Positions 1-64,000 of a stretch of DNA of 64,000 bases are shown here, in pieces. Position 1 is the first letter of the stretch. Each line of letters begins with the position of its first letter. Source of the stretch: Brucella pseudogrignonensis (GTDB lineage Bacteria > Pseudomonadota > Alphaproteobacteria > Rhizobiales > Rhizobiaceae); assembly GCF_002252525.1 (NCBI RefSeq), contig NZ_NNRM01000048.1:156042-220041 (forward strand), written 5' to 3'. A program made the translations under genes and the position numbers. Under the pieces are notes generated by a model. That model did no database searches. It was not told where the DNA came from and saw only the letters and a list, made by a program, of their open reading frames with translations.

Positions 1-1
1 T

Positions 2-1150
2 CTGACCTTATTGGGCTTATCGGTCTACACGTATACGGACGCGGACAGCCTTATCGACTTTCTGTCGTCGATGACGCGGCTGAACTTCAGTGCTGGCAGT
101 GAGATCTCCTATTCGAATACGGGATATAGGTTGGTTGAAGCAGCACTGGAGCGCAAAGGACTGAGTTTCAACGACTTTGTGAAATCTGAAATCAATGCGG
201 TGCTGGACACTTCCCTTGAAGTTCCAGATGTCTGGGCCGACCCGGTTAAAGGGCTTGTTCCCGGCTATTGGAAAAACGGAGATAAATGGCAGGAAAGTTC
301 GGCAGGCTTGCATCTATCAGCATCGGGCAGCCTTGCAGGTAGTGGAATGGCTCTCACCAACTGGGCGCAAGCGCTCCTTAAAGGTGAAGGTGCATTTAGT
401 GGGTTGCTTTCGACGCTTTCAGCGGAACACTTTTTGAGCGACGGTCGCCCGACAGGCTATAGCCTTGGCCTGCGGTGGAACGAAATCAATGGCAAGCGCT
501 TCGTCGGCCATGGTGGATCGCATCCCGGCTATAAAAGTTATTTTCTTCTCGACCCCGCAGACAAAACAGGCATGATTGTTGTCTGTAATCGAGAAGATGC
601 TGATACATATAAGATTGCCCGTGACTGCATGGCTGCTCTCAACGGGCTGTCGCTTCCTGAAATGACGACAGCTATCCCTGATGGATTATATGTCGCCGAT
701 GCAGGTCCATTCTGGCTTGAGATGCGTGGCGGTGTTGCCAATTATCTTGGCGCTGAAGATCGGCTCTACAATATAGGAGAAGGCTGGGCCTCTTCATTAT
801 CGCCATCGTCGCCGATGAAATTGCATTGGAACGGTGAGGTGCTTCAAGGCGAAATAGGTCATGTGAAGCGAGAGTTGCTTCCGGTTCAGGCGAGACCAGT
901 CAATAAAGAGTTTGACGGTCACTGGAGCGCTCCGCTTTATGGTGCATCTTTCACCATCGATAACGGCCATATCATTATGGGTATCGGACCTACGCGTCAG
1001 CTTATGCCGCTTGAAGATCTTGGTAATGGAAGAGCTTTGTTCACGTTGCGGGATGGTCCATGGAACAAGCGCATTTGCGTCCGCCTGCTTGGCGACAACA
1101 GGCTTGAATTGGTACTCAACCGCTGCCGTATGATTGAATATCAGCGTTGA
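2..1150 (+). CDS. D-aminopeptidase-like serine hydrolase (beta-lactamase/S12 family), 5' end missing
   Basis: The reading frame is open to the left edge, so the N-terminus with the catalytic SxxK motif lies outside the window. What remains is the second half of a penicillin-recognising enzyme fold. The YSN triad is at about residues 34-36, counting from the codon at base 11, and the HGG motif that replaces KTG is at about 167-169. About 200 residues follow that look like the C-terminal beta-barrel domains of the D-aminopeptidase of Ochrobactrum anthropi. The HGG box and long C-terminal extension favour an aminopeptidase or esterase over a true beta-lactamase. It is a divergent relative, not the known D-aminopeptidase itself. 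Substrate is not predictable from this part. Confidence 0.75.
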   Translation: MTLLGLSVYTYTDADSLIDFLSSMTRLNFSAGSEISYSNTGYRLVEAALERKGLSFNDFVKSEINAVLDTSLEVPDVWADPVKGLVPGYWKNGDKWQESSAGLHLSASGSLAGSGMALTNWAQALLKGEGAFSGLLSTLSAEHFLSDGRPTGYSLGLRWNEINGKRFVGHGGSHPGYKSYFLLDPADKTGMIVVCNREDADTYKIARDCMAALNGLSLPEMTTAIPDGLYVADAGPFWLEMRGGVANYLGAEDRLYNIGEGWASSLSPSSPMKLHWNGEVLQGEIGHVKRELLPVQARPVNKEFDGHWSAPLYGASFTIDNGHIIMGIGPTRQLMPLEDLGNGRALFTLRDGPWNKRICVRLLGDNRLELVLNRCRMIEYQR

Positions 1151-1213
1151 AACCGCTTCATTATGTTATTTTCGGGAAATTGATTCCGAAAATGATTTGA
1201 ATGGAGTGAGCCA

Positions 1214-2905
1214 ATGTTTGAACAGATGATCGATCAAGGTGCCGGTCGTGAGCCTGCCGATATCGTGTTGAAAGGTGGCCGCTTCTTCGATCTCGTGACA
1301 GGCGAACTGGTTGAAAGCGACATTGCGATCAGCGGTGATCGTATTGTGGGAACGTTCGGCAACTATCAGGGCAAGAGGCAAATTGATATTTCCGGCCGAA
1401 TTGTTGTGCCGGGTTTTATCGATACGCATCTCCATATTGAATCGTCCAATGTGACACCGCATGAATTTGATCGTTGTGTGCTGCCACAGGGCGTCACAAC
1501 GGTCATTTGCGATCCGCACGAGATTGCCAATGTTCTCGGCGTAGAAGGCCTGCAATACTTCCTCGATAGCTCGCTTGAAACGATCATGGATATTCGGGTA
1601 CAGCTTTCAAGCTGTGTGCCTGCGACCCACATGGAAACATCCGGTGCCGAACTGCTGATCGATGATCTGCTGCCTTTTGCCGATCATCCGAAGGTCATCG
1701 GCCTTGCTGAGTTCATGAATTTCCCCGGCGTGCTTTCAAAAGACCCTGAATGCATGGCAAAGCTCAAGGCTTTTCAAGGACGTCATATTGATGGTCATGC
1801 GCCGCTTCTGCGTGGGCTGGATCTGAATGGCTATATTGCTGCCGGTATTCGCACCGAGCATGAAGCAACCAGTGCCGAAGAAGCGCTGGAAAAGATGCGC
1901 AAGGGTATGCATGTGTTGGTCCGTGAAGGCTCGGTTTCCAAAGACCTACATGCTTTGATGCCGATCATCACTGAACGGCACTCGCAGTTTCTGGCGCTTT
2001 GCACGGATGATCGCAATCCACTCGATATCGCTGATCAGGGCCATCTTGATTATCTCATCCGCACGGCAATTGCTGGTGGTGTTGAACCACTTGCTATTTA
2101 TCGCGCGGCAAGTGTTTCGGCAGCGCGCGCTTTCGGGCTGTTTGATCGCGGACTTGTTGCGCCGGGGCAGCGCGCCGATCTCGTGGTCGTCGACAGTCTT
2201 GAAGGTTGCAATGCTGAAATCGTTCTGTCTGCGGGCAGGGTGGTTTCGGAAGAACTGTTCTCAACACGTGGATCAGTTGCGGAAGTCGGACGCAACAGCG
2301 TGAAAGCGCCCACTGTCAGTGCATCAAGCTTCAGATCACAATCCAACAGCGGCAAAACGCGTGCAATTGGCATTATTCCGGGAAAGATCATCACGGAAAG
2401 CCTGGAGTTTGATCTTAAAGTTGGTCCGCATGGTGTGGAACCCGATCTTGAGCGCGATGTGGTCAAAATCGCGGTCGTTGAGAGACATGGTAAAAATGGC
2501 AATATCGCCACCGGCTTCGTGCATGGTTTTGGCCTTAAAGCCGGAGCTATTGCTTCAACCGTCAGCCACGACAGCCACAATATCTGCGTGGTCGGTGTTT
2601 CAGATGAAGACATTGCAGCTGCGGCAAACCGCTTGGGCGAAATCGAAGGCGGATTTGTCGTTGTACGCGATGGCAAAGTGCTTGCGGAAATGCCTCTGCC
2701 TATTGCCGGACTGATGAGCGTTGAACCTTACGAAACCGTCCGAGAGCAACTACGTGCGCTTCGCCATGCAGCTGAAGAGCTTGGTTCGGTATTGGAAGAA
2801 CCGTTTCTGCAGTTGGCTTTTGTTGCGTTGCCAGTTATCCCACATCTGAAGATCACAGACCGCGGACTAGTCGATGTCGATAAATTTGAGTTTGTTGGCA
2901 ACTGA
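1214..2905 (+). CDS. ade: Adenine deaminase
   Basis: This 563-aa amidohydrolase converts adenine to hypoxanthine and ammonia in purine salvage. The metal-binding HLHIES motif is at residues 72-77. It is followed by the family blocks [10 protein letters not shown], the EFMNFPGVL region, DGHAP, a TDDRNP segment and the C-terminal [12 protein letters not shown] and SHDSHN blocks typical of Ade, which separate it from adenosine deaminases. A GGAG Shine-Dalgarno at 1203-1206 sits seven bases before the ATG. Length matches the family (about 560-600 aa). It appears to be a stand-alone gene; no purine transporter is adjacent. The identification is secure; physiological role in this organism is inferred from the family. 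Confidence 0.95.
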
Positions 2906-2978
2906 GCAGGCTGACATTATCGTCATAATTGCATTAATCTGATCTGCTAACGCACTGGCATAAATCGGATTTTTGACT

Positions 2979-3695
2979 ATGCAGTTTGTGAATACCTTTG
3001 ATCTTTATCCATTCCTCGACACGGCGGTGAGCTTCACCGCCGCGTTCATCTTTGGCACGATGATCGGCGCCGAACGTCAATATCGCCAGAGAACTGCTGG
3101 ATTGCGTACCAACGCGCTTGTTGCGCTGGGGGCAGCTGCTTTCGTTGATCTGGCTGCGCGTCTTGCAGGTAGCGCCGAGGCGTTGCGTGTTATCGCTTAT
3201 GTCGTTTCTGGCGTCGGGTTTCTGGGCGCAGGCGTCATAATGAAAGAGGGCATGAACGTCCGTGGGCTGAACACAGCTGCGACGCTCTGGTGCTCAGCAG
3301 CTGTTGGTGCCTGCGCAGGCACAGACATGCTGGCGGAAGCTGCCCTTCTGACCCTATACGTTTTGCTGGGAAATACGTTATTGCGACCGCTCGTTAATCT
3401 CATCAACCGTATTCCAATTGATGAGCAGGCGTTGGAGCAGACCTATGAGGTGCGCGTTATTGCATCTCATCAGGCCATGGAAGAAATGCGCAAATTGCTA
3501 GTCGAGAAGCTGGACGAGGCGAAATACCCGGTCGGAGATGTCGAAATCACGGATCGCAACGCCGAGACTGTCGAAATTTTGGCAACCCTCGTCAGCACAT
3601 CGATTGACCCGGAGGAAATCGATGCCGTTACGCATTTCATGGAGAAGCAACCCGGTGTGTTTTATGCAGGTTGGGAAGGCAGTTCGAAGGACTGA
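2979..3695 (+). CDS. mgtC: MgtC/SapB family membrane protein
   Basis: A 238-aa inner-membrane protein of the MgtC family. In intracellular pathogens including Brucella, MgtC is needed for growth at low magnesium and inside macrophages. The N-terminal half has four to five hydrophobic helices and the family signatures GxxIGAERQYRQRTAGLRTN and GVGFLGAGVIMKEG..VRGLNTAATLW. The C-terminal soluble domain (about residues 150-238) resembles the ACT-like domain of MgtC. I chose the ATG at 2979; a TTG two codons upstream (2973) is also in frame, and no strong ribosome site separates them. The 73-base leader is too short for an obvious magnesium riboswitch. The stop codon abuts the convergent Lrp-family gene. 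Confidence 0.9.
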   Translation: MQFVNTFDLYPFLDTAVSFTAAFIFGTMIGAERQYRQRTAGLRTNALVALGAAAFVDLAARLAGSAEALRVIAYVVSGVGFLGAGVIMKEGMNVRGLNTAATLWCSAAVGACAGTDMLAEAALLTLYVLLGNTLLRPLVNLINRIPIDEQALEQTYEVRVIASHQAMEEMRKLLVEKLDEAKYPVGDVEITDRNAETVEILATLVSTSIDPEEIDAVTHFMEKQPGVFYAGWEGSSKD

Positions 3696-4124
3696 CTATC
3701 GATCAATCCGCGTCGACAGAATGATAGAAGACATGGTGCGTTCGACACCTTCGAGCGCACCAATCTTATCGAGAAAAATATCCAGTTCCTGAATCGACGG
3801 CGCTTCGACTACAACAATCATATCAAAATGACCGCTGACCGAGTGAAGTGTTCGGACAGCCATGATGCTGCGAAGTGCTGTTTCAACCTTCGGCGCGAAC
3901 TTCGGAAGCGCTGTCACCAGCACATGCGCGCGCACCAGATCGCGCTCAAATTCAGGAGCGATTCGAACGGTATAGCCTTCGATTACACCGCGCTTTTCCA
4001 GCTTTTCCAGCCTGCTTTGTACGGTCGTGCGCGACACGCCGAGCCTTCTTGCAAGGTCGGCGGTTGAGGCGCGGGCGTTCTCGCGCAGCAGGGCTATAAG
4101 GGTCAGGTCAGCATTTGTCGTCAT
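3696..4124 (-). CDS. Lrp/AsnC family transcriptional regulator
   Basis: A 142-aa Lrp-type regulator. The N-terminal helix-turn-helix spans roughly residues 10-45 (ARASTADLARRLGVSRTTVQSR), followed by the RAM/ACT-like effector-binding domain with the VSGHFDMIVVV segment. The ATG at 4124 gives the normal Lrp N-terminus; an in-frame extension ten codons longer has no conserved sequence. It is transcribed divergently from the saccharopine dehydrogenase-like gene that starts 137 bases away. This is the usual layout for an Lrp regulator that senses an amino acid and controls its catabolic gene. The effector is probably the amino acid handled by the neighbouring enzyme, possibly lysine; this is inference from position. 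Confidence 0.9.
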   Translation of the reverse strand: MTTNADLTLIALLRENARASTADLARRLGVSRTTVQSRLEKLEKRGVIEGYTVRIAPEFERDLVRAHVLVTALPKFAPKVETALRSIMAVRTLHSVSGHFDMIVVVEAPSIQELDIFLDKIGALEGVERTMSSIILSTRIDR

Positions 4125-4261
4125 AATGCATATTAGATACGTCATATAGCACAAACAAACAACGTGAAATCGTCAGTTTAAATGCTTCTTTTCGCCGAAA
4201 TTTGTGAGATTCTTTATCTATCGAAATTGCATTACCCAAACAGACTTATAGGGGAAAAGAC

Positions 4262-5365
4262 ATGAAAGAGATCGTTGTTGTAGGCGCGGGCAAAATTGGC
4301 GCGACCATTGCCGATCTTCTCGCTTCGACGGGTGATTATGCTGTGACGGTTGTTGACCGTTCGCAGGCACAGCTCGACGCGCTGGATACCGGTGCGGAAG
4401 TCAAGACACAGGCTCTCGACATTGCAGATGCTAAGGCTCTTGAAGCCGTTCTCACCGGCAAATTTGCAGTTCTGAGTGCTGCTCCATTCCAGCTCACCAC
4501 GCTGATCGCAGAAGCTGCAGCCAAGACCGGCGTGCATTACCTCGATCTTACCGAAGACGTGGCCAGCACCAAGCGCGTCATGGAATTGGCACAAGATGCA
4601 AAGACTGCATTCATTCCGCAGTGTGGTCTGGCTCCAGGCTTCATCTCGATCGTTGCTTACGATCTCGCAAAGCGCTTTGACACGCTCGAAAACGTGCGTA
4701 TGCGCGTTGGCGCTCTGCCAGAGTTCCCATCAAATGCTCTCAACTACAACCTGACCTGGAGCACAGATGGTCTGATCAACGAGTATATCGAGCCATGTGA
4801 AGCCATCGTAAATGGCAAGCTGACCAAGGTTCCAGCTCTTGAAGAGCGCGAAGAATTCTCGCTCGACGGCGTAACCTATGAAGCATTCAACACTTCGGGC
4901 GGTCTCGGCACACTTTGCGACACGCTCGAAGGCAAAGTTCGCACGCTCAACTACCGCACGATCCGTTATCCAGGTCACGTAGCGCTGATGAAGGCGCTGC
5001 TTAACGATCTTGGCCTGCGTCATCGTCGCGAAGTGCTCAAAGACATCTTTGAAAACGCTCTGCCAAGCACGCTTCAGGACGTTATCGTCATTTTCGTAAC
5101 TGTTTCGGGCACCAAGAACGGTCGTCTGGTTCAGGAAACCTATGCGAACAAGGTTTATGCCAATCAGGTCGGCAAGATCGTTCGTTCGGGCATCCAGATC
5201 ACGACAGCATCGGCAATCTGCGCCGTGCTCGACATGCTTGCTAAGGGCGAAATTGCACAGAAGGGCTTTGTTCGTCAGGAAGACATCACGCTTGATGCAT
5301 TCCTCGCAAACCGCTTCGGCAAAGCCTATGCACAGGACGATCATTCGACGCGTCTCGTTGCCTGA
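4262..5365 (+). CDS. Saccharopine dehydrogenase-like oxidoreductase (possible L-lysine 6-dehydrogenase)
   Basis: A 367-aa NAD(P)-dependent enzyme. The Rossmann nucleotide-binding motif VVGAGKIG is at residues 6-13, and the rest matches the saccharopine dehydrogenase superfamily (LAPGF block near residue 125, TSGGLGTL near 220). The bacterial members of this size include lysine 6-dehydrogenases, which oxidise lysine to a semialdehyde that cyclises to piperideine-6-carboxylate. Short saccharopine reductases are the alternative. The divergent Lrp gene, two downstream cationic amino acid-type binding proteins and an FAD amino acid oxidase support a role in basic amino acid catabolism. The ribosome site is AGGGGA just upstream of the ATG. 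A terminator follows the stop codon. Confidence 0.75.
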   Translation: MKEIVVVGAGKIGATIADLLASTGDYAVTVVDRSQAQLDALDTGAEVKTQALDIADAKALEAVLTGKFAVLSAAPFQLTTLIAEAAAKTGVHYLDLTEDVASTKRVMELAQDAKTAFIPQCGLAPGFISIVAYDLAKRFDTLENVRMRVGALPEFPSNALNYNLTWSTDGLINEYIEPCEAIVNGKLTKVPALEEREEFSLDGVTYEAFNTSGGLGTLCDTLEGKVRTLNYRTIRYPGHVALMKALLNDLGLRHRREVLKDIFENALPSTLQDVIVIFVTVSGTKNGRLVQETYANKVYANQVGKIVRSGIQITTASAICAVLDMLAKGEIAQKGFVRQEDITLDAFLANRFGKAYAQDDHSTRLVA

Positions 5366-5388
5366 AAGCACCGTTGAGGCCATATCAG

Positions 5389-5425
5389 ACCCGTTGCGCT
5401 AAACGCGCAGCGGGTTATTTTGCGT
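5389..5425 (+). terminator. Rho-independent terminator after the dehydrogenase gene
   Basis: The arms ACCCGTTGCGC (5389-5399) and GCGCAGCGGGT (5405-5415) form an 11-bp stem with one G-T wobble. It encloses a five-base loop and is followed by T-rich sequence. Confidence 0.8.
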
Positions 5426-5528
5426 TTTGATATGACCAAAGTTGCAATTGAATTTGTTCGGCTTTGCGGGCAATCCGAACTGTGGACTTCATAAAAAGCC
5501 CGTGTCTAACAAGTGGAATAGGGAAGCA

Positions 5529-6290
5529 ATGTTTAAAACAATTTTGCTGGCCGGTCTGGCCTCCGTCGTTCTGGCAATGCCTGTGCAGGCTAAGGAATGG
5601 AAAGAAATTCGTATCGCCAGTGAAGGTGCTTATCCACCCTTCAATTATATGTCGCCAGACGGCAAGCTGGTTGGTTTCGACATCGACATTGCCAATGCAG
5701 TTTGCGAAGCAATGGAAGCAAAGTGCACAATCGTTGCAAATGACTGGGATGGTATGATCCCGGGCTTGCAGGCAAACAAGTTCGATGCAGTCATTGCTTC
5801 CATGGCCATTACGCCAGAGCGTGAGCAGCAGGTTGCTTTCTCAGAGCGCTATTACACGACGCCACTGGCAGTCGTTGTACCGAAAGACACCGACATTGCC
5901 TCGCTTGAGCCATCGGCGTTTGATGGCAAGACTGTAGGCGCACAGGCTGGCACAACGCAAGGCAACTATGCCGATGACGTTTATGGCAAAGCGGGCGCGG
6001 ATGTGAAGCTTTATCCGACGGCTGACGAAGCTAATGCTGATCTTGAAAGTGGTCGCCTTGATGCCATTGCTGCTGACAAGTTCCTTGCTGCCGACTGGCT
6101 GAAGAAGCAGGGCGCTGATTGCTGCAAGTTCCTTGGCGATATTCCGGGGTCTGAAACCAAGATCGCTGTTGCTCTGCGCAAGGGTGACGATGATCTGCGT
6201 GAACAGTTCAACGCTGCAATCAAAAAGATCCGTGACGACGGTACTTACGAGACAATCCGCAAGAAGTATTTCGACTTCGATATCTACTGA
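5529..6290 (+). CDS. Periplasmic amino acid-binding protein (lysine/arginine/ornithine type), copy 1
   Basis: A 253-aa solute-binding protein of family 3. Residues 1-22 are a signal peptide ending VQA. The mature start KEWKEIRIASEGAYPPFN is typical of ArgT/HisJ-like binding proteins, with GFDIDIANAVC, ANDWDGMIPGL and SMAITPER as further family blocks. It would capture a basic or polar amino acid in the periplasm for an ABC importer. The ATG at 5529 gives a proper signal peptide; the upstream in-frame extension does not. No permease or ATPase gene is adjacent, so it must serve a transporter encoded elsewhere. It is closely similar to the next gene, evidently by tandem duplication. Confidence 0.88.
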   Translation: MFKTILLAGLASVVLAMPVQAKEWKEIRIASEGAYPPFNYMSPDGKLVGFDIDIANAVCEAMEAKCTIVANDWDGMIPGLQANKFDAVIASMAITPEREQQVAFSERYYTTPLAVVVPKDTDIASLEPSAFDGKTVGAQAGTTQGNYADDVYGKAGADVKLYPTADEANADLESGRLDAIAADKFLAADWLKKQGADCCKFLGDIPGSETKIAVALRKGDDDLREQFNAAIKKIRDDGTYETIRKKYFDFDIY

Positions 6291-6299
6291 TAAAATTAT

Positions 6300-6340
6300 C
6301 GGACGCCGCCAGATGTTTAACTTGAAACAGGCGGCGTCCG
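6300..6340 (+). terminator. Stem-loop between the two binding-protein genes
   Basis: CGGACGCCGCC (6300-6310) pairs perfectly with GGCGGCGTCCG (6330-6340) around a 19-base loop. There is no strong T-run, so it may be a weak terminator or an mRNA-stabilising hairpin. Confidence 0.6.
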
Positions 6341-6416
6341 GTGCTTCATTCTATCCATAATATTGCGGGCGGGAAACCTGCAAAACAGAACCATAACAAC
6401 GGTCAAGGGGAATATT

Positions 6417-7178
6417 ATGTTGAAATCAATCCTGTTCGCAGGCGTGGCCTCCATTATCGCTGCACTTCCAGCGCAAGCCAAAGAATGGAAAGAAATCAAG
6501 ATCGCAACTGAAGGTGCTTATCCGCCCTTCAATTTTGTTGCGGCTGATGGTTCTTTGCAGGGACTGGATGTTGATATCGCCAATGCGCTCTGCAAAGCGA
6601 TGGAAGCCAAATGCACCATCATTGCCAATGACTGGGACGGCATGATTCCGGGTCTTCAGACCAATAAGTTTGATGCCGTTATCGCGTCGATGAGTGTGAC
6701 GGAAGAACGCCAGAAGCAGGTATCCTTTACCGACAAGTATTATTCCACACCACTGTCTGTTGCGGTTCCGAAAGACAGCCCGATTACAGCGCTCGATGCC
6801 GACGCTTTCAAAGGCAAATCAATAGGCGCGCAGGGATCAACCACACAGGGCACTTATGCGGAAGATGTCTATGGCAAAGCTGGAGCAGACGTAAAACTCT
6901 ATCCAACAGCCGATGAAGCCAATGCCGATCTTAAAAGCGGTCGTCTTGATGCAGTGATTTCAGACAAGTTCCCGATTTCCGATTGGATCAAGGGTGACGG
7001 TGCTGATTGCTGTAAGCTGATTGGCGATGTGCCTGGTACACAAACAGATACAGCCATTGCACTGCGTAAGGACGACAACGACCTGCGTGAACAGTTCAAC
7101 GCGGCTATCAAAAAAATTCGCGATGACGGCACCTATGCGACCATCGTGAAGAAATATTTCGACTTCGACATTTACTGA
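6417..7178 (+). CDS. Periplasmic amino acid-binding protein (lysine/arginine/ornithine type), copy 2
   Basis: A 253-aa family 3 solute-binding protein with signal peptide (cleavage after AQA, about residue 22). It aligns without gaps with the preceding gene over its full length at roughly 70 percent identity by eye, ending in the same DGTY..KKYFDFDIY tail. The AAGGGG ribosome site at 6405-6410 fixes the ATG at 6417. Residues around the ligand pocket differ (for example ITPEREQQVAF versus VTEERQKQVSF), so the two copies may bind different amino acids. A terminator follows, and no membrane component is encoded nearby. Confidence 0.88.
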   Translation: MLKSILFAGVASIIAALPAQAKEWKEIKIATEGAYPPFNFVAADGSLQGLDVDIANALCKAMEAKCTIIANDWDGMIPGLQTNKFDAVIASMSVTEERQKQVSFTDKYYSTPLSVAVPKDSPITALDADAFKGKSIGAQGSTTQGTYAEDVYGKAGADVKLYPTADEANADLKSGRLDAVISDKFPISDWIKGDGADCCKLIGDVPGTQTDTAIALRKDDNDLREQFNAAIKKIRDDGTYATIVKKYFDFDIY

Positions 7179-7225
7179 TCGAAGATATGTGACTTGTAAA
7201 AGTCTCCACTCTTTGCTGTATGCGG

Positions 7226-7258
7226 GAGCGCGCTGAAAATCGATCAGCGCGCTCTTTC
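7226..7258 (+). terminator. Rho-independent terminator
   Basis: GAGCGCGCTGA (7226-7236) and TCAGCGCGCTC (7244-7254) form a perfect 11-bp stem with a seven-base loop, followed by TTTC. Confidence 0.8.
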
Positions 7259-7283
7259 ACTTCATGGAATTGGCGGGAATACC

Positions 7284-8528
7284 ATGCAGAAACAAGACGT
7301 CATTGTACTGGGCGCGGGTATCGTTGGGGTTTCGGCTGCACTTCACCTGCAAGCGCGAGGGCGGTCGGTTACGCTGATTGATCGTGGTGATCCGGGGCAG
7401 GGCACGAGTTTCGGTAATGCCGGTCTAATCGAACGTTCGAGCGTCATTCCCTATTCGTTTCCGCAAGGTTTCTGGACGCTGTTGCGTTACGGCCTGAATC
7501 GCCGTTCAGATGTGCGATACGACCCGTTTTATGTATCGCGAATGGCCCGCTGGCTGTTCCAATATTGGCGCGAATCTTCGCCAGAGCGCCTGAAAATTGC
7601 GACAAACGCTATGTTGCCATTGGTCGAAGCAAGTGTTCATGAGCATGATGCGCTTATTGCCCAAGCTGGCTGCGAACGACTTGTGCGTGCGCAGGGCTGG
7701 ATCGAAGTTTTTCGCAATGAAGCAGCTTTCAACGCTGCCGTGCAACGCTTGCCGCAATTGCAGCAGTTTAATCTGGCCTATGATGTCCTAGATTCAGCGT
7801 CGCTGAAACAACGGGAAACAACGCTTGGCGATGTTGCGGGCGGCATTCACTGGCTTGACCCAAAAACAATCGTCAATCCGGGTGGCTTGGTTGAAGCTTA
7901 CGCTGATCTTTTCCGCGCGAATGGGGGCACATTTGTTCATGGAGATGCAGCTTCACTCGTTGAAAATGGCGATGGCTGGCAGGTAACGACTGAAGAAGGC
8001 CCGATAATTGCGCGCGATGTGGTGGTGGCTCTCGGACCGCAATCCGGATTGATCTTCAAGAAGTTTGGTTACTCAATCCCGCTCGGTATCAAGCGTGGTC
8101 ATCATATGCATTTTGAAATGCAGGATGATGTGCGGCTCGGTCATACGGTTGTTGATGAAGAAGCAGGCTATGTACTAGCGCCTGTGGTGCATGGTGTTCG
8201 ACTTTCAACCGGCATAGAGTTCGCTTCACCAGATGCGCCTGCCAATTTCATTCAACTTAAACGTGCTGAGAAAGTTGCACGACGTCTTTTGCCGCAACTG
8301 GGGACGCCAGTAGAATCCAAGCCGTGGCTCGGTCTGCGCCCGTGCCTGCCGGATATGCGGCCGGTTATTGGACTCGCACCGCGCCATAAGGGACTATGGT
8401 TTGACTTTGGCCATGCTCATCATGGGTTGACGATTGGCCCGGCAAGCGGGCGTCTGCTGGCCGAATTGATGACCGGTGAGAATACATTTACTGATCCTGC
8501 ACCATATTCCGCAAAACGGTTTCTCTAA
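7284..8528 (+). CDS. FAD-dependent amino acid oxidoreductase (DadA-like)
   Basis: A 414-aa flavoprotein of the D-amino acid dehydrogenase/glycine oxidase family. The dinucleotide-binding motif VLGAGIVGVSAALHL is at residues 8-22, followed by RGDPGQGTSFGNAG, which is characteristic of DadA-type enzymes. The C-terminal FAD-contact block WLGLRPCLPDMRPVIG and the GHAHHGLTIGPASG segment are present. It probably oxidises a D-amino acid or an imino-type amino acid derivative to a keto or cyclic imino acid, feeding electrons to the respiratory chain. It lies between the amino acid-binding proteins and an aldo/keto reductase, all on the same strand but separated by a terminator. Exact substrate cannot be read from the sequence. 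Confidence 0.82.
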   Translation: MQKQDVIVLGAGIVGVSAALHLQARGRSVTLIDRGDPGQGTSFGNAGLIERSSVIPYSFPQGFWTLLRYGLNRRSDVRYDPFYVSRMARWLFQYWRESSPERLKIATNAMLPLVEASVHEHDALIAQAGCERLVRAQGWIEVFRNEAAFNAAVQRLPQLQQFNLAYDVLDSASLKQRETTLGDVAGGIHWLDPKTIVNPGGLVEAYADLFRANGGTFVHGDAASLVENGDGWQVTTEEGPIIARDVVVALGPQSGLIFKKFGYSIPLGIKRGHHMHFEMQDDVRLGHTVVDEEAGYVLAPVVHGVRLSTGIEFASPDAPANFIQLKRAEKVARRLLPQLGTPVESKPWLGLRPCLPDMRPVIGLAPRHKGLWFDFGHAHHGLTIGPASGRLLAELMTGENTFTDPAPYSAKRFL

Positions 8529-8642
8529 TCGCTTTCAATTTTCAGCGAGCGGCCTTGTCAGGCGCGGCACAGCGGGGGTAAGACTTTAGCCCCGTCAAAT
8601 CCGCGTTCTGCGGGCAAATCGATCCGGAAAAATCTCGTGAAA

Positions 8643-9680
8643 ATGAAACCTTTGGGCCGTACAGGCCTCAATGTTACCGAAATCTGTCTCGGCACCATGA
8701 CCTGGGGCGTACAGAACACTGAAAACGACGCACATCAGCAACTTGATTTCGCTGTCGATGCCGGCGTCAATTTTATCGATACCGCTGAAGGTTATGCTAT
8801 TCCGATGAGCCCGGAAAGCTATGGCAAGACTGAAACCTACATCGGCAACTGGTTCAAGAAGTCTGGTAAGCGTGATCGCGTTATTCTCGCCAGCAAGATC
8901 GCCGGAGGCGGTCGCCAGGAGTGGATTCGTGGCGGTGCAAAGCCAAGCCGCGCAAGTGTTACTGAGGCAGTCAACGACAGCTTGAAGAGACTGCAGACCG
9001 ATTACATCGACCTCTATCAGATTCACTGGCCATCGCGTCCGCATTATCATTTCGGTCAGGGCTGGGGTTTTGATCCCTCCCATGTTGACCCAAAGGCTGA
9101 ACGTGAACAGATTCATGATGTTCTGCTCGGCCTTGAAGATGCGGTTCGCGCAGGCAAGATTCATCACGTCGGTCTTTCCAACGAAACGGCTTGGGGTACG
9201 ATGCAATGGCTGAAGATTGCTGAAGAGCACAATCTGCCACGTATGGCGTCTATCCAGAATGAATATGGTCTGCTGCAGCGTGAATTTGATCATGACATGG
9301 CAGAAGTATCGCTGTTTGAGCAAGTTGGTTTGCTTGCCTATTCAACGCTTGCTGCAGGTGTTCTAACCGGCAAATATCTAGGCGGGAAAATCCCCGAAGG
9401 ATCACGCGCTTCGGTGACAGATGGCGGCCTTTGGCGTGATAATTCCTATTCGGAACCGGCAATTCGCGCTTACATCGATATTGCTAAGAAGTATGGGCTC
9501 GATATTGCGCAGATGGCGATTGCGTTTTCGTCTTCGAGACCTTTCATGACATCTGTCATTATCGGCGCCACGTCTGTCGAACAGCTGAAGATCGATATTG
9601 CTGCAAGCGAAGTGACGCTTTCAGCAGAAATGCTGGCAGACATTGAAAAAGTCTACCGCTCTCATCCGCGTCCACTTTGA
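8643..9680 (+). CDS. Aldo/keto reductase (Tas-like)
   Basis: A 345-aa NADPH-dependent aldo/keto reductase with a TIM-barrel fold. The catalytic tetrad is visible as D46, Y51, K85 and H128 (FIDTAEGY, ASKI and QIHW segments). The insert between strands and the PESYGKTE..IGNW region resemble Escherichia coli Tas. The start is taken as the ATG at 8643 (MKPLGRTGL); a GTG two codons upstream is also possible. No clear ribosome site distinguishes them. Substrates of this family are carbonyl compounds; the physiological one is unknown here. A strong terminator follows immediately. Confidence 0.88.
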   Translation: MKPLGRTGLNVTEICLGTMTWGVQNTENDAHQQLDFAVDAGVNFIDTAEGYAIPMSPESYGKTETYIGNWFKKSGKRDRVILASKIAGGGRQEWIRGGAKPSRASVTEAVNDSLKRLQTDYIDLYQIHWPSRPHYHFGQGWGFDPSHVDPKAEREQIHDVLLGLEDAVRAGKIHHVGLSNETAWGTMQWLKIAEEHNLPRMASIQNEYGLLQREFDHDMAEVSLFEQVGLLAYSTLAAGVLTGKYLGGKIPEGSRASVTDGGLWRDNSYSEPAIRAYIDIAKKYGLDIAQMAIAFSSSRPFMTSVIIGATSVEQLKIDIAASEVTLSAEMLADIEKVYRSHPRPL

Positions 9681-9690
9681 TTAAAAACCG

Positions 9691-9719
9691 GCCAGCCACA
9701 TCTTTGTGGCTGGCTTTTA
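9691..9719. terminator. Rho-independent terminator shared by convergent genes
   Basis: GCCAGCCACA (9691-9700) pairs with TGTGGCTGGC (9705-9714) around a TCTT loop. TTTT follows on the plus strand, and an A-run (9682-9687) precedes it for the minus strand. It overlaps the stop codon of the minus-strand phosphoesterase gene. Confidence 0.85.
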
Positions 9720-10235
9720 TCCTTTAAGCTGTATCTCGTGCTTTACGTGCCATTCATCGATCGGCGTCTCGCTTGATGAACTCACGATCACCAGCCGGTC
9801 GAAGCGCAGCTTTCTACCTGAAAGCTCTTTGGCAAGCCGCTGCATTTCCGTTTGTTTCTGCGTTGTATCCTCAACACCATAAGCCAATGAGACATGCGGC
9901 ATGAAGCTCTGCAAGCTGGCCTCGCCGGATATTTCAAGCGAATCTTGTTTCAGGCGCATCAGCGCCGGTGCTTTTTCAAGCGCTGCGTAGAAAGAGCGAA
10001 AATAGGCTTCGCTTCCCGTTACATCCTCAATCAAAAGTTCAAACGGTTTGCGGCCGATCGCAAGGCTTACCACCTGTGGAAGAAGCTCTTCTGCAGATCG
10101 ATTCATATCCGGTACGAGCGTTGCGTGCGGCTCAAATACCGGTGAGTTAAATAGCCCGCTCAAATCCCGTACGATTTTCTCAAGGAAAACAAGATCATCA
10201 TGCGCGGGGCGCAGCCAGATAGAATGATCGGACAT
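9717..10235 (-). CDS. 2H phosphoesterase (cyclic phosphodiesterase / 2'-5' RNA ligase-like)
   Basis: A 172-aa protein of the 2H phosphoesterase superfamily. The two catalytic HxT/S motifs are HAT at residues 37-39 (EPHATLVPD) and HVS at 114-116 (MPHVSLAYG), in the usual symmetrical spacing. The pattern is closer to plant/yeast cyclic phosphodiesterases, which open cyclic 1,2- or 2',3'-phosphates, than to LigT RNA ligases. It is the last gene of a minus-strand operon. Its ATG directly abuts the stop codon of the LacI regulator, which suggests translational coupling. Since the rest of the operon is an ABC importer with its regulator, the enzyme may act on the imported compound. That is inference. 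Confidence 0.82.
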   Translation of the reverse strand: MSDHSIWLRPAHDDLVFLEKIVRDLSGLFNSPVFEPHATLVPDMNRSAEELLPQVVSLAIGRKPFELLIEDVTGSEAYFRSFYAALEKAPALMRLKQDSLEISGEASLQSFMPHVSLAYGVEDTTQKQTEMQRLAKELSGRKLRFDRLVIVSSSSETPIDEWHVKHEIQLKG

Positions 10236-11309
10236 TCAGGGTTTGCTTCCGTTAGAAGAATTTTCCGTTTTAAGCGGGCGCACGCTGCCTCGCAAAATAA
10301 GTGGAGTGTCGATCATCACCATCTGTGGCGGCTCGTTGGGTGCACTTTGTCGTTCATCAAGCATACGGATGATTTCAGCAGACAGGCGTTCGGCATTCTG
10401 GTCGAAGGTTGTGAGACGATATGCGCCCCATCGTGCTTCGGTGACATTATCAAATCCGATCACCGACAGGTCTTCCGGAATCGAAAGATTAAAAACGTCG
10501 CGTGCGCAATCAATCAGGCCAAATGCCATCAGATCATTGACGCAAAATACTGCCTCAACACGGTCGCGCTCACTCAGAAGAAGCGACGCTGCAGCAAAGC
10601 CGCCATCGTAGTCAGTCAGTTCTCCGCGCTGTACGCTGACATCTAGGCCTAAGTTTTTAGAGCGAGCAACGTAGGCTTCTTCGCGTTCCAGCAGATTGGG
10701 GCTGCGAACATTTGATGTCACAAGCCCGAGCCTTTTCATGCCGCGCGCGGCAAACACATCGACAGCTGTTTCCGCCGCTTGTTTATTATTGATCCGGATA
10801 TGGTCAGGACCATCTTCGTTACGGCCCACAACGATCAGCGTATGACCGTTGCGCTGGGCCAACTCGACAAACGACGATGACGGCATCCCAGACAGAACGA
10901 CAGTCGCTTCGGCCCGATAACGAAGAAGCGTCTGGTGGGCCGCGGAGAGATTCTCGCCGTGCTGACCGGTTGGGATCAGCACCGGCACGCTGCCACGCGC
11001 CGTCAATCGACGTGATAGGGCCGCGATCTGGCGTGAGCGAAAAGGACTTGCCGGATCGGCTGCGATCATGCCGACGATGCGGCTACGCTTGGCAAGCAGG
11101 CCGCGCGCTAGATCATTGACCTGATACCCAAGTTTTTCAGCTGCCTTCAGCACTTTCTCACGCGTTGAGGGAGATACGCTGGCTCCGGGCGTAAAGGTGC
11201 GAGAGACCGCCGAGCGAGAGACGCCCGCTTCCACTGCAACTTCATGTGCACTGATGAAACGCGGTTGGTTTTCGGGAATCTCGTCCTGAAAACGATCTTT
11301 GTCGGCCAT
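10236..11309 (-). CDS. LacI family transcriptional regulator
   Basis: A 357-aa repressor. The N-terminal helix-turn-helix with hinge covers about residues 20-75 (AHEVAVEAGVSRSAVSRTF, then a LGYQVNDLARGL hinge). It is followed by a periplasmic-binding-like effector domain (IVGMIAADP, VIGFDNV blocks). It is co-transcribed with the ABC permease genes upstream (two-base gap) and the phosphoesterase downstream (no gap). The effector is therefore probably the transported substrate or a derivative. Palindromes of the form TGCAC-N4-GTGCA occur before the binding-protein gene and before the ATPase gene, and are the best candidates for its operators. Confidence 0.93.
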   Translation of the reverse strand: MADKDRFQDEIPENQPRFISAHEVAVEAGVSRSAVSRTFTPGASVSPSTREKVLKAAEKLGYQVNDLARGLLAKRSRIVGMIAADPASPFRSRQIAALSRRLTARGSVPVLIPTGQHGENLSAAHQTLLRYRAEATVVLSGMPSSSFVELAQRNGHTLIVVGRNEDGPDHIRINNKQAAETAVDVFAARGMKRLGLVTSNVRSPNLLEREEAYVARSKNLGLDVSVQRGELTDYDGGFAAASLLLSERDRVEAVFCVNDLMAFGLIDCARDVFNLSIPEDLSVIGFDNVTEARWGAYRLTTFDQNAERLSAEIIRMLDERQSAPNEPPQMVMIDTPLILRGSVRPLKTENSSNGSKP

Positions 11310-11311
11310 AG

Positions 11312-12124
11312 TTATCGACCCACTTTCGAGAGAACATCGGCGCGCAGAAAACGCTCGACCACGAACATGAACGCAATGGACGGCACCAGCAGGATTAGCG
11401 CACTGATCGACGCTATCTGATAGTTGCCACCGGAGCTTGCTGTATAAAGCATCAGCGGCAATGTTGTAATGTCGGGCGCACCCACAAAATATGTCCCAGT
11501 GAATTCATCAAGTGATTCAAGGAACACGAAAATAGCGCTGGCGAGCAGGCCGGGAGCAGCAATTGGCATTGTAATGTGGAAGAAGGTCTTCATGGCGGAA
11601 GCGCCCATGGAGCGTGCGGCCTCTTCCAATTCGCGATCAATCGCGGAGAAAGCGGCTGTTGCAATCCACACCGCATAGACCAAGCCATGGGTCACATGAA
11701 CCAGAACCACGCCGGTAATCGTACCGTTTAAACGTAGCGAATAGAACATTTGCGCAATATTGACGTAGATTGGCAGGTTCGGAAATGCCTGTGGGATCAG
11801 CAGGATAAGCAAGATCAATCCGCGAAATGGCAATTTCAGCCGTGCCAGTGCATAGCCAGCCGGAATGGCAAGACCGAGAGAGACAACCACAGTAAGGCTT
11901 GCAATAACGACGCTTGTTCCAAGTGATGAAAGAGCGTTGCCGCGTGGCGAAAACACATTGGCCCAAAAGGAAAAGCCATACTGAATAGGCAACGTATGCG
12001 GAAAATACCAGCGTTCAGCCACGGCCCAGAGAAGCAGATTGGCAAGCGGGCCGAAGATTGCAAAGGCCAGCAACCCAAGTAGAATTCCGCGCGGTATCCA
12101 GCGCCAGTCGAGTGCGGTGCTCAT
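11312..12124 (-). CDS. ABC transporter permease (polyamine/iron type), second subunit
   Basis: A 270-aa inner-membrane permease with about six transmembrane helices and the cytoplasmic EAA loop (EEAARSMGASAMKTFFHITMP) that docks on the ATPase. It is of the PotC/ThiP-like class that partners family 1-type binding proteins. The ATG at 12124 overlaps the stop of the preceding permease gene by one base (TGATG), so I prefer it to the in-frame ATG 13 codons upstream. It forms a heteromeric channel with the neighbouring permease. Substrate is not determined by sequence; the downstream phosphoesterase hints at a phosphate-containing solute. Confidence 0.88.
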   Translation of the reverse strand: MSTALDWRWIPRGILLGLLAFAIFGPLANLLLWAVAERWYFPHTLPIQYGFSFWANVFSPRGNALSSLGTSVVIASLTVVVSLGLAIPAGYALARLKLPFRGLILLILLIPQAFPNLPIYVNIAQMFYSLRLNGTITGVVLVHVTHGLVYAVWIATAAFSAIDRELEEAARSMGASAMKTFFHITMPIAAPGLLASAIFVFLESLDEFTGTYFVGAPDITTLPLMLYTASSGGNYQIASISALILLVPSIAFMFVVERFLRADVLSKVGR

Positions 12125-12945
12125 CAGCCGTGCTCCTTCATGGTTTGTCTGAGATAAATCCATGCAACCAGACTGGTCATCAGGAGCGATATTGTGCCGA
12201 GCGCATTGGCGACGCCGTAATCGCCATAGGCATTGATACGGAAAGCCATATTAGCGGTGATCATGGTTGGAGATTGAGCATTGATCATCAGCGGCACAGA
12301 AAGTACCGACATCATGGTGACGAAGCTGAGGATCAAGCCAACGAGCAGGGTGGGGCGCACTTGTGGAAGCACGATTTCGATCAAAATGCGCAGCCGTCCA
12401 GCACCGAGATTACGCGCAGATTCGATCGTACTACGATCAATCGATGCCATTGCCCCCGCAAGGAGTAATGTAACGAAGGGTGTCTGTTTCCAAACAAATG
12501 CAATGACGATGCCGCGCCAGTCGAGAAAGCTCATAGCCTGAAGCGGTGTGAGAATACCGCCTTCAATCAGAAGGCTGTTCATCAGGCCGTTTTTAGCGAG
12601 AAACGTACGCAATATCTGGCCGACCACAATGAATGGAATGAACAGCGGCCAACGATAGAGCCAGCGCAGCACGGTAACGGCACGCTGATTAGAGCCGAGC
12701 GTTAGATAGCCACCGATGGCGATTGCAAAAAGTGCGATCAGCGCAGAAGAAAGCGTCACGATCACTAGGGTGAACAGCATGTCGCTTGAATAAAGCTCGA
12801 AAGCCTTGGTGAAATTGCCGAAACCCCAGTCCTCACCAACATGAAATGCTCCGGTTATCGCGCCAAACAACGGCACGATGAACAGAAACAACACGATTGC
12901 CAATGCTGGCGCGACCAGCAGAAAACCCGTCATTCTCTGCGACAT
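12124..12945 (-). CDS. ABC transporter permease (polyamine/iron type), first subunit
   Basis: A 273-aa PotB-like permease with an N-terminal hydrophobic anchor (residues about 8-32), five further helices and the EAA motif SARNLGAGRLRILIEIVLPQV near residue 185. It follows the solute-binding protein gene after a 76-base gap holding a strong hairpin, and overlaps the second permease gene by one base. The set of binding protein, two permeases and ATPase is complete, so this should be a functional importer. Confidence 0.88.
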   Translation of the reverse strand: MSQRMTGFLLVAPALAIVLFLFIVPLFGAITGAFHVGEDWGFGNFTKAFELYSSDMLFTLVIVTLSSALIALFAIAIGGYLTLGSNQRAVTVLRWLYRWPLFIPFIVVGQILRTFLAKNGLMNSLLIEGGILTPLQAMSFLDWRGIVIAFVWKQTPFVTLLLAGAMASIDRSTIESARNLGAGRLRILIEIVLPQVRPTLLVGLILSFVTMMSVLSVPLMINAQSPTMITANMAFRINAYGDYGVANALGTISLLMTSLVAWIYLRQTMKEHG

Positions 12946-12972
12946 TGATATTCCCCGAATTTTTGATTTAGG

Positions 12973-13001
12973 GACCGGGTCCGTGTTTCACGTACCCGGT
13001 C
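12973..13001 (-). terminator. Intercistronic stem-loop after the binding-protein gene
   Basis: GACCGGGT (12973-12980) pairs with ACCCGGTC (12994-13001), with an inner CGTG/CACG extension. There is no T-run on the minus strand. Such hairpins after a binding-protein gene usually stabilise that part of the mRNA and raise its expression relative to the permeases. Confidence 0.7.
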
Positions 13002-13021
13002 TATGCTTTAGTGCAAGCTGA

Positions 13022-14155
13022 TTAGTTGCCGACCTGACGCTCGTAAGCTTCGAGGATTGCAGTGTTGTATGGTGCAATCGGAAATGGCTTGCCGTAATTG
13101 GCCAGATCTTCCGGCGAGATATCGGTGAAGAGCTTATTCCAGGTATCGGCATTGAGTTCTGCTTTGACGTGATCAGCATCAATGCCCGGATACCAGTTGA
13201 AGCGTTCAACGATGCCTTCAGCCTGAACTTTGGGGCTGGTTGCAAGTGCCACGAACTTTTCAGCAAGTTCCTTGTTTGCGCTCTTTTCTGGAATAACATA
13301 ATGCATTGGCTGCCCCGGCATGCCTGGCGAAGGCAGAACAAGTTTCATTTCCGGAGGAAGCTGGCCATTGGCCTTCCATGAATAGAACATGTCAACCCAG
13401 ACCGGACCCATGGCGATTTCACCGCGGCTCAGCATATCGAGCGTACCGGCATTACCCGGCGTCAACGTTGCATTCGTCGTGAAGTCCTTGAGCGATGCAA
13501 AGGCCTTGTCCCAGTTCTTGGCTTCTCCTTCTTCGAACGGGCCTTTCATCAGCTTGTCGGCATCGCCACCATAGGCATAGATCCAGCCCATTACGAAGCT
13601 CACGCCCGATGCACCACCCTTGATACCGTTATAGCCGAACTGCTTCGGGTTTTCCTTTGCCCATGTGACCAGCTCATCATAGCTCTTTGGTGGATTTGCA
13701 ACGAGAGCCGGGTTGTAGGCGAGGGCTGTCTGGCTGTTGAACATTGGCATGACATAGCCGTCAACATTGGTGCCGAGCGCCATCTTCGCATTGTCGCGCG
13801 TGACGAGCTTACCGCTGTCGATCTTGCTGCGATAGTTTTCGAGGAACTTCTTTTCGACCATCGGGCCTGCGAATTTCTCATGAACGACAGCAACGTCTGC
13901 GTCCCACTTTTCAACGCCAGCTTTCGACTGTGCTTCAAAGCGTTCAAGAATCTTCTGTGAACCAGCGTCGCCTGGGCCGGTGCCAACAACACGAACTGTT
14001 GTGCCTGGATTTTCCTTCTCGAACAATGGGCCGAGATATTCGTTCACGTAATCGACCATGTTCTGATCACCTGCGGTCAGAACGGTCAATTCATTCGCTG
14101 CGGCGGGTGATGCCGTCAGGCCGAGGACAAGAGCTGTTTTCAGGATCGTCTTCAT
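13022..14155 (-). CDS. ABC transporter periplasmic solute-binding protein
   Basis: A 377-aa extracellular solute-binding protein of the spermidine/iron/phosphonate-type class. The start at 14155 gives a signal peptide (MKTILKTALVLGLTASPAAA, cleavage about residue 20); the longer in-frame N-terminus lacks one. The mature protein has the two-lobe pattern with VDGYVMPMFNSQTALAYN near residue 145 and GGASGVSFVMGWIYAYGGDAD near 195. It is the second gene of the operon, 221 bases after the ATPase gene, and that gap carries a near-palindromic LacI-type site. The ligand cannot be assigned from sequence. The acidic-phosphate-linked context suggests but does not show a phosphorylated solute. Confidence 0.85.
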   Translation of the reverse strand: MKTILKTALVLGLTASPAAANELTVLTAGDQNMVDYVNEYLGPLFEKENPGTTVRVVGTGPGDAGSQKILERFEAQSKAGVEKWDADVAVVHEKFAGPMVEKKFLENYRSKIDSGKLVTRDNAKMALGTNVDGYVMPMFNSQTALAYNPALVANPPKSYDELVTWAKENPKQFGYNGIKGGASGVSFVMGWIYAYGGDADKLMKGPFEEGEAKNWDKAFASLKDFTTNATLTPGNAGTLDMLSRGEIAMGPVWVDMFYSWKANGQLPPEMKLVLPSPGMPGQPMHYVIPEKSANKELAEKFVALATSPKVQAEGIVERFNWYPGIDADHVKAELNADTWNKLFTDISPEDLANYGKPFPIAPYNTAILEAYERQVGN

Positions 14156-14328
14156 CGAATAATTCCTGCTTTTATATCCGCATGGCGGAAGATTTCGGCG
14201 ATTGGATAATTGTGTATCCGGTGAGGTGTGATCGGGAATTTTGTGCGGCTGCGGGCGGTTGAAGGCCCGCAATCCTCTTCTGAGCAGGCGAGCCTGCTAG
14301 TGATCGACTTGATGACAACTCCATACCT

Positions 14329-14344
14329 ATGCACACCTGTGCAT
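14329..14344. promoter_or_regulatory. Candidate LacI-family operator
   Basis: ATGCACACCTGTGCAT is a perfect 7-bp inverted repeat around a CC centre. It sits between the ATPase gene and the binding-protein gene. Its core TGCAC-N4-GTGCA recurs at 15493-15506, upstream of the ATPase gene. Confidence 0.6.
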
Positions 14345-14376
14345 GGTAGAAACAGTTACGTATTGAGCCGATCAGG

Positions 14377-15450
14377 TCACTTGTCGAACAGGAAGAGAGC
14401 CTGTTCGGGAATGCGGATTTCAACCTGCGAACCGGGTTGATGGCTCTCTGTTGCATCAACCAGAAGATGCCTGCCGCCCACACTTATCATGTGCCGCCAA
14501 AGGCCACCCGGATAGCTCGTCTGGTCGACGGTGCCCGTCAGGATAAGTTCAGGTGCTGTGCAAGAATTTGGAGCACCGGGACTTGTAAGCTTTGCGGCTT
14601 CACTGCGGAAGCGTGCTGTTGCGATGCCATCGGACAGATTGCGACGGCCAGCCGGGATTGTGCTTGCCTTGTTTTGTGGCCCTGCGGCGATCTCGATGCG
14701 GTCTGCTTTAACACTGACAGGAAGCTCGATGAGGTTCTCAGCACCCATAAAGGCCGCGACGAAGTCAGATGCCGGATGATTATAAACTTCTTCTGGTGCG
14801 CCGGCCTGTGCCACTTCACCATTATTCAGGATCACGATGCGATCAGCCATAACCATGGCCTCTTCACGATCATGCGTCACATGCACTGCAGTGATACCAA
14901 GGCGGCGCTGCAGAGCGCTGATTTCATGGCGCACCGACAGGCGAATGCGGGCGTCAAGGTTTGAAAGCGGCTCATCGAGCAGTAGAATGTCTGGCTCGAT
15001 TGCCAATGCGCGACCGAGTGCTACGCGCTGACGCTGACCGCCGGAAAGTGCGGCTGGCTTACGATCAAGCAGCGCATCAAGCCCCAGAAGGCGCGCAACT
15101 TCCTGAACTTTCTGCCTGATGGTATCTTTCGCTGTACCGCGAATACGCAGGCCGTAGCCGATGTTTTGCGCAACCGTCATATGCGGCCAGAGCGCATAGG
15201 ACTGGAACACCAGTGCCATGCCGCGCTTGTCAGGCGGCAATCGAGTGACGTCCTTGCCCCCAACGCGAATAGCTCCATCGCTGGGTGTATTGAATCCAGC
15301 AATTGCACGCAGCAAAGTGGTTTTGCCACAACCGGAAGAGCCGAGCAGCGCTACGAATTCACCCTTCTTCACCGAAAGGTCTACACCTTTAAGAATCTCA
15401 TTATTGTCATAACGGACGCGTGCATCCGCTACCTCCAAAAACGCAGGCAT
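14377..15450 (-). CDS. ABC transporter ATP-binding protein (PotA/UgpC-like)
   Basis: A 357-aa importer ATPase. Walker A GSSGCGKT is at residues 37-44, followed by Q-loop VFQSYALWPHMTV, signature LSGGQRQR, Walker B DILLLDEPLSNLDA and the switch histidine in VTHDREEA. The last 110 residues form a TOBE-type regulatory domain. A GGAGGA ribosome site immediately upstream fixes the ATG at 15450. It is the first gene of a six-gene minus-strand operon (ATPase, binding protein, two permeases, LacI regulator, phosphoesterase). A candidate operator lies 43 bases upstream. Confidence 0.92.
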   Translation of the reverse strand: MPAFLEVADARVRYDNNEILKGVDLSVKKGEFVALLGSSGCGKTTLLRAIAGFNTPSDGAIRVGGKDVTRLPPDKRGMALVFQSYALWPHMTVAQNIGYGLRIRGTAKDTIRQKVQEVARLLGLDALLDRKPAALSGGQRQRVALGRALAIEPDILLLDEPLSNLDARIRLSVRHEISALQRRLGITAVHVTHDREEAMVMADRIVILNNGEVAQAGAPEEVYNHPASDFVAAFMGAENLIELPVSVKADRIEIAAGPQNKASTIPAGRRNLSDGIATARFRSEAAKLTSPGAPNSCTAPELILTGTVDQTSYPGGLWRHMISVGGRHLLVDATESHQPGSQVEIRIPEQALFLFDK

Positions 15451-15492
15451 ATGCGTATCCTCCCCAGGATCGACGGCCGGTTTTATTTTTTC

Positions 15493-15506
15493 TGCACAGC
15501 CGTGCA
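15493..15506. promoter_or_regulatory. Candidate LacI-family operator upstream of the ABC operon
   Basis: TGCAC-AGCC-GTGCA has the same core as the palindrome at 14329-14344. A third, imperfect copy (TGCGC-AGCT-GTGCA) is at 15643-15656. The position just upstream of the first gene fits a repressor site. Confidence 0.55.
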
Positions 15507-15566
15507 ATCGGGATTGAAGCATTTTTATTTTACCTCGACAAGCGACAAATTATAGTGCGCTGGAAA

Positions 15567-15600
15567 ATAGCGAACGGTGTTTAGGCACCGCTCGCTATTA
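15567..15600 (-). terminator. Inverted repeat, possible second terminator
   Basis: AATAGCGAACGGTG and CACCGCTCGCTATT form a 14-bp stem with one mismatch, followed on the minus strand by TTTTCC. It lies between the sit operon terminator and the ABC operon start. It may be a backup terminator or part of the leader. Confidence 0.45.
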
Positions 15601-15655
15601 TGGTTATCTATCGAGGATTTATAACAGCCATATGACTGATGCTGCGCAGCTGTGC

Positions 15656-15688
15656 AAAAACGTGGACAGCTTTGAAAAGCTGTCCACG
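15656..15688 (-). terminator. Rho-independent terminator of the sit operon
   Basis: CGTGGACAGCTT (15661-15672) and AAGCTGTCCACG (15677-15688) make a perfect 12-bp stem with a four-base loop. On the minus strand it is followed by TTTTT. It lies 50 bases beyond the sitD stop codon. Confidence 0.85.
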
Positions 15689-15737
15689 CTGCACGCAAGC
15701 TGTTCCGACACGAAAGGAGACAGCTTACAATAAGGTT

Positions 15738-16592
15738 TCAGGCCGTTTCTGCCTCATGCCGCGTTTCTGCGCGTGCGGTTCGCCAGCTTGAGAACAGAAA
15801 AGCTGCAATGAAGATCACTGTCATCAGCAGAACAATTGTCGGTGCAGGGGCGCTGTCTATGAAGAACGACAGATATACGCCCATGAAGGACGAGAAGACA
15901 GCAACGATGACTGAAACGATCATCATGTTGCTAAATCTGCGGGTGAGCAAAAAGGCGATGGCGCCCGGAGCAATCAGCATGGCGATTGCGAGAATGATTC
16001 CTACCGCTTTTAAGACACCTACAATGGTGAGCGAAATCAGGCAAAGAAGCCCATAATGAAGTAGCCGTACGGGCAAGCCGACTGCACGCGCCTGTGCGGG
16101 GTCGAATGCATGCAGCAGGAAATCGCGCCATTTGACGATGAGAACACCCGCGGTCACAGCTGAGATAATCGCGGTCTCTATAAGGTCGCTTGCGCTGATA
16201 CCGAGAATGTCGCCGAAGAGAATGTGATCAAGATGCACATTCGCACGCACAGAAACATAGAGCACAAGCCCCAGCCCAAACATGCCGGAGAAGACGATAC
16301 CCATGACAGTATCCTGCTTGATACGGCTGTTTTCCTTGAGAAAACCTGTGGCAAGTGCGCAGACCATACCTGCAACAAAAGCGCCGATACCAAAGGGCAG
16401 ACCAACTATATAGGCAATCACAACACCCGGCAGCACCGCGTGGCTTATGGCATCACCCATCAGCGACCAACCCTTAAGCACCAGAAAACAGGAGAGCAGG
16501 GCGGTTGGAATGGCAATCAGCACCGACGCGATCAGCGCATAGATCATAAAGTCAAACTGAAATGGCATTAGAAGCATGTCGGGAAAGCTCAT
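15738..16592 (-). CDS. sitD: Manganese/iron ABC transporter permease SitD
   Basis: A 284-aa permease of the metal-type ABC-3 family (ZnuB/SitCD) with eight or so transmembrane helices. It has the GWSLMGDAISHAVLPGV motif near residue 42, shared with SitC, and the conserved PGAIAFLLTRRF segment near 210. It is the last of four overlapping genes; its ATG overlaps the sitC stop codon by four bases. With SitC it would form the membrane channel. The assignment to Mn/Fe rather than zinc rests on the binding protein SitA and the two-permease layout. Confidence 0.9.
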   Translation of the reverse strand: MSFPDMLLMPFQFDFMIYALIASVLIAIPTALLSCFLVLKGWSLMGDAISHAVLPGVVIAYIVGLPFGIGAFVAGMVCALATGFLKENSRIKQDTVMGIVFSGMFGLGLVLYVSVRANVHLDHILFGDILGISASDLIETAIISAVTAGVLIVKWRDFLLHAFDPAQARAVGLPVRLLHYGLLCLISLTIVGVLKAVGIILAIAMLIAPGAIAFLLTRRFSNMMIVSVIVAVFSSFMGVYLSFFIDSAPAPTIVLLMTVIFIAAFLFSSWRTARAETRHEAETA

Positions 16593-17449
16593 AGCTCAAC
16601 CTCCTGCAATGCTTTGGCTGCCCGCCTGCGGGCTGCAAGCATTCCATGTTTAGGTGCCAGAAAAAACACGGTGAGAAACACCAGTGTTTGCAGCACGACG
16701 ATGATGCCGCCGGTTGCCCCATCCATGAAGTAACTAACATAAGCGCCGATGAAGCTGGTTAGCGCGCCAATTAGTACAGCAATCCACAAAAGCCGCGAAA
16801 AGCGATCTGTGAGCAGATATGCAGTCGCGCCAGGGGTGACGACCATGCAGATGACCAGAAACGCGCCTACGGTCTGCATGGCAGCAACAGTGCTTGCCGA
16901 AAGCAGCGTGAAGAACATGATCTTCAACGCCGTTGGTTTTAATCCAATCGAACGTGCATGACTTTCATCGAAAAACACCACCATCAGGTCTTTCCATTTC
17001 AGCAAAAGCAGCGCGAGCGAAACGAACCCTATGATCGCGAGTTGTAGAATATCGCCCGGCGTTATCGCCAGAATATTGCCAAGCACGATGGTCTGGATAC
17101 TGATCGAAGTTGGCCGCAGCGAAATCATAAACAGTCCAAGGCCGAAGAAAGCCGTGAAAATCAGGCCAATGATTGCATCTTCTTTGAGTTTGGTTCGCTG
17201 ATTGAGAAACAGCATTGCTGCAGCAGCCAATCCACCGGAAAAGAATGCACCGATGGAAAAGGGCAGGCCGAGCATATAGGCGCCAGCAACGCCGGGAACG
17301 ATGGAATGGGAAAGCGCATCGCCGATAAGGGACCAGCCTTTGAGCATCAGATAGGCGGAAAGAAACGCACAAACACCGCCGACAAGCGCTGAAACCCACA
17401 TAGCATTGAGCATGTAACCATAAGCAAACGGTTCGAGCAGGAGAGCCAT
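16589..17449 (-). CDS. sitC: Manganese/iron ABC transporter permease SitC
   Basis: A 286-aa ABC-3 family metal permease, clearly homologous to SitD. It has the repeated motif GWSLIGDALSHSIVPGV near residue 38, about eight membrane helices and the PGATAYLLTDRFSRLL block near 213. It overlaps sitB by one base and sitD by four, so the genes are translationally coupled. Together SitC and SitD form the heterodimeric channel of the SitABCD system, known in Sinorhizobium, Brucella and enterobacteria for manganese and ferrous iron uptake. Confidence 0.9.
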   Translation of the reverse strand: MALLLEPFAYGYMLNAMWVSALVGGVCAFLSAYLMLKGWSLIGDALSHSIVPGVAGAYMLGLPFSIGAFFSGGLAAAAMLFLNQRTKLKEDAIIGLIFTAFFGLGLFMISLRPTSISIQTIVLGNILAITPGDILQLAIIGFVSLALLLLKWKDLMVVFFDESHARSIGLKPTALKIMFFTLLSASTVAAMQTVGAFLVICMVVTPGATAYLLTDRFSRLLWIAVLIGALTSFIGAYVSYFMDGATGGIIVVLQTLVFLTVFFLAPKHGMLAARRRAAKALQEVEL

Positions 17450-18336
17450 CAGTTATGCCCCTGCTGCTTATGCTCATAGAGCACGAAAGGCCGCTCATCA
17501 TCAGTGATCACACCGATGGCTGAGCGGTTCTGCTTCGTTTTCTCATCGAGAATAAGGTGTCTTAGCACCCCGCCAAACGTCTTTTCGAGATTGGCCTGGG
17601 TGAAAATCTCCTCCGTTGGGCCATAAGCCAGCACGGTATTCTTGACGAGAACTGTCCGGTCGCAAAACTCAGGCACACTGCCAAGATTATGCGTGGAAAC
17701 GAGCATTACCCGTCCTTCATCGCGAAGCCCACGCAGAAGCGTGATAATCGCTTCCTCGGTCTTTACATCAACACCGGTAAAAGGCTCATCGAGAAGAATG
17801 ACGTGCGCATCCTGAGCAAGTGCGCGAGCAAGAAAAACGCGCTTCTTTTGGCCGCCAGACAGCTCGCCGATTTGCCGCTTGCGAAAATCGAGCATGTTAA
17901 CGCGGCTCAGTGCCTTTTCGACCGCTTCGTGATCGGCACGACGGGGAATGCGCATCATGCCCATATGACCGTAGCGGCCCATCATGACGACATCTTCGAC
18001 CAAAACGGGAAAGTTCCAGTCAACCTCTTCACTTTGCGGCACATAGGCGAGAAGGTTCTGCTTGAGCGCCTGTTTGACCGGCAGGCCGAGTATGGAAATG
18101 TCGCCCTTTGCCAAACGGACAAAACCCATGATGGCCTTGAATAAGGTCGACTTGCCTGAGCCATTCACGCCAACCAGTGCCGTAATCGTGCCGGTAGGGA
18201 TTTCAAAACTGGCATTGCGTAAAGCCGTGTGACCATTGCGATAGGTCACAGTCGCGTCCTTCACCTTCAATCCTTCAGCCGCGCTATTTCTAAGCGTGGC
18301 CTGTTCTTGAAAGTGGTGATTTATCGGAACGTTCAT
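17449..18336 (-). CDS. sitB: Manganese/iron ABC transporter ATP-binding protein SitB
   Basis: A 295-aa ATPase. Walker [10 protein letters not shown] is at residues 56-64, then [14 protein letters not shown] (typical of Mn/Zn-type ATPases), signature [15 protein letters not shown], Walker [13 protein letters not shown] and STHN as the switch region. The C-terminal extension (about 40 residues beyond the core) is usual in SitB/YfeB. It overlaps sitA by four bases and sitC by one. Confidence 0.93.
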
Positions 18337-19238
18337 TGTTTGAGGCCTTTTGCGATCGTGTCCGAAGTTACTTTCAGAAGGTCGATATAGGTAGGAACTG
18401 GTCCGTCAGCCTCGGAAAGAGAATCGACATACAACACACCGCCGTATTTCGCGCCGGTTTCGCGCGCAACCTGCTCTGCCGGCGCTGCCGATACCGTACT
18501 TTCAGAAAAAACAGCCGTGATGTTATTTGCACGAACCGCATCAATCACCTTACGCACCTGCTGTGGCGTGCCTTGTTGGTCCGCATTAATCGGCCAGAGG
18601 TAAAGCTCTTTCAGATCAAAATCACGAGCGAGATAGGAGAACGCACCTTCACTGGTAACAAGCCAGCGCTTGTCAGCGGGTATAGCCGTAAATTCCGTTC
18701 TGATCGGATCGATTGTTGCCTTTATCTCGGCCTTATACTTCTCAGCATTGGCTTTGTAGGCTTCGGCATTATCCGGGTCATATTTGACGAATGCATCACG
18801 AATATTATCGACATATATGAGGGCAGAAGTTGGCGACATCCATGCATGCGGGTTGGGTTTGCCACTATAAGGGCCTTCCGTGATGCCCATCGGCACAACG
18901 CCGTCACTTACCACCGCGCTTGGAACATTCTTAAGTCGCGAGAAAAACTTCTCAAACCACAGTTCGAGATTAAGCCCATTCCAGAGGACAAGATCCGCAC
19001 CCTGCGCCTTGATGAGATCGCCAGGTGTTGGCTGATACTCATGGATTTCCGCACCGGGCTTAGTGATCGATTCAACAGTGGCGGCATCCCCGGCAACATT
19101 CCGGGCAATATCTGCAATAACCGTAAACGTAGTTACAGCTTTGAATTTTTCTGCAGCAAAAGTGGTTCCGGACGCCAGCAACATTGCAAAGCCAGCAACG
19201 AGCGCTGTTGCTAAACCACTTCTAATCGGTCGATACAT
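18333..19238 (-). CDS. sitA: Manganese/iron-binding lipocalin-fold periplasmic protein SitA (metal-binding cluster A-I)
   Basis: A 301-aa metal-binding periplasmic protein (cluster A-I). It has a signal peptide ending TFAAE near residue 29. The family ligands are the histidine in [12 protein letters not shown], the histidine in PNPHAWMSP, a glutamate in TSEGAFSYL and the late aspartate in LYVDSLS. The [31 protein letters not shown] stretch is the SitA/YfeA signature rather than that of ZnuA, which has a His-rich loop. The AAGGAG site favours the ATG at 19238 over the ATG at 19244, which it touches. The 17-bp palindrome 67 bases upstream is a probable Mur/Fur site, so expression should be repressed by manganese. 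The fold is the usual two-lobed binding protein. Confidence 0.92.
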
Positions 19239-19304
19239 CACCATCTCCTTAATGCGAATAATTAGCAATTGCATAATGCAGAAGAATATCCATCTCAAGC
19301 GCTT

Positions 19305-19321
19305 TTGCAAATCATTTGCAA
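19305..19321. promoter_or_regulatory. Mur/Fur-family operator upstream of sitA
   Basis: TTGCAAATCATTTGCAA is a perfect 17-bp palindrome around a central C. It matches the TGCAA-rich sites bound by the manganese regulator Mur at rhizobial sit promoters. A second partial element, GCAATTGC, is at 19265-19272. The rest of the 311-base gap between sitA and the AraC gene is AT-rich with no other gene. Confidence 0.7.
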
Positions 19322-19549
19322 TTAGATGGGGCAATATTATTGGTAGATATAAATTTAACCCATTCTTTTATACACGCATAAATTGTATTTCTGTATTTTG
19401 CGTGTAAATTCCTGTTTCAGAACAGAGATGATTGCGGTGTCGTTCGTTGCACGAATTTTCACCGAGTGCCCAAACGCAATTTAGATGGATCAACGCTGCA
19501 GAGTTTCTCAGAGTTAACAGTATTTTTTATCTTTCTGGAGTGGGACAGA

Positions 19550-20476
19550 ATGCCTTGTAACAATGAAAACAGTCGAAAAAATAAAGAAAGTGTTCAGGCG
19601 GGGAGCCGTAAAAATGAGGAAAAGAACTGGGTAGAACCAGACAACTTGGGCAAAAGTTTTTTCTCTTATGGCGTCCAGCAACCAGGGGTAAGACGATATG
19701 TGTCGAAATATGCACTGATAATAATTTTGCTCGAATCTGTTCGCAATTTAAAGTGGAAAGTTGCTGACAATCATGAACTTACTGCGAACTGCATCGCGGG
19801 GACTATTTTTTTTGTCCCGGCCGAAACGGAATTGACGTTTTCATGGCCAGATTCTGTCGAGTACCTGCTGGTAACTATTCCTGAAACGAACCATTCTATA
19901 AGCGATCTTGCGAAGGCAAGCGCAGAATCGGTGAAAACACGCGGAGAGATCGTTAGCTTTTCCAGCAAACCGTGTTTGCAGATCAGTCAGCTTGTCGTGG
20001 GCTGCTTAAGAGACGCGCATGACAGTGACGAAAGCTATTTGAGCGCTCTACACTCCGTAGTGATTCACATACTGTTACGTAGTGAGGACTTTGTAGGTAG
20101 GCCCGGTCCCAGTCTTGTGGGCCTTAGCGCATATGCGACCCGGCAAATCGAATCCTATCTGGCGGAAAACTTCAACCGCCCACTTTCCGTTCCAGATATG
20201 GCGGTAACGCTTGGGATATCCGCTGGTCACTTTGCAACCTGCTTTCGGGAAAGCTTTGGTCAGACGCCTCATCAGTATCTGATGAATTTGCGCCTGAATA
20301 AGGCGGAACGATTGCTAAAAGAAACGGAAATACCGATCAATGCGATCGCTGCCCAGTTAAGCTTCTCCAGCCAAAGCCATCTTACGACAGCGTTGCGAAA
20401 GTACCGTCAATTGACGCCTGGCGAAATCCGACGCCGAGGATCGCGCCAAAGAAACAATCCACTGGGTAAAGCATGA
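19550..20476 (+). CDS. AraC family transcriptional regulator
   Basis: A 308-aa protein with a C-terminal AraC DNA-binding domain of two helix-turn-helix units (about residues 205-300; SVPDMAVTLGISAGHFATCFRESFGQTPHQYL, then INAIAAQLSFSSQSHLTTALRK). The N-terminal 200 residues are a poorly conserved sensing domain. The ATG at 19550 has GGAG nine bases upstream; a GTG at 19466 would add 28 residues. It is divergent from sitABCD but nothing shows that it regulates it. Targets and inducer are unknown. Confidence 0.82.
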   Translation: MPCNNENSRKNKESVQAGSRKNEEKNWVEPDNLGKSFFSYGVQQPGVRRYVSKYALIIILLESVRNLKWKVADNHELTANCIAGTIFFVPAETELTFSWPDSVEYLLVTIPETNHSISDLAKASAESVKTRGEIVSFSSKPCLQISQLVVGCLRDAHDSDESYLSALHSVVIHILLRSEDFVGRPGPSLVGLSAYATRQIESYLAENFNRPLSVPDMAVTLGISAGHFATCFRESFGQTPHQYLMNLRLNKAERLLKETEIPINAIAAQLSFSSQSHLTTALRKYRQLTPGEIRRRGSRQRNNPLGKA

Positions 20477-20499
20477 AACAGGACTGAGGAGCGGTCGGG

Positions 20500-20781
20500 C
20501 TAGCTAGCAGTCGGTGTCGATCCTCGTTTCAGCCATTTACGCCAAATGTGAATTTCGCTTTTTCGGCGCCAACGCCGGACACGATGCGAGTCATGCGAAA
20601 GTACGATCAATCCCAGAGGCAACATCCAGAAGCCGAGCACCGGGAGAAAACCTAATGCGCCGCCGACGACCAATGAACCGCCAAGTGTTCGCCGCATGAG
20701 CACTGATTGCGGCATTGGGATTCGCTTTCCAAGAATCACAATTGCGCGTTTTCGTGGTGTAGGTTCGTATTCTTCGGTCAC
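20500..20781 (-). CDS. Small membrane protein, PGPGW-like hypothetical
   Basis: A 93-aa protein with one strongly hydrophobic hairpin (LGGSLVVGGALGFLPVLGFWMLP, then LGLIVLSHD) at about residues 33-62, flanked by arginine-rich segments (RVRRWRRK, WRKWLKRG). It resembles the putative transmembrane proteins annotated as PGPGW family. The start is uncertain: I use GTG at 20781, while a TTG at 20811 would add ten residues. No function is known. It is convergent with the AraC regulator gene. Confidence 0.65.
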   Translation of the reverse strand: MTEEYEPTPRKRAIVILGKRIPMPQSVLMRRTLGGSLVVGGALGFLPVLGFWMLPLGLIVLSHDSHRVRRWRRKSEIHIWRKWLKRGSTPTAS

Positions 20782-20949
20782 TCGGTCTTTCTCACAGCTT
20801 AGGGGTAGCAACTTTTCGGTTGGAAACGTACCAGAGAATATAGGGTTTCATGATCAGAATGCAAAAAATTGAAAAAAAACAAAATTAGGGCTTGGCAAAT
20901 CAGAAATCCTCCTGCTATACGCCACCTCGCTGACGCAACGAGCACCTCT

Positions 20950-21024
20950 TCCCCGGTAGCTCAGTGGTAGAGCAACCGGCTGTTAACCGGTTGGTCGCTG
21001 GTTCGAATCCGGCCCGGGGAGCCA
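20950..21024 (+). tRNA. tRNA-Asn (GTT)
   Basis: A full cloverleaf is visible. The acceptor stem is TCCCCGG/CCGGGGA, and the D arm is AGCTCAGTGGTAGAGC. The anticodon stem ACCGG/CCGGT encloses loop CTGTTAA with anticodon GTT. The T arm is GCTGG-TTCGAAT-CCGGC, and CCA is encoded at 21022-21024. Confidence 0.96.
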
Positions 21025-21244
21025 CTTACTTCTAAGTGATTTAAGAAATTAAACTTCTTGCTCGTACGATAAAACTTCCAGAATTGATCATTTAGATCAG
21101 GCGAACACTCCTTTCCAATTGCAAGGGATTTGTCTTTCTAAAGTTGGAGTGGAAAAGATTTTTCCGACTTTGTGAATCCTTTTAATTGTTCGGAACCAGT
21201 TTGACCGTCATGCATTTTAGTTTCTGTCCTTATAGGAGAGAAAT

Positions 21245-21331
21245 ATGCTGACCGCCGGTGTGATGTGGCTTTTTGGCGTTCCCTTTATCGTCGTGATTCT
21301 TATCTATTTTCTTGTGCTTCGAAAGCGCTAG
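21245..21331 (+). CDS. 28-residue single-helix membrane protein
   Basis: A short reading frame, ATG at 21245 to TAG, encodes MLTAGVMWLFGVPFIVVILI followed by YFLVLRKR. This is one transmembrane helix with a basic C-terminal tail, which by the positive-inside rule would face the cytoplasm. An AGGAGAG ribosome site (21234-21240) is ideally placed four bases upstream. The composition and the strong ribosome site support a real micro-protein. I do not recognise a family. It lies alone between tRNA-Asn and a small secreted protein gene. Confidence 0.6.
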   Translation: MLTAGVMWLFGVPFIVVILIYFLVLRKR

Positions 21332-21454
21332 ATCGATGCGCAATATCAAAACCATCAATGATTTCGGTAGGTTGAAAACAGAACGTGATGACGCTCCGTT
21401 CGTTTTTTTGATTACTGTCCCCAATATCGTCAAGTCTCGTGAATGGAGGAAGAC

Positions 21455-21775
21455 ATGAAGCTTTCTGTGATTTCGCTGGCCGCCGCTATGGCAATGTTTT
21501 CATTCGGTGCAAATGCTGCACCGGTATCAATGCCGGAGCCAACCAACCAAACGGGTTTGACCCATAATGTTGATTACCGCTGTGGACCAGGGCGCGTAAC
21601 GGACCGTCGAGGCCGCTGTGTACGTGTTCGCCGACATGCGCCGCCTCCGCCCCGTTGGCATCGTGACAGGCCATCTCGTGACTGGAGAGGCGGACATCAC
21701 CACCGCTCCGACCGACATTATCGCGGTAGAGATAACCGTCACTTCTGGCCAAAGAAGCGAGAATCTCACAACTAA
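21455..21775 (+). CDS. Small secreted His/Arg-rich protein
   Basis: A 106-aa protein with a signal peptide (MKLSVISLAAAMAMFSFGANA, cleavage about residue 21) and a highly basic tail rich in Arg, His and Pro. The RCGPGRVTDRRGRCVRVRR segment near residue 42 resembles the two-cysteine GCG..G.C motif seen in small exported rhizobial proteins. GGAGG five bases before the ATG at 21455 sets the start; an ATG four codons earlier overlaps that site. Function is unknown; binding to the envelope, nucleic acid or metal is possible but not shown. A strong terminator follows. Confidence 0.75.
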   Translation: MKLSVISLAAAMAMFSFGANAAPVSMPEPTNQTGLTHNVDYRCGPGRVTDRRGRCVRVRRHAPPPPRWHRDRPSRDWRGGHHHRSDRHYRGRDNRHFWPKKRESHN

Positions 21776-21799
21776 AGGCTTGTGAGTTCTGAATCGTCC

Positions 21800-21836
21800 A
21801 AAAGCCCTGTCAGCTCATCTGCGGACAGGGCTTTTT
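21800..21836 (+). terminator. Rho-independent terminator
   Basis: AAAAGCCCTGTC (21800-21811) pairs perfectly with GACAGGGCTTTT (21824-21835), and a T-run ends the structure. Confidence 0.88.
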
Positions 21837-21898
21837 CCTATTCTTGACTTGATCACAGATCGCGCCATTAATGGGGCAGGCTCAACTAGGTAGATGTT

Positions 21899-22285
21899 AT
21901 GAAAAGAACACTTCTTGCCGCCATAATTTTTGTATCTGCAGGACCAGCACTGGCAGACAAAATCTACGACAAATGCATCAATCAATCCGACGGCAGCAAT
22001 AGCGCATGGTCGCAGTGTGGCGGCGACTGGCTGAAACGCGCCGATGGCAAGCTAAACACAGCTTGGAAAAAAGTTTATGGCCAAGCCGATGGACAAACCA
22101 AAACCGATTTGCTGGCAGAACAGCGACTTTGGAATAGCTACAAAGAATCGTCCTGCAACTTTTACGCAAATGGTGACTGGGGCAGGGAAGGACAGGTTCT
22201 TAGCTATCCCAGCTGTCGAGCTAGCGTGATTGAAGCCCGCACGAAGCAATTGCAGGAATACAGTTCCTCCATATCCGGTAACTAG
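21899..22285 (+). CDS. LprI-like periplasmic protein (DUF1311)
   Basis: A 128-aa exported protein with a signal peptide to about residue 19 (ending ALADK). It is followed by the LprI/DUF1311 pattern: C..QSDGSNSAWSQC, a W, LN.AWKKVY, LL.EQRLWNSYKESSC..Y and a final C. The four cysteines probably form two disulphides. LprI of Mycobacterium inhibits lysozyme; many relatives have no tested role. It is convergent with the exonuclease gene, and the two reading frames overlap by four bases. Confidence 0.82.
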   Translation: MKRTLLAAIIFVSAGPALADKIYDKCINQSDGSNSAWSQCGGDWLKRADGKLNTAWKKVYGQADGQTKTDLLAEQRLWNSYKESSCNFYANGDWGREGQVLSYPSCRASVIEARTKQLQEYSSSISGN

Positions 22286-22947
22286 AACGAGGATAAGATG
22301 CCCTGTCGGCGCTTTGGCGTGCGACGGGGGAGCTGTCCTAAGGGGCGATCTGGATAGGCTTTAAGGTTTTTTGGCGCCTGCAATGGATCGATGATTGGCA
22401 ACGCCGCTCGCGATCCTTGCTGGTGTAAATAAAGCGCCGCTGTCAAGTAAGCGTCTTCCAGGGCGCCATGGCGGGTCCCCACACGCGATAAACCTACTCT
22501 CGAAAGACAATCATCCAATTTGGCAGATTTGCCTCTCCAAAGCTTCCGGGCGCCGTCCATTGTGCAATGAACCGGCTGAGTCAGCATTTCCACTTCAGCC
22601 TTACGAAACTCGCGCTGAATGTAGCGCATATCGAACTCGACATTATGGGCAACGATTTCGTCAGCCCACGAAAACCAATCACGCAAAGATCTGGCCAGAT
22701 CAGCAAACAAATCCTGATAACGCGTCATCCAATTGTCGAAACCGTGAACCGCTTCAGCTTGCGGTGAGCTGTCTTTTCGAGGATCAAAAATCAGATAAAG
22801 CGGCTGATTTAGCAACTCATCACCTTCGATTCTCACGGCACCAATTGTGATAATCCGGTCATATGGCAGGAGGCCTGTGGTTTCAGTATCGAAAACAATA
22901 ATCTTCTTCTTACGTGTGCTAATTGCTGGATGTGAAATATCTGCCAT
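22282..22947 (-). CDS. DnaQ-like 3'-5' exonuclease (DEDDh)
   Basis: A 221-aa exonuclease of the DEDDh superfamily. Motif Exo I FDTETTG contains D20 and E22. Exo II is HNVEFD near residue 105 and Exo III HGALEDAYL near 168, giving all four acidic residues and the catalytic histidine. It is shorter than and distinct from a replicative epsilon subunit; such proteins are often annotated as DNA polymerase III epsilon-like or as proofreading or RNA-degrading enzymes. I chose ATG 22947; an ATG at 22995 is possible. No operon partner is evident. Confidence 0.85.
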   Translation of the reverse strand: MADISHPAISTRKKKIIVFDTETTGLLPYDRIITIGAVRIEGDELLNQPLYLIFDPRKDSSPQAEAVHGFDNWMTRYQDLFADLARSLRDWFSWADEIVAHNVEFDMRYIQREFRKAEVEMLTQPVHCTMDGARKLWRGKSAKLDDCLSRVGLSRVGTRHGALEDAYLTAALYLHQQGSRAALPIIDPLQAPKNLKAYPDRPLGQLPRRTPKRRQGILSSF

Positions 22948-23101
22948 GTCATGCCCTGTGCTTCTGGTGTGGAGGTAAGCACACTTCTTGCGCATGTCGA
23001 AGATTTTTAGTGCAGGGAAAGTAACCAAAAGACTTGCTTAAATATGGCGCTAAGACCGGTATATGATATGAGTGTCTTGTTTAGGTGTTACTCCTTGAAA
23101 C

Positions 23102-24043
23102 ATGGAAAACCTGCAAGATTCGGATGCGAATGCAATCATGGAAGCCGCGTTATCCTGTCGAACTGCCCATTCACTGCTAAAATCTTTCGAACCACACGAA
23201 TTATGCAAAATCCCACGCTTTGGTGATTGCCTTGCATCAACAGCAAAGGAGCTTCTGGCCATCACTGGTAGGTTGCCGCGCGAAGCGCGTTACCTTTCTG
23301 ATATGCAAAAGTGGCTGCTCAGTCAGGCAACATTCGCAGTGCATTTCGAGCACGCAACCAATCCTGAAAATCCTCCGATTTCACCCACAAACCTGCTCAA
23401 TTTTCTAAAAGGGACGCCAATCGCCAGCAAAAATACCACGCTGGCATTTCTTCAGGAGACCCGCCAATATAAGCTGATAGAGGCTGTACCCACGTCAGAT
23501 AAGCGACAACAGCTTTACCGAGCCAAGCCTGAAACGGAAGAACTGATCCGCTTTTGGGTGATAACGCATCTCACCGCGCTGGATCTGGTGGATGATGGAA
23601 ACCGGGTCGAGCTGATGAACACTTATCCTTCTCTTCTCAGCTACGTTCAACCAATTATGACGAGGGAAGTTCTGCACAACAGTGATTGGTGCAGGCCAGT
23701 AGCTAGCATTGCCAATTTTACGCATGCGGAATCAGGAAACAACATTCTCCACGACGTTGCATCGCGCGCACCGTGGGAGTTTTCAGAAGATCGCATATGG
23801 GTAGGGAACGTCACATCAAACGGCATTTCTAATCGTTATCGCATGTCCCAAAGCAACACTGCGAGAATTCTTGCGCGTGCACGAGACGCGGGATTGATAG
23901 GATGGGAACGGCCCGCCAATCGCGGCGCTTGCTGGATATCTGCAACGCTGGTCAACGATTATCGTAACTGGCAGTCATTAAAATTCTCGGCCATTTCGAA
24001 AGCGATGCAAATGGCTGTTACTGCATTGGGTATCAATATTTAA
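23102..24043 (+). CDS. Unrecognised 313-aa protein with C-terminal winged-helix-like segment
   Basis: I do not recognise this 313-aa protein. It has no signal peptide or membrane helix. The segment around residues 248-275 (NRYRMSQSNTARILARARDAGLIGW) looks like a DNA-recognition helix pair. An earlier stretch (ISPTNLLNFLKGTPIASKNTTLAFLQETRQYKLIE, residues about 94-128) resembles another helix-turn-helix with wing, so it may be a two-domain regulator. The ATG at 23102 is the first in the frame; no clear ribosome site precedes it. It is a single gene followed by a hairpin. It could be a lineage-specific transcription factor; this is inference. Confidence 0.6.
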   Translation: MENLQDSDANAIMEAALSCRTAHSLLKSFEPHELCKIPRFGDCLASTAKELLAITGRLPREARYLSDMQKWLLSQATFAVHFEHATNPENPPISPTNLLNFLKGTPIASKNTTLAFLQETRQYKLIEAVPTSDKRQQLYRAKPETEELIRFWVITHLTALDLVDDGNRVELMNTYPSLLSYVQPIMTREVLHNSDWCRPVASIANFTHAESGNNILHDVASRAPWEFSEDRIWVGNVTSNGISNRYRMSQSNTARILARARDAGLIGWERPANRGACWISATLVNDYRNWQSLKFSAISKAMQMAVTALGINI

Positions 24044-24057
24044 GTCTAACAAAAAAC

Positions 24058-24081
24058 GGTTGGATTACTACGTCCAACCGC
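24058..24081. terminator. Stem-loop terminator after the 313-aa gene
   Basis: CGGTTGGA (24058-24065) pairs with TCCAACCG (24074-24081). The plus-strand T-tract is weak (CTCTT), while an A6 run precedes it, so it would terminate better on the minus strand. Confidence 0.55.
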
Positions 24082-24462
24082 TCTTGGACAATCCGATTGA
24101 GTATTAAAATGCGATATGATCTGTTTCTTCCGACTTTTTGCTTGAATGCCTTGGAAATCGGTCTTGTATCCACCCGAAGATATAAATTAAACGGCAACAC
24201 AGATTTTCAATATTCGCTATCGTCGTGATTATTAATAAGCCATTCAAAATAGAACATCTGAATACTACGGGAAAATCAGGCACACATAATTATGCTCATT
24301 CGGAAATTAGCCGTTAGAGAGCACACTTTTCTCGATGCTTCCGGTGGTAGCAGCGTTACACAAACCATCCTTTTCGGAAATTTGGCGATATTTCCCTACT
24401 CGATTGAACCAAATCACGGCAGTCGCGTTGTTAATTTGTCATTAACCATAATGGAGATTGCT
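24082..24462. other. Intergenic, AT-rich, no gene seen
   Basis: About 380 bases without a convincing gene. A reading frame from 24292 runs into the micro-protein at 24463 but has no ribosome site of its own. The region probably holds that gene's promoter and leader. Confidence 0.5.
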
Positions 24463-24543
24463 ATGCTGTTCTATTCGAAGATTGAAACAGGTATTGCTGC
24501 GGCGTTTCTCGTTCTCATTCCACTGATGCTGTATGTGGTATGA
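24463..24543 (+). CDS. 26-residue single-helix membrane protein
   Basis: ATG at 24463 encodes MLFYSKIETGIAAAFLVLIP followed by LMLYVV. It is a short polar start and then one hydrophobic helix running to the C-terminus. GGAG at 24453-24456 is seven bases upstream. An in-frame extension back to 24292 exists but looks non-coding. A good terminator follows directly, so this is a compact transcription unit. I do not recognise a family. Among the micro-proteins in this window it resembles those at 21245 and 58264 in size only. Confidence 0.5.
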   Translation: MLFYSKIETGIAAAFLVLIPLMLYVV

Positions 24544-24564
24544 TTAGGATGAGACGTTTAGTTT

Positions 24565-24606
24565 AAAGGTGGCATTGAAGCTTATACTCTTCATTGCCGC
24601 CTTTTT
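24565..24606 (+). terminator. Rho-independent terminator of the micro-protein unit
   Basis: AAAGGTGGCATTGAAG (24565-24580) pairs with CTTCATTGCCGCCTTT (24589-24604) with one wobble and one mismatch, then TT. Confidence 0.75.
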
Positions 24607-24710
24607 AGTTTCTGATCACATTGATTTTATTTAATGTTTGCATAGTTCTTTATTCATCTCGTGTTCACTCCCGCGGCGATAAATTCGTTTCAACACAAAA
24701 GGAGTGTCCC

Positions 24711-25060
24711 ATGATTAAGAAAGCCGTTCTCGCCGCCATTGCTCTCTCGTTTGTTGGCGCGCCACTTGCTCAGGCTCAGGATTATCATCAGCCACGCAAG
24801 CCGGGATATAATCGTGTTGAGCCAACCCGTCCGTCACACGGCAAGGAATTCCAGCGCTATGATCGCCGTGATCAGGGCCACAAACGCTGGTCGCGCGGTG
24901 AGCGCTATGGAGATTGGGCCGTCATCAGGAAATCCGCGACTACAAGCGTTATGGCCTGCGCAAACCAGGTCGCGGTCAGCATTGGGTAAAGGTTGATAAC
25001 CAATATCTGCTCATCACAGCAGCAACCGGCCTTATCGCAGGGATTCTCGCTGCCCGGTAG
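24711..25060 (+). pseudogene. RcnB family periplasmic protein, interrupted by a one-base frameshift
   Basis: The gene begins at an ATG with AAGGAG six bases upstream. It encodes a signal peptide (ending AQAQ), a basic linker and RDQGHKRWSRGERYGDW. The frame then becomes nonsense and stops at 24989. In the -1 frame, from the GGG at 24916-24918, the sequence continues as GRHQEIRDYKRYGLRKPGRG, then QHWVKVDNQYLLITAATGLI and a stop at 25058-25060. This is exactly the conserved C-terminal part of RcnB-like proteins (DYRRYGL..P.RG..WV.V...Y.L...ATG.I). Adding one base to the G-run restores an uninterrupted 116-aa protein. It is either a recent pseudogene or a sequencing error. Confidence 0.82.
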
Positions 25061-25091
25061 GCTTCGCGAAAATCGACATATTCTAAGCTTG

Positions 25092-25115
25092 AAGGCGGCG
25101 TAAGCCGCCTTTTTG
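25092..25115 (+). terminator. Rho-independent terminator after the rcnB-like gene
   Basis: AAGGCGGC (25092-25099), loop GTAA, GCCGCCTT (25104-25111), followed by TTT. Confidence 0.85.
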
Positions 25116-25287
25116 CATTTTCAGCATTTCATTCTGGGTAGGCAAATACGCTATAAAACAACGAACGAGGAAGAAAGCACTGCTTGCCCAAATAATCCCG
25201 AGTCTGCAATGTAAGGCCGCGTGACACTCCCCGTCACATATGCAGGCACAACGCCCAGATACTGACGCGTTAAGCGGAGAATTTTAT

Positions 25288-26247
25288 ATGAGCGGCTTTC
25301 TTGCCCTTCTGGATGACGTTGCAGCAATCGCAAAAATTGCTGCGGCTTCGGTCGATGATATATCCGCAAATGCAGCGAAAGCTGGCAGCAAAACCATTGG
25401 TGTCCTGATCGACGATGCTGCCGTCACACCGAATTATGTTGTTGGGATAGCTGCTGCGCGCGAATTGCCAATGATAGGCAAAATCGCGATAGGCAGTTTG
25501 CGAAATAAAGCCCTGCTTATTCCGGCACTCTTGGCACTGGATTATTTTTTGCCGATCGCAATTACCGCGCTTTTAATGATCGGCGGCGCTTATCTTTGCT
25601 TCGAAGGTGCAGAGAAAGTCTGGCACAAACTTTTCCCAAGCAATGACCATCATGAGCATGGCGGTTCAAAAGAAAAAGATCCAACTGCGCTGGAGGAAAA
25701 GCGCGTTGCAGGTGCAATCAAGACCGATCTCATCCTATCCGCTGAAATCATGACACTAGCGCTTTCCATGATCGAAACCAATTCAATCTGGATCGAGCTT
25801 TTTACGCTGATTGTAGTCGGCATTATGATCACTGTTTTGGTCTATGGCGTCGTTGCCGTCATCGTAAAGCTTGATGATTTCGGCGTCCTCATGGCTAGGA
25901 AAGGACGGCTTTCGGTGACACGCGCATTGGGCCGGTGGACAGTCCGCGCCGTACCTAAGCTCCTGCTTCTTCTCACCATAATTGGAACAGCCGCAATGTT
26001 ATGGGTGGGCGGCAATATCTTTATCCATGGCCTTCATGAACTTGGTGTCCATCAGCCATTTGCATGGATTTCCGAAACAGCCAGCAATCTGGCTGCGTTC
26101 GTGTCGGCCGGCTTCTCGGGAACTGTTAACTGGTTCGCCACGGCCTTTGCTGATGGTGTCTTCGGCTTTGCTCTTGGTTCAGCAATAGTGATTATTATGG
26201 CCAAAGTTGTAGAACCACTTTGGAATACCGTTGGCCAAAAATCCTAA
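25288..26247 (+). CDS. DUF808 family inner-membrane protein (YedI-like)
   Basis: A 319-aa multi-helix membrane protein. The N-terminal signature MSGFLALLDDVAAIAKIAAASVDD and the AGSKTIGVLIDDAAVTPNYV block are diagnostic for DUF808/YedI. About seven hydrophobic segments follow, with a His/Glu-rich cytoplasmic loop near residues 118-130. The ATG at 25288 has CGGAGA upstream and starts exactly at the family N-terminus. Function is unknown in all relatives. It is a single gene closed by a bidirectional hairpin. Confidence 0.88.
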   Translation: MSGFLALLDDVAAIAKIAAASVDDISANAAKAGSKTIGVLIDDAAVTPNYVVGIAAARELPMIGKIAIGSLRNKALLIPALLALDYFLPIAITALLMIGGAYLCFEGAEKVWHKLFPSNDHHEHGGSKEKDPTALEEKRVAGAIKTDLILSAEIMTLALSMIETNSIWIELFTLIVVGIMITVLVYGVVAVIVKLDDFGVLMARKGRLSVTRALGRWTVRAVPKLLLLLTIIGTAAMLWVGGNIFIHGLHELGVHQPFAWISETASNLAAFVSAGFSGTVNWFATAFADGVFGFALGSAIVIIMAKVVEPLWNTVGQKS

Positions 26248-26255
26248 TTATGCAG

Positions 26256-26287
26256 AATGAGCGAGGAACGGGTCTTCCTCGCTCATT
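26256..26287. terminator. Bidirectional terminator
   Basis: AATGAGCGAGGAA (26256-26268) pairs perfectly with TTCCTCGCTCATT (26275-26287) around a six-base loop, between convergent genes. Confidence 0.8.
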
Positions 26288-26293
26288 GTTATC

Positions 26294-27034
26294 TTAGATC
26301 ATACCACCATTGGCACGCAGAACCTGCCCATTTATCCAGCGACCATCTTCGCCGACAAGGAAAGCCACTGCAGATGCGATGTCTTCCGGAGTTCCAAGGC
26401 GCTCCAACGGGTTCATTTTTGCCATCCGCTCAATCAGTTCGTCAGATTTGCCATTTAAAAACAAATCAGTTGCCGTCGGTCCCGGTGCAACGGCGTTCAC
26501 CGTGATATTTCGACCGCGCAATTCCTTGGCAAGAATTCCTGTGAGGGTTTCGACTGCAGCCTTGGTTGCAGCATAAACACCATAGTTTTCAAGCTTCAGA
26601 CCAACCACACTTGTTGAGAAGTTGACGATACGTCCACCATCACGCAAGCGCTGGGCAGCCTCTCTCATCGTGTAAATGCTGCCCTTAAGATTAATCGCAA
26701 TCTGGCTATCAATGACTGAGTCATCGCCGTCCTTTACGGAAGCAAGTTTCATAATACCGGCATTGTTGACCAACACATCTACTCCACCAAAGGCGGATTC
26801 CGCACTTTCAAACATATGTTTAACGGCCGCAGCATCGCTCACGTCTGCTTGATGAGCGACGGCCCGACCGCCTGACTGGATAATTTCTGCGACTAATTTT
26901 TCAGCAGCATTTTTGTTACCAGCATAATTGACGATTACGGTAAAGCCATCAGAAGCTAACCGACGTGCGATAGCAGCCCCAATACCACGCGATGCGCCTG
27001 TAACGATTGCAACTTTGTCCTTGTTTGCTGACAT
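26294..27034 (-). CDS. Short-chain dehydrogenase/reductase
   Basis: A 246-aa classical SDR. It has the cofactor motif TGASRGIG at residues 12-19, NNAG at 90-93, a catalytic serine near 140-142, and Y154 with K158 (YAATK). The APGPTATDLF and DGRWINGQVLRANGG segments are typical of FabG-like SDRs. AAGGAA precedes the ATG at 27034; an in-frame longer start is not supported. It is divergent from a LysR regulator, with 141 bases between. That layout suggests LysR control of this enzyme. Its substrate is not predictable. Confidence 0.9.
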   Translation of the reverse strand: MSANKDKVAIVTGASRGIGAAIARRLASDGFTVIVNYAGNKNAAEKLVAEIIQSGGRAVAHQADVSDAAAVKHMFESAESAFGGVDVLVNNAGIMKLASVKDGDDSVIDSQIAINLKGSIYTMREAAQRLRDGGRIVNFSTSVVGLKLENYGVYAATKAAVETLTGILAKELRGRNITVNAVAPGPTATDLFLNGKSDELIERMAKMNPLERLGTPEDIASAVAFLVGEDGRWINGQVLRANGGMI

Positions 27035-27175
27035 GAGCCTAATTTCCTTAAGATGTGTGTTTAAAAATTTCATCCGAGTGCAGCGCATTGGGATTGCGCT
27101 TTTCACCTTTGAGACGAAACATAGCGCTTCTAAAACGCCGGATAATCATCCATAATTCGGCATCACTATCCGAAA

Positions 27176-28117
27176 ATGGCGAATAGTATTATGGATCGAT
27201 TTGATGCCATGCGGGTTTTCACCCGTGTCGCGGAACGACGCAGTTTCACGCTCGCAGCAGAAGATTTAGGCCTGCCGCGCTCAACCGTAACAGATGCAAT
27301 CAAGCAACTGGAGAAACGTCTGGGTGTATGTCTTCTACAGCGAACGACGCGCCACGTCAGTCCAACGCTAGACGGTGAGGCCTATTACCGCCGCTGCATT
27401 TCTATCCTTGAAGAACTGGAAGACGCGGAGGGTGCGTTTGCTGGTGCAAAGCCTAAGGGTCTATTGCGTATCGATGTGCATGGAACATTAGCCCGGCATT
27501 TCCTTATGCCTGCATTGCCACGTTTCTTTCAAACATACCCCGATATCGAAATTTATATGAGCGAAGGTGATCGCTATGTCGATCTTGTTCGCGAAGGCAT
27601 CGATTGTGTTCTGAGGGCAGGTGTTCTGCAGGACAGCGATATGATCGCTCGTCGTGTCTCTTTGTTGAAAGAGGTCACATTGGCTTCCCCGGCCTATGTT
27701 GAGCGTCACGGTAAGCCTTCACATCCAGACGAACTAACAAATGGCCATCACATGGTCGGTTTTCATTCGACATCGACAGGCGGTTTGCTCCCGCTTGAAT
27801 TTACCGTCGCGGGCAGGGTAGTGGAACTTAGTCTGCCCGCGCCAATGTCAGTTAATGCCGCTGAAAGTTACGTATCAGCTGCTTGTCTTGGTCTGGGACT
27901 TATTCAGGTTCCCATTTACCACGTACAGAAATCGCTTGAAGCCGGTGAATTGCTTGAGGTTCTAGCCGATTTTCCTCCAAAACCGACACCGGTATCTTTG
28001 CTCTATAGGCGAGAGAGGCAGCTTTCTCCACGCGTACGTGTTTTCATGGACTGGTTGCAACGTGAGTTCAAAGAAGCGCAGGCCTTCGACACAGACCTTG
28101 CATTCGTGCAGTCTTAG
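27176..28117 (+). CDS. LysR family transcriptional regulator
   Basis: A 313-aa LysR regulator. The winged helix-turn-helix covers residues about 8-65 (FTRVAERRSFTLAAEDLGLPRSTVTDAIKQLEKRLG). The effector domain is of the PecT/DgdR-like class common next to SDR and oxidoreductase genes. The first ATG (27176) and a second at 27191 are both plausible; neither has a strong ribosome site. It most likely controls the divergent SDR gene, and possibly itself, from the shared 141-base promoter region. Confidence 0.9.
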   Translation: MANSIMDRFDAMRVFTRVAERRSFTLAAEDLGLPRSTVTDAIKQLEKRLGVCLLQRTTRHVSPTLDGEAYYRRCISILEELEDAEGAFAGAKPKGLLRIDVHGTLARHFLMPALPRFFQTYPDIEIYMSEGDRYVDLVREGIDCVLRAGVLQDSDMIARRVSLLKEVTLASPAYVERHGKPSHPDELTNGHHMVGFHSTSTGGLLPLEFTVAGRVVELSLPAPMSVNAAESYVSAACLGLGLIQVPIYHVQKSLEAGELLEVLADFPPKPTPVSLLYRRERQLSPRVRVFMDWLQREFKEAQAFDTDLAFVQS

Positions 28118-28148
28118 CGTATGTCAGTGTCCGGGGATGTTTTGAAAC

Positions 28149-29198
28149 ATGGTGCGATTGCAATCATTCATGCGAAATATGCGATATGCAGCAATCCGCA
28201 GAGGATTGGATGCAATTGCATTTTCCGGTCTGGGTAAGTTGTTCCCATCCAGCGGTGGGCGTGGTGTAATCTTTACTTTGCATCATATCGGCGCGGATAA
28301 AACTGACGAGTTTCGCCCAAACTCCATCTTATCGGTTACACCTGAGTTTCTGACAGACACAATCGAAACTGCGTTTGATGCGGGTCTTGTGCCAGTCCAT
28401 CTGCACGATCTTCCCGCGTTACTTGCAAATAAGTTGGATAATCGAAAATTCGTAGCTTTCACATTTGATGATGGTTATCGCAACAACGCTGAGATTGCTG
28501 CTCCGATCTTCCGCAAGTTCGGAATTCCCTACACAGTTTTTCCCACGATGGGCTTTGTCGAACGCACCCATACAATCTGGTGGGAAACGACGGAAGCACT
28601 CTTGAGAAATACAACGGAGATTAGCTTCGATTTCGGTAGAGGATCTGAGACCCTATGCACCAAAACGGTCGCGCAAAAATATGAGGCTTTTGACCGATTA
28701 GCCGCTTTCGTTCGCGCTTTCGATGAAGACGAAGCTGTCCGACGGATCGATGATCTAGCCGTTAGCCAATGCGATGTCGATCCGCGAGCCATCGTTAATG
28801 ACATGGTCATGGATCAGACCGAACTTAAAGCACTGGCTGCTGATCCGCTCGCTCATATCGGCGGACACACGATCGCGCATGTCAATCTTCGGAGCGTAAG
28901 CGAAGAACGCCTCACACATGAAATAGAGGCATCTCAAGCCGCAATAGAGCGCGTTGTGGGCTATCGACCAAAATCGTTTTCCTATCCATACGGCTGGTGT
29001 TCCGCTGTCGGAGAACGTGAAATCGAGATGGTAGCAAAAGCTGGCTTTCAGGTAGCGGTCACAACACAGCCAGCGGTCCTCCAACGTTCTGACGCGTTGA
29101 GACCAACAGCCATAAAGCGTATATCGCTGAATGGCGATTTTCAAAAGCAACGCTACGTCAAAGCTTTGATCTCAGGTCTCGCCTTCAAATTCTTATAG
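28149..29198 (+). CDS. Polysaccharide deacetylase (CE4 family)
   Basis: A 349-aa carbohydrate esterase 4 protein. Motif 1 TFDDGY is at residues 105-110, with the catalytic and metal-binding aspartates. The metal histidines appear in GGHTIAHVNL near residue 238, and motif 3 SYPYG near 278. No signal peptide is evident, so it may act in the cytoplasm or on a lipid-linked glycan. Family members remove acetyl groups from chitooligosaccharide or surface polysaccharides. It starts 32 bases after the LysR gene but the link may be incidental. Its 3' end overlaps the convergent regulator by six bases. Confidence 0.85.
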   Translation: MVRLQSFMRNMRYAAIRRGLDAIAFSGLGKLFPSSGGRGVIFTLHHIGADKTDEFRPNSILSVTPEFLTDTIETAFDAGLVPVHLHDLPALLANKLDNRKFVAFTFDDGYRNNAEIAAPIFRKFGIPYTVFPTMGFVERTHTIWWETTEALLRNTTEISFDFGRGSETLCTKTVAQKYEAFDRLAAFVRAFDEDEAVRRIDDLAVSQCDVDPRAIVNDMVMDQTELKALAADPLAHIGGHTIAHVNLRSVSEERLTHEIEASQAAIERVVGYRPKSFSYPYGWCSAVGEREIEMVAKAGFQVAVTTQPAVLQRSDALRPTAIKRISLNGDFQKQRYVKALISGLAFKFL

Positions 29199-30089
29199 GC
29201 TCGGATCGGATTCGAGTAATTCCATGCATAATGCCTTGCTGGCCGCGGAAATATCAGGATTGAAGACTAGCCAATAGCCTTTCTTGCTCTTGAGGGTGAC
29301 GTCGCAAGCCGGAACGAGTTGCCCTCGCTTTATCGCACCATCAATCAAACCGGCCCAGCCAAGAGCCACGCCCTGTTCGGCAATTGCTGCTTCGAGCACC
29401 AAATTATAGGTGTTAAACACCAAACCGTAATTTCCGTCCTCAATTTCCTCACTAATAGAGTCAAGCCAGGTCTGCCAAGTGTACCAGCGATCACCTTGTA
29501 GAGTATCGAGGTGCAAAAGTGCTGTCGAACTTAAACCTTTTCCATTCGGAAATGGGCCATTTCGTTCCAGAAAGCCGGGAGAACAGACCGGCACAACGGA
29601 TTCCCCGACAAAAGGGATAGCATCTTTGGGAAAATCCTCGCGCGATCCGAACAGAACGGCGATGTCAGCCTCCCTGTGATCGAGAGGCTGCAGCATCGAA
29701 GATGCTGTAATGCGAACATCAACGTCTGGATACTTTGGCCTAAAATTTGCGACACGCGGCATCAACCAGAAGGCAGCAAAGCCATAATCCGTAGCAATCC
29801 TAAGCCCCGGCGTGCGCTGTCTACGCTTGATCTGCTGGATAGCCTCGTCGATTCCATTCAACCCTTGCCGCACGGCCTCATAAAGTATGCGTCCTTCGGG
29901 CAAGATTTCGACGCCGCGCGCCCGTCTGGCGAAGAGTGAGACGCCCAGACGTTCCTCCATGCGTTTTATTTGATAGCTAACGGCAGGTTGCGTCATCCCC
30001 AGTTCACGCGCTGCAAGGGTCAGATTTTCCAACCGCCCCACCGCTTCAAAAACACCAAGACTGCCAAGATCCCAAGATGGAGAAACCAT
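29193..30089 (-). CDS. LysR family regulator of choline-sulfate utilisation
   Basis: A 298-aa LysR protein with the GcvA-like N-terminus LGVFEAVGRLENLTLAARELGMTQPAVSYQIKRMEERLG. The effector domain holds TDYGFAAFWLMPRV and TLQGDRWYTWQTWL. It corresponds to the choline-sulfate transcription factor found beside betC in rhizobia and Brucella relatives. AAGG upstream supports the ATG at 30089. It is divergent from choX, 140 bases away, and probably activates choX-betC in response to choline sulfate or choline. Confidence 0.88.
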   Translation of the reverse strand: MVSPSWDLGSLGVFEAVGRLENLTLAARELGMTQPAVSYQIKRMEERLGVSLFARRARGVEILPEGRILYEAVRQGLNGIDEAIQQIKRRQRTPGLRIATDYGFAAFWLMPRVANFRPKYPDVDVRITASSMLQPLDHREADIAVLFGSREDFPKDAIPFVGESVVPVCSPGFLERNGPFPNGKGLSSTALLHLDTLQGDRWYTWQTWLDSISEEIEDGNYGLVFNTYNLVLEAAIAEQGVALGWAGLIDGAIKRGQLVPACDVTLKSKKGYWLVFNPDISAASKALCMELLESDPSL

Positions 30090-30229
30090 AAACAACCTTT
30101 ATATCTGCAATAAAAAATGAATGTCTTTTCCCTTATCCTTAAAGATGTTTTCCTTAAAGCCAGAATGCAAGACATAACGAAATTTGATTTTACCGAACAG
30201 GTTTCGTTAAAGCCAAACAGGGGAAAAGA

Positions 30230-31174
30230 ATGCGCTATCTCAAATTGACGGCATTAGCATTGGCAGCGTTCACGGGGCTTACGGGCGCGGCTGCTGCAGC
30301 AGATCCTGCTGCATGTGAAACTATCCGCCTTTCCGATCCAGGCTGGACCGACATTACATCCACAAACGCCATCGCAAGCGTGCTGCTGGATGGGCTGGGC
30401 TATAAAGCCGATGTGAAAACAATGTCGGTACCAATTGGATATGAAGCCCTCAAGACCAGAAACATCGATGTATTCCTCGGCAACTGGATGCCAGCACAGC
30501 AGAAGTTCCGTGACGACCTCGATAAAGCAAAGGCTGCTGAAGTGCTGGTCAAAAACCTGGAAGGCGCCAAATTCACTCTTGCTGTGCCGGATTATGTAGC
30601 GAAAGAGGGCGTAAAAGACTTTGCCGATCTGTCAGCCCATGCTGACAAATTTGGCAAGGAGATTTACGGTATTGAGCCAGGCGCTCCGGCAAACCAGAAT
30701 ATCCAAAAAATCATCGAAGATAAGAAATTCAAGCTGGATGGCTGGAATATTGTCGAATCGAGTGAGCAGGCCATGCTTGCGCAGGTCGATCGTCGAAATA
30801 AAGACAAGCAGTGGGTGGTCTTCCTTGCTTGGGCACCACATCCAATGAACACCAAACTCAATATTGAATATCTGTCGGGCGGTGACGATTATTTCGGCCC
30901 CAACTATGGTGGCGCAGAGGTTTATACGCTTTCGCGTACCGGTTGGGCTCAACAATGTCCGAATGCTGCGAACTTCTTCAAAAAGCTCGTCTTCACAGTC
31001 GATATCGAGAATGAATTAATGGACAAAATCCTGAACGAAGGAGCTGAAGGTCCAGCTGCAGCTACTGCTTGGTTGAAAGCCAACCCAGAACATGTTGACA
31101 AGTGGCTGGAAGGTGTGACGACCCTTAAAGGTGAGCCCGGTGCCGCAGCTGTGAAAGCCAAACTCGGTCTATAA
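30230..31174 (+). CDS. choX: Choline-binding periplasmic protein of an ABC transporter
   Basis: A 314-aa binding protein with a signal peptide (cleavage about residue 24) and the quaternary-amine pattern of ChoX. The blocks are RLSDPGWTDITSTNAIASVLLDGLGY, VFLGNWMPAQ, YGIEPGAPANQNIQKII and VFLAWAPHPMN, which supply the aromatic box for choline. The AGGGGA ribosome site lies eight bases before the ATG. In Sinorhizobium choX is followed by choW and choV permease/ATPase genes; here it is followed directly by betC and no choWV is present, so its membrane partners must be elsewhere. Confidence 0.92.
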   Translation: MRYLKLTALALAAFTGLTGAAAAADPAACETIRLSDPGWTDITSTNAIASVLLDGLGYKADVKTMSVPIGYEALKTRNIDVFLGNWMPAQQKFRDDLDKAKAAEVLVKNLEGAKFTLAVPDYVAKEGVKDFADLSAHADKFGKEIYGIEPGAPANQNIQKIIEDKKFKLDGWNIVESSEQAMLAQVDRRNKDKQWVVFLAWAPHPMNTKLNIEYLSGGDDYFGPNYGGAEVYTLSRTGWAQQCPNAANFFKKLVFTVDIENELMDKILNEGAEGPAAATAWLKANPEHVDKWLEGVTTLKGEPGAAAVKAKLGL

Positions 31175-31195
31175 CCTACACTGAACATGCTTTTA

Positions 31196-31218
31196 GGCGG
31201 GCGTTTTCGACGCCCGCC
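31196..31218 (+). terminator. Stem-loop between choX and betC
   Basis: GGCGGGCGT (31196-31204) pairs with ACGCCCGCC (31210-31218) around TTTCG. The sequence after it is only moderately T-rich, so it may attenuate transcription into betC. Confidence 0.65.
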
Positions 31219-31259
31219 ATTCTGCATTTTGATTTCTTTCCATTTATGGTCTTAGCCAA

Positions 31260-32768
31260 ATGAAAAAACCGAATATCCTCGTTCTGATGGTCGATCAGTT
31301 GAACGGAACGTTCTTCCCCGACGGGCCTGCTGATTTCCTGCATACGCCAAACTTGCGCAAACTAGCTGAGCGCTCGGCACGCTTTGCAAATTGCTATACC
31401 GCAAGCCCACTCTGCGCGCCGGCACGCGCATCCTTCATGTCAGGACAGTTGCCTTCCCGAACAGGCGTCTATGACAATGCCGCTGAGTTTTCGTCAGAAA
31501 TACCCACCTATGCGCATCACTTGCGCAATGCAGGCTACCAGACAGCATTATCCGGCAAGATGCATTTTGTCGGACCGGACCAGCTGCATGGTTTTGAACA
31601 ACGCCTGACGACAGATATTTATCCTGCCGATTTCGGCTGGACGCCAGATTACCGTAAGCCGGGTGAGCGTATTGACTGGTGGTATCATAATCTCGGTTCG
31701 ATCACGGGAGCCGGCTCCGCCGAGATTACCAATCAGCTCGAATATGATGACGAAGTTGCTTATCAAGCCGAAGCGAAGCTTTATGACCTTGCTCGCGGTC
31801 ACGATGACCGCCCATGGTGCCTGACTGTAAGTTTCACCCACCCGCACGATCCTTATGTGGCGCGCAAGCGCTTCTATGATCTCTACGCAGATATTCCAGA
31901 GCTTGATCCGAAGATCAGACCTTTATCTGAAGGTGAAATCGATCCCCACAGTGAGCGCCTGCTGCGCGCTTGCAAGGCTGAAGACTATGATCTCACGCGC
32001 GAGCAGGTAAGGGCTGCCCGCCAGGCCTATTTTGCTAATATCTCCTATGTAGATGAGAAGATTGGCAATCTGCTCGATGTAATAGAGCGATGTGGGATGA
32101 GCGACAATACATTGATCGTCTTCACATCCGATCATGGTGATATGCTCGGTGAGCGCGGTCTTTGGTTCAAAATGAACTTCTTTGAAGGCTCGGCGCGCGT
32201 GCCGTTGATGATCGCAGCACCCCAGCTAAAACCGGGTTTAGTCGAACAGGCAGTATCGACCCTTGATGTTTTGCCAACTTTGTCCGACCTCGCAGGTATC
32301 AACCTGCACGGCATCGTGCCATGGACCGACGGCGTTTCGCTTATCGATGTCGTATCCGGTGCTAGTTCAAGAGGTGCAGTTCCTATGGAATATGCAGCCG
32401 AAGGCACGGTCGCGCCGATGGTTTCTCTTCGGGAAGGGGACTGGAAGCTAAATTTCTGCAAGGTCGATCCACCTCAGCTGTTCAATCTTGCAAGTGACCC
32501 TGATGAGTTGGAAAATCTGGCTACTTCCACAAAACATAAAGACGTGCTTGAACGTCTTGTCGATGCCGCCGAGAAGCGTTGGGACCTTGAATTGTACGAT
32601 AGCCAGGTGCGAGCCAGTCAGGCGCGGCGCCATGTGGTTTATCCCGCTCTTCGCAACGGCGCTTACTATCCTTGGGACTACCAACCTCTACAGAAGGCAT
32701 CAGAACGCTATATGCGCAATCATATGGATTTGAATGTTCTTGAAGAAAATCAGCGCTTTCCGCGTTAG
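31260..32768 (+). CDS. betC: Choline-sulfatase
   Basis: A 502-aa type I sulfatase that splits choline-O-sulfate into choline and sulfate, supplying choline for betaine synthesis and sulfur. The formylglycine motif CAPAR starts at C52 (SPLCAPARASFMSGQLPSRTG). Metal ligands are in VLMVDQLNG and TSDHGDMLGERG near residue 290. The C-terminal DQ..RASQARR..V..AL..G and MRNH extension is specific to BetC. Length is as expected. It follows choX by 85 bases, with a hairpin between, and a strong terminator follows. betA and betB are not in the window. Confidence 0.95.
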   Translation: MKKPNILVLMVDQLNGTFFPDGPADFLHTPNLRKLAERSARFANCYTASPLCAPARASFMSGQLPSRTGVYDNAAEFSSEIPTYAHHLRNAGYQTALSGKMHFVGPDQLHGFEQRLTTDIYPADFGWTPDYRKPGERIDWWYHNLGSITGAGSAEITNQLEYDDEVAYQAEAKLYDLARGHDDRPWCLTVSFTHPHDPYVARKRFYDLYADIPELDPKIRPLSEGEIDPHSERLLRACKAEDYDLTREQVRAARQAYFANISYVDEKIGNLLDVIERCGMSDNTLIVFTSDHGDMLGERGLWFKMNFFEGSARVPLMIAAPQLKPGLVEQAVSTLDVLPTLSDLAGINLHGIVPWTDGVSLIDVVSGASSRGAVPMEYAAEGTVAPMVSLREGDWKLNFCKVDPPQLFNLASDPDELENLATSTKHKDVLERLVDAAEKRWDLELYDSQVRASQARRHVVYPALRNGAYYPWDYQPLQKASERYMRNHMDLNVLEENQRFPR

Positions 32769-32775
32769 ATCTAAT

Positions 32776-32805
32776 AAAAAGGCTGATCAAAAATCAGCCT
32801 TTTTT
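32776..32805. terminator. Rho-independent terminator after betC
   Basis: AAAAAGGCTGAT (32776-32787), loop CAAAA, ATCAGCCTTTTTT (32793-32805). It is symmetrical enough to work for the convergent GntR gene too. Confidence 0.9.
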
Positions 32806-32807
32806 AA

Positions 32808-33533
32808 TTAGCGAAGAATGTCAGAAAGACGCTTCTGTTCTTTCTCAGTCCGGTCAAGATTGAGACCCGTCAGAAGGTCCAGAATGTGCGTTTTCATCAA
32901 GGCAGACGCCTCATCGGATCTATGTTGTTCTATCGCATCAACGAGCGCGTTATGCGCATGGCTTTCACAAGTCGTTTCCCGACGTTGCCAGTACAGAGCA
33001 ATAATCAGTGAAGAACGTGGTAAAAGCTCAGCCACAAAACCCGCCAGGATAGAATGTCCCGCAATCTCAGCAAGATCGAGATGGAAGCGAGCCGATAATC
33101 TGATGGCGTCGCTGTCCCGCCCAGCATGAAGTGCTTCGTGCTCGTCATGCAAATGCTTGCGGAGCTTGGCGATATCCTCGGCGGTTGCGACCTGAGCGGC
33201 AATAGCTGCAACTTCCGGCTCGATCAGCGTCCGCGCTTCAAAGACCTCACGCGCTTCTTCGCGTGAGGGTTCAGCGACAAAGGCGCCACGATTGGGTTCA
33301 AGCCGCACGAGACGATCATGGGCGAGAGCCTGCAAGGCTGAACGCACAACCGCACGGCTCACAGAATAGATCGTTGCCAGCTCATCTTCTGGTAGTTTGG
33401 TTCCCGGCAGCAATTGATGGCCGACAACAGCATCCCGCAGGCCCTGATAAACCGGATGCCAGCGTGTGGCTCCGTTACTGGTTCCGGTCTCGCTATGGTC
33501 TGTTGGTTGAGTGTCAAGAAAGTTCATTTGCAT
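32808..33533 (-). CDS. GntR family regulator, FadR/FCD subgroup
   Basis: A 241-aa GntR-type regulator. The winged helix spans about residues 27-90 (LRDAVVGHQLLPGTKLPEDELATIYSVSRAVVRSALQAL). An all-helical FCD effector domain follows, with metal-site histidines in ARFHLDLAEIAGH and ESHAHNALVDAI. The start may be 33533 or the ATG two codons later. It lies downstream of the racemase/ABC group on the same strand, separated by 166 bases. A TGTCAACA element just upstream (33625-33632) recurs as a perfect inverted repeat before the ABC binding-protein gene. It probably regulates that operon. Confidence 0.88.
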   Translation of the reverse strand: MQMNFLDTQPTDHSETGTSNGATRWHPVYQGLRDAVVGHQLLPGTKLPEDELATIYSVSRAVVRSALQALAHDRLVRLEPNRGAFVAEPSREEAREVFEARTLIEPEVAAIAAQVATAEDIAKLRKHLHDEHEALHAGRDSDAIRLSARFHLDLAEIAGHSILAGFVAELLPRSSLIIALYWQRRETTCESHAHNALVDAIEQHRSDEASALMKTHILDLLTGLNLDRTEKEQKRLSDILR

Positions 33534-33624
33534 CCGGATAGAAACTGCGCGGATTGATCAACGACCGCGACCATATTACTTTTTTAGAGTTCACTCACTT
33601 ACATATCGAACCCGGCTTATCGAG

Positions 33625-33632
33625 TGTCAACA
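33625..33632. promoter_or_regulatory. Candidate GntR/FCD operator half-match upstream of the regulator gene
   Basis: TGTCAACA is identical to the core of the ATTGT-CA-ACAAT palindrome at 39397-39408. FCD regulators commonly bind TTGT-NN-ACAA-type sites. The match here is short, so this is weak alone. Confidence 0.4.
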
Positions 33633-33699
33633 AACGCCGCGATTTGATCTACAAAATAGAGTTTAAAAGTTGCATATCCACTTCTGAAGCCAGTTCCAT

Positions 33700-34431
33700 T
33701 CATCTTCCGGGTGAATAAGGTTCAAAAATTCCTTGAAACGCCTTGGTTCTTGGCGGCAGATATCCACCGCGTTTTGACGTTTTCAAGCCTAAACTCACCA
33801 GACCTTCACAGAGCTTTACTGCAGCAGTCACACCGTCGATCACTGGCAAACCATGTTCTTCCGACAAAGATGCAGCAAGATCAGCCATACCCGCACAGCC
33901 AAGAACAATTGCCTCTGCATGATCATCACGGATTGCACGCGCAATCTCTTCCGAAATTCGCTTTCGCGCGTCTGAGCCCGGCACTTCAAGCTCCAACACC
34001 GCGACATCACTTGCACGAACGCGCGCGCAACGCGTCGCCAAGCCGTAACGCACGAGATTATGCTCGATTGCCGGAACAGAGCGGGAGAGGGTCGTCACCA
34101 CACTGAATTTCCCCGAGATTAAGCTCGCCATATGAAAGGCAGCCTCTCCAATACCGATGACAGGCATTGTTCCCGCGCAACGCGCCGCATCAAGACCGGT
34201 ATCATCGAAACAGGCTATGATGCAGGCGTCCGCATTAGCATGTTTCTGCATTTCACCAATCATGCCTGGAATTGCAAAAACTTCATCGAAATAACCTTCA
34301 ATGCTAGGCGGACCGTCCTTGGGATTAACGGCAATAATATTTGTATTGGCTAGCGCAATGCTTCGTGCGGCTTCACCAATTTTCTTAGTCATAGAAGAAG
34401 TCGTATTCGGGTTGACGACAAGTATGTCCAT
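33700..34431 (-). CDS. Asp/Glu/hydantoin racemase family protein
   Basis: A 243-aa member of the aspartate/glutamate/hydantoin racemase superfamily. The start MDILVVNPNTTSSMT is the HyuA/hydantoin racemase signature. The two catalytic cysteines are in IIACFDDTG (about residue 74) and VLGCAGMADL (about 188). Hydantoin and allantoin racemases interconvert enantiomers of cyclic ureides; maleate isomerases are a sister group. It is the last gene of the minus-strand ABC operon, 205 bases after the second ATPase gene. Its position suggests it acts on the imported compound. Confidence 0.85.
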   Translation of the reverse strand: MDILVVNPNTTSSMTKKIGEAARSIALANTNIIAVNPKDGPPSIEGYFDEVFAIPGMIGEMQKHANADACIIACFDDTGLDAARCAGTMPVIGIGEAAFHMASLISGKFSVVTTLSRSVPAIEHNLVRYGLATRCARVRASDVAVLELEVPGSDARKRISEEIARAIRDDHAEAIVLGCAGMADLAASLSEEHGLPVIDGVTAAVKLCEGLVSLGLKTSKRGGYLPPRTKAFQGIFEPYSPGR

Positions 34432-34467
34432 TTCCTCAAACCATCGTTTTTTATCGTTGTTGATGGC

Positions 34468-34508
34468 TTGAAGCGCGCTGCGTTTTGAATGGCCTTGTCG
34501 CGCTTCAA
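34468..34508. repeat. Intercistronic inverted repeat
   Basis: TTGAAGCGCG (34468-34477) and CGCGCTTCAA (34499-34508) form a perfect 10-bp stem with a 21-base loop just upstream of the racemase gene. No T-run is present on the minus strand. Confidence 0.5.
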
Positions 34509-34588
34509 GTTATTATTATTAAAAAGGAAACCCAGCTATCAGGTTTCGCAATTACCCCAAGCATTGAACCGGCTTGAAGCTGAATTCT

Positions 34589-34622
34589 AGCAGCTGTGCC
34601 TTGCCCCCACGACACAGCTGCT
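34589..34622 (-). repeat. Stem-loop directly after the livF-like gene
   Basis: AGCAGCTGTG (34589-34598) pairs with CACAGCTGCT (34613-34622). It is 14 bases beyond the ATPase stop codon and has no T-run. It is more likely an mRNA end-protecting hairpin than a full terminator. Confidence 0.55.
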
Positions 34623-34636
34623 GATCTGGTCAACGA

Positions 34637-35359
34637 CTAGATTTCGCCGCCCAGATAGAGTTTTTTGACGCGATCGTCCGAAATGAGCTCTTCTGAATTT
34701 CCAGAGAGTACAATCTTGCCAGTCGTGAGAGCATAGGCTCGTTGAGAGATACGAAGTGCCATACGAGAATTTTGTTCAACAAGCAGAACGCTCACCTTTT
34801 CGTCGCGATTAATTGCAACGATGGAGCGGGCAATGTCCTGCACAAGCTTGGGTGCGACGCCCAGCGACGGCTCATCAAGAAGTAACAGTTTCGGCTTAGC
34901 CATCAGCGCACGCCCAATGACAAGCATCTGCTGCTCACCACCGCTCATGGTACCCGCTGCTTGCGAGTAACGCTCTTTCAGACGTGGGAAACGCCCCATA
35001 ACCATTTCGAGCGTATTGGCAATCTCTGCTTTGCTTGAGCGGGTAAAAGCACCCATCAGAAGATTATCGCGCACGCTCATATACGGAAATACGCGTCGTC
35101 CTTCTGGCACCATGGCAATGCCCATTTCGACAATGGCGTCCGAGCGTGTGCCGTCAAGTCGACGGCCTTCGAAATGGATTTCGCCCTTACGAAGCTTGTT
35201 CAGCCCGGTAATCGCCCTCAAAATCGAGGATTTTCCCGCCCCGTTTGCACCAATCAACGCGACTGTCTCTCCCTCGTTGACTGTTAGCGACACGCCTTTA
35301 AGGGCATAAACATGATCATAATAGAGTTCGGCATCAGTGACTTTCAGAAGCTCTGTCAT
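34637..35359 (-). CDS. Branched-chain-amino-acid-type ABC transporter ATPase (LivF-like)
   Basis: A 240-aa ATPase with Walker A GANGAGKS at residues 37-44, signature MSGGEQQMLVIGRALM, Walker B LLLLDEPSLGVAP and the LivF-specific VLLVEQNSRMAL switch region. It follows the LivG-like gene by two bases. It is one of two ATPases of a five-component importer of the HAAT family, which transports branched amino acids, urea, amides and related compounds. The racemase and FCD regulator next to it suggest a substrate other than plain leucine or valine. Confidence 0.92.
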   Translation of the reverse strand: MTELLKVTDAELYYDHVYALKGVSLTVNEGETVALIGANGAGKSSILRAITGLNKLRKGEIHFEGRRLDGTRSDAIVEMGIAMVPEGRRVFPYMSVRDNLLMGAFTRSSKAEIANTLEMVMGRFPRLKERYSQAAGTMSGGEQQMLVIGRALMAKPKLLLLDEPSLGVAPKLVQDIARSIVAINRDEKVSVLLVEQNSRMALRISQRAYALTTGKIVLSGNSEELISDDRVKKLYLGGEI

Positions 35360-35361
35360 GA

Positions 35362-36141
35362 TCAGTATCCAATCGTTTCATCTTCTGCGCCGAGATAGGC
35401 TTCGATGACTTTCTCGTTTTCCTGAATTTCCTTAGGCGTGCCTTCTGCGATCTTCTGACCGAAGTTAATCACGACAATTCGATCAGAAATATTCATGACG
35501 GCCGGCATGTCGTGTTCAACGAGAAGAACAGTGACGCCACGATCCCGAACGGCTCGGACCATTTCCACCGCCTTGACTGTTTCGTCATGGTTCATGCCCG
35601 CAAAAGGCTCATCAAGCAGAAGAATTTTGGGTTCAGTTGCAAGCCCGATGGCGATGCCGAGCGCTCGCAAGTGACCATGTGGAAGGTTTTGCGCGACTTC
35701 ATTGCGTTGATGCCCAAGCCCCAGAAAGTCGAGGATTTCATCAGCCGAACGGCCAAACTCTTCCTGATCCTGACGCGCCAGGCCAGTCCCGATATAGCAA
35801 CCCAGAAAGCTGGCCTTCGCGCGCAGGTGATGAGCGACAATAACGTTCTCACGCACCGTCATGCCCTTGAAGATCGTAGTTTCCTGAAACGTCCGCACCA
35901 CACCTTTTCGGGCGACTATATGCGGAGCGAGGCCAGATATACGTTGACCGCCAAACAGAACTTCACCGGTCGTGGGCGTAATGAAGGATGCAATCAACTT
36001 GAAAAGTGTCGATTTGCCCGCACCATTCGGCCCGATTACCGAGAGAATTTCCTTTTCCTTGACTGAAAATGAAACATCATTGACCGCGACCAGCCCGCCG
36101 AAACGCTTGGTCAGGCTTTTGACTTCGAGAAGCGCACTCAT
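35362..36141 (-). CDS. Branched-chain-amino-acid-type ABC transporter ATPase (LivG-like)
   Basis: A 259-aa ATPase with Walker A GPNGAGKST (about residues 36-44) and the LivG-specific VVRTFQETTIFKGMTVRENV block. The signature region LPHGHLRALGIAIGLA is degenerate: the canonical LSGGQ is replaced by LPHGH. Walker B is ILLLDEPFAGMNHDET, followed by VLLVEHDM. LivG proteins often show LPYGxQ, so this is within family variation. Its ATG overlaps the stop of the permease gene by four bases. Confidence 0.9.
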   Translation of the reverse strand: MSALLEVKSLTKRFGGLVAVNDVSFSVKEKEILSVIGPNGAGKSTLFKLIASFITPTTGEVLFGGQRISGLAPHIVARKGVVRTFQETTIFKGMTVRENVIVAHHLRAKASFLGCYIGTGLARQDQEEFGRSADEILDFLGLGHQRNEVAQNLPHGHLRALGIAIGLATEPKILLLDEPFAGMNHDETVKAVEMVRAVRDRGVTVLLVEHDMPAVMNISDRIVVINFGQKIAEGTPKEIQENEKVIEAYLGAEDETIGY

Positions 36142-37118
36142 GATTTCGTTCCTTTCTTGCCGGACAGTCGAAGGCTGAGCAGTCCGTTAGGCAGGAACAG
36201 CATCAGAATTATCAACAAGCTCGAGAAGATGAGGAGCTGGAATTTGCCGGTTTGGAACAGGAAGTCCCAACCGAAATAAAGAACAAAAGTGCCAATGATC
36301 GGTCCGAAAACATAGCCAAGGCCACCAAGGAAGCAGTTGAGCATGAAGTTTACGGAGTCGGTAACTGTGAAGCTCGAAGGGTAAATCGACTGCGAGATTG
36401 CAACGAACATCGCACCGCCGATCCCACCCAGGAAGGATGAAATGGCATAAGCCAATACTCTGAGATAGGTGATGTTGACGCCGATAGAGGAGGCGAGTTC
36501 TTCATTCTGTTGCAATGATTGGCAAAGGCCACCAATCCGCGAATGGATCAGCCGATAGAGGCCAGCAAAACACAGAACCATCAACACAACCGAGACAAAG
36601 TAGAAAGCCGCGCGCGGATTTTGCAGGGTTGCGAAGTCAGGCAGAATGGTGAACCCAAAGATCGATATACCGCCTGGCATCGGAATACTGACCATACCCT
36701 TTGCGCCATTGGTAATGGGAAGAGCCATCGCCAGCAGTCGGGCAACTTCCGTCAATACAAGCGTAACCATCGCAAAATAGACGCCGCGAAGGCGCAAGAT
36801 CGGAATACCGATAAGGATACTTGCGAAGGCGCAGAACAGACCAGCCAAAGGCAGGGTCAACCAGAATGAGAAGCCGTATTGCACCATAAGAATGGCCGAT
36901 ACATAGCCACCCATCAATGCATAGGCGCCCTGGCCGATATTAATCCGGCCAATGTAGAATGTGAGCCAGACACCGCCGCTGACGATAGATAGCAGGGCGA
37001 CTGAAGTCAGCGTGTAATAGAGGTCGTTGCGCCCCGTTACTTCGATCAGAAGTGGAATACCGATCAGCACCAGTGCGAGGAAGGCAATGACGCCAAGGAT
37101 TTTTGTTGTCTTTGTCAT
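36138..37118 (-). CDS. Branched-chain-amino-acid-type ABC transporter permease (LivM-like)
   Basis: A 326-aa permease with eight to nine transmembrane helices. It has GGVWLTFYIGRINIGQGAYALMGGYVSA near residue 46, LRGVYFAMVTLVLTEVARLL, and the cytoplasmic SLQQNEELASSIGVNITYLRVLAYAISSFLGGIGGA coupling loop. ATG 37118 has a G-rich ribosome site. ATG 37130, which overlaps the livH-like stop as TGATG, would add four residues. It pairs with the LivH-like subunit to form the channel. Confidence 0.9.
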   Translation of the reverse strand: MTKTTKILGVIAFLALVLIGIPLLIEVTGRNDLYYTLTSVALLSIVSGGVWLTFYIGRINIGQGAYALMGGYVSAILMVQYGFSFWLTLPLAGLFCAFASILIGIPILRLRGVYFAMVTLVLTEVARLLAMALPITNGAKGMVSIPMPGGISIFGFTILPDFATLQNPRAAFYFVSVVLMVLCFAGLYRLIHSRIGGLCQSLQQNEELASSIGVNITYLRVLAYAISSFLGGIGGAMFVAISQSIYPSSFTVTDSVNFMLNCFLGGLGYVFGPIIGTFVLYFGWDFLFQTGKFQLLIFSSLLIILMLFLPNGLLSLRLSGKKGTKS

Positions 37119-37129
37119 GTTCGCCCCCA

Positions 37130-37996
37130 TCAGCCCCAAGGTTTGCCCATAAGCCCATTCGGGCGAAGGCTGAGGAAGACCATCAACCCGGCAAAGATGA
37201 CGAGATAGGTGATATCGCCATATGGACGCAGGACAGTAAGACCTACGGATTCAAGCATACCGAGGATAAAACCACCGGCAATTGCTCCGCTGACCACGCC
37301 TGCACCACCAATCATCACCATCATGAACGCTTTGATGGAAATTGCTCCACCAATGCCAGAGTTGACACCGGTAATGGCAACCAACAAGCCACCGACCAAG
37401 CCTGCCAGCATTGCCCCCAATGCGAAGCCGATCATGGAATAACGGTCGACATTCACGCCCATCAATTGCGCCGCAACGCGATCCTGGGCGAGCGCGCGCA
37501 TGGCGCGACCGGGCTTCGTGAATTGCATGAAAAGAACAAAGGAAGCGATGAAGATCACGGCAAGTGCGCCGATCAACATGCGGTCATAAGGCATGATCAG
37601 CCAGTCGGATACGTAAACACCATTTACGATCTTCGGCACGCCACGCTGTTTTTCACCAAACAGAAGCAGAATGATTGCATCGAGAAAGAATGCCACCGCC
37701 GCCGCAAGCAGCATCGTACTTTCATCGCGCAGACTTCGCTTGATAACAGGCCTGAACAAAAGCTTTTCGATTAGCGCCCCAACGATCATCAGTGTCACCG
37801 CAGAAGCTAGCAAAGCCACAACAAACGGCAATCCTAGCTGGCCATAAACCGTGTAAGTGACAAAACCGCCGAGCACATACATTTGGCCGTGCGCGAAGTT
37901 AAGGACGTTCATCAGTGCGAAGATCAGCGTCAAACCCAACGCGATCAGTGCATATTGCGCACCGAGATACAGCCCATTGGCTATAATTTGTTCCAT
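37130..37996 (-). CDS. Branched-chain-amino-acid-type ABC transporter permease (LivH-like)
   Basis: A 288-aa permease with the LivH signature GLYLGAQYALIALGLTLIFALMNVLNFAHGQMYVLGG at the N-terminus and the coupling loop RAMRALAQDRVAAQLMGVNVDRYSMIGFALGAMLAGLVGGL. It is separated from the binding-protein gene by 122 bases with a stem-loop, the usual arrangement that gives more binding protein than channel. Confidence 0.9.
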   Translation of the reverse strand: MEQIIANGLYLGAQYALIALGLTLIFALMNVLNFAHGQMYVLGGFVTYTVYGQLGLPFVVALLASAVTLMIVGALIEKLLFRPVIKRSLRDESTMLLAAAVAFFLDAIILLLFGEKQRGVPKIVNGVYVSDWLIMPYDRMLIGALAVIFIASFVLFMQFTKPGRAMRALAQDRVAAQLMGVNVDRYSMIGFALGAMLAGLVGGLLVAITGVNSGIGGAISIKAFMMVMIGGAGVVSGAIAGGFILGMLESVGLTVLRPYGDITYLVIFAGLMVFLSLRPNGLMGKPWG

Positions 37997-38065
37997 GAAG
38001 GCAGACTCCCCCTGTGGAGACAGGGCGATGCCAAAGTCTCCTCGACAGTTCTTTAAGGTTGGGAG

Positions 38066-38098
38066 GCCTGACGCGCGTTCAAATCCGTCACGTCAGGC
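38066..38098 (-). terminator. Intercistronic stem-loop after the binding-protein gene
   Basis: GCCTGACG (38066-38073) pairs with CGTCAGGC (38091-38098). There is no T-run, so it is more likely mRNA-stabilising than terminating. Confidence 0.6.
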
Positions 38099-38118
38099 TA
38101 TTCAGTCATTGCGATCGA

Positions 38119-39318
38119 TTAGTCGACCTGAGCCACAAACAGCGTTTCGAACTTGCCGTCCTTATACTCAGTGACCACCATAGGAATACCAATCTGGCGC
38201 TTCTGTCCAAACGAAGTCATCCCGACATAGGTCAGCTTTGCATCGTCACCCTTCACAAAAGGATTTGGCGCTGAGAACGTATCCATGGTCTTCTTGAATT
38301 CTTCGACATTATCGATTGCTGCCGGATTAACCTTCATCGTTTCGACGATGTAATCGAGCGCATAAACCTTGGTATTGGACTCATCGTTATACTCGCCATA
38401 GGCCTTTGTATAACGATCAACGAATTCTTTCATCGTATCGGAAGCGATTTCCGGTGTAGATGCACCGCCGACGGAAATAAAGCCATTTGCCAGCTCGCCT
38501 GCACCTTCTTCAAGAACCTTGGCATCCTGTGCAGTTTCAGTGGAAATAAAACCTTCATATCCCAGTTCGCGTGCAGCACGGATCAAAAGCGGAGCGTTAC
38601 CCGGTGCGACACCAGAAAGAACGAGCAGATCGGGCTTCTGCATGACAATCGGCGTCAGGACCGGCGTGAAATCGCGAGTATCGTTCTGATAAGCATCGCT
38701 TGTTGAAATCACTTCAAGGCCAAGTGCCTTTGCAGCTTCAATACCGCTATCGCGCTGGCTCAGTGGATCGGACTCATTGGCCGCCACGAACGCAACCCGC
38801 TTCACGCCTTTGTTTTCTTTGAGATACTTATAAATTGCCGGCCCGGACTGATAATTGGCGATCATGCCAAGAACGGCATTGGATGCCGGTGGTGTGTAAA
38901 GTTCTTTCGGGAAGGAATAAGGAAAGTAGATGATCCCTTTGGATTCAGCCACAGGACGAACAGCCGCCGCACCATCATCCACATTCGGGCCGACCACATA
39001 GTGGACGCCTTCCTGGGCCATCTTTTCCATGCCCGCAATCGCGCGCTTGGGGTCTTTCTGATCGTCAAATGTTACGATCTTGATCTTGTAGGTGTCGTCA
39101 CCGATCTTCACGCCACCAAGTTCATTGAGCCAGTCGGCACGTACCTGCATTGAGCGGACGTTGGAAGTGCCCCAAGATGCAGCAGGGCCACTGGTTACAC
39201 CGACAAAACCTATTTTGAGTTCTTTGTCTGCTGCTTGGGAGGCACTGGCGGACATGAGCGCAAAAATTGAAACAGCGCCCAGCGCCGCAGTTTTGATAAC
39301 TGCGCGTCTGTTAAACAT
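38119..39318 (-). CDS. Branched-chain-amino-acid-type ABC transporter binding protein (urea/amide-like)
   Basis: A 399-aa periplasmic binding protein of the Leu/Ile/Val/urea type. Its N-terminus NRRAVIKTAALG has twin arginines before the hydrophobic core and ends SASQAAD (about residue 30), so export by Tat is possible but Sec is not excluded. The mature part begins ELKIGFVGVTSGPAASWG, the usual first strand of the family, and continues with VVGPNVDDGAAAVRPVAE. AAGGGG precedes the ATG. It is the first gene of the operon, and a palindromic candidate operator lies 79 bases upstream. The ligand is not known. Confidence 0.9.
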   Translation of the reverse strand: MFNRRAVIKTAALGAVSIFALMSASASQAADKELKIGFVGVTSGPAASWGTSNVRSMQVRADWLNELGGVKIGDDTYKIKIVTFDDQKDPKRAIAGMEKMAQEGVHYVVGPNVDDGAAAVRPVAESKGIIYFPYSFPKELYTPPASNAVLGMIANYQSGPAIYKYLKENKGVKRVAFVAANESDPLSQRDSGIEAAKALGLEVISTSDAYQNDTRDFTPVLTPIVMQKPDLLVLSGVAPGNAPLLIRAARELGYEGFISTETAQDAKVLEEGAGELANGFISVGGASTPEIASDTMKEFVDRYTKAYGEYNDESNTKVYALDYIVETMKVNPAAIDNVEEFKKTMDTFSAPNPFVKGDDAKLTYVGMTSFGQKRQIGIPMVVTEYKDGKFETLFVAQVD

Positions 39319-39396
39319 CTTTATTCCCCTTGTTTAAAGCACTCCTCTCTCGTTTGATGGAGAAGAGCATGAGGAATTGAACGCCACATCTGAAAA

Positions 39397-39408
39397 ATTG
39401 TCAACAAT
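39397..39408. promoter_or_regulatory. Candidate operator for the FCD regulator
   Basis: ATTGT-CA-ACAAT is a perfect inverted repeat upstream of the ABC operon. It has the TTGT-NN-ACAA form bound by many FCD-type GntR regulators, and its core recurs before the GntR gene. Confidence 0.55.
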
Positions 39409-39700
39409 ATTAATTCTCATCATGAACAATACAGGGTCAGGGTGGCTACAATGAATATTAGTAATAGATCAAATAGTTTGTTTTTAAAGACTTACGCTGA
39501 CTTCTGCGTGCAGAACAGTAAAACCTAACAGGCGTGTGATGCTATAAAAATGCCGACGCACTTGATATCTAAAAGGCATCAATGAGTCGTCGACTTAACC
39601 AAAGTTCAATCAGTTTTGCTCACTGAACGTCGTAATAGCTATTGAATGAAAACCGAATAGCGGTCACGTTTGCCACCCGTATTCAGTCAAAAGAGATGCC
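39409..39700. other. Divergent promoter region, no gene seen
   Basis: An AT-rich stretch between the minus-strand ABC operon and the plus-strand PerM-family gene. I see no convincing small gene, RNA or repeat beyond the candidate operator. Confidence 0.5.
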
Positions 39701-40768
39701 ATGTCCGTCCAGCGCGCAAGTTTCTACATTCTTCTAGCTCTGGTCACTATAGCCTTCGCATGGCTGCTCATTCCATATTATTCAGCTGTTCTTTGGGGCG
39801 TAATCCTCGCACTTATCTTTTTTCCAGTGCAGCAACGCCTTGTTCGACTGTTGCGTGGTCGCAGGAACATCGCAGCTTTTCTGTCGGTACTTATGTGCAT
39901 CTGCCTTGTCATCATCCCGACATTGCTGATTTTTGGATCGCTCGTTCAAGAAGGAAATTCCGTCTATCAGCGGCTGAGTACGCGTGAATTTGACCTAAAC
40001 AGCTATATTACGCGCATATTAGCGGCGCTTCCCGATACACTGGAAGAATGGATGGTTCGCTTTGAGCTTGGCACTTTCGCAGAATGGCGCACGCGTATTA
40101 CCGGCGGTATTCTGCAAGGCAGTCAGATTTTTGCGAGCCGCCTAGTAAGTTTCGGTCAAAACACGCTGCAGTTTTTCATCAGCTTTGGCATTATGATCTA
40201 CCTGCTGTTTTTCCTGTTCCGCGATGGAGCGGAACTGGGTGAGAAAATCCGTCAGGCAATCCCTCTCAGCGAAGATTACAAGAACCAGTTTGTCGAGAAG
40301 TTTGCAGCCGTCATTCGTGCCACCGTCAAAGGTAACATTATTATCGCACTCGTTCAGGGAACGATTGGCGGTGTCACGTTTTGGCTTCTTGGTATCGAGG
40401 CCGCATTGCTGTGGGGTGTGATGATGACGATCTTCTCACTGCTCCCAGTTGTCGGGGCTTCCCTTGTGTGGGGACCTGCAGCCATATGGTTTGCCGTCAA
40501 CGGTATGTGGGTCCAGACAATCATCTTGATACTGGTTGGTGTTTTGATAATTGGCCTGATCGATAATCTCTTGCGTCCGCCATTGGTTGGCAAAGGCACG
40601 CGTATGCCCGATTTTGTCGTGCTTATCTCGACGATCGGCGGCATTTCCCTGGTAGGGATCAATGGATTTGTCGTCGGACCGATGATTGCAGCAATGTTCA
40701 TTGCTGCCTGGTCGCTTCTTGCTCAAGAGCAGAACACGGAAATCCCGCCTCAAACAGGCTCTGATTAA
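39701..40768 (+). CDS. AI-2E/PerM family membrane transporter
   Basis: A 355-aa protein with about eight transmembrane segments. It has the family N-terminus (two helices, then an extracytoplasmic region at about 80-150) and C-terminal blocks FSLLPVVGASLVWGPAAIWFAV, DNLLRPPLVGKGTRMPDFVVLISTIGGI and GFVVGPMIAA. Members include the AI-2 exporter TqsA and sodium/proton antiporters, so the family name does not define the substrate. It is a single gene. Downstream, on the other strand, is the small RNA described below. Confidence 0.88.
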   Translation: MSVQRASFYILLALVTIAFAWLLIPYYSAVLWGVILALIFFPVQQRLVRLLRGRRNIAAFLSVLMCICLVIIPTLLIFGSLVQEGNSVYQRLSTREFDLNSYITRILAALPDTLEEWMVRFELGTFAEWRTRITGGILQGSQIFASRLVSFGQNTLQFFISFGIMIYLLFFLFRDGAELGEKIRQAIPLSEDYKNQFVEKFAAVIRATVKGNIIIALVQGTIGGVTFWLLGIEAALLWGVMMTIFSLLPVVGASLVWGPAAIWFAVNGMWVQTIILILVGVLIIGLIDNLLRPPLVGKGTRMPDFVVLISTIGGISLVGINGFVVGPMIAAMFIAAWSLLAQEQNTEIPPQTGSD

Positions 40769-40790
40769 AAACTCACACAGTGCTGGGCTT

Positions 40791-40914
40791 AAAAGCAAGA
40801 ACGCCCGCTGCACTGGGAGGAGGAGTGTGCAGCGGGCTGATCTGAAAAGCGCGACTGGGAGGAGGAGTGCCGCGCTTCGGGTTCAGTTTCTGGGAGGAGG
40901 AGTGAAACTGAACA
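40791..40914 (-). ncRNA. Three-hairpin small RNA with CCUCCUCCC loops (alpha-r14 / cuckoo RNA type)
   Basis: On the minus strand three consecutive stem-loops each present the loop ACUCCUCCUCCCA. The stems are GTTCAGTTTC (40881-40890) with its complement at 40904-40913 (10 bp); AAGCGCG (40847-40853) with 40871-40877 (7 bp); and GCCCGCTGCAC (40803-40813) with 40827-40837 (11 bp). The last stem is followed by GTTCTTGCTTTT, a plausible terminator. A promoter ends just before the first stem. The anti-Shine-Dalgarno loop motif in tandem hairpins is known from the alphaproteobacterial alpha-r14 and cuckoo RNAs. Predicted length is about 124 nt. The target set is unknown. Confidence 0.82.
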
Positions 40915-40920
40915 AACCCA

Positions 40921-40949
40921 AAATAGGTGCGGGGCTTGCCACTTACAAG
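40921..40949 (-). promoter_or_regulatory. Promoter of the CCUCCUCCC small RNA
   Basis: Read on the minus strand: -35 CTTGTA (40944-40949), 17-base spacer, -10 CTATTT (40921-40926). The start would be at about 40913-40915, exactly at the first stem-loop. The hexamers match the alphaproteobacterial CTTGAC/CTATAT pattern. Confidence 0.65.
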
Positions 40950-40988
40950 AGGCGATGCTGCAATGCTGTTATGCATTTACGAATAGCT

Positions 40989-41030
40989 AAAAAAAGAAAC
41001 CGCCCCGCAGCGATATACGCGCTGGGGCGG
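40989..41030 (-). terminator. Strong minus-strand terminator without an assigned gene
   Basis: CCGCCCC (41000-41006) pairs with GGGGCGG (41024-41030), extended inward by AGCG/CGCT with a two-base bulge. On the minus strand it is followed by TTTCTTTTTTT. No coding sequence lies upstream on that strand, so it should end an unknown transcript from the bhuA leader region, or insulate the small RNA promoter. Confidence 0.75.
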
Positions 41031-41362
41031 CTCTATCCTCCTCCAAGTGGAGCCGACAATAACGGCACATAATCAAAAAGCAACCCCTTAATATCTAATC
41101 TCAATTTTCAGAAATTACTGAAATTATTGCATGTAAAACCAGCATTACTAAATAGCCATCAAGCTGTAACAACAGCCTCTTCATCAATCGTCATGTAATA
41201 AGAAATTTTTTAATAACTCTGTAAAAAATTACACGCCTAAGGCTCACGTCTTAACTTTAATTTGTCGTTAAGGTGTTAAATTCTTTAATCGATTAAAGCG
41301 CTGCAATGCTTCACATTTCACAACCGTACGCATAGCCATGGCCGCCAACATATAATTAAAGT
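41031..41362. other. AT-rich intergenic region before bhuA
   Basis: No protein gene is seen. It contains the perfect 16-bp palindrome CTTTAATCGATTAAAG at 41283-41298 and, on the minus strand, a GGAGGAGGA stretch (41036-41044) just before the terminator. Confidence 0.5.
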
Positions 41363-41390
41363 TGACTCATTAAATCAGGATTAATATAGC
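41362..41390 (+). promoter_or_regulatory. bhuA promoter with overlapping iron-responsive box
   Basis: The -35 hexamer TTGACT (41362-41367), a 17-base spacer and TATAGC (41385-41390) form a good sigma-70 promoter. The TGA-N9-TCA box (41363-41377) that matches the RirA iron-responsive operator covers the -35 element. Confidence 0.65.
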
Positions 41391-41403
41391 CTCCCAATTA
41401 ATA

Positions 41404-41418
41404 TGAGTCTTTTTATCA
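41404..41418. promoter_or_regulatory. Second iron-responsive (IRO) box upstream of bhuA
   Basis: TGA-GTCTTTTTA-TCA, within TTAATATGAGTCTTTTTATC. Almost the same extended sequence (TTAATATGAGTGTTTACATC) lies upstream of the second TonB receptor at 49546-49565. Confidence 0.65.
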
Positions 41419-41458
41419 TCTTAATGACATGACGGTGAAAGCCAATATGGGGGTTGCA

Positions 41459-43591
41459 ATGAAAATGAAGTCGAAGCGCGGCGGTTATTTGTTGGAAACA
41501 ACGGTTTTAAGCGGGGCAATTGGTTTGAGTTTGTTGGCAGCGATGCCTGCTTTTGGACAAAATCTGGGACAAAACGCGACAGCTCAGAATCAGAAGACGA
41601 CGGAAGAAGCCCAGCCAGCTCAAAAGAAAGAGCAAGCTCTTCAGCTAGACACGATCACTATTTCGCCGACAATCCAGAACCAGGCTGCGATTGATGCAAT
41701 GGCCTCGACCAGTGTCATTACACAACAGCAACTCGATCGTATTCAGGCAACAACACCGGCCGACCTTTTCCGTTCGACACCGGGCGTACACGCATCTCTG
41801 AATGGCGATGATCCTGCAACATCCATTAATATTCGTGGCCTTCAGGAATATGGCCGGGTTGCGGTAACGATAGATGGTGCTCGTCAGGACTATTGGCGCG
41901 TTGGGCATGGCTCGGGTTCATTCTATATCGACCCTGAAATGCTAAAGCAGGTAACGGTCATTCGAGGACCGGTATCCAATGCCTATGGTTCTGGTGGCAT
42001 TGGCGGTCTCGTTGCTTTCGAAACCAAGGATGCAGGCGATTTCCTGCGCGATGATGAAACATGGGCGCTCAGCGAAAAGCTACGCTATGAAAGCAACGGC
42101 AATGGCTGGATGACCAGCACCGTCGGCGCCTATCGCTTCAACCCGAATTTCGATGTCATCGGCAATATCAACTATCGCGACAGTGACGCCTATAAGAATG
42201 GTGACGGCGATGTCGTGCGCTGGACTGGCGAACGCGTTGTCAGCGGTCTTGGCAAGATCACCATCCGTCCTGCAGATGGGCATGAAATAAAGCTCGGTTT
42301 CCAGCGTCAAAAATATAATGACATCATGACCGGCAGCAGTGGTTCCACTTCGAGCACGCTATCGCGCTATAATGCCGAAACCATCGTCAGCACTTACACG
42401 GGTAATTACACTTATAAGCCGGACGACAACCCATTCTGGGATCTGTCGGTCAACGCCTATTACAGTGATACGGATAACGATCAATATCAGGTCTGGCCGA
42501 AAGCCAATATCGGCAAGACGCGTTATTATGATGTCTCGACGGCAGGTTTCCGCGCTTACAACAGCTCACGTTTTGAAACCGGCGCTATGAGCCATACGCT
42601 CACCTATGGCGTGGATTACTATAAGATGCGCGGTGAATCCGACACCGACAACTTCGGTAATGGTGAACAGCAGGCCTATGGCGGCGTTATTCAGTGGCAG
42701 GGCGATTATCAAAAGTGGCTCGAACTGATTGGCGCTCTGCGTTATGACGGATACCGCCTCGATGGCACGACCAAAGCGACGAATGTTCTGCCCTCGGAAG
42801 AGGTCAACGTCGACGGCAATCGCGTTTCACCACGCTTCAGCGTCGGTGTAACACCATGGGACGGCGTTCAGTTTTACGGTCTTTATTCCCAAGGTTATCG
42901 CGTTCCTCATATGCAGGATATGTTTAGGCAGAACGGCGCACATGGCTCGGGATATGAACCAAATCTGCTTCTCAAGCCCGAAGTCGCAACCTCTTACGAA
43001 TTTGGCGTAAACTTGCGCCAAGACGGTATTCTGGATGCAGGCGATCAGGTTCGTGCCAAGCTCAATCTGTTCCACACAGACGTCAAGAACTACATCAACA
43101 CTGTGAAAACCGGGAACGTAACAACATCTGAAAACGTCGGCGCTGCACGCTTGCAGGGTATTGAGCTGGAAGGCACTTATGACAATTGGTGGGGCTATGT
43201 GAACCTGGCTGCTTCTTACACGGATGCCGAAATGAAAGACGGCGTTTACAAAGGAGAAAGCCTGAGCAACACGCCGCTCAACAATTTCAGTGCAACGCTT
43301 GGCCTCAAGGCATTTGAAGAGAAGCTCGTTTATGGTGTCGAATATCAGAGCGTCGGCAAGGTCAATCGCGCACTGACAACAGGTGGCGTCAAGGTTTACC
43401 CGCGTGTCGATCTCGTTAATGCCTTTGCCAACTGGCAAGTCACCGACAATGTGAAGCTCGACTTCGGCGTCGATAACCTCTTCAACAAAGCCTATACCGA
43501 CGCCCAGACTGGTTGGGCCACGAGTACGGATATTGAGCAGGCCAAGGGTCGAACCTTCAAGATCGCTATCACAGGTCGCATTGGCGGCTGA
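41459..43591 (+). CDS. bhuA: TonB-dependent haem receptor
   Basis: A 710-aa outer-membrane receptor. A signal peptide (cleavage near residue 34, AFGQ) is followed by a plug domain with SINIRGLQEYGRVAVTIDGARQDYWRVGHG and VIRGPVSNAYGSGGIGG, then a 22-strand barrel ending VDNLFNKAYTDA and a terminal RIGG. The FRAP-like YRVPHMQDMF and NPNL-like YEPNLLLKPEVA boxes with an intervening histidine mark it as a haem receptor of the BhuA/HmuR group. A GGGGG ribosome site supports ATG 41459 over 41429. Two IRO boxes upstream predict induction in low iron. Confidence 0.9.
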   Translation: MKMKSKRGGYLLETTVLSGAIGLSLLAAMPAFGQNLGQNATAQNQKTTEEAQPAQKKEQALQLDTITISPTIQNQAAIDAMASTSVITQQQLDRIQATTPADLFRSTPGVHASLNGDDPATSINIRGLQEYGRVAVTIDGARQDYWRVGHGSGSFYIDPEMLKQVTVIRGPVSNAYGSGGIGGLVAFETKDAGDFLRDDETWALSEKLRYESNGNGWMTSTVGAYRFNPNFDVIGNINYRDSDAYKNGDGDVVRWTGERVVSGLGKITIRPADGHEIKLGFQRQKYNDIMTGSSGSTSSTLSRYNAETIVSTYTGNYTYKPDDNPFWDLSVNAYYSDTDNDQYQVWPKANIGKTRYYDVSTAGFRAYNSSRFETGAMSHTLTYGVDYYKMRGESDTDNFGNGEQQAYGGVIQWQGDYQKWLELIGALRYDGYRLDGTTKATNVLPSEEVNVDGNRVSPRFSVGVTPWDGVQFYGLYSQGYRVPHMQDMFRQNGAHGSGYEPNLLLKPEVATSYEFGVNLRQDGILDAGDQVRAKLNLFHTDVKNYINTVKTGNVTTSENVGAARLQGIELEGTYDNWWGYVNLAASYTDAEMKDGVYKGESLSNTPLNNFSATLGLKAFEEKLVYGVEYQSVGKVNRALTTGGVKVYPRVDLVNAFANWQVTDNVKLDFGVDNLFNKAYTDAQTGWATSTDIEQAKGRTFKIAITGRIGG

Positions 43592-43723
43592 TCATGGGGC
43601 AGGCGAGGCTAAAAATTGCTTCGTCTGCCAATCACTCATCTGAACGATAAAAGTTTTCCTGAATACTCAAGTTTATGATAGTGAGATTCCTGAAAACATA
43701 GATTGAGAAAAGCCGTGTCCAAG

Positions 43724-44812
43724 ATGTCATCAGAACTGACCTCCAAGCTGACAAGCCATTCCCATATTCGCCTTCTGAAAGGCGAAGCCTATCTGCCGAA
43801 CATCATTGATCGGCTCAACTCTTATCAGGCACAGTATAACAGTCACGAAAGCCGCCACGAGTTCACTTATGAATTCGGTCGGATCGAGATTGATGCCGCT
43901 GATAGCGGCTATCGCGTTTCCTTGCTTGCAGACGAAGACATCGGTCTGCATCGCCTTAAAGATCTCGCAGCCGTTGCCATCAAACTCTACACCAAGGAAG
44001 AAGCGCCGGAGATCGTTTGGCAAGGCGACCGTGCTGGTGAACAGGTTTTGCCGCAGTTCCGGTTGATGCGGGTAATTTCTACCAGTCTGTTGACGCCGCA
44101 TATGCTGCGCGTGCGGCTAGCTGGTGAGGACTTGAAACGCTTTTCTCTCTTTGGGGCGATGCATATTCGTCTACTGCTTCCCACAGAAGAAGTGCCACAG
44201 CCGATCTGGCCCATCATGGGGCCAAATGGTTTGCCATTCTGGCCTGATGAACAACGCAGACCCGCTTCGCGCGCTTATACAATCCGGGCTCTTGATATTG
44301 ACGCTGGGTGGCTTGAAATCGACTTCTATCTCCATGAAATAGAAGGCCTGGCCTGCAAATGGGCGAAAGGCGCGAAGATTGGCGATACGGTTGGTCTGAT
44401 GGGGCCAGTCGGACGTCCATTGCGTCGTGCAAGCCGCTATCTCATGGGCGCAGATGCGACTGGCTTGCCTGCTATTGGTCGTATGCTTGAAGAGTTTTCC
44501 TCAGACGTAACAGGTCGCGTCATCATTGCCGTCGATAGCGAAAAAGACGTTCAGCCTCTGCAGCACCCAAAGGGCATTTCCGTCGATTGGGTTATCGATG
44601 CGGATCAAAAGCGTGCAGGCGAAACGCTGACGCAAATTTTGTGCGAAGCTGAGTGGCCCGAAGGACCAGACAGTTTTGGCTGGTTTGCGGGTGAGGCTGA
44701 TCAGGCTAAGATTGTTCGCCAGCATTGGCGTCAGACGCTGGGTAAAAGCCGCGAGGAAACGCTCGTCGCTGGTTACTGGCACAAGGATGCGGTTGGTTTT
44801 ATGGCTGGGTAG
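43724..44812 (+). CDS. Siderophore-interacting protein (ViuB-like) with N-terminal DUF2218 domain
   Basis: A 362-aa cytoplasmic flavin-dependent ferric reductase-like protein. Residues about 10-95 form a DUF2218 domain (ARTS..YEFGRIEIDAADSGYRVSLLADE type). The rest is the ViuB fold with the FAD motif RAYTIR near residue 183, LMGPVGRP, MGADATGLPAIGRMLEE and the C-terminal WFAGEA segment. These proteins release iron from siderophores; in this position it may also serve haem-derived iron. Start codon is uncertain: ATG 43724, GTG 43715 and TTG 43703 are in frame. It begins 132 bases after bhuA. Confidence 0.85.
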   Translation: MSSELTSKLTSHSHIRLLKGEAYLPNIIDRLNSYQAQYNSHESRHEFTYEFGRIEIDAADSGYRVSLLADEDIGLHRLKDLAAVAIKLYTKEEAPEIVWQGDRAGEQVLPQFRLMRVISTSLLTPHMLRVRLAGEDLKRFSLFGAMHIRLLLPTEEVPQPIWPIMGPNGLPFWPDEQRRPASRAYTIRALDIDAGWLEIDFYLHEIEGLACKWAKGAKIGDTVGLMGPVGRPLRRASRYLMGADATGLPAIGRMLEEFSSDVTGRVIIAVDSEKDVQPLQHPKGISVDWVIDADQKRAGETLTQILCEAEWPEGPDSFGWFAGEADQAKIVRQHWRQTLGKSREETLVAGYWHKDAVGFMAG

Positions 44813-44924
44813 GCCGAAAAGGCCATTTCCCAAAAAATGCTGACCCAAGAAGTCATAATAGCCTTCCACTCACGATAGGAATGCGCTAGGCACCCTACTA
44901 ATTGTGAATGGAAGGAGCCATGCC

Positions 44925-46682
44925 ATGGCGGATTTGTTGAAGCGCTTCGGCACATATTATCGCCCGCATCGCGGGTTGTTCGTGCTGGATTTTTCGAGCG
45001 CCGTGGCAGCCGGTCTTTTGGAACTGGCCTTTCCAATTGCCGTGACTCTCTTCATCGATAGGCTTCTGCCTACTGGCCAGCTCGGCATTATTGCTCTGGC
45101 TGCCGTTGGGTTGCTTGCGATTTATGTCTTCAATGCCATTCTGCAAGTCATTGTGACCTATTGGGGTCACATGCTCGGCATCAAAATCGAAACCGAGATG
45201 CGTCGCAAGGCATTCGACCACCTGCAGAAGCTTTCATTTGGGTTCTTCGACAATCAAAAAACCGGACATTTGGTTGCCAGACTGACCAAGGATCTCGAAG
45301 AAATCGGGGAGGTCGCCCATCACGGGCCGGAAGATCTCTTTATCGCTATAATGACGCTCATCGGCGCCTTCTGCCTGATGATGTGGGTCCACGTCCCACT
45401 TGCACTTATAACAGCTGTGATCGTTCCGCTTTGCGCTTATGTGACGCTCCGTTATGGCGGACGGATGACCGCAACATGGCACGCGCTCTATCGTCGTGTT
45501 GGTGACTTCAATGCCCGTATTGAAGAAAATGTCGGTGGCATTCGTGTGGTTCAAGCCTTCACGAACGAAGACCATGAACGCAAGCTGTTTGCTGAAAGCA
45601 ATGAAAACTATCAGAAGACCAAGCTTGCCGCCTATAAGATCATGGCTGCCTCGATGTCACTGTCTTATCTATCGATGCGCTTCGTGCAGGTTGTGGTCAT
45701 GCTCGCCGGTGCATGGTTCGTTGTGCAAGGCGATCTAACGGCTGGCGGTTTTGTTGGTTTCCTCCTGTTGGTCAACGTGTTCTTCCGCCCGATCGACAAG
45801 ATCAATTCGGTCATTGAAACCTATCCGAAAGGCATTGCAGGCTTTCAGCGATACATCCAGTTTCTCGATACCCGCCCGGATATTGCTGATCGTCCGACAG
45901 CAAAATCGGTTGCGCGCCTCAAAGGCGATATCGAATATCGCGATGTGAAGTTTGGCTATAATTCCGAACGCCCGATTTTTGATGGTCTGAACATGAGCAT
46001 CAATGCCGGTGAAACCATTGCTTTTGTTGGCTCCTCTGGTGCAGGCAAGACGACGATATGTTCACTGCTGCCGCGATTTTATGAAGTGACCGGCGGGGCC
46101 ATTCTCGTCGATGGCATTGACATTCGCGACATGACGCTGAAGTCGCTGCGCTCCAATATAGGCATTGTGAGCCAGGATGTGTTCCTGTTTGCGGGTACAA
46201 TCCGCGAGAATATCGCCTATGGTCGCCTTGATGCGACGGATGAAGAAGTTGCCGATGCCGCTCGTCGCGCACGTCTCGACGCTGTAATTGCAGCTATGCC
46301 TGATGGCTACGATACGGTCATTGGCGAGCGCGGCGTCAAGCTCTCTGGCGGACAGAAACAGCGTTTGGCAATTGCGCGTATTTTCCTGCGCAATCCACCA
46401 ATCCTGATCCTAGACGAAGCAACTTCAGCGCTGGATACGGAAACCGAACGTGCAATCCAGCAATCGCTTTCAGAGCTTTCAGTAGGCCGTACAACGCTTG
46501 TGATCGCACACCGCCTGGCGACTATCGTCAATGCTGATCGTATCATGGTTGTCGAAGGCGGTCAGATCGTAGAGCAGGGCAGTCATTCGGAACTGTTGTC
46601 GGTTAAGAATGGTCGTTACAAGCGTCTTCATGCGGTGCAGGCGGGTTCTACAAGCGATGGCATTCTTTCCGCGGCTGGATAA
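44925..46682 (+). CDS. ABC exporter, fused membrane and ATPase domains (MsbA/LmrA-like)
   Basis: A 585-aa half-transporter. The N-terminal six-helix membrane domain (about residues 15-300) is followed by the ATPase with Walker A GSSGAGKTT (about residue 370), Q-loop IVSQDVFLFAGTIRENI, signature LSGGQKQRLAIAR, Walker B ILILDEATSALD and the H-loop IAHRLAT. It should act as a homodimer exporting lipid, peptide or siderophore. AAGGAG seven bases before ATG 44925 fixes the start. Its place between iron genes makes a role in siderophore or porphyrin efflux possible, without direct evidence. Confidence 0.9.
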   Translation: MADLLKRFGTYYRPHRGLFVLDFSSAVAAGLLELAFPIAVTLFIDRLLPTGQLGIIALAAVGLLAIYVFNAILQVIVTYWGHMLGIKIETEMRRKAFDHLQKLSFGFFDNQKTGHLVARLTKDLEEIGEVAHHGPEDLFIAIMTLIGAFCLMMWVHVPLALITAVIVPLCAYVTLRYGGRMTATWHALYRRVGDFNARIEENVGGIRVVQAFTNEDHERKLFAESNENYQKTKLAAYKIMAASMSLSYLSMRFVQVVVMLAGAWFVVQGDLTAGGFVGFLLLVNVFFRPIDKINSVIETYPKGIAGFQRYIQFLDTRPDIADRPTAKSVARLKGDIEYRDVKFGYNSERPIFDGLNMSINAGETIAFVGSSGAGKTTICSLLPRFYEVTGGAILVDGIDIRDMTLKSLRSNIGIVSQDVFLFAGTIRENIAYGRLDATDEEVADAARRARLDAVIAAMPDGYDTVIGERGVKLSGGQKQRLAIARIFLRNPPILILDEATSALDTETERAIQQSLSELSVGRTTLVIAHRLATIVNADRIMVVEGGQIVEQGSHSELLSVKNGRYKRLHAVQAGSTSDGILSAAG

Positions 46683-46773
46683 ACCTGGGCCTTGATCCGT
46701 TACAATCCTCAAGGGCTTGCTCTCGACGTGAATAGACCTATTGTTTCCTGACCAACCAGTCTGGAAACAAGTC

Positions 46774-47127
46774 ATGCCCGATATCAAGATCAAACGTATT
46801 TATGACGAACCGCAGCCGAATGATGGTTTTCGGATCTTGGTCGATCGCGTTTGGCCACGCGGGATGACAAAAGAAAAAGCTGCAATTGATCTTTGGGCCA
46901 AGGACTTAGCCCCGTCAACAGGGCTTCGAAAGTGGTTCGACCATGATATTGCCAAGTGGCCTGAGTTTCAGGAAAAATATCGCGGCGAGCTGAAAGCCAA
47001 TCAAGCAGCAATTCAAGAAGCCCTCACGAAAGCCTCTGGTACACGCCTCACTTTGCTTTTTGGTGCGAAAGACGTCGAGCACAATCAGGCGGTCGTGTTA
47101 CGTGACTTCCTAATGGAGCAATCCTGA
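46774..47127 (+). CDS. DUF488 family protein (YeaO-like)
   Basis: A 117-aa protein with the DUF488 blocks KRIYDEPQPNDGFRILVDRVWPRGMTKEKA, WAKDLAPSTGLRKWF and LTLLFGAKDVEHNQAVVLRDFL. The function of the family is unknown; structures suggest a small alpha/beta domain with a possible nucleotide or metal site. I start at ATG 46774, since the family N-terminus follows it directly; the longer frame from 46741 adds unconserved residues. It is a single gene ahead of a bidirectional terminator. Confidence 0.85.
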   Translation: MPDIKIKRIYDEPQPNDGFRILVDRVWPRGMTKEKAAIDLWAKDLAPSTGLRKWFDHDIAKWPEFQEKYRGELKANQAAIQEALTKASGTRLTLLFGAKDVEHNQAVVLRDFLMEQS

Positions 47128-47179
47128 ATTGTTTTATTAGAAAAGAATCCTATCTATTTATAATAGCTTAAATAAATAA

Positions 47180-47205
47180 CGCCCACGATGAATAAATCGT
47201 GGGCG
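47180..47205. terminator. Bidirectional terminator
   Basis: CGCCCACGAT (47180-47189) pairs with ATCGTGGGCG (47196-47205), between the convergent DUF488 and TonB receptor genes. Confidence 0.7.
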
Positions 47206-47248
47206 CCTAAGTATATAAAACTCAACCTTTTTGGGGCTTATCCGACCT

Positions 47249-49435
47249 TTACCACTTGGTATGGACTTTGAGCAAAGCCTTACGGCCTTCGCCATAGCCA
47301 CAAACATAAACGCCCTGGCAGCCAGCTACATAGTCTTTGTCGAAAAGATTTGTGACGTTGAGATCAATGCCCCAATTGTCCTTTTCATAGCCGAGCTTCA
47401 GGTCAGCCAAAGTCACGGCAGGAACCTTAAGCGTGTTCTGGGCATCGGCATAAGAAGAACCGACATAGCGAATACCGCCTCCAAGCTTGACGCCTTCAAG
47501 TACGCCTTCCGGAACTTTATATTCCACGAATACGGATGCCTGCTGTTCTGGCAGAAGATATGGGCGCTTGCCGATGAGCGATGTATCGTCGTCGTCTTTG
47601 ACTGTCAGATCATAGGCCGTCAACGCACCCGTCAGCTTCCATGATTCATTGATATTGGCCTGTACCTCGAACTCAAAGCCGCGGGAGTTTACGCGTCCCA
47701 GCTGGCTCTTGTTACCGAATGGCCCGGTCACAACATTCTCTTTGGTGAGATCAAAGAATGACGCCGTGATGAGACCGTCGAAAAGTTCGGGGCGATATTT
47801 TACGCCTACTTCGTACTGAATACCGGTTTCAGGTTTGGCTGGCGTAATGACGATGTTCGGAGCATCGCCAATTCGATATAGCTCGTCCAGCACCGGGTTG
47901 AAGAATGATGAGACGCTAACATAGGGCGTGAGACCATTTTCAAACTCGTAGCCGATACCTGCGCGACCTGAGAAGCGATCATTATGGTCCTTGTAGTGCG
48001 GCAAGCCCTTCGCATTTGTCGTCACATAATCATAACGACCATTCAGCGTAACGATCCAGCCGTCACCAAATTCCATACGGTCCTGTGCATAGATACCAAA
48101 CTGGTTCCGGCTCAGATCCTGATCGATATATGGATCGCGCATCGCAGGCTGCGTAGCGCCATATACCGGATCAAATGGGTTGATCAGCGTACCATCGCCC
48201 GACTGCTGCATCTGGTCGATACCAAAATAACGATACTCAGCACCAAACAGAAGATTGTGAGTCAAAGCGCCAGTTGTAACTGTACCTTCGAGCTGGTTGT
48301 CTGCCTGAAACGTATTGATTGTCGTGTCGTGCTTGAAATTGATGCGTGACACATATGGATTTCCAGGCGCAGGTTGCGCAAGGAAACCATCATATCCGAA
48401 TGCGTAAAGGCTATGTTCCTTTACATGCGCATAGCCGTAACGAACGTTCTGGCGAACAGTCCAATCATTGTCGAACTGGTGTTCGAACTCATAACCGATT
48501 TGCACCTGCTCGCGGTTATAATCATCCAGACCCGGCTCAGTCAGATTGGTCTTGCGCGAAATCTTACCGAATTCAGTTGGAACAACGGTGCCATAATAGG
48601 GCAGGAAGCCACCGCCGTCATGTGTCAGATCAAGATGGCTATAGCTCGCCAAAATAGTAAGGCTGGTCGATTCATCCGGCTTGTATTGAATACTTGGCGA
48701 AATGACGCCCCGGAATTCCTTGGAGTAATCCGTGTAGTTGTCGCCGCCCTGAATCTTGCCGTTAATACGGTAATTAACGGTATCTGTTGCCTTATCGCCG
48801 ACATCGAAGCCAAGGTAGCCATTGCCGTAGCTGTTAATGCCAGCCTCAAGATAACGAGTGCGCTCGCCATCAGGACGTTTGCTGATATAGTTGACGATAC
48901 CGCCGGGGTTGGAGCCGCCATAGAGCGCCGAAGAAGCCCCCCGTAGAACTTCAATACGCTCAAGTCCGAAGTCATCGATCAGGAAGCCACCAAAGCCATA
49001 GCTAAAGTTCTGCAAACCATCGAGATAAGTGCCGTATTGAGTTGCTTCAAAACCGCGAATGTAAATCCAGTTTGTATCATTATCGACGCCAAACGGCTGC
49101 CCCATGACGCCAGCGGTATAACGCAGAGCTTCATCGATTTTCTGCGCGCCTGTCGCATTCATTTGATCACGACCAACAACTGCAACAGATTGCGGTATCT
49201 TTTCAATCGCAACACTATCTTTGGAGCCTGTGGTTGTGGCTTGGGGAACAAAGCCCTGAACAGGTGCAGTTCCATCGGAAGGCTTACCGTCGCCAGTCTG
49301 TACGACCACCGTATCGAGACGGATTGAAGTGTTGGCGTCCTGTGCCGCAGCAGGCATCAGCGAAAGCGGTAACACGGCTAGAGCCGTTCCGCTGGCAAGC
49401 AGCACCTTAAGCGTCAGCTTCATCGATCTCGTCAT
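47249..49435 (-). CDS. TonB-dependent siderophore receptor (ferrichrome/FhuA-like)
   Basis: A 728-aa outer-membrane receptor. A signal peptide (ending AAAQ near residue 31) is followed by the plug (IEKIPQSVAVVGRDQM, EALRYTAGV, YIRGFEATQYGTYLDGLQNF, VLRGASSALYGGSNPGGIVNYISKRP) and a barrel ending VTNLFDKDYVAGCQGVYVCGYGEGRKALLKVHTKW. The closing CxxxxxCGYGEGR and terminal aromatic are typical of the hydroxamate receptor group. Two cysteines in the last loop probably form a disulphide. A GAGGGG site precedes ATG 49435. An IRO box 117 bases upstream predicts iron regulation. Confidence 0.9.
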   Translation of the reverse strand: MTRSMKLTLKVLLASGTALAVLPLSLMPAAAQDANTSIRLDTVVVQTGDGKPSDGTAPVQGFVPQATTTGSKDSVAIEKIPQSVAVVGRDQMNATGAQKIDEALRYTAGVMGQPFGVDNDTNWIYIRGFEATQYGTYLDGLQNFSYGFGGFLIDDFGLERIEVLRGASSALYGGSNPGGIVNYISKRPDGERTRYLEAGINSYGNGYLGFDVGDKATDTVNYRINGKIQGGDNYTDYSKEFRGVISPSIQYKPDESTSLTILASYSHLDLTHDGGGFLPYYGTVVPTEFGKISRKTNLTEPGLDDYNREQVQIGYEFEHQFDNDWTVRQNVRYGYAHVKEHSLYAFGYDGFLAQPAPGNPYVSRINFKHDTTINTFQADNQLEGTVTTGALTHNLLFGAEYRYFGIDQMQQSGDGTLINPFDPVYGATQPAMRDPYIDQDLSRNQFGIYAQDRMEFGDGWIVTLNGRYDYVTTNAKGLPHYKDHNDRFSGRAGIGYEFENGLTPYVSVSSFFNPVLDELYRIGDAPNIVITPAKPETGIQYEVGVKYRPELFDGLITASFFDLTKENVVTGPFGNKSQLGRVNSRGFEFEVQANINESWKLTGALTAYDLTVKDDDDTSLIGKRPYLLPEQQASVFVEYKVPEGVLEGVKLGGGIRYVGSSYADAQNTLKVPAVTLADLKLGYEKDNWGIDLNVTNLFDKDYVAGCQGVYVCGYGEGRKALLKVHTKW

Positions 49436-49551
49436 GTATTCAGCCCCTCAAATAATCTGGAGAGTGCTTGCTTCAAACGATTGGCTTTTTCGGATCGCAA
49501 GAAGCTGCTGGCACTATAATTGCGCCGATTGTTCGACGCAGCAAATTAATA

Positions 49552-49566
49552 TGAGTGTTTACATCA
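49552..49566. promoter_or_regulatory. Iron-responsive (IRO) box upstream of the siderophore receptor
   Basis: TGA-GTGTTTACA-TCA fits the RirA operator TGA-N9-TCA. It abuts a minus-strand -10-like TATTAA (49546-49551) and shares an extended sequence with the box at 41404-41418. Confidence 0.65.
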
Positions 49567-49637
49567 GGATATGACGTGAAGATTGATCGTTATTACGCCA
49601 AATTGAATGATATTTCGCTAATATACTGGGGCCTATA

Positions 49638-50519
49638 TCAGGCCTGCAAACGCAGCCAGGCTGCTGGCGTAGTCCCTGTCAACTTCTTGAATACGCGCGT
49701 AAAATGCGCCTGATCCGAAAACCCGGTAATCGTGGCTATATGCGGCAAAGATGCACGAGGCTGCAAAAGAAACCCCTGCGCACGCTCAATACGTCGCTTC
49801 ATTTGCCATGCATGAGGGGAAATTCCGGTCGAAGCTTTGAATGCACTGCAGAAATAAGATTCTGAAAGCTCAGCTAGCGACGCGAGCTCCTGAAGTCGGA
49901 TAATCCGGTGATAATTATCTTCGATGAAATCGGTCACGCGGCGCAACTGCCATGGTGACAGTTTGCTACTTCGCGATGGAACATCCCGGCGCACATCGAA
50001 CAATTCGCTGACAAGCGCATTGATAAGACCTTCACCATAAAGATCGTGAAGGGGTGCGGGTGAAAGGCATTCATCCGCCAACAAGGATCCGATCTGCTCA
50101 ATCTTTGAGTTTGAGAAGAGCAGACGAGGGCGCTCCAAATTACTTTTACTCAGCGCACCTCCAAGCCGTTGTTGAAGGACAGTCGTATCGAGATGCAGGT
50201 CGAGATGTCGTAGTTTTCCGGGTCGCGTGACACGGCTCCAGATCGTCATTCCTGCCGGGATATAGCAAAGTCGCAGCTGTTCGGTGTTCTGCACGATGGT
50301 GCGATCATTTTGCTCAGGCCGGATCGCAAGTTCCCCACGACTTTCAAGCACCAGAAAAAGCCGTGGCGCCTGTGAGACATACTCGCCTCGCGCTCCAGGA
50401 CCACATTCGACCGTCCACACATCCGCAATCGCGCCATTCCAGACACGATAATGAAGATCGTCCAGCAAACGGACATCCTCAATGCGGCTTGTCATATGCG
50501 GATGGAACCCCAATAGCAT
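49638..50519 (-). CDS. AraC family regulator, probably of siderophore uptake
   Basis: A 293-aa AraC-type activator. The C-terminal DNA-binding domain (about residues 190-290) has both helix-turn-helix units: LQELASLAELSESYFCSAFKASTGISPHAWQM and LPHIATITGFSDQAHFTRVFKKLTG. It lies between a siderophore receptor and an FhuC-like ATPase, a position typical of AraC activators that respond to the imported siderophore. The start may be 50519 or the ATG at 50495. It is divergent from the ATPase gene. Confidence 0.86.
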   Translation of the reverse strand: MLLGFHPHMTSRIEDVRLLDDLHYRVWNGAIADVWTVECGPGARGEYVSQAPRLFLVLESRGELAIRPEQNDRTIVQNTEQLRLCYIPAGMTIWSRVTRPGKLRHLDLHLDTTVLQQRLGGALSKSNLERPRLLFSNSKIEQIGSLLADECLSPAPLHDLYGEGLINALVSELFDVRRDVPSRSSKLSPWQLRRVTDFIEDNYHRIIRLQELASLAELSESYFCSAFKASTGISPHAWQMKRRIERAQGFLLQPRASLPHIATITGFSDQAHFTRVFKKLTGTTPAAWLRLQA

Positions 50520-50625
50520 TTTCCTGATTAAGCAATTTTAATATGTATATCTTCGTCAGGTTTTGCTATCAACCGGCGAAATGCTGCTTAAATGCAGAGC
50601 TGCTATCCGAAAACGGGATAAATTG

Positions 50626-51405
50626 ATGACTTCCGCATTGTTTGAACTTGAGAATGTCAGCTTCGCAGTACCAGGGCGCACTTTGCTGCAGCCCCTGACA
50701 ATGTCGATCCAAGCGGCAAGCCTAACAGCGCTCATTGGTCATAACGGATCGGGCAAGTCCACCTTGCTGAAAATTCTCGCGCGACAGCATCCGGCATCAG
50801 GCGGGACTGTGCGCTTTGCAGGCAAGCCATTGAATGAGTGGGGCGACCGTGAGTTTGCTCGCAAGCTCGCCTATCTGCCTCAGCAAACAGCTGCGGCATC
50901 CGGTATGCTGGTAAAAGAGTTGGTAGCGCTTGGTCGATACCCATGGCATGGCGCTCTTGGTCGCTTCGGAGCTGTTGACCGCCAGAAGGTTGAAGAAGCC
51001 ATCGAGCTCACAGGCATCGCTCCTTTCACCGACCGTATGGTCGATACGCTTTCAGGGGGCGAACGGCAGCGCGTATGGCTTGCCATGCTGGTTGCACAAG
51101 ATGCCGAATGCCTGCTGCTCGACGAGCCGACATCAGCTTTGGATATCGCGCATCAGATTGAAGTGCTTTCACTTGTGCAGAAATTATCGCACGAGAAAAA
51201 ACTAAGTGTGTTTGTTGTCCTTCACGACGTCAACATGGCTTCCCGCTTCTGTGACGCGGTGTTTGCGCTGCATAGCGGTCGTCTTATCGCGCAGTCGACG
51301 CCAACCGGTATTATGGTGCCAGAACAGCTCGAAGAGATTTACGGCATTCCGATGGATGTCATGCGCCATGCATCGACAGGACATTTGATTGCCGCACCGC
51401 GATAA
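50626..51405 (+). CDS. Iron-siderophore ABC transporter ATPase (FhuC/FecE-like), orphan
   Basis: A 259-aa ATPase with Walker A GHNGSGKST at residues 38-46 and PQQTAAASGMLVKELVALGRYPWHGALGRF, the pattern of FhuC/FecE. It has signature LSGGERQRVWLAMLVAQ, Walker B LLLDEPTSALD and VLHDVNMASRFCD. ATG 50626 gives the normal length; the upstream frame lacks conservation. No FhuD or FhuB gene is present on either side, because the dctBD genes follow at once. It therefore needs partners encoded elsewhere. A degenerate IRO-like TGT-N9-TCA lies at 50544-50558. Confidence 0.9.
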   Translation: MTSALFELENVSFAVPGRTLLQPLTMSIQAASLTALIGHNGSGKSTLLKILARQHPASGGTVRFAGKPLNEWGDREFARKLAYLPQQTAAASGMLVKELVALGRYPWHGALGRFGAVDRQKVEEAIELTGIAPFTDRMVDTLSGGERQRVWLAMLVAQDAECLLLDEPTSALDIAHQIEVLSLVQKLSHEKKLSVFVVLHDVNMASRFCDAVFALHSGRLIAQSTPTGIMVPEQLEEIYGIPMDVMRHASTGHLIAAPR

Positions 51406-51417
51406 TAAGCTAAATAT

Positions 51418-52758
51418 TCAAGCTTCGGACTTGTAGTCTGAGCGGTTTATCCCGTGCCGTTGCATCTTGTCATAGAATGTTTTGCGAGGAATACCGAGAG
51501 ATTCCAGTGTCTGCTGAATATCGCCATTATGCGCTGCGAGGGTCTCACGGATCAGCGAAGCTTCGTAACGCTCAAGCCGCTTTGGCAGCGTGGCTTGATC
51601 GTCTGGAACAGGGACTGTCTTCGCAGGTGTCGTGACACCAAGAGAAAATCGCTCGGCAAAATGCACGAGTTCTCGAACATTGCCGGGCCAGTTGTGTTCC
51701 ATCAAATGGCGATGTGTAGCGGCATCGAGAGCTGGAATGTCTCGATTAAAACGTCGAGCTGCGCGCGCCAAAAAATGTGAGAAGAGCAGGGGAATATCTT
51801 CACGCCGTTCCCGTAGAGGTGGGATCGTCAGCGTAACCACGTTCAGCCGATAATAAAGGTCTTCGCGAAAATCACCCCGTTCCTGAGGATCGCCGAGATC
51901 GATTTTTGCAGCCGCCACAACACGAAGATCGACCGGACGGATTTCATTCGTGCCAAGCGGCGTGATCTCACGCATTTCCAGAACACGCAGAAGTTTCACC
52001 TGAGTTGCCGCAGGCATACTTTCGATTTCATCAAGAAAGAGAGTGCCACCACTCGCGTGTTCGATGCGTCCGACGCGCTTTTTCTGCGCTCCAGTGAAAG
52101 CTCCTGCCTCATGACCGAACAACTCGCTTTCAATGACAGTTTCGGGCAAAGCACCACAATTAAGCGCAACGAAGTTGCCTTTTTTTCGGCGGCCCCAATC
52201 ATGCAGCAACTGAGCGACGACTTCTTTGCCGCTGCCGGTTTCTCCTGCAATGAGCACATCGACATCCGTATCAGCGATATCTCGGATCGTGCGGCGCAGA
52301 TTTTCAATTGCCGGCGTCTGACCGATCAGAGGCATGTCGTGCTGTGCTTCATCCGCCAAATGGCGCAGGCTGCGATTTTCCAGAACAAGCTTTCGGCGCT
52401 CGCCCGCACGCAATACACTATGAACCAGTCTGTCAGTTGCGAAAGGCTTGGCGATAAAGTCGTAAGCACCATCCTGAATAGCCCGGACGGCCATTGGAAT
52501 GTCGCCATGACCAGTAATCAGGATAACCGGCAAATCGGCGTCGATTTCGCGGATTCGGGCGAAAAGCTCCAATCCGTCGATCTGCGGCATACGCACATCT
52601 GTAACGATCACGCCTTCAAATGAAGAGTTGATTGCATTCAGCGCCTCGCTGGCGCTGCCAAAATCCAGCACTTCATAGCCCGCCAGCTCCAATGTTTGTC
52701 TGGTTGCACGGCGTAGTGCTTTGTCGTCATCGACAAGTATGACCGAAATATTCATCAT
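51418..52758 (-). CDS. dctD: C4-dicarboxylate response regulator, sigma-54 activator DctD
   Basis: A 446-aa NtrC-type regulator. The receiver domain (residues 1-125) has the acidic pocket DDD at 10-12 and phosphorylation site D54 ([10 protein letters not shown]). The AAA+ domain holds GETGSGKE, the sigma-54 contact GAFTGAQ and the [13 protein letters not shown] Walker B. A Fis-type helix-turn-helix ([24 protein letters not shown]) ends the protein. The ATG overlaps the dctB stop by four bases (an alternative is the next codon). It activates dctA from the two palindromic sites located beyond dctB. Confidence 0.95.
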
Positions 52759-54611
52759 GCTTTCTTGAATTCCACACGGAATAGAGTGCCATTTGCACTG
52801 CTTTTTACTGAAATCTTGCCGCCATAGTCGGTTAGAATTTCCTTGGCGATCACCAGTCCAAGCCCAAGGCCTCTTTCCTTGGATGTGTTGAATGGCGTGA
52901 ATAGATTATCGAGAATATGCTGCGGAATGCCCGGGCCATTATCCGAAACCGTCAGTACAACACTCTTCGAAAGAGCTTTTGTGCGGACTTCTATGTGACC
53001 GTCATTCCCTTTGCTTTCAACTGCTTCCAACGCATTCTGAAACAGATTTATGAGAACTTGCTCAAGTCTGATTGAATGACCGAAAACACAAAGATCGGGC
53101 GCGGGGAGCTCGATATCCAGCTGATCCATGCTGCCTGCAAAGCGACTGCGCAAAAGAACAAGTGCGCCTGAAATCACCTGAGCTAGCGGCACTGGTTCTG
53201 AAGCACGATGTCCTTTACGTGCAAAGGCACAAAGATCACCGGTGATCGCACCAATACGTTCGGTCAGAGCGGCGATTTCAGCAAGGTTTTCCGCCGCATC
53301 ATCCAGTCGCTTGCGATCAAGAAACGTCCGTGCATTATCGGCATAAGCGCGGATTGTCGCGACGGGCTGGTTGATCTCATGTGCAACGCCAGCCGCAACT
53401 TGTCCCATGATTGCCAAGCGGTTTGCATGTACCAGATCCTGCTGTACGCCTTGCAACATGCCTTCGGTTTTATGGTGTTCGTTTATCTCGGACTCCAGTC
53501 GGTCGCGCGCTGAAATGAGATCAAGCGTTCGCTCCGCTACACGTTGCTCGAGTTCAATTTGTCGACGTTGCGCATCGGCAATACGTGCAACAACACGCTG
53601 ACGGCGGCGCAGCAGAATACCGGCCACGGTAGCAATACTTGCCAAGATAATGAAAGCGATAAGGCGTGCCTCACGTATTGCAGCTTCCACAGGCTGCCTG
53701 ATCGGTGCGAGGCTATACATGAGCCAAGGCGTGCTTGGAACATGCGAGCGGATTGCCAGAAAATCTGTGCTCCGAGCCGACCCCGGCAGAATTGCATCAA
53801 CCAGCACCATATCGTCTCCCGCCACAGGCTTTAGCGAAAGCGGCAGAGGCTTAAGAGGCGCATCACCAAACTGTAGACTGTTGCGAATGGTTTCAACTGT
53901 TTGAGGCTGAAGTTCACCAATGGTCATAAACCGCCATGAGGGCATGGTGGTGATCAGTACTATATTTCGATTATCTGTAACGAAAGTCGGACGGCCAGTT
54001 TCATTCCAATCGCTTTCCAGCTGATCGAAGGACAGTTTCACCACGACAACACCAAGTGGTCCATTTGGCCCATCGACACGGCGCGAAATATAAAGGCCAG
54101 GCCGCAGGCTGACATTACCAAGCGCAAAATATTCGGCGTTTGTGTTTTTCAATGCGTCATTGAAATAAGGCCTGAACTTATAATCGTTGCCGACAAAACT
54201 GTCCGGCTCGCGCCAGTTACTGGCGGAGATTGCATAGCCATGAAGTCCAACAAGATAGATGACCGCCGCTTGTGTGCCTTCAGCGAGCGCTTCCAGCTTA
54301 CGGTTGAGCTGATCGATAGCCACCGCACTCGGCATTGCAAGCGCGTCGGCTAGCTCCTTGTCTTTGGAAAGGACCAGAGGTAGTGCGCGTTGCTTCTCAA
54401 GAACGGTTCGGAGGAGGGCCGTATTCAGATTTGCATCGATCCGGGTCTGCTCACCCAGTGAAAGCAAAGCACGATCACGCGCAGCATCGCCGACAACCCA
54501 GAAAGCCAGTGCAAAAATAGCAGCACAAATCGCGCCAAATATCCACCATGTCCGGCGATTATTGGCGGGCAGCGAAATTGCTTCAATTGTAGAAACCGAT
54601 GCTTCATTCAT
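52755..54611 (-). CDS. dctB: C4-dicarboxylate sensor histidine kinase DctB
   Basis: A 618-aa membrane sensor. The first transmembrane helix spans residues about 23-42. A periplasmic tandem-PAS sensing region (about 45-310) follows, with the dicarboxylate-type [22 protein letters not shown] and [11 protein letters not shown] blocks. A second helix (about 318-338) leads to a coiled coil, the phospho-acceptor box [19 protein letters not shown] near residue 410 and the ATPase N, G1 and G2 boxes ([22 protein letters not shown]). It detects succinate, malate or fumarate and phosphorylates DctD. Confidence 0.95.
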
Positions 54612-54620
54612 GAAATCGAT

Positions 54621-54638
54621 TGTGCATTAATCCGCACC
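54621..54638. promoter_or_regulatory. DctD upstream activator site 2
   Basis: TGTGCATTAATCCGCACC is an imperfect copy of the palindrome at 54654-54671, centred 33 bases from it. Tandem DctD sites are the known arrangement at rhizobial dctA. Confidence 0.65.
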
Positions 54639-54653
54639 GCATGAAAAGTAATA

Positions 54654-54671
54654 TGTGCGATAATTCGCACA
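54654..54671. promoter_or_regulatory. DctD upstream activator site 1
   Basis: TGTGCGATAATTCGCACA is a perfect inverted repeat (7-bp arms, TAAT centre), 74 bases upstream of the sigma-54 promoter. Confidence 0.8.
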
Positions 54672-54744
54672 AACAGAAGAAAAAGACTCCCAACTAATTA
54701 CTATTATATAATTATTTCAATAGCTTAATTCTAATAACAAAAAC

Positions 54745-54760
54745 TGGCACGCAGCTTGCA
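54745..54760 (+). promoter_or_regulatory. Sigma-54 promoter of dctA
   Basis: TGGCAC-GCAGC-TTGCA matches the -24/-12 consensus TGGCAC-N5-TTGCW exactly. The transcript would start near 54772. Confidence 0.9.
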
Positions 54761-54853
54761 ATCATGATGTCAACAGCAGCGGGAGCTGTTGAACGACAGA
54801 CTAGTGGCTCGGGAGGCTGGATGAGATCCGGGCTGAGCCGAACGGAGGACATC

Positions 54854-56188
54854 ATGATCGCTGTACCGTCAGGCGCTGTGGCCGAGCCACGCCGCCCAAT
54901 CCCTTTTTACAAGCACCTCTATGTGCAGGTTCTGGTAGCCATTGCTGCCGGTATTCTTCTTGGTCATTTTTATCCGGAGCTTGGCACGCAGCTAAAGCCA
55001 CTGGGTGACGCTTTCATCAAGCTGGTGAAGATGATCATTGCCCCGGTAATCTTCCTGACCGTCGCGACCGGCATTGCCGGCATGACTGACATGAAGAAGG
55101 TGGGGCGCGTGGCCGGTAAGGCCATGATCTACTTCCTGACTTTTTCGACGCTTGCGTTGATCATTGGCCTTATCGTTGCCAATGTTGTGCAGCCGGGCGC
55201 AGGAATGCACATCGATCCTTCGTCGCTCGATCCGAAGGCAGTTGCAAACTACGCCGAAAAAGCTCACGAACAGACGATTACCGGCTTTCTGAGCAACATC
55301 ATCCCAACCACCATCGTTGGCGCCTTCGCGTCTGGCGATATCCTTCAGGTTCTTTTCTTCTCGGTCCTGTTTGGTATTTCGCTCGCCATGGTTGGCGATA
55401 AAGGCAAGCCAGTCACCGACTTCCTACAGATGCTCACAGCACCTGTCTTCAAGCTGGTTTCGATCCTGATGAAGGCGGCTCCGATTGGTGCGTTCGGCGC
55501 CATGGCTTTCACCATCGGCAAATATGGTATCGGCTCGATTGCCAATCTGGCCTTGCTGATCGCGACGTTCTACATCACAGCTTTGCTATTCGTTCTGATC
55601 GTGCTTGGCGCGGTTGCACGCTATAACGGCTTCTCAATCCTGGCACTTATTCGCTACATCAAAGAAGAGCTCCTGCTGGTGCTTGGCACTTCATCGTCAG
55701 AAGCTGCTCTGCCAAGCCTCATGGACAAGATGGAAAAAGCGGGCTGTAAGCGCTCGGTCGTGGGCCTTGTCATTCCAACTGGCTATTCGTTCAACCTTGA
55801 TGGCACGAATATCTACATGACGCTTGCTGCACTGTTCATCGCACAGGCAACGGATATTCCGCTTTCGCTCACTGATCAGATCCTGCTGCTTCTCGTGGCA
55901 ATGCTTAGCTCGAAGGGCGCTGCTGGTATCACCGGTGCAGGCTTCATCACGCTTGCTGCAACGCTTTCGGTTGTTCCGGCAGTACCGGTTGCTGGTATGG
56001 CGCTGATCCTCGGCATTGATCGCTTCATGTCGGAATGCCGTGCACTGACCAATCTCGTCGGCAATGCCGTTGCAACCATCGTTGTGGCGCGTTGGGAAAA
56101 CGAACTCGACACCGACATGTTGGCAGCAGCAATGAAGGGCGATGTGATCGACGTTCAGGGCACACCGGTTCTCGAAGCGGCGGAATAA
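54854..56188 (+). CDS. dctA: C4-dicarboxylate transport protein
   Basis: A 444-aa symporter of the DAACS family for succinate, fumarate and malate, coupled to protons or sodium. It has eight helices and two re-entrant hairpins. Signatures are [19 protein letters not shown], the serine-rich [12 protein letters not shown], the NLDGT motif in [24 protein letters not shown], and [24 protein letters not shown] six bases upstream fixes ATG 54854; the 30-codon in-frame extension falls in the untranslated leader of the sigma-54 transcript. Expression should depend on DctB/DctD. Confidence 0.96.
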
Positions 56189-56218
56189 TTGGGCTGATCT
56201 TCTTTCTCAGGCAACCGG

Positions 56219-56247
56219 AACGGCCCGCTTTTGGCGGGCCGTTTTGT
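56219..56247. terminator. Rho-independent terminator of dctA
   Basis: AACGGCCCGC (56219-56228) pairs with GCGGGCCGTT (56234-56243), followed by TT. It ends right at the stop codon of the convergent ndh gene. Confidence 0.88.
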
Positions 56248-57522
56248 TTATTTGTTATCTTCGGCAGCTTTGCCCTGAGTAATCAGGCGCGCACTGTGCT
56301 GCCCGGATATAAATGTCCAGAGCCAACTCCAGGCAACGGCTGCGCGACTACGCGTGCCGATCAGGAAGAAGATATGGGCGATGCCCCATACCCACCAGGC
56401 AATTGCGCCTTTAAGCTTGATCCGCCCCATATCAACCACGGCAGCACCTCGACCAATAGTCGCGAGATTGCCCTGATGACGATAACGAAACGGCGCTGGA
56501 GCCGCACTACTTGAAACGCGACTGCGAATAACCTTTGCAATATAAGCGCCTTGCTGTTTTGCGGCAGGCGCAATACCCGGCACAGGCTTTCCGTCAGGTC
56601 CTTCAACCCAGGCTGTATCGCCAATCGCAAAGATGTTTTCGTGTCCCGGCACCGTAAGATCGGAAAGCACGCGAACGCGGCCCGCGCGATCGCTTTCCGC
56701 TCCGAGCCATGAAGCTGCAGGCGATGCAGCGACACCAGCAGCCCAGATAGCGGTTTTGCAGGGAATAAACTCTTCGCCAACGGTCACGCCATCTTCCGTG
56801 ATCTCCTTGACAGGTACGCCGAGACGCACTTCCACGCCGATCTTCTGAAGGGCGTTTTGTGCGTAAGTCGATAAGTCTTCTGGAAATGCAGCCAGAATGC
56901 GTGGCCCTGCCTCCACCAGCAGCACACGCGCCTCACGCGTATCGATATTGCGGAACTCGGGCCACATTGTCTGCTTGGCCAGCTCTGCGATAATACCTGC
57001 CAGCTCCACGCCAGTTGGTCCCCCACCAACTACCGAGAAAGTAAGCAGTGCCTGCCGTCTCTCTGGATCTGTTTCGCGCTCTGCGCGTTCAAAAGCCAGA
57101 AGCAAGCGGCGGCGAATGGTCGTAGCGTCCTCCAACGCCTTAAGACCGGGTGCCAGCTTTTCCCATTGATCATTGCCGAAATAAGCGTGCCGTGCGCCAG
57201 TGGCCAGGACGAGCGTGTCATAATCAATCTTCGTGCCGTCTTCGAGCCGCACCTGCTTTGCGGATGCATCGACGCCCACGACAGTGCCAAGCAATGTCGT
57301 CACTTCCTTACGATCGCGGAAAAGATGGCGAATTGGCCAGGCTATTTCCGATGTCGCAAGGATTGTTGTTGCAACTTGATAAAGCAGCGGCTGAAAAAGA
57401 TGATGATTGCGTTGATCGACAAGGGTTATGCGAACATTGGCACCTTTGAGATCATGAATTAATTGCAGGCCTCCGAAGCCTGCACCAACGACGAGGATAT
57501 GGGCGGTATCCGGTCCGTTCAT
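56248..57522 (-). CDS. ndh: Type II NADH dehydrogenase (NDH-2)
   Basis: A 424-aa single-subunit NADH:quinone oxidoreductase that oxidises NADH without pumping protons. It has the FAD-binding GAGFGGL at residues 13-19 and the NADH-binding VVGGGPTGVELAG near 165. DTAWV in FAIGDTAWVEGPDG is the second FAD contact, and the quinone-site region is AAKQQGAYIA. The C-terminal amphipathic/hydrophobic helices (AIAWWVWGIAHIFFLIG) anchor it to the membrane. It is a single gene. Confidence 0.92.
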   Translation of the reverse strand: MNGPDTAHILVVGAGFGGLQLIHDLKGANVRITLVDQRNHHLFQPLLYQVATTILATSEIAWPIRHLFRDRKEVTTLLGTVVGVDASAKQVRLEDGTKIDYDTLVLATGARHAYFGNDQWEKLAPGLKALEDATTIRRRLLLAFERAERETDPERRQALLTFSVVGGGPTGVELAGIIAELAKQTMWPEFRNIDTREARVLLVEAGPRILAAFPEDLSTYAQNALQKIGVEVRLGVPVKEITEDGVTVGEEFIPCKTAIWAAGVAASPAASWLGAESDRAGRVRVLSDLTVPGHENIFAIGDTAWVEGPDGKPVPGIAPAAKQQGAYIAKVIRSRVSSSAAPAPFRYRHQGNLATIGRGAAVVDMGRIKLKGAIAWWVWGIAHIFFLIGTRSRAAVAWSWLWTFISGQHSARLITQGKAAEDNK

Positions 57523-57621
57523 TGAAGTTATACCACCTGAGGTTGGCGTGAACCCGAGTCACGCTTTTCGTACGATAGTTGCACTTCGCAAACTAACGTT
57601 ATCAGGCAGATGGTAAAGAGC

Positions 57622-58071
57622 CTAACGGCAAAGTGACATTAATTCTTGACGAAATAATTCAAGATTATTGCCGGAGAACGTGCTTTCGAGTTTTGCATGA
57701 GCCGATGTCCAAATAGGAACAGCTGATGCAAGAACCGTTTGTCCTTCAGATGTAAGCAAAAGAAGGCGTTGGCGGCGATCGTCGGGATTTACGACAATCT
57801 CCACCCAGCCATTGCGCTGCAAAGGCTTCAATGCTGCGGTGAGGGTGGTTTGATCCATAGCCAATAGTTCAGCCACCGGCTTCATAGGCGGCGGGCTGGG
57901 ACGATTTAATGCCATTAGAAGCGAAAACTGACCATTATTGAGACCAGAAGGGCGAAGTTCCTCGTCAAAATAACGGGCAAGCGCACGGGCTGCACGCTGA
58001 ACATGCAAACAAAGACAGGTATCACGCACAAGAAGCGTGGTTTCAAACGGAACGGCGCGACTATCTGGCAT
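57622..58071 (-). CDS. MarR family transcriptional regulator
   Basis: A 149-aa MarR protein. The winged helix covers about residues 45-105 (FSLLMALNRPSPPPMKPVAELLAMDQTTLTAALKPLQRNGWVEI, then NPDDRRQRLLLLT). The N-terminal DTCLCLHVQRAARALARYFDEELRP holds two cysteines close together. Such cysteines sense oxidants or electrophiles in OhrR-like members, though redox sensing is only a guess here. It lies 99 bases upstream of ndh on the same strand, so it may share or control its promoter. Confidence 0.88.
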   Translation of the reverse strand: MPDSRAVPFETTLLVRDTCLCLHVQRAARALARYFDEELRPSGLNNGQFSLLMALNRPSPPPMKPVAELLAMDQTTLTAALKPLQRNGWVEIVVNPDDRRQRLLLLTSEGQTVLASAVPIWTSAHAKLESTFSGNNLELFRQELMSLCR

Positions 58072-58263
58072 TACTTAGTAATGTTGATATCAATCTATTT
58101 CGTCAAGCCAGTTAGTAAGCCACGTCATCAACGGGCATCCCGAAAAGTGTGAAACAGTTTTCGGACAGAGATGCGCGTTAAACAGATGCCTAGAGCTCCG
58201 ATCTGATCCAATCGGATCAATGTTCCAACATTCGAAGCTTTCAGGCGCAATCTGAATTACCGC

Positions 58264-58365
58264 TTAGAAATCATCACCATGATGCATGTGACGAAGGTAA
58301 GCGAAAGCAGTTCCGGCCAGAACCGGCAGAATGACAAGCGCCATCCAAAATATAATGTTGCTCAT
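58264..58365 (-). CDS. 33-residue membrane micro-protein
   Basis: The minus-strand frame from ATG 58365 to TAA encodes MSNIIFWMALVILPVLAGTA followed by FAYLRHMHHGDDF. It is one hydrophobic helix with a short tail containing three histidines and two aspartates. A strong GGAGGG ribosome site lies four bases upstream. The size and layout resemble small accessory subunits of membrane complexes, such as terminal oxidases, but I do not recognise the family. It is a solitary gene between marR and the metA leader. Confidence 0.6.
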   Translation of the reverse strand: MSNIIFWMALVILPVLAGTAFAYLRHMHHGDDF

Positions 58366-58593
58366 TTTTCCCTCCCTTTTACCAACAGTTTACCATACCA
58401 GGCGGATAAAAGAAAAACGCGTAATGCGACGGCTTGTTCCGCGCATGTATAAAGACAGTTCTTTTCGTCTTGGAGACGCTCTTTAAACCGGAGCAACTTT
58501 GCGCGTTAAATTGTTAGAATAAAATTCCATCACAGCCGAGTTACAAGCATTCAAACACTATTGCCAGGACGCAGGAGTTTGAGTAGAAGTAGC
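58366..58593. other. Intergenic region, probable divergent promoters
   Basis: It lies between the micro-protein gene (minus) and the metA riboswitch (plus). No gene or repeat is evident; the promoters of both should be here. Confidence 0.45.
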
Positions 58594-58687
58594 GTCACAT
58601 CAAGAGTTGGGGCGACGCCCAACGCCAACCTGCCTTTCCGGGCAAGGTGGTACTTCCTAAAATGGAAGGATGTGGCCAACCGGCAAA
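58594..58687 (+). promoter_or_regulatory. SAM-I/SAM-IV-like riboswitch in the metA leader
   Basis: The leader folds into a four-way junction. P1 is GTCACATC (58594-58601) with GATGTGGC (58669-58676). P2 is GTTGGG (58606-58611) with CCCAAC (58618-58623). P3 is CCTGCC (58629-58634) with GGCAAGG (58641-58647). P4 is CTTCC (58653-58657) with GGAAG (58664-58668). ATCAAGAG after P1, CAACC before P3 and AGGTGGTACTTCC after P3 parallel the SAM-I core. The P3 loop TTTCCG can pair with CGGCAAA (58681-58687) beyond P1, as in the SAM-IV pseudoknot. Position before metA fits SAM-controlled methionine synthesis. Confidence 0.72.
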
Positions 58688-58741
58688 TATACGGATCAAG
58701 CCACACGCGTCCGCTCTGACATAACGAAGGACTGACGCGAC

Positions 58742-59665
58742 ATGCCTATTAAAATTCCTGACGATCTGCCCGCAACCAGTGTTCTCGAAGCCGAGGGCGT
58801 TATGGTCATGCGTGAGGCAGATGCTATCCGTCAGGATATCAGGCCGCTGAAAATCGGCCTTCTCAATCTCATGCCAAACAAGGTCACGACAGAGACGCAG
58901 ATTGCGCGTCTTCTGGGTTCAACTCCATTGCAGCTGGAATTGACGCTTGTTCGTATCACCAATCACGTAGCGCGCCATACGCCTGCAGATCACATGCTTT
59001 CTTTCTATCGACCTTGGGAAGAGGTGCGGGACGAACGTTTCGACGGCTTTGTGATCACCGGTGCGCCAGTCGAGCGTATGCCGTTTGAAGAAGTCACATA
59101 TTGGGACGAAATGCAGCGTGTCTTCGACTGGACACAGACCCATGTTCATCGGTCGCTCAATATCTGCTGGGCGGCACAGGCGGCTGTGCATCATTTCCAT
59201 GGCATGAGCAAATATGACCTGCCCGGTAAAGCGTCAGGTGTTTACAGCCAACAAAACCTTGCTCCAGCATCGCCTTACCTGCGCGGATTTTCAGACGACT
59301 TTGCAATTCCTGTTTCTCGTTGGACGGAAGTGCGCAAAGACGACATCCCGGTAGATAGCAATCTGAAGGTTCTCGTCGATAGCCCTGAAAGCGGTCTTTG
59401 CTTGCTGGAAGACCCCAAGCACCGCGCGCTTCATATGTTCAATCACGTCGAATACGATACGACGTCGCTTGCTGATGAATATTTCCGGGATATCCAGCTG
59501 CAACCAGATACACCCGTACCAGCCAACTATTTCCCAAGCGACGATGCAAGCCGCAAACCACAGAACTGCTGGCGGGGCCATGCACATCTACTTTTCGGGA
59601 ACTGGATCAATGAGATGTATCAATCGACGCCGTATGATCTGGCAAAGATCGGCAAGCCGGATTGA
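58742..59665 (+). CDS. metA: Homoserine O-acyltransferase MetA (predicted acetyltransferase)
   Basis: A 307-aa MetA that acylates homoserine at the first committed step of methionine synthesis. Catalytic C142 ([12 protein letters not shown]), H235 and E237 (NHVEYD) are present. Position 111 is glutamate ([13 protein letters not shown]), where Escherichia coli has glycine; E111 marks acetyl-CoA-using enzymes in Bacillus cereus and related MetA proteins, so the product is probably O-acetylhomoserine. The ATG at 58742 matches the family start; AAGGA lies about 12 bases upstream. The leader carries a SAM-responsive RNA candidate. Confidence 0.93.
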
Positions 59666-59708
59666 GCTTGCTGAGCATCAATAAATCACTATAAAAACAA
59701 GATATTAT

Positions 59709-59738
59709 AGCGCTAATCTAATTTATTAGATTAGCGCT
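59709..59738. terminator. Bidirectional terminator after metA
   Basis: AGCGCTAATCTAAT (59709-59722) pairs perfectly with ATTAGATTAGCGCT (59725-59738), a 14-bp stem between convergent genes. Confidence 0.75.
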
Positions 59739-59760
59739 CTCTCAACTTCAACTCTAGAAA

Positions 59761-60810
59761 TCAGCTTGCGAAGCGTCCGATCCACTGGTGCCACTGATCT
59801 TCACTTCCGTGGAAGACATTCAGATCGATCTTACCGTTTACACCCTGCGACAATCCTGAGCCGGAATACTGCCAGAAGACCCAGCGACGGCCCGGATAGA
59901 CCTTGGATGGATGTTGCGCGACAGCACGCAGCCAGAACGGATAATCGGTAAACGCACCCTTCAAATTATCATCGTAAAAATCTGGTGCGGTGTAGATAAC
60001 CGGACGCTTGCCATAATGGCGCTCAAGCGCATCCATGAAAACCTGCATCTTTTCACGAACCTGAGCAGGCGATGGACGACGCTTGCAAGACGAGTCGCCG
60101 TTCCATTCAACGTCGATAACCGGCGGCAGCGCATCTGGATCAACCGGCACGTTCCGAATGAACCAATCAGCCTGCTGACTGGCTACGCGGCACCAATAGA
60201 AGAAGTGATACGCACCACGCTTCAGGCCTGCGGCCTTGGCATCACGCCAGTTCTTGCGGAACATTGGATCGAGATGATCGCCGCCATCGGTCGCTTTGAT
60301 ATAGGCAAAATTCGCACCGTTCTGTCGCAACGTTGCCCAGTCAATGTCTCCCTGCCAACGCGAAACATCTACACCATGCACTGCATGCCTGCGTGGCGAA
60401 ACACTACCGAAGTTGATCGGCTTCGCATCGCGGAAGCGCTGGCTGTAGACCTTATTGCGCGTTTGCCGATCAAGGCGAACAGGTGGATAAGCCGCGACTT
60501 CCGGCTTGGGAACCGAGATTGGAGCCACCACACGCTGCTCTGGACGCTGCGTCAATGGTGCAGGCGGCTCGTTTTTAAATGGGCCCGCATCAGGAACCGG
60601 ACCAGCCCAGGCAAGAACTTCTTCCTGCGGTGCGGATGGCATCGATTGCGGGGCTCTCGCCATTTCTGTCAAAGGTGCAGAAGGCCTGACAACCGAGCTG
60701 GTCAGCTCTGCAGATGGCTGCGGCATGATACTGTCGATGCCGGAACTAGACGTGCAACCCGCCAAAGCGGTGCAGGCAAGGGCAATTGCTGACACAACCG
60801 AAAAACGCAT
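59761..60810 (-). CDS. GH25 muramidase-like lipoprotein
   Basis: A 349-aa predicted lipoprotein. The lipobox LAGC is near residue 19, after a hydrophobic signal. A Pro/Ala/Ser-rich linker (about residues 25-130) leads to a glycosyl hydrolase 25 domain (about 140-345). Its active-site residues are in GVDVSRWQGDIDW, FAYIKATDGGD and PPVIDVEWNGD (catalytic D and E), with a final WVFWQYS..G...GKIDLNVF block. It probably cuts peptidoglycan while anchored in the envelope, for wall remodelling. ATG 60810 gives the proper lipoprotein signal; an ATG five codons upstream does not. Confidence 0.9.
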   Translation of the reverse strand: MRFSVVSAIALACTALAGCTSSSGIDSIMPQPSAELTSSVVRPSAPLTEMARAPQSMPSAPQEEVLAWAGPVPDAGPFKNEPPAPLTQRPEQRVVAPISVPKPEVAAYPPVRLDRQTRNKVYSQRFRDAKPINFGSVSPRRHAVHGVDVSRWQGDIDWATLRQNGANFAYIKATDGGDHLDPMFRKNWRDAKAAGLKRGAYHFFYWCRVASQQADWFIRNVPVDPDALPPVIDVEWNGDSSCKRRPSPAQVREKMQVFMDALERHYGKRPVIYTAPDFYDDNLKGAFTDYPFWLRAVAQHPSKVYPGRRWVFWQYSGSGLSQGVNGKIDLNVFHGSEDQWHQWIGRFAS

Positions 60811-61019
60811 GATACCCGTACACAAAACTCAGGCGCTCTACAGCCAAACCAAAACTGGTTGCAGAAATGCCATCAACCAACACCCGCAACGCTCCTCCCG
60901 AGCTATTTGCTAACCAAAGATTACCGCCAAAAGCTGAATCCAAAGTTTACGAAATGCTTAAACGGGCCGGGGTGAAAATGATTTCTGTGTTTTTGCGCTG
61001 ATAATTTTTGCGAACTGTG

Positions 61020-61301
61020 TCAGGCACGCTTCGCTGGAAGATCGAAGTCCTGCGGAAAGAACTGTTCCGCATAAGGCTTAGGCTTAACGCTCTCAATCTG
61101 AAGCATCAGCTCGGCGATCTTTTCGGGGCTCGAAATACCGCATTCATAGATTTGGATAATTTCGCGCGACATCTCATCCTTTTGCGGAGAGGTGATCGGG
61201 CAGCGTCCGAGAACTTCACACGTCTTTAGATAGGCCGCCTGCAACTGTTCGAGCTCAGCGGGCTTGAAACGCTTAAAATAATAATCTCTCGAAAACGGCA
61301 T
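61020..61301 (-). CDS. Small conserved protein, paralogue of the next gene
   Basis: A 93-aa cytoplasmic protein of unknown function. The pattern FKPAELEQLQAAYLKTCEVLGRCPIT...KDEMSREIIQIYECGISSPEKIAELMLQIE is shared with the gene at 61435-61659. Both begin MPF. It carries an extra C-terminal tail (KPKPYAEQFFPQDFDLPAKRA). Two or three helices are expected, and the pair of cysteines around LGRC is conserved between the copies. I do not recognise the family name. Confidence 0.7.
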   Translation of the reverse strand: MPFSRDYYFKRFKPAELEQLQAAYLKTCEVLGRCPITSPQKDEMSREIIQIYECGISSPEKIAELMLQIESVKPKPYAEQFFPQDFDLPAKRA

Positions 61302-61434
61302 ATTGTTTCATTCGCAGTCTGGTCGTGATTGACCGGATTTCATAACCTGTGACGATACTTTTCAAGGCATGTCTTTAGTAAAACTGAACACTTTACTATC
61401 ATACTTAGGGATAGTTTACATTCAGTAACTGGTT

Positions 61435-61659
61435 TCAACTGCGCATAAGTTCTACTCGCGCTGCGATTGCAGCAATTTTTTCTGGATCATGTTCACCAGA
61501 TTCATATGTCCTGATGATCGCACGGGCGAGTTCGTTTTTCGCCTCATGGGTTGTCGGGCAGCGGTCTAACATGGCACAGCTGCGGTTATAGGCGGCTTGC
61601 AGAACTTGCAAGTCCTCAGGCGTGAACGTTCCGCGATATTGGCTGCCTCGAAATGGCAT
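61435..61659 (-). CDS. Small conserved protein, paralogue of the preceding gene
   Basis: A 74-aa cytoplasmic protein with FTPEDLQVLQAAYNRSCAMLDRCPTT..AKNELARAIIRTYESGEHDPEKIAAIAARVELM. It aligns with the 93-aa protein 133 bases downstream, including both cysteines. A GGAGAG ribosome site supports ATG 61659. The pair arose by local duplication. Function is unknown; the short helical composition would suit a protein-binding module. Confidence 0.7.
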   Translation of the reverse strand: MPFRGSQYRGTFTPEDLQVLQAAYNRSCAMLDRCPTTHEAKNELARAIIRTYESGEHDPEKIAAIAARVELMRS

Positions 61660-61832
61660 TTTTGCTCTCCCCAACTTTTTGATTGAAGCTCGAATTTAAG
61701 AGGAAAGCAACTGCATTTTGATGACGAGGTGATATACCAGCTTTGGAAGGCTAGCGGCCAGCTTCAAACCTTCACAAGACAAGGCGTGGTCGCTATAAAC
61801 TTAAGTAAAAGCTCAATTAAAAGGATAAGATA

Positions 61833-62351
61833 GTGAAAATCGGCGTCGTTACAGTCTCAGACCGTGCAAGCCGCGGCGAATACGAAGATTTGAGCGGTCC
61901 TGCTATCGAAAACTGGCTAAAAAGCGCGATTGTAACGCCTTACGAAATTGATAAACGCGTCATTCCGGATGGTATGGAATCCGTGCGTGATACGCTTATC
62001 GATCTCGTCGATAATGTTGGGTGCGATTTGATCCTGACAACAGGCGGAACTGGCCCAAGCCCGCGCGATGAAACACCGGAGGCGATGAAGGCTGTTCTGC
62101 ATAAGGAACTGCCGGGTTTTGGTGAACAAATGCGTCGTGCAAGTCTTGAGCAGACGCCGACAGCCGTTCTTTCGCGCCAGACGGCAGGAAGCCGTGGCAA
62201 AAGCTTCATTCTCAATCTGCCGGGGAAGCCAGTCTCGATCGCTATGACACTGCAGGCCGTGTTCCCTGCCATTCCTTATTGTCTCGATCTTATTGGTGCA
62301 GGGCGTATCGAAACCGATCCAGCTGTCGTCAAAGCACATCGTCCCGGTTGA
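61833..62351 (+). CDS. mogA: Molybdopterin adenylyltransferase
   Basis: A 172-aa MogA-type enzyme that adenylates molybdopterin before molybdate insertion. The family blocks are KIGVVTVSDRASRGEYEDLSGPAI, LILTTGGTGPSPRDETPEA and LNLPGKPVSI. It is closer to MogA than to MoaB because of the PGFGEQMR and TAVLSRQ segments. The start is GTG 61833 with AAGGA seven bases upstream. No other cofactor gene is adjacent. A short hairpin (GCTCGCG 62353-62359 with CGCGAGC 62366-62372) follows and may act as a terminator. Confidence 0.93.
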   Translation: MKIGVVTVSDRASRGEYEDLSGPAIENWLKSAIVTPYEIDKRVIPDGMESVRDTLIDLVDNVGCDLILTTGGTGPSPRDETPEAMKAVLHKELPGFGEQMRRASLEQTPTAVLSRQTAGSRGKSFILNLPGKPVSIAMTLQAVFPAIPYCLDLIGAGRIETDPAVVKAHRPG

Positions 62352-62352
62352 A

Positions 62353-62378
62353 GCTCGCGGATTATCGCGAGCATTTAA
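62353..62378 (+). terminator. Probable terminator after mogA
   Basis: GCTCGCG (62353-62359) pairs with CGCGAGC (62366-62372) around GATTAT, followed by ATTTAA; the T-run is weak. Confidence 0.55.
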
Positions 62379-62488
62379 TCCGCTGTCGCGACGCAATTGC
62401 GCAACCCAGCTTTGCGCTTTTGCATAAATTGCACACTTGCATTTCCCTGATTTGAAGCCGACTATTGGTGAAAAAGAAGGGGAATTAA

Positions 62489-63901
62489 GTGAAGCCATTT
62501 GATGAGATGCTCAACCATGGCGGGAGTGTTCGCCAACCTTATGAATTTCTCAAGCAGTGGCTAGACCAGCAGGATCAGCACAAACTTCTGCAAAAAACAC
62601 ATGATGCGGAAAGCGTTTTTCGAAAAACCGGCATCACCTTTGCGGTCTATGGTGATCAGGACGCTGCGGAACGGCTTATTCCGTTCGATATTATTCCGCG
62701 TATCATTTCCGGTCAGGAATGGCGAAGGCTATCGCAAGGCATCGAACAGCGCGTGATGGCGCTCAACGCTTTTCTTGATGATATTTATCATCGTCAGGAA
62801 ATAGTCCGGGCAGGGCGCATTCCAAAGGAACTCATCACCAATAATGAGGCATTCCTGCCCGAAATGATTGGATTTCGTCCGCCGGGCAATGTCTACACGC
62901 ATATTATCGGTGTTGATATCGTGCGGACGGCTGAAAACCAGTTTTACGTGCTGGAAGACAATGCGCGCACGCCTTCCGGCGTTTCCTACATGTTGGAAAA
63001 CCGCGAAACCATGATGCAGCTTTTTCCGGAGCTGTTTCAGAATGTGAAAGTTCGCCCGGTCGAGAACTATCCGCAACTGCTGCGTCAGTCATTGGCAAGC
63101 GTTGCACCACCCGGAACGCAAGGGGTGCCGACTGTCGCAGTTCTCACGCCGGGCATCTACAATTCAGCCTATTTCGAACATGCGTTTCTGGCTGACCAGA
63201 TGGGCGTCGAACTGGTCGAGGGTAGCGACCTGCGCGTTGTGGATGGTCGTGTCGCGATGCGAACGACAAAGGGCTATCGCACCATTGATGTGCTTTACAG
63301 GCGCGTTGATGACGATTTTCTTGATCCGTTGACATTCCGTCCAGACTCAACGCTCGGCGTTGCGGGCATCATGGATGTCTACCGTGCTGGCAATATAACG
63401 ATTGCCAATGCGCCGGGCACAGGAATTGCCGATGACAAGGCCATCTATTCCTACATGCCGGAAATTGTCGAGTTCTACACCGGCCGCAAGGCAATCCTCG
63501 AGAATGTGCCGACATGGCGCTGTTCGGAACCCGATAGTCTTGCCTATGTGCTCGATAATCTGGCCGATCTGGTGGTCAAGGAAGTGCATGGCTCAGGCGG
63601 CTACGGAATGCTGGTTGGGCCTGCCGCGACCAAAGCCGAGCGCGATGCGTTTGCTCAAAAACTCAAAGCACGTCCACGCAACTATATCGCACAGCCAACA
63701 TTGGCACTCTCAACAACGCCAATCTTTACCGAAAGCGGCCTTGCGCCACGTCACGTCGATTTGCGTCCTTTCGTTCTCGTGTCAGATCGTATCCGGATCA
63801 CGCCGGGCGGATTGACACGGGTGGCGCTCAAGGAAGGTTCGCTTGTTGTGAATTCCAGCCAGGGTGGCGGCACCAAGGATACTTGGGTACTCGACGATTA
63901 A
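62489..63901 (+). CDS. Circularly permuted ATP-grasp protein (DUF404/DUF407)
   Basis: A 470-aa member of the circularly permuted ATP-grasp type 2 family. Family blocks are GVDIVRTAENQFYVLEDNARTPSGVSYMLENRE near residue 148, LTPGIYNSAYFEHAFLADQMGVELVEG near 220, DVLYRRVDDDFLDPL, and KEVHGSGGYGMLVGPAATKAER near 365. These enzymes are predicted to form peptide or amide bonds using ATP. The start is GTG 62489 with AAGGGG upstream. It is followed after 58 bases by an alpha-E domain gene, the standard first two genes of a conserved operon that often continues with a transglutaminase-like and a proteasome-like protease gene. Substrate is unknown. Confidence 0.9.
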   Translation: MKPFDEMLNHGGSVRQPYEFLKQWLDQQDQHKLLQKTHDAESVFRKTGITFAVYGDQDAAERLIPFDIIPRIISGQEWRRLSQGIEQRVMALNAFLDDIYHRQEIVRAGRIPKELITNNEAFLPEMIGFRPPGNVYTHIIGVDIVRTAENQFYVLEDNARTPSGVSYMLENRETMMQLFPELFQNVKVRPVENYPQLLRQSLASVAPPGTQGVPTVAVLTPGIYNSAYFEHAFLADQMGVELVEGSDLRVVDGRVAMRTTKGYRTIDVLYRRVDDDFLDPLTFRPDSTLGVAGIMDVYRAGNITIANAPGTGIADDKAIYSYMPEIVEFYTGRKAILENVPTWRCSEPDSLAYVLDNLADLVVKEVHGSGGYGMLVGPAATKAERDAFAQKLKARPRNYIAQPTLALSTTPIFTESGLAPRHVDLRPFVLVSDRIRITPGGLTRVALKEGSLVVNSSQGGGTKDTWVLDD

Positions 63902-63959
63902 AACACATAACACGCAGCAACTGACACGAAGATCAGAGCGTGAAAAGGGGAATGATTTT

Positions 63960-64000
63960 ATGCTTCTTGGCCGTACGGCAAATGGGCTTTACTGGATGTT
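63960..64000 (+). CDS. Alpha-E domain protein, start only
   Basis: ATG 63960, preceded by AGGGG, begins MLLGRTANGLYWM, the N-terminal signature of alpha-E (DUF403) proteins that accompany the circularly permuted ATP-grasp partner. The gene runs off the right edge; nothing more can be said. Confidence 0.75.
   Translation, partial: MLLGRTANGLYWM

What the first reader, a model, noticed from the sequence alone, without database searches (positions are those of the whole stretch)
40791..40949. Compact three-hairpin anti-Shine-Dalgarno small RNA
Three successive minus-strand stem-loops carry the same 13-base loop with CCUCCUCCC, although their stems differ completely in sequence. The stems are perfect or near-perfect, so loop conservation is not due to simple duplication. 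A 17-spaced promoter ends exactly at the first hairpin and the last hairpin has a T-rich tail, giving a self-contained gene of about 124 nt. The loop motif is known from alphaproteobacterial alpha-r14/cuckoo RNAs. Which mRNAs it silences here, and why three copies of the motif are kept, is open.
Basis: partly seen in the sequence, partly recalled or inferred. Interest (0 to 1): 0.75.

Follow-up and report, generated by a model that had tools for sequence, protein, structure and literature searches.

The report
Ribosome-site-blocking RNA beside possible antagonist RNA
The three-hairpin sequence belongs to a known family of small bacterial RNAs that switch genes off by covering the ribosome's landing site, and beside it lies what looks like a second, undescribed small RNA that may mop it up under the control of a respiration regulator.

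Summary
Observation confirmed. Window 40798-40917 (-) matches Rfam RF02344 (ar14) at 81.4 bits (cut-off 58.8): three hairpins, identical 13-nt anti-Shine-Dalgarno (aSD) loops, unrelated stems kept by compensatory changes. The family, its three motifs and their redundancy are published (NfeR1, Sinorhizobium meliloti), so the RNA itself is a new member of a known kind. The host is of the Ochrobactrum/Brucella group; its genome has seven copies.

The unexpected part lies just upstream on the same strand (41123-40989): a conserved gene-like unit of about 61 nt, here called X, with palindrome, fixed-spacing promoter blocks, CACTTGGAGGAG start and terminator. Of 48 X matches in 35 genomes of the genus, 47 sit directly upstream of an ar14 match. 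Its purine core can pair with ar14 loops. The palindrome otherwise occurs almost only before a MarR-type gene, which in this genome heads cydDC-cydAB, and equals the footprinted CydE operator at 17 of 18 positions (PMC6096048).

Best reading: a repressor RNA paired with a cytochrome-bd-linked antagonist RNA. Expression, regulation and sponging are untested.

The parts
40797..40914 (-). ar14 small RNA (Rfam hit 40798-40917), three hairpins with aSD loops
   Evidence: RF02344 81.4 bits; fold; covariation in 28 orthologues
40891..40903 (-). aSD loop 1, ACUCCUCCUCCCA
   Evidence: sequence; all 13 positions invariant in 28 orthologues
40856..40868 (-). aSD loop 2, same 13-mer
   Evidence: sequence; all 13 positions invariant, one row with an inserted A
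40814..40826 (-). aSD loop 3, same 13-mer
   Evidence: sequence; 10 of 13 positions invariant, the other three at least 90%
40921..40949 (-). promoter of ar14, CTTGTA-N17-CTATTT
   Evidence: by eye and the alignment; not found by the E. coli-type scan
40955..40975 (-). TGCATAACAGCATTGCAGCAT box between X and ar14, resembling the published LsrB site TGCA-N6-GCAT (here N5)
   Evidence: mean identity 0.88 over 28 loci; LsrB site from PMC10746234
40989..41049 (-). X: predicted second small RNA, about 61 nt
   Evidence: conservation profile, alignment, 29 of 35 genomes by DNA search, 30 of 35 by model
41038..41049 (-). X seed CACTTGGAGGAG, complementary in its core to the ar14 loops
   Evidence: in 28 of 29 X loci (L079 reads GACTTGGAGGAG); duplex -18.9 kcal/mol, 5 of 500 shuffles as good
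40989..41030 (-). intrinsic terminator of X
   Evidence: sequence and alignment; terminator scan
41056..41083 (-). putative promoter of X, TTGCTT-N16-TATTGT
   Evidence: conserved blocks 0.98 and 0.97 around a 13-base spacer at 0.55; not found by the E. coli-type scan
41106..41123 (.). palindrome TTTCAGTAATTTCTGAAA, CydE-type operator
   Evidence: 17 of 18 positions as in the footprint of PMC6096048
39701..40768 (+). AI-2E family transporter gene, convergent neighbour
   Evidence: Pfam PF01594

Best explanation
The finding is an alpha-r14 (ar14) trans-acting small RNA. Each of three 13-nt hairpin loops presents CUCCUCCC, which covers GGGAGGAG-type Shine-Dalgarno sequences and blocks translation, chiefly of nutrient-uptake mRNAs; this step is shown for NfeR1 of S. 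meliloti and inferred here. Directly upstream on the same strand lies a second small-RNA gene, X, with its own operator, promoter, 12-nt seed at the inferred 5' end, and terminator. X's seed imitates a Shine-Dalgarno sequence and pairs with the loops of ar14, and probably of AbcR-like RNAs. X is switched by a MarR-type regulator of the CydE kind that also heads the cytochrome bd operon, so aSD repression is relieved, or shifted, when the cell changes to bd respiration. The sign of that control is open. My confidence by step: ar14 membership 0.97; X is a transcribed small-RNA gene 0.85; X belongs to the CydE-type regulon 0.8; X acts by pairing with aSD small RNAs 0.45. The figure below is for the whole chain.
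For: RF02344 over cut-off; 99.5% of 868 cells paired, 8 of 31 pairs with double changes, 59 such cells against 21.8 in shuffles. X: alternating conservation of operator, promoter blocks, seed and terminator; 47 of 48 X matches directly upstream of an ar14 match, among them all 20 that were not used to build the model (against 5, 13, 82). Seed pairing: -18.9, -18.0 and -15.2 kcal/mol for the three own X copies, 5, 23 and 7 of 500 shuffles as good; ar14 loops 0.999 unpaired. Operator: in 33 of 35 genomes, control 0 in 35; in each of these 33 one site stands about 26 nt before the MarR-type gene, followed in the own genome by cydD, cydC, cydA, cydB. Published CydE footprint agrees at 17 of 18 positions. 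Precedent: CrfA sponges SisA-D in Caulobacter (PMC12559287, passages).
Against: No expression data. The core of X may be hidden: 0.04 unpaired for the window copy with upstream bases included, 0.19 if the RNA starts at CAC and 0.77 with the U tail held free. Three of 18 X loci (L174, L204, L209) do not pair better than shuffles. X fits one AbcR loop about as well (-18.3) and the 16S 3' end at -14.8. The X hairpin shows no compensatory change: 0 of 18 pairs. On ar14 itself one measure is not above shuffles: further pair types 20 against 20.9. The operator lies 57-74 nt upstream of the inferred start, not over the promoter. X is kept in L040 and G041 without an ar14 beside it, and six genomes keep ar14 but lack X by DNA search. 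Neither promoter was found by the scan.
Confidence: 0.4

Rival explanations
1. Only ar14 matters here. X is a conserved terminator or leader whose purine tract pairs with its own U tract, without a partner in trans.
For: The consensus fold pairs the purine tract with the U tail; low predicted openness; three X copies without loop complementarity above shuffles.
Against: A U tract needs A's, not an invariant CACTTGGAGGA; X has its own promoter-like blocks and operator; the GGAGG-type core persists in paralogues whose surroundings differ.
Confidence: 0.25
2. X is a small regulatory RNA with targets other than ar14, for example AbcR RNAs, mRNAs or the ribosome's 16S tail.
For: X pairs with one of three AbcR loops at -18.3 kcal/mol and with the recalled 16S 3' end at -14.8. 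CACTT of the seed is invariant but not explained by the shared ar14 loop. G041 has X with no adjacent ar14.
Against: The tie of X to ar14 loci, 47 of 48; G041 still has four ar14 copies elsewhere.
Confidence: 0.3
3. The locus works on the plus strand: read-through from the AI-2E gene makes an antisense RNA with GGGAGGAGGAG loops.
For: The transporter gene ends at 40768 and converges on ar14; no plus-strand terminator was found in 40760-41430.
Against: Plus-strand fold much weaker; 48 G-U cells pair only on the minus strand; the U tail is on the minus strand.
Confidence: 0.03

Closest known systems
NfeR1 (Smr14C2, SmelC397) of S. meliloti, alpha-r14 family, Rfam RF02344
   Same: Three hairpins, the same aSD motif in each loop, variable stems, stand-alone gene (PMC10746234; PMC7143759)
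   Different: NfeR1 is driven by LsrB and NtrC; here another promoter context with X upstream. By its TTTGCATAACT-type box the stand-alone own copy L001 may be nearer to NfeR1; orthology was not tested.
CcsR1-4 / cuckoo RNAs of Rhodobacter (RF02791)
   Same: aSD loops; a DUF1127 gene upstream at three other own copies, as in the CIN1 loci (PMC10253847, passages)
   Different: Model score 27.6 of 65.3 bits at the window; no DUF1127 gene before the window copy.
AbcR1/2 (ar15, RF02345)
   Same: aSD loop CUCCUCCC, ABC-transporter targets shared with NfeR1 (PMC8844928, passages); three copies in the own genome
   Different: Other fold and family; the window locus does not match it.
CrfA, sponge of the alpha-R8 RNAs SisA-D in Caulobacter
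   Same: An independently transcribed G/A-rich RNA that binds the aSD stretch of a family of sibling RNAs (PMC12559287, passages)
   Different: Other target family, induced by carbon starvation. X is much shorter by prediction and lies beside its presumed target. Sequence kinship was not tested.
CydE and CioR, GbsR-type repressors of cytochrome bd
   Same: Regulator gene beside cytochrome bd genes with the palindrome in its own promoter (PMC6096048, PMC11837568, passages)
   Different: No small RNA was mentioned in the passages I read.

Membership tests
ar14 (RF02344) | Covariance score over the curated cut-off | tested here: met
   81.4 against 58.8 bits, full length
ar14 (RF02344) | Three hairpins with the same unpaired CCUCCUCCC motif and variable stems | tested here: met
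ar14 (RF02344) | Sigma-70-type promoter of its own | tested here: inconclusive
   CTTGTA-N17-CTATTT by eye; scan found none
ar14 (RF02344) | Expressed, represses mRNAs through redundant aSD loops | not testable with these tools
   needs an experiment
CcsR1 (RF02791) | Score over cut-off | tested here: not met
   27.6 of 65.3 bits
CcsR1 (RF02791) | DUF1127 gene directly upstream | tested here: not met
   none before the window copy, L005
Sponge RNA (CrfA-like in action), for X | Small-RNA gene with promoter and terminator | tested here: inconclusive
   conservation profile supports it; promoter scan negative; no transcript data
Sponge RNA (CrfA-like in action), for X | Complementary to the functional site of the target RNA | tested here: met
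   9 contiguous pairs for the window copy, -18.9 kcal/mol
Sponge RNA (CrfA-like in action), for X | Pairing region accessible | tested here: inconclusive
   0.04 to 0.77 unpaired for the window copy, by assumed ends
Sponge RNA (CrfA-like in action), for X | Lowers the level or activity of its target | not testable with these tools
   needs an experiment
CydE-type regulon, for X | Operator like the footprinted site, and the regulator gene in the genome | tested here: met
   17 of 18 positions; MarR-type gene before cydDC-cydAB
CydE-type regulon, for X | The protein binds the site before X and changes its transcription | not testable with these tools
   needs an experiment

The most novel reading that the evidence does not exclude
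A genus-wide two-RNA switch. Upstream-linked ar14 copies travel with their own antagonist, an RNA of about 61 nt whose 5' end imitates a Shine-Dalgarno sequence. The window's pair is wired to the cytochrome bd regulator (CydE type), so a change of terminal oxidase would release the whole aSD regulon (ar14 and AbcR) of nutrient-uptake genes at once. It would be the first sponge reported for the alpha-r14 family and the first small RNA in a CydE-type regulon, as far as the paper searches show.
Probability: 0.4. Interest if true: 0.75.

Novelty: new variant of a known kind. Interest (0 to 1): 0.5.

Why it matters
The ar14 RNA alone adds one more copy to a known family. The neighbouring unit offers a concrete, testable answer to how multi-copy aSD RNAs, which could hit many mRNAs, are turned off again. 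It also suggests that the choice of terminal oxidase is coupled to nutrient uptake through RNA. And it gives the cytochrome bd regulator of this genus a predicted operator and a regulon of two.

Tried and rejected
CcsR1 as the family: below its cut-off. Plus-strand function: weaker fold and G-U evidence. X as part of a coding gene: I saw no start codon fitting the GGAGG in the window sequence (by eye). X as a known RNA: the only matches at E <= 1 in 40760-41430 are ar14, CcsR1 (both on ar14) and a weak SNORD57 at 41357-41424. Sigma-54 and EcfG promoters for X were considered by eye and dropped (motifs recalled). CACTTGGAGGAG occurs exactly once in the own genome; with one mismatch there are 11 places in all, two of them ar14 copies, against 14 for the reversed control. 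The C40 palindrome (L108) has another spacer and was not followed.

Targets: GGGAGGAG-N3-9-ATG has 27 places in the own genome, control 4, one of them an ar14 copy. 22 have an ORF of at least 80 aa. 20 were searched in Pfam, all with a match; L254 and L248 in NCBIfam, L254 with matches below cut-off only, L248 with none. Five are periplasmic binding proteins; a dicarboxylate symporter, an MFS transporter, a PTS EIIC, GutM and CtaG/Cox11 are also there. No background rate was computed, so the list is compatible with, but does not prove, an uptake regulon.

R1 over 297 genomes of the order, the own included, gave the own genome and one weak match, G119 at 31.8 bits (stricter filters); I took G119 for chance on reading its sequence. 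Paper PMC4615179 is not held and was not read; PMC3927594 was read in passages. A search for ar14, sRNA and Brucella together found no paper.

Full report
WHAT WAS CLAIMED AND WHAT IS THERE. All of it is in the sequence at the stated place. The minus strand folds into these three hairpins (-52.4 kcal/mol, z -8.08, 0 of 200 shuffles as good); the plus strand folds less well (z -3.24). The Rfam scan of the window gives RF02344 (ar14) over its full length, 81.4 bits against a cut-off of 58.8. CcsR1 matches below its cut-off (27.6 of 65.3). The E. coli-type promoter scan found nothing in the region.

CONSERVATION OF THE RNA. In 28 orthologous loci (alignment A2; L075 was left out because no ar14 lies within 420 nt) the hairpins stay paired in 99.5% of 868 cells. 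Eight of 31 pairs have a change on both sides (shuffles 5.4 on average, 10 of 500 reach 8). There are 59 such cells against 21.8 in shuffles and at most 11 in slid controls. The number of further pair types, 20, is not above shuffles (20.9). Loops 1 and 2 are invariant at all 13 positions and loop 3 at 10 of 13, while stems change. Rows are related, so cells are not independent events.

COPIES. The host genome (5.53 Mb, 53 contigs) has seven ar14 copies over the cut-off. Of 40 genomes in the relatives search, the own included, 32 have a match at E <= 0.001 and 25 one over the cut-off; each of the 23 congeners there has 3 to 8 matches, and 11 of 11 further congeners have matches. Loci of the adjacent AI-2E gene place the host in the Ochrobactrum/Brucella group: ten named loci at 80-90% identity, among them Ochrobactrum chromiisoli and Brucella thiophenivorans at 89%. 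Nine of these ten have ar14 beside the gene, L040 has not; of eight other AI-2E loci searched (18 of 30 in all) none has it over the cut-off. I sorted the 65 over-cut-off ar14 loci of 12 genomes, the own and 11 of 23 congeners. 29 follow a DUF1127-like ORF on the same strand (the three own ones match Pfam DUF1127), as in the published CIN1 loci. By eye, 12 are stand-alone with a TTTGCATAACT-type box, one per genome; 21 follow a short terminator-bearing unit, here X; 3 (L175, L184, L215) fit none. The own genome has 3, 1 and 3 of these kinds; the window copy is of the X kind.

THE NEIGHBOUR X. Aligning the window with the ten AI-2E-linked loci showed a second conserved island upstream of ar14. 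It is present in the window and seven loci, even in L040 where ar14 is missing, and absent from the three Falsochrobactrum loci (by eye). A DNA search finds it in 29 of 35 genomes of the genus, the own included. Mean column identity over 28 loci (L080 left out for its insertion) alternates: palindrome 0.96, spacer 0.67, GGTTGCTTT 0.98, 13-base spacer 0.55, GTTATTGT 0.97, six bases 0.52, CACTTGGAGGAG 1.00 after rounding (one row differs), nine bases 0.72, terminator 0.93, against 0.51 in the upstream flank. This is the pattern of an operator, a promoter with a free but length-fixed spacer, a start site, a seed and a terminator. The predicted RNA is 41049-40989, about 61 nt; its start is inferred. 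No Rfam family matches X at E <= 1. Its own hairpin is too invariant to show covariation (0 of 18 pairs). A model search of 35 genomes gave 48 matches in 30. Compared by hand, 47 of the 48 lie directly upstream of an ar14 match on the same strand, 51 to 124 nt away in all but one (203 nt, G016); the exception is G041, which has four ar14 matches elsewhere. Model R1 was built from 28 of these loci, which match by construction; the other 20 were not in it, and all 20 are next to an ar14. In the order, 297 genomes gave only the own genome and one weak match, so X looks confined to the genus at that sensitivity.

DOES X PAIR WITH AR14? Before the terminator the three own X copies read GGAGGAGGA (window), CTGGGAGGA (C38) and GGGAGGA (C48): 9, 9 and 7 contiguous Watson-Crick partners of the ar14 loop, at -18.9, -18.0 and -15.2 kcal/mol, with 5, 23 and 7 of 500 shuffles as good. 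Of 18 X loci scored (three of 21 were not, the script having stopped), 15 have 26 or fewer of 500 shuffles as good and three (L174, L204, L209) do not. Many of these loci are orthologues, not independent. The ar14 loops are open (0.999 unpaired). The X core is not clearly open: for the window copy 0.04 unpaired with upstream bases included, 0.19 if the RNA starts at CAC, 0.77 with its U tail held free; over 28 loci the last two average 0.52 and 0.86. X also fits one of three AbcR loops (-18.3) and, less well, the 16S 3' end as I recall it (-14.8).

WHO CONTROLS X? TTTCAG-N6-CTGAAA occurs at three places in the own genome, none for the reversed control: before X, with another spacer at C40, and before a 194-aa MarR-type gene at C43 (Pfam MarR_2). 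That it is GbsR-type is my reading; the only NCBIfam support is a sub-cut-off match to CudC. In the genus TTTCAGTANTTNNTGAAA is found in 33 of 35 genomes, control 0 in all 35. In each of these 33 one site stands about 26 nt before that gene: own L110 and 13 of the 29 new loci, and 19 of 20 further fetched sites (in L147 only residues 77-186 aligned). Fifteen of those 29 loci hold X; by position 28 genomes have the site before X, and G020's differs by one base. Two sites, L114 and L162, are at neither place. In the own genome the gene is followed by cydD, cydC, cydA and cydB (CydA below its models' cut-offs, the other three over theirs). The GbsR-type regulator CydE of Alishewanella protects TATTTCAGAAATTTCTGAAAGTTCA in its own promoter (PMC6096048, passages): 17 of 18 palindrome positions agree. 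I found that paper after the motif had been defined here. The operator before X lies 57-74 nt upstream of the inferred start, so activation is as possible as repression; published CydE and CioR are repressors. Of the six genomes without X by DNA search, all keep ar14 and four keep the site before the MarR-type gene.

MECHANISM. Shown here by comparison: sequence, structure, covariation, linkage, operator. Shown elsewhere for a family member: NfeR1 acts through three redundant aSD loops, silences two periplasmic-binding-protein mRNAs and ntrBC, and has predicted targets mostly in ABC transport (PMC10746234; PMC7143759; PMC8844928; passages only). Inferred: the window copy does the same; X antagonises it, as CrfA does SisA-D in Caulobacter (PMC12559287); the cytochrome bd regulator sets X. 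The own-genome target list is compatible with an uptake regulon but has no background test.

NOVELTY. The ar14 RNA is a new member of a known family. I saw no report of X, of an alpha-r14 sponge or of a small RNA under a CydE-type regulator in the listings; these cover open-licence PMC papers only, several lists were capped, and one key paper was not held. Taking the pair as one system, I rate it a new variant of a known kind.

Noticed in passing
window 41429-43591 (+) and 43703-44812 (+): A TonB-dependent haem/haemoglobin receptor-type gene (TIGR01785, 445.7 bits) and a siderophore-interacting-protein gene lie on the far side of X; X sits in the receptor gene's upstream region, read the other way.
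   Followed up: partly
window 58592-58700 (+): SAM-I/IV riboswitch aptamer, 60.2 bits. A copy also lies near ar14 in Falsochrobactrum loci L043 and L044.
   Followed up: no
X seed, window 41049-41045: CACTT, the first five bases of the seed, is nearly invariant but is not part of the complement to the shared ar14 loop; with one mismatch it extends the fit to CUCCUCCCAGUG of hairpin 3 (by eye).
   Followed up: partly
L081, L084, L085, L088-L090, L092, L094: In several congeners two X-ar14 units stand back to back, X next to X, with the second X much diverged and in some loci without loop complementarity.
   Followed up: partly
L003, L008, L172, L179 and similar: Some DUF1127-linked ar14 copies have a fourth hairpin with CCTCCTCCC just upstream.
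   Followed up: no
own genome C49:247374, C28:14271, C42:54368: Three AbcR-like ar15 RNAs in the own genome.
   Followed up: partly
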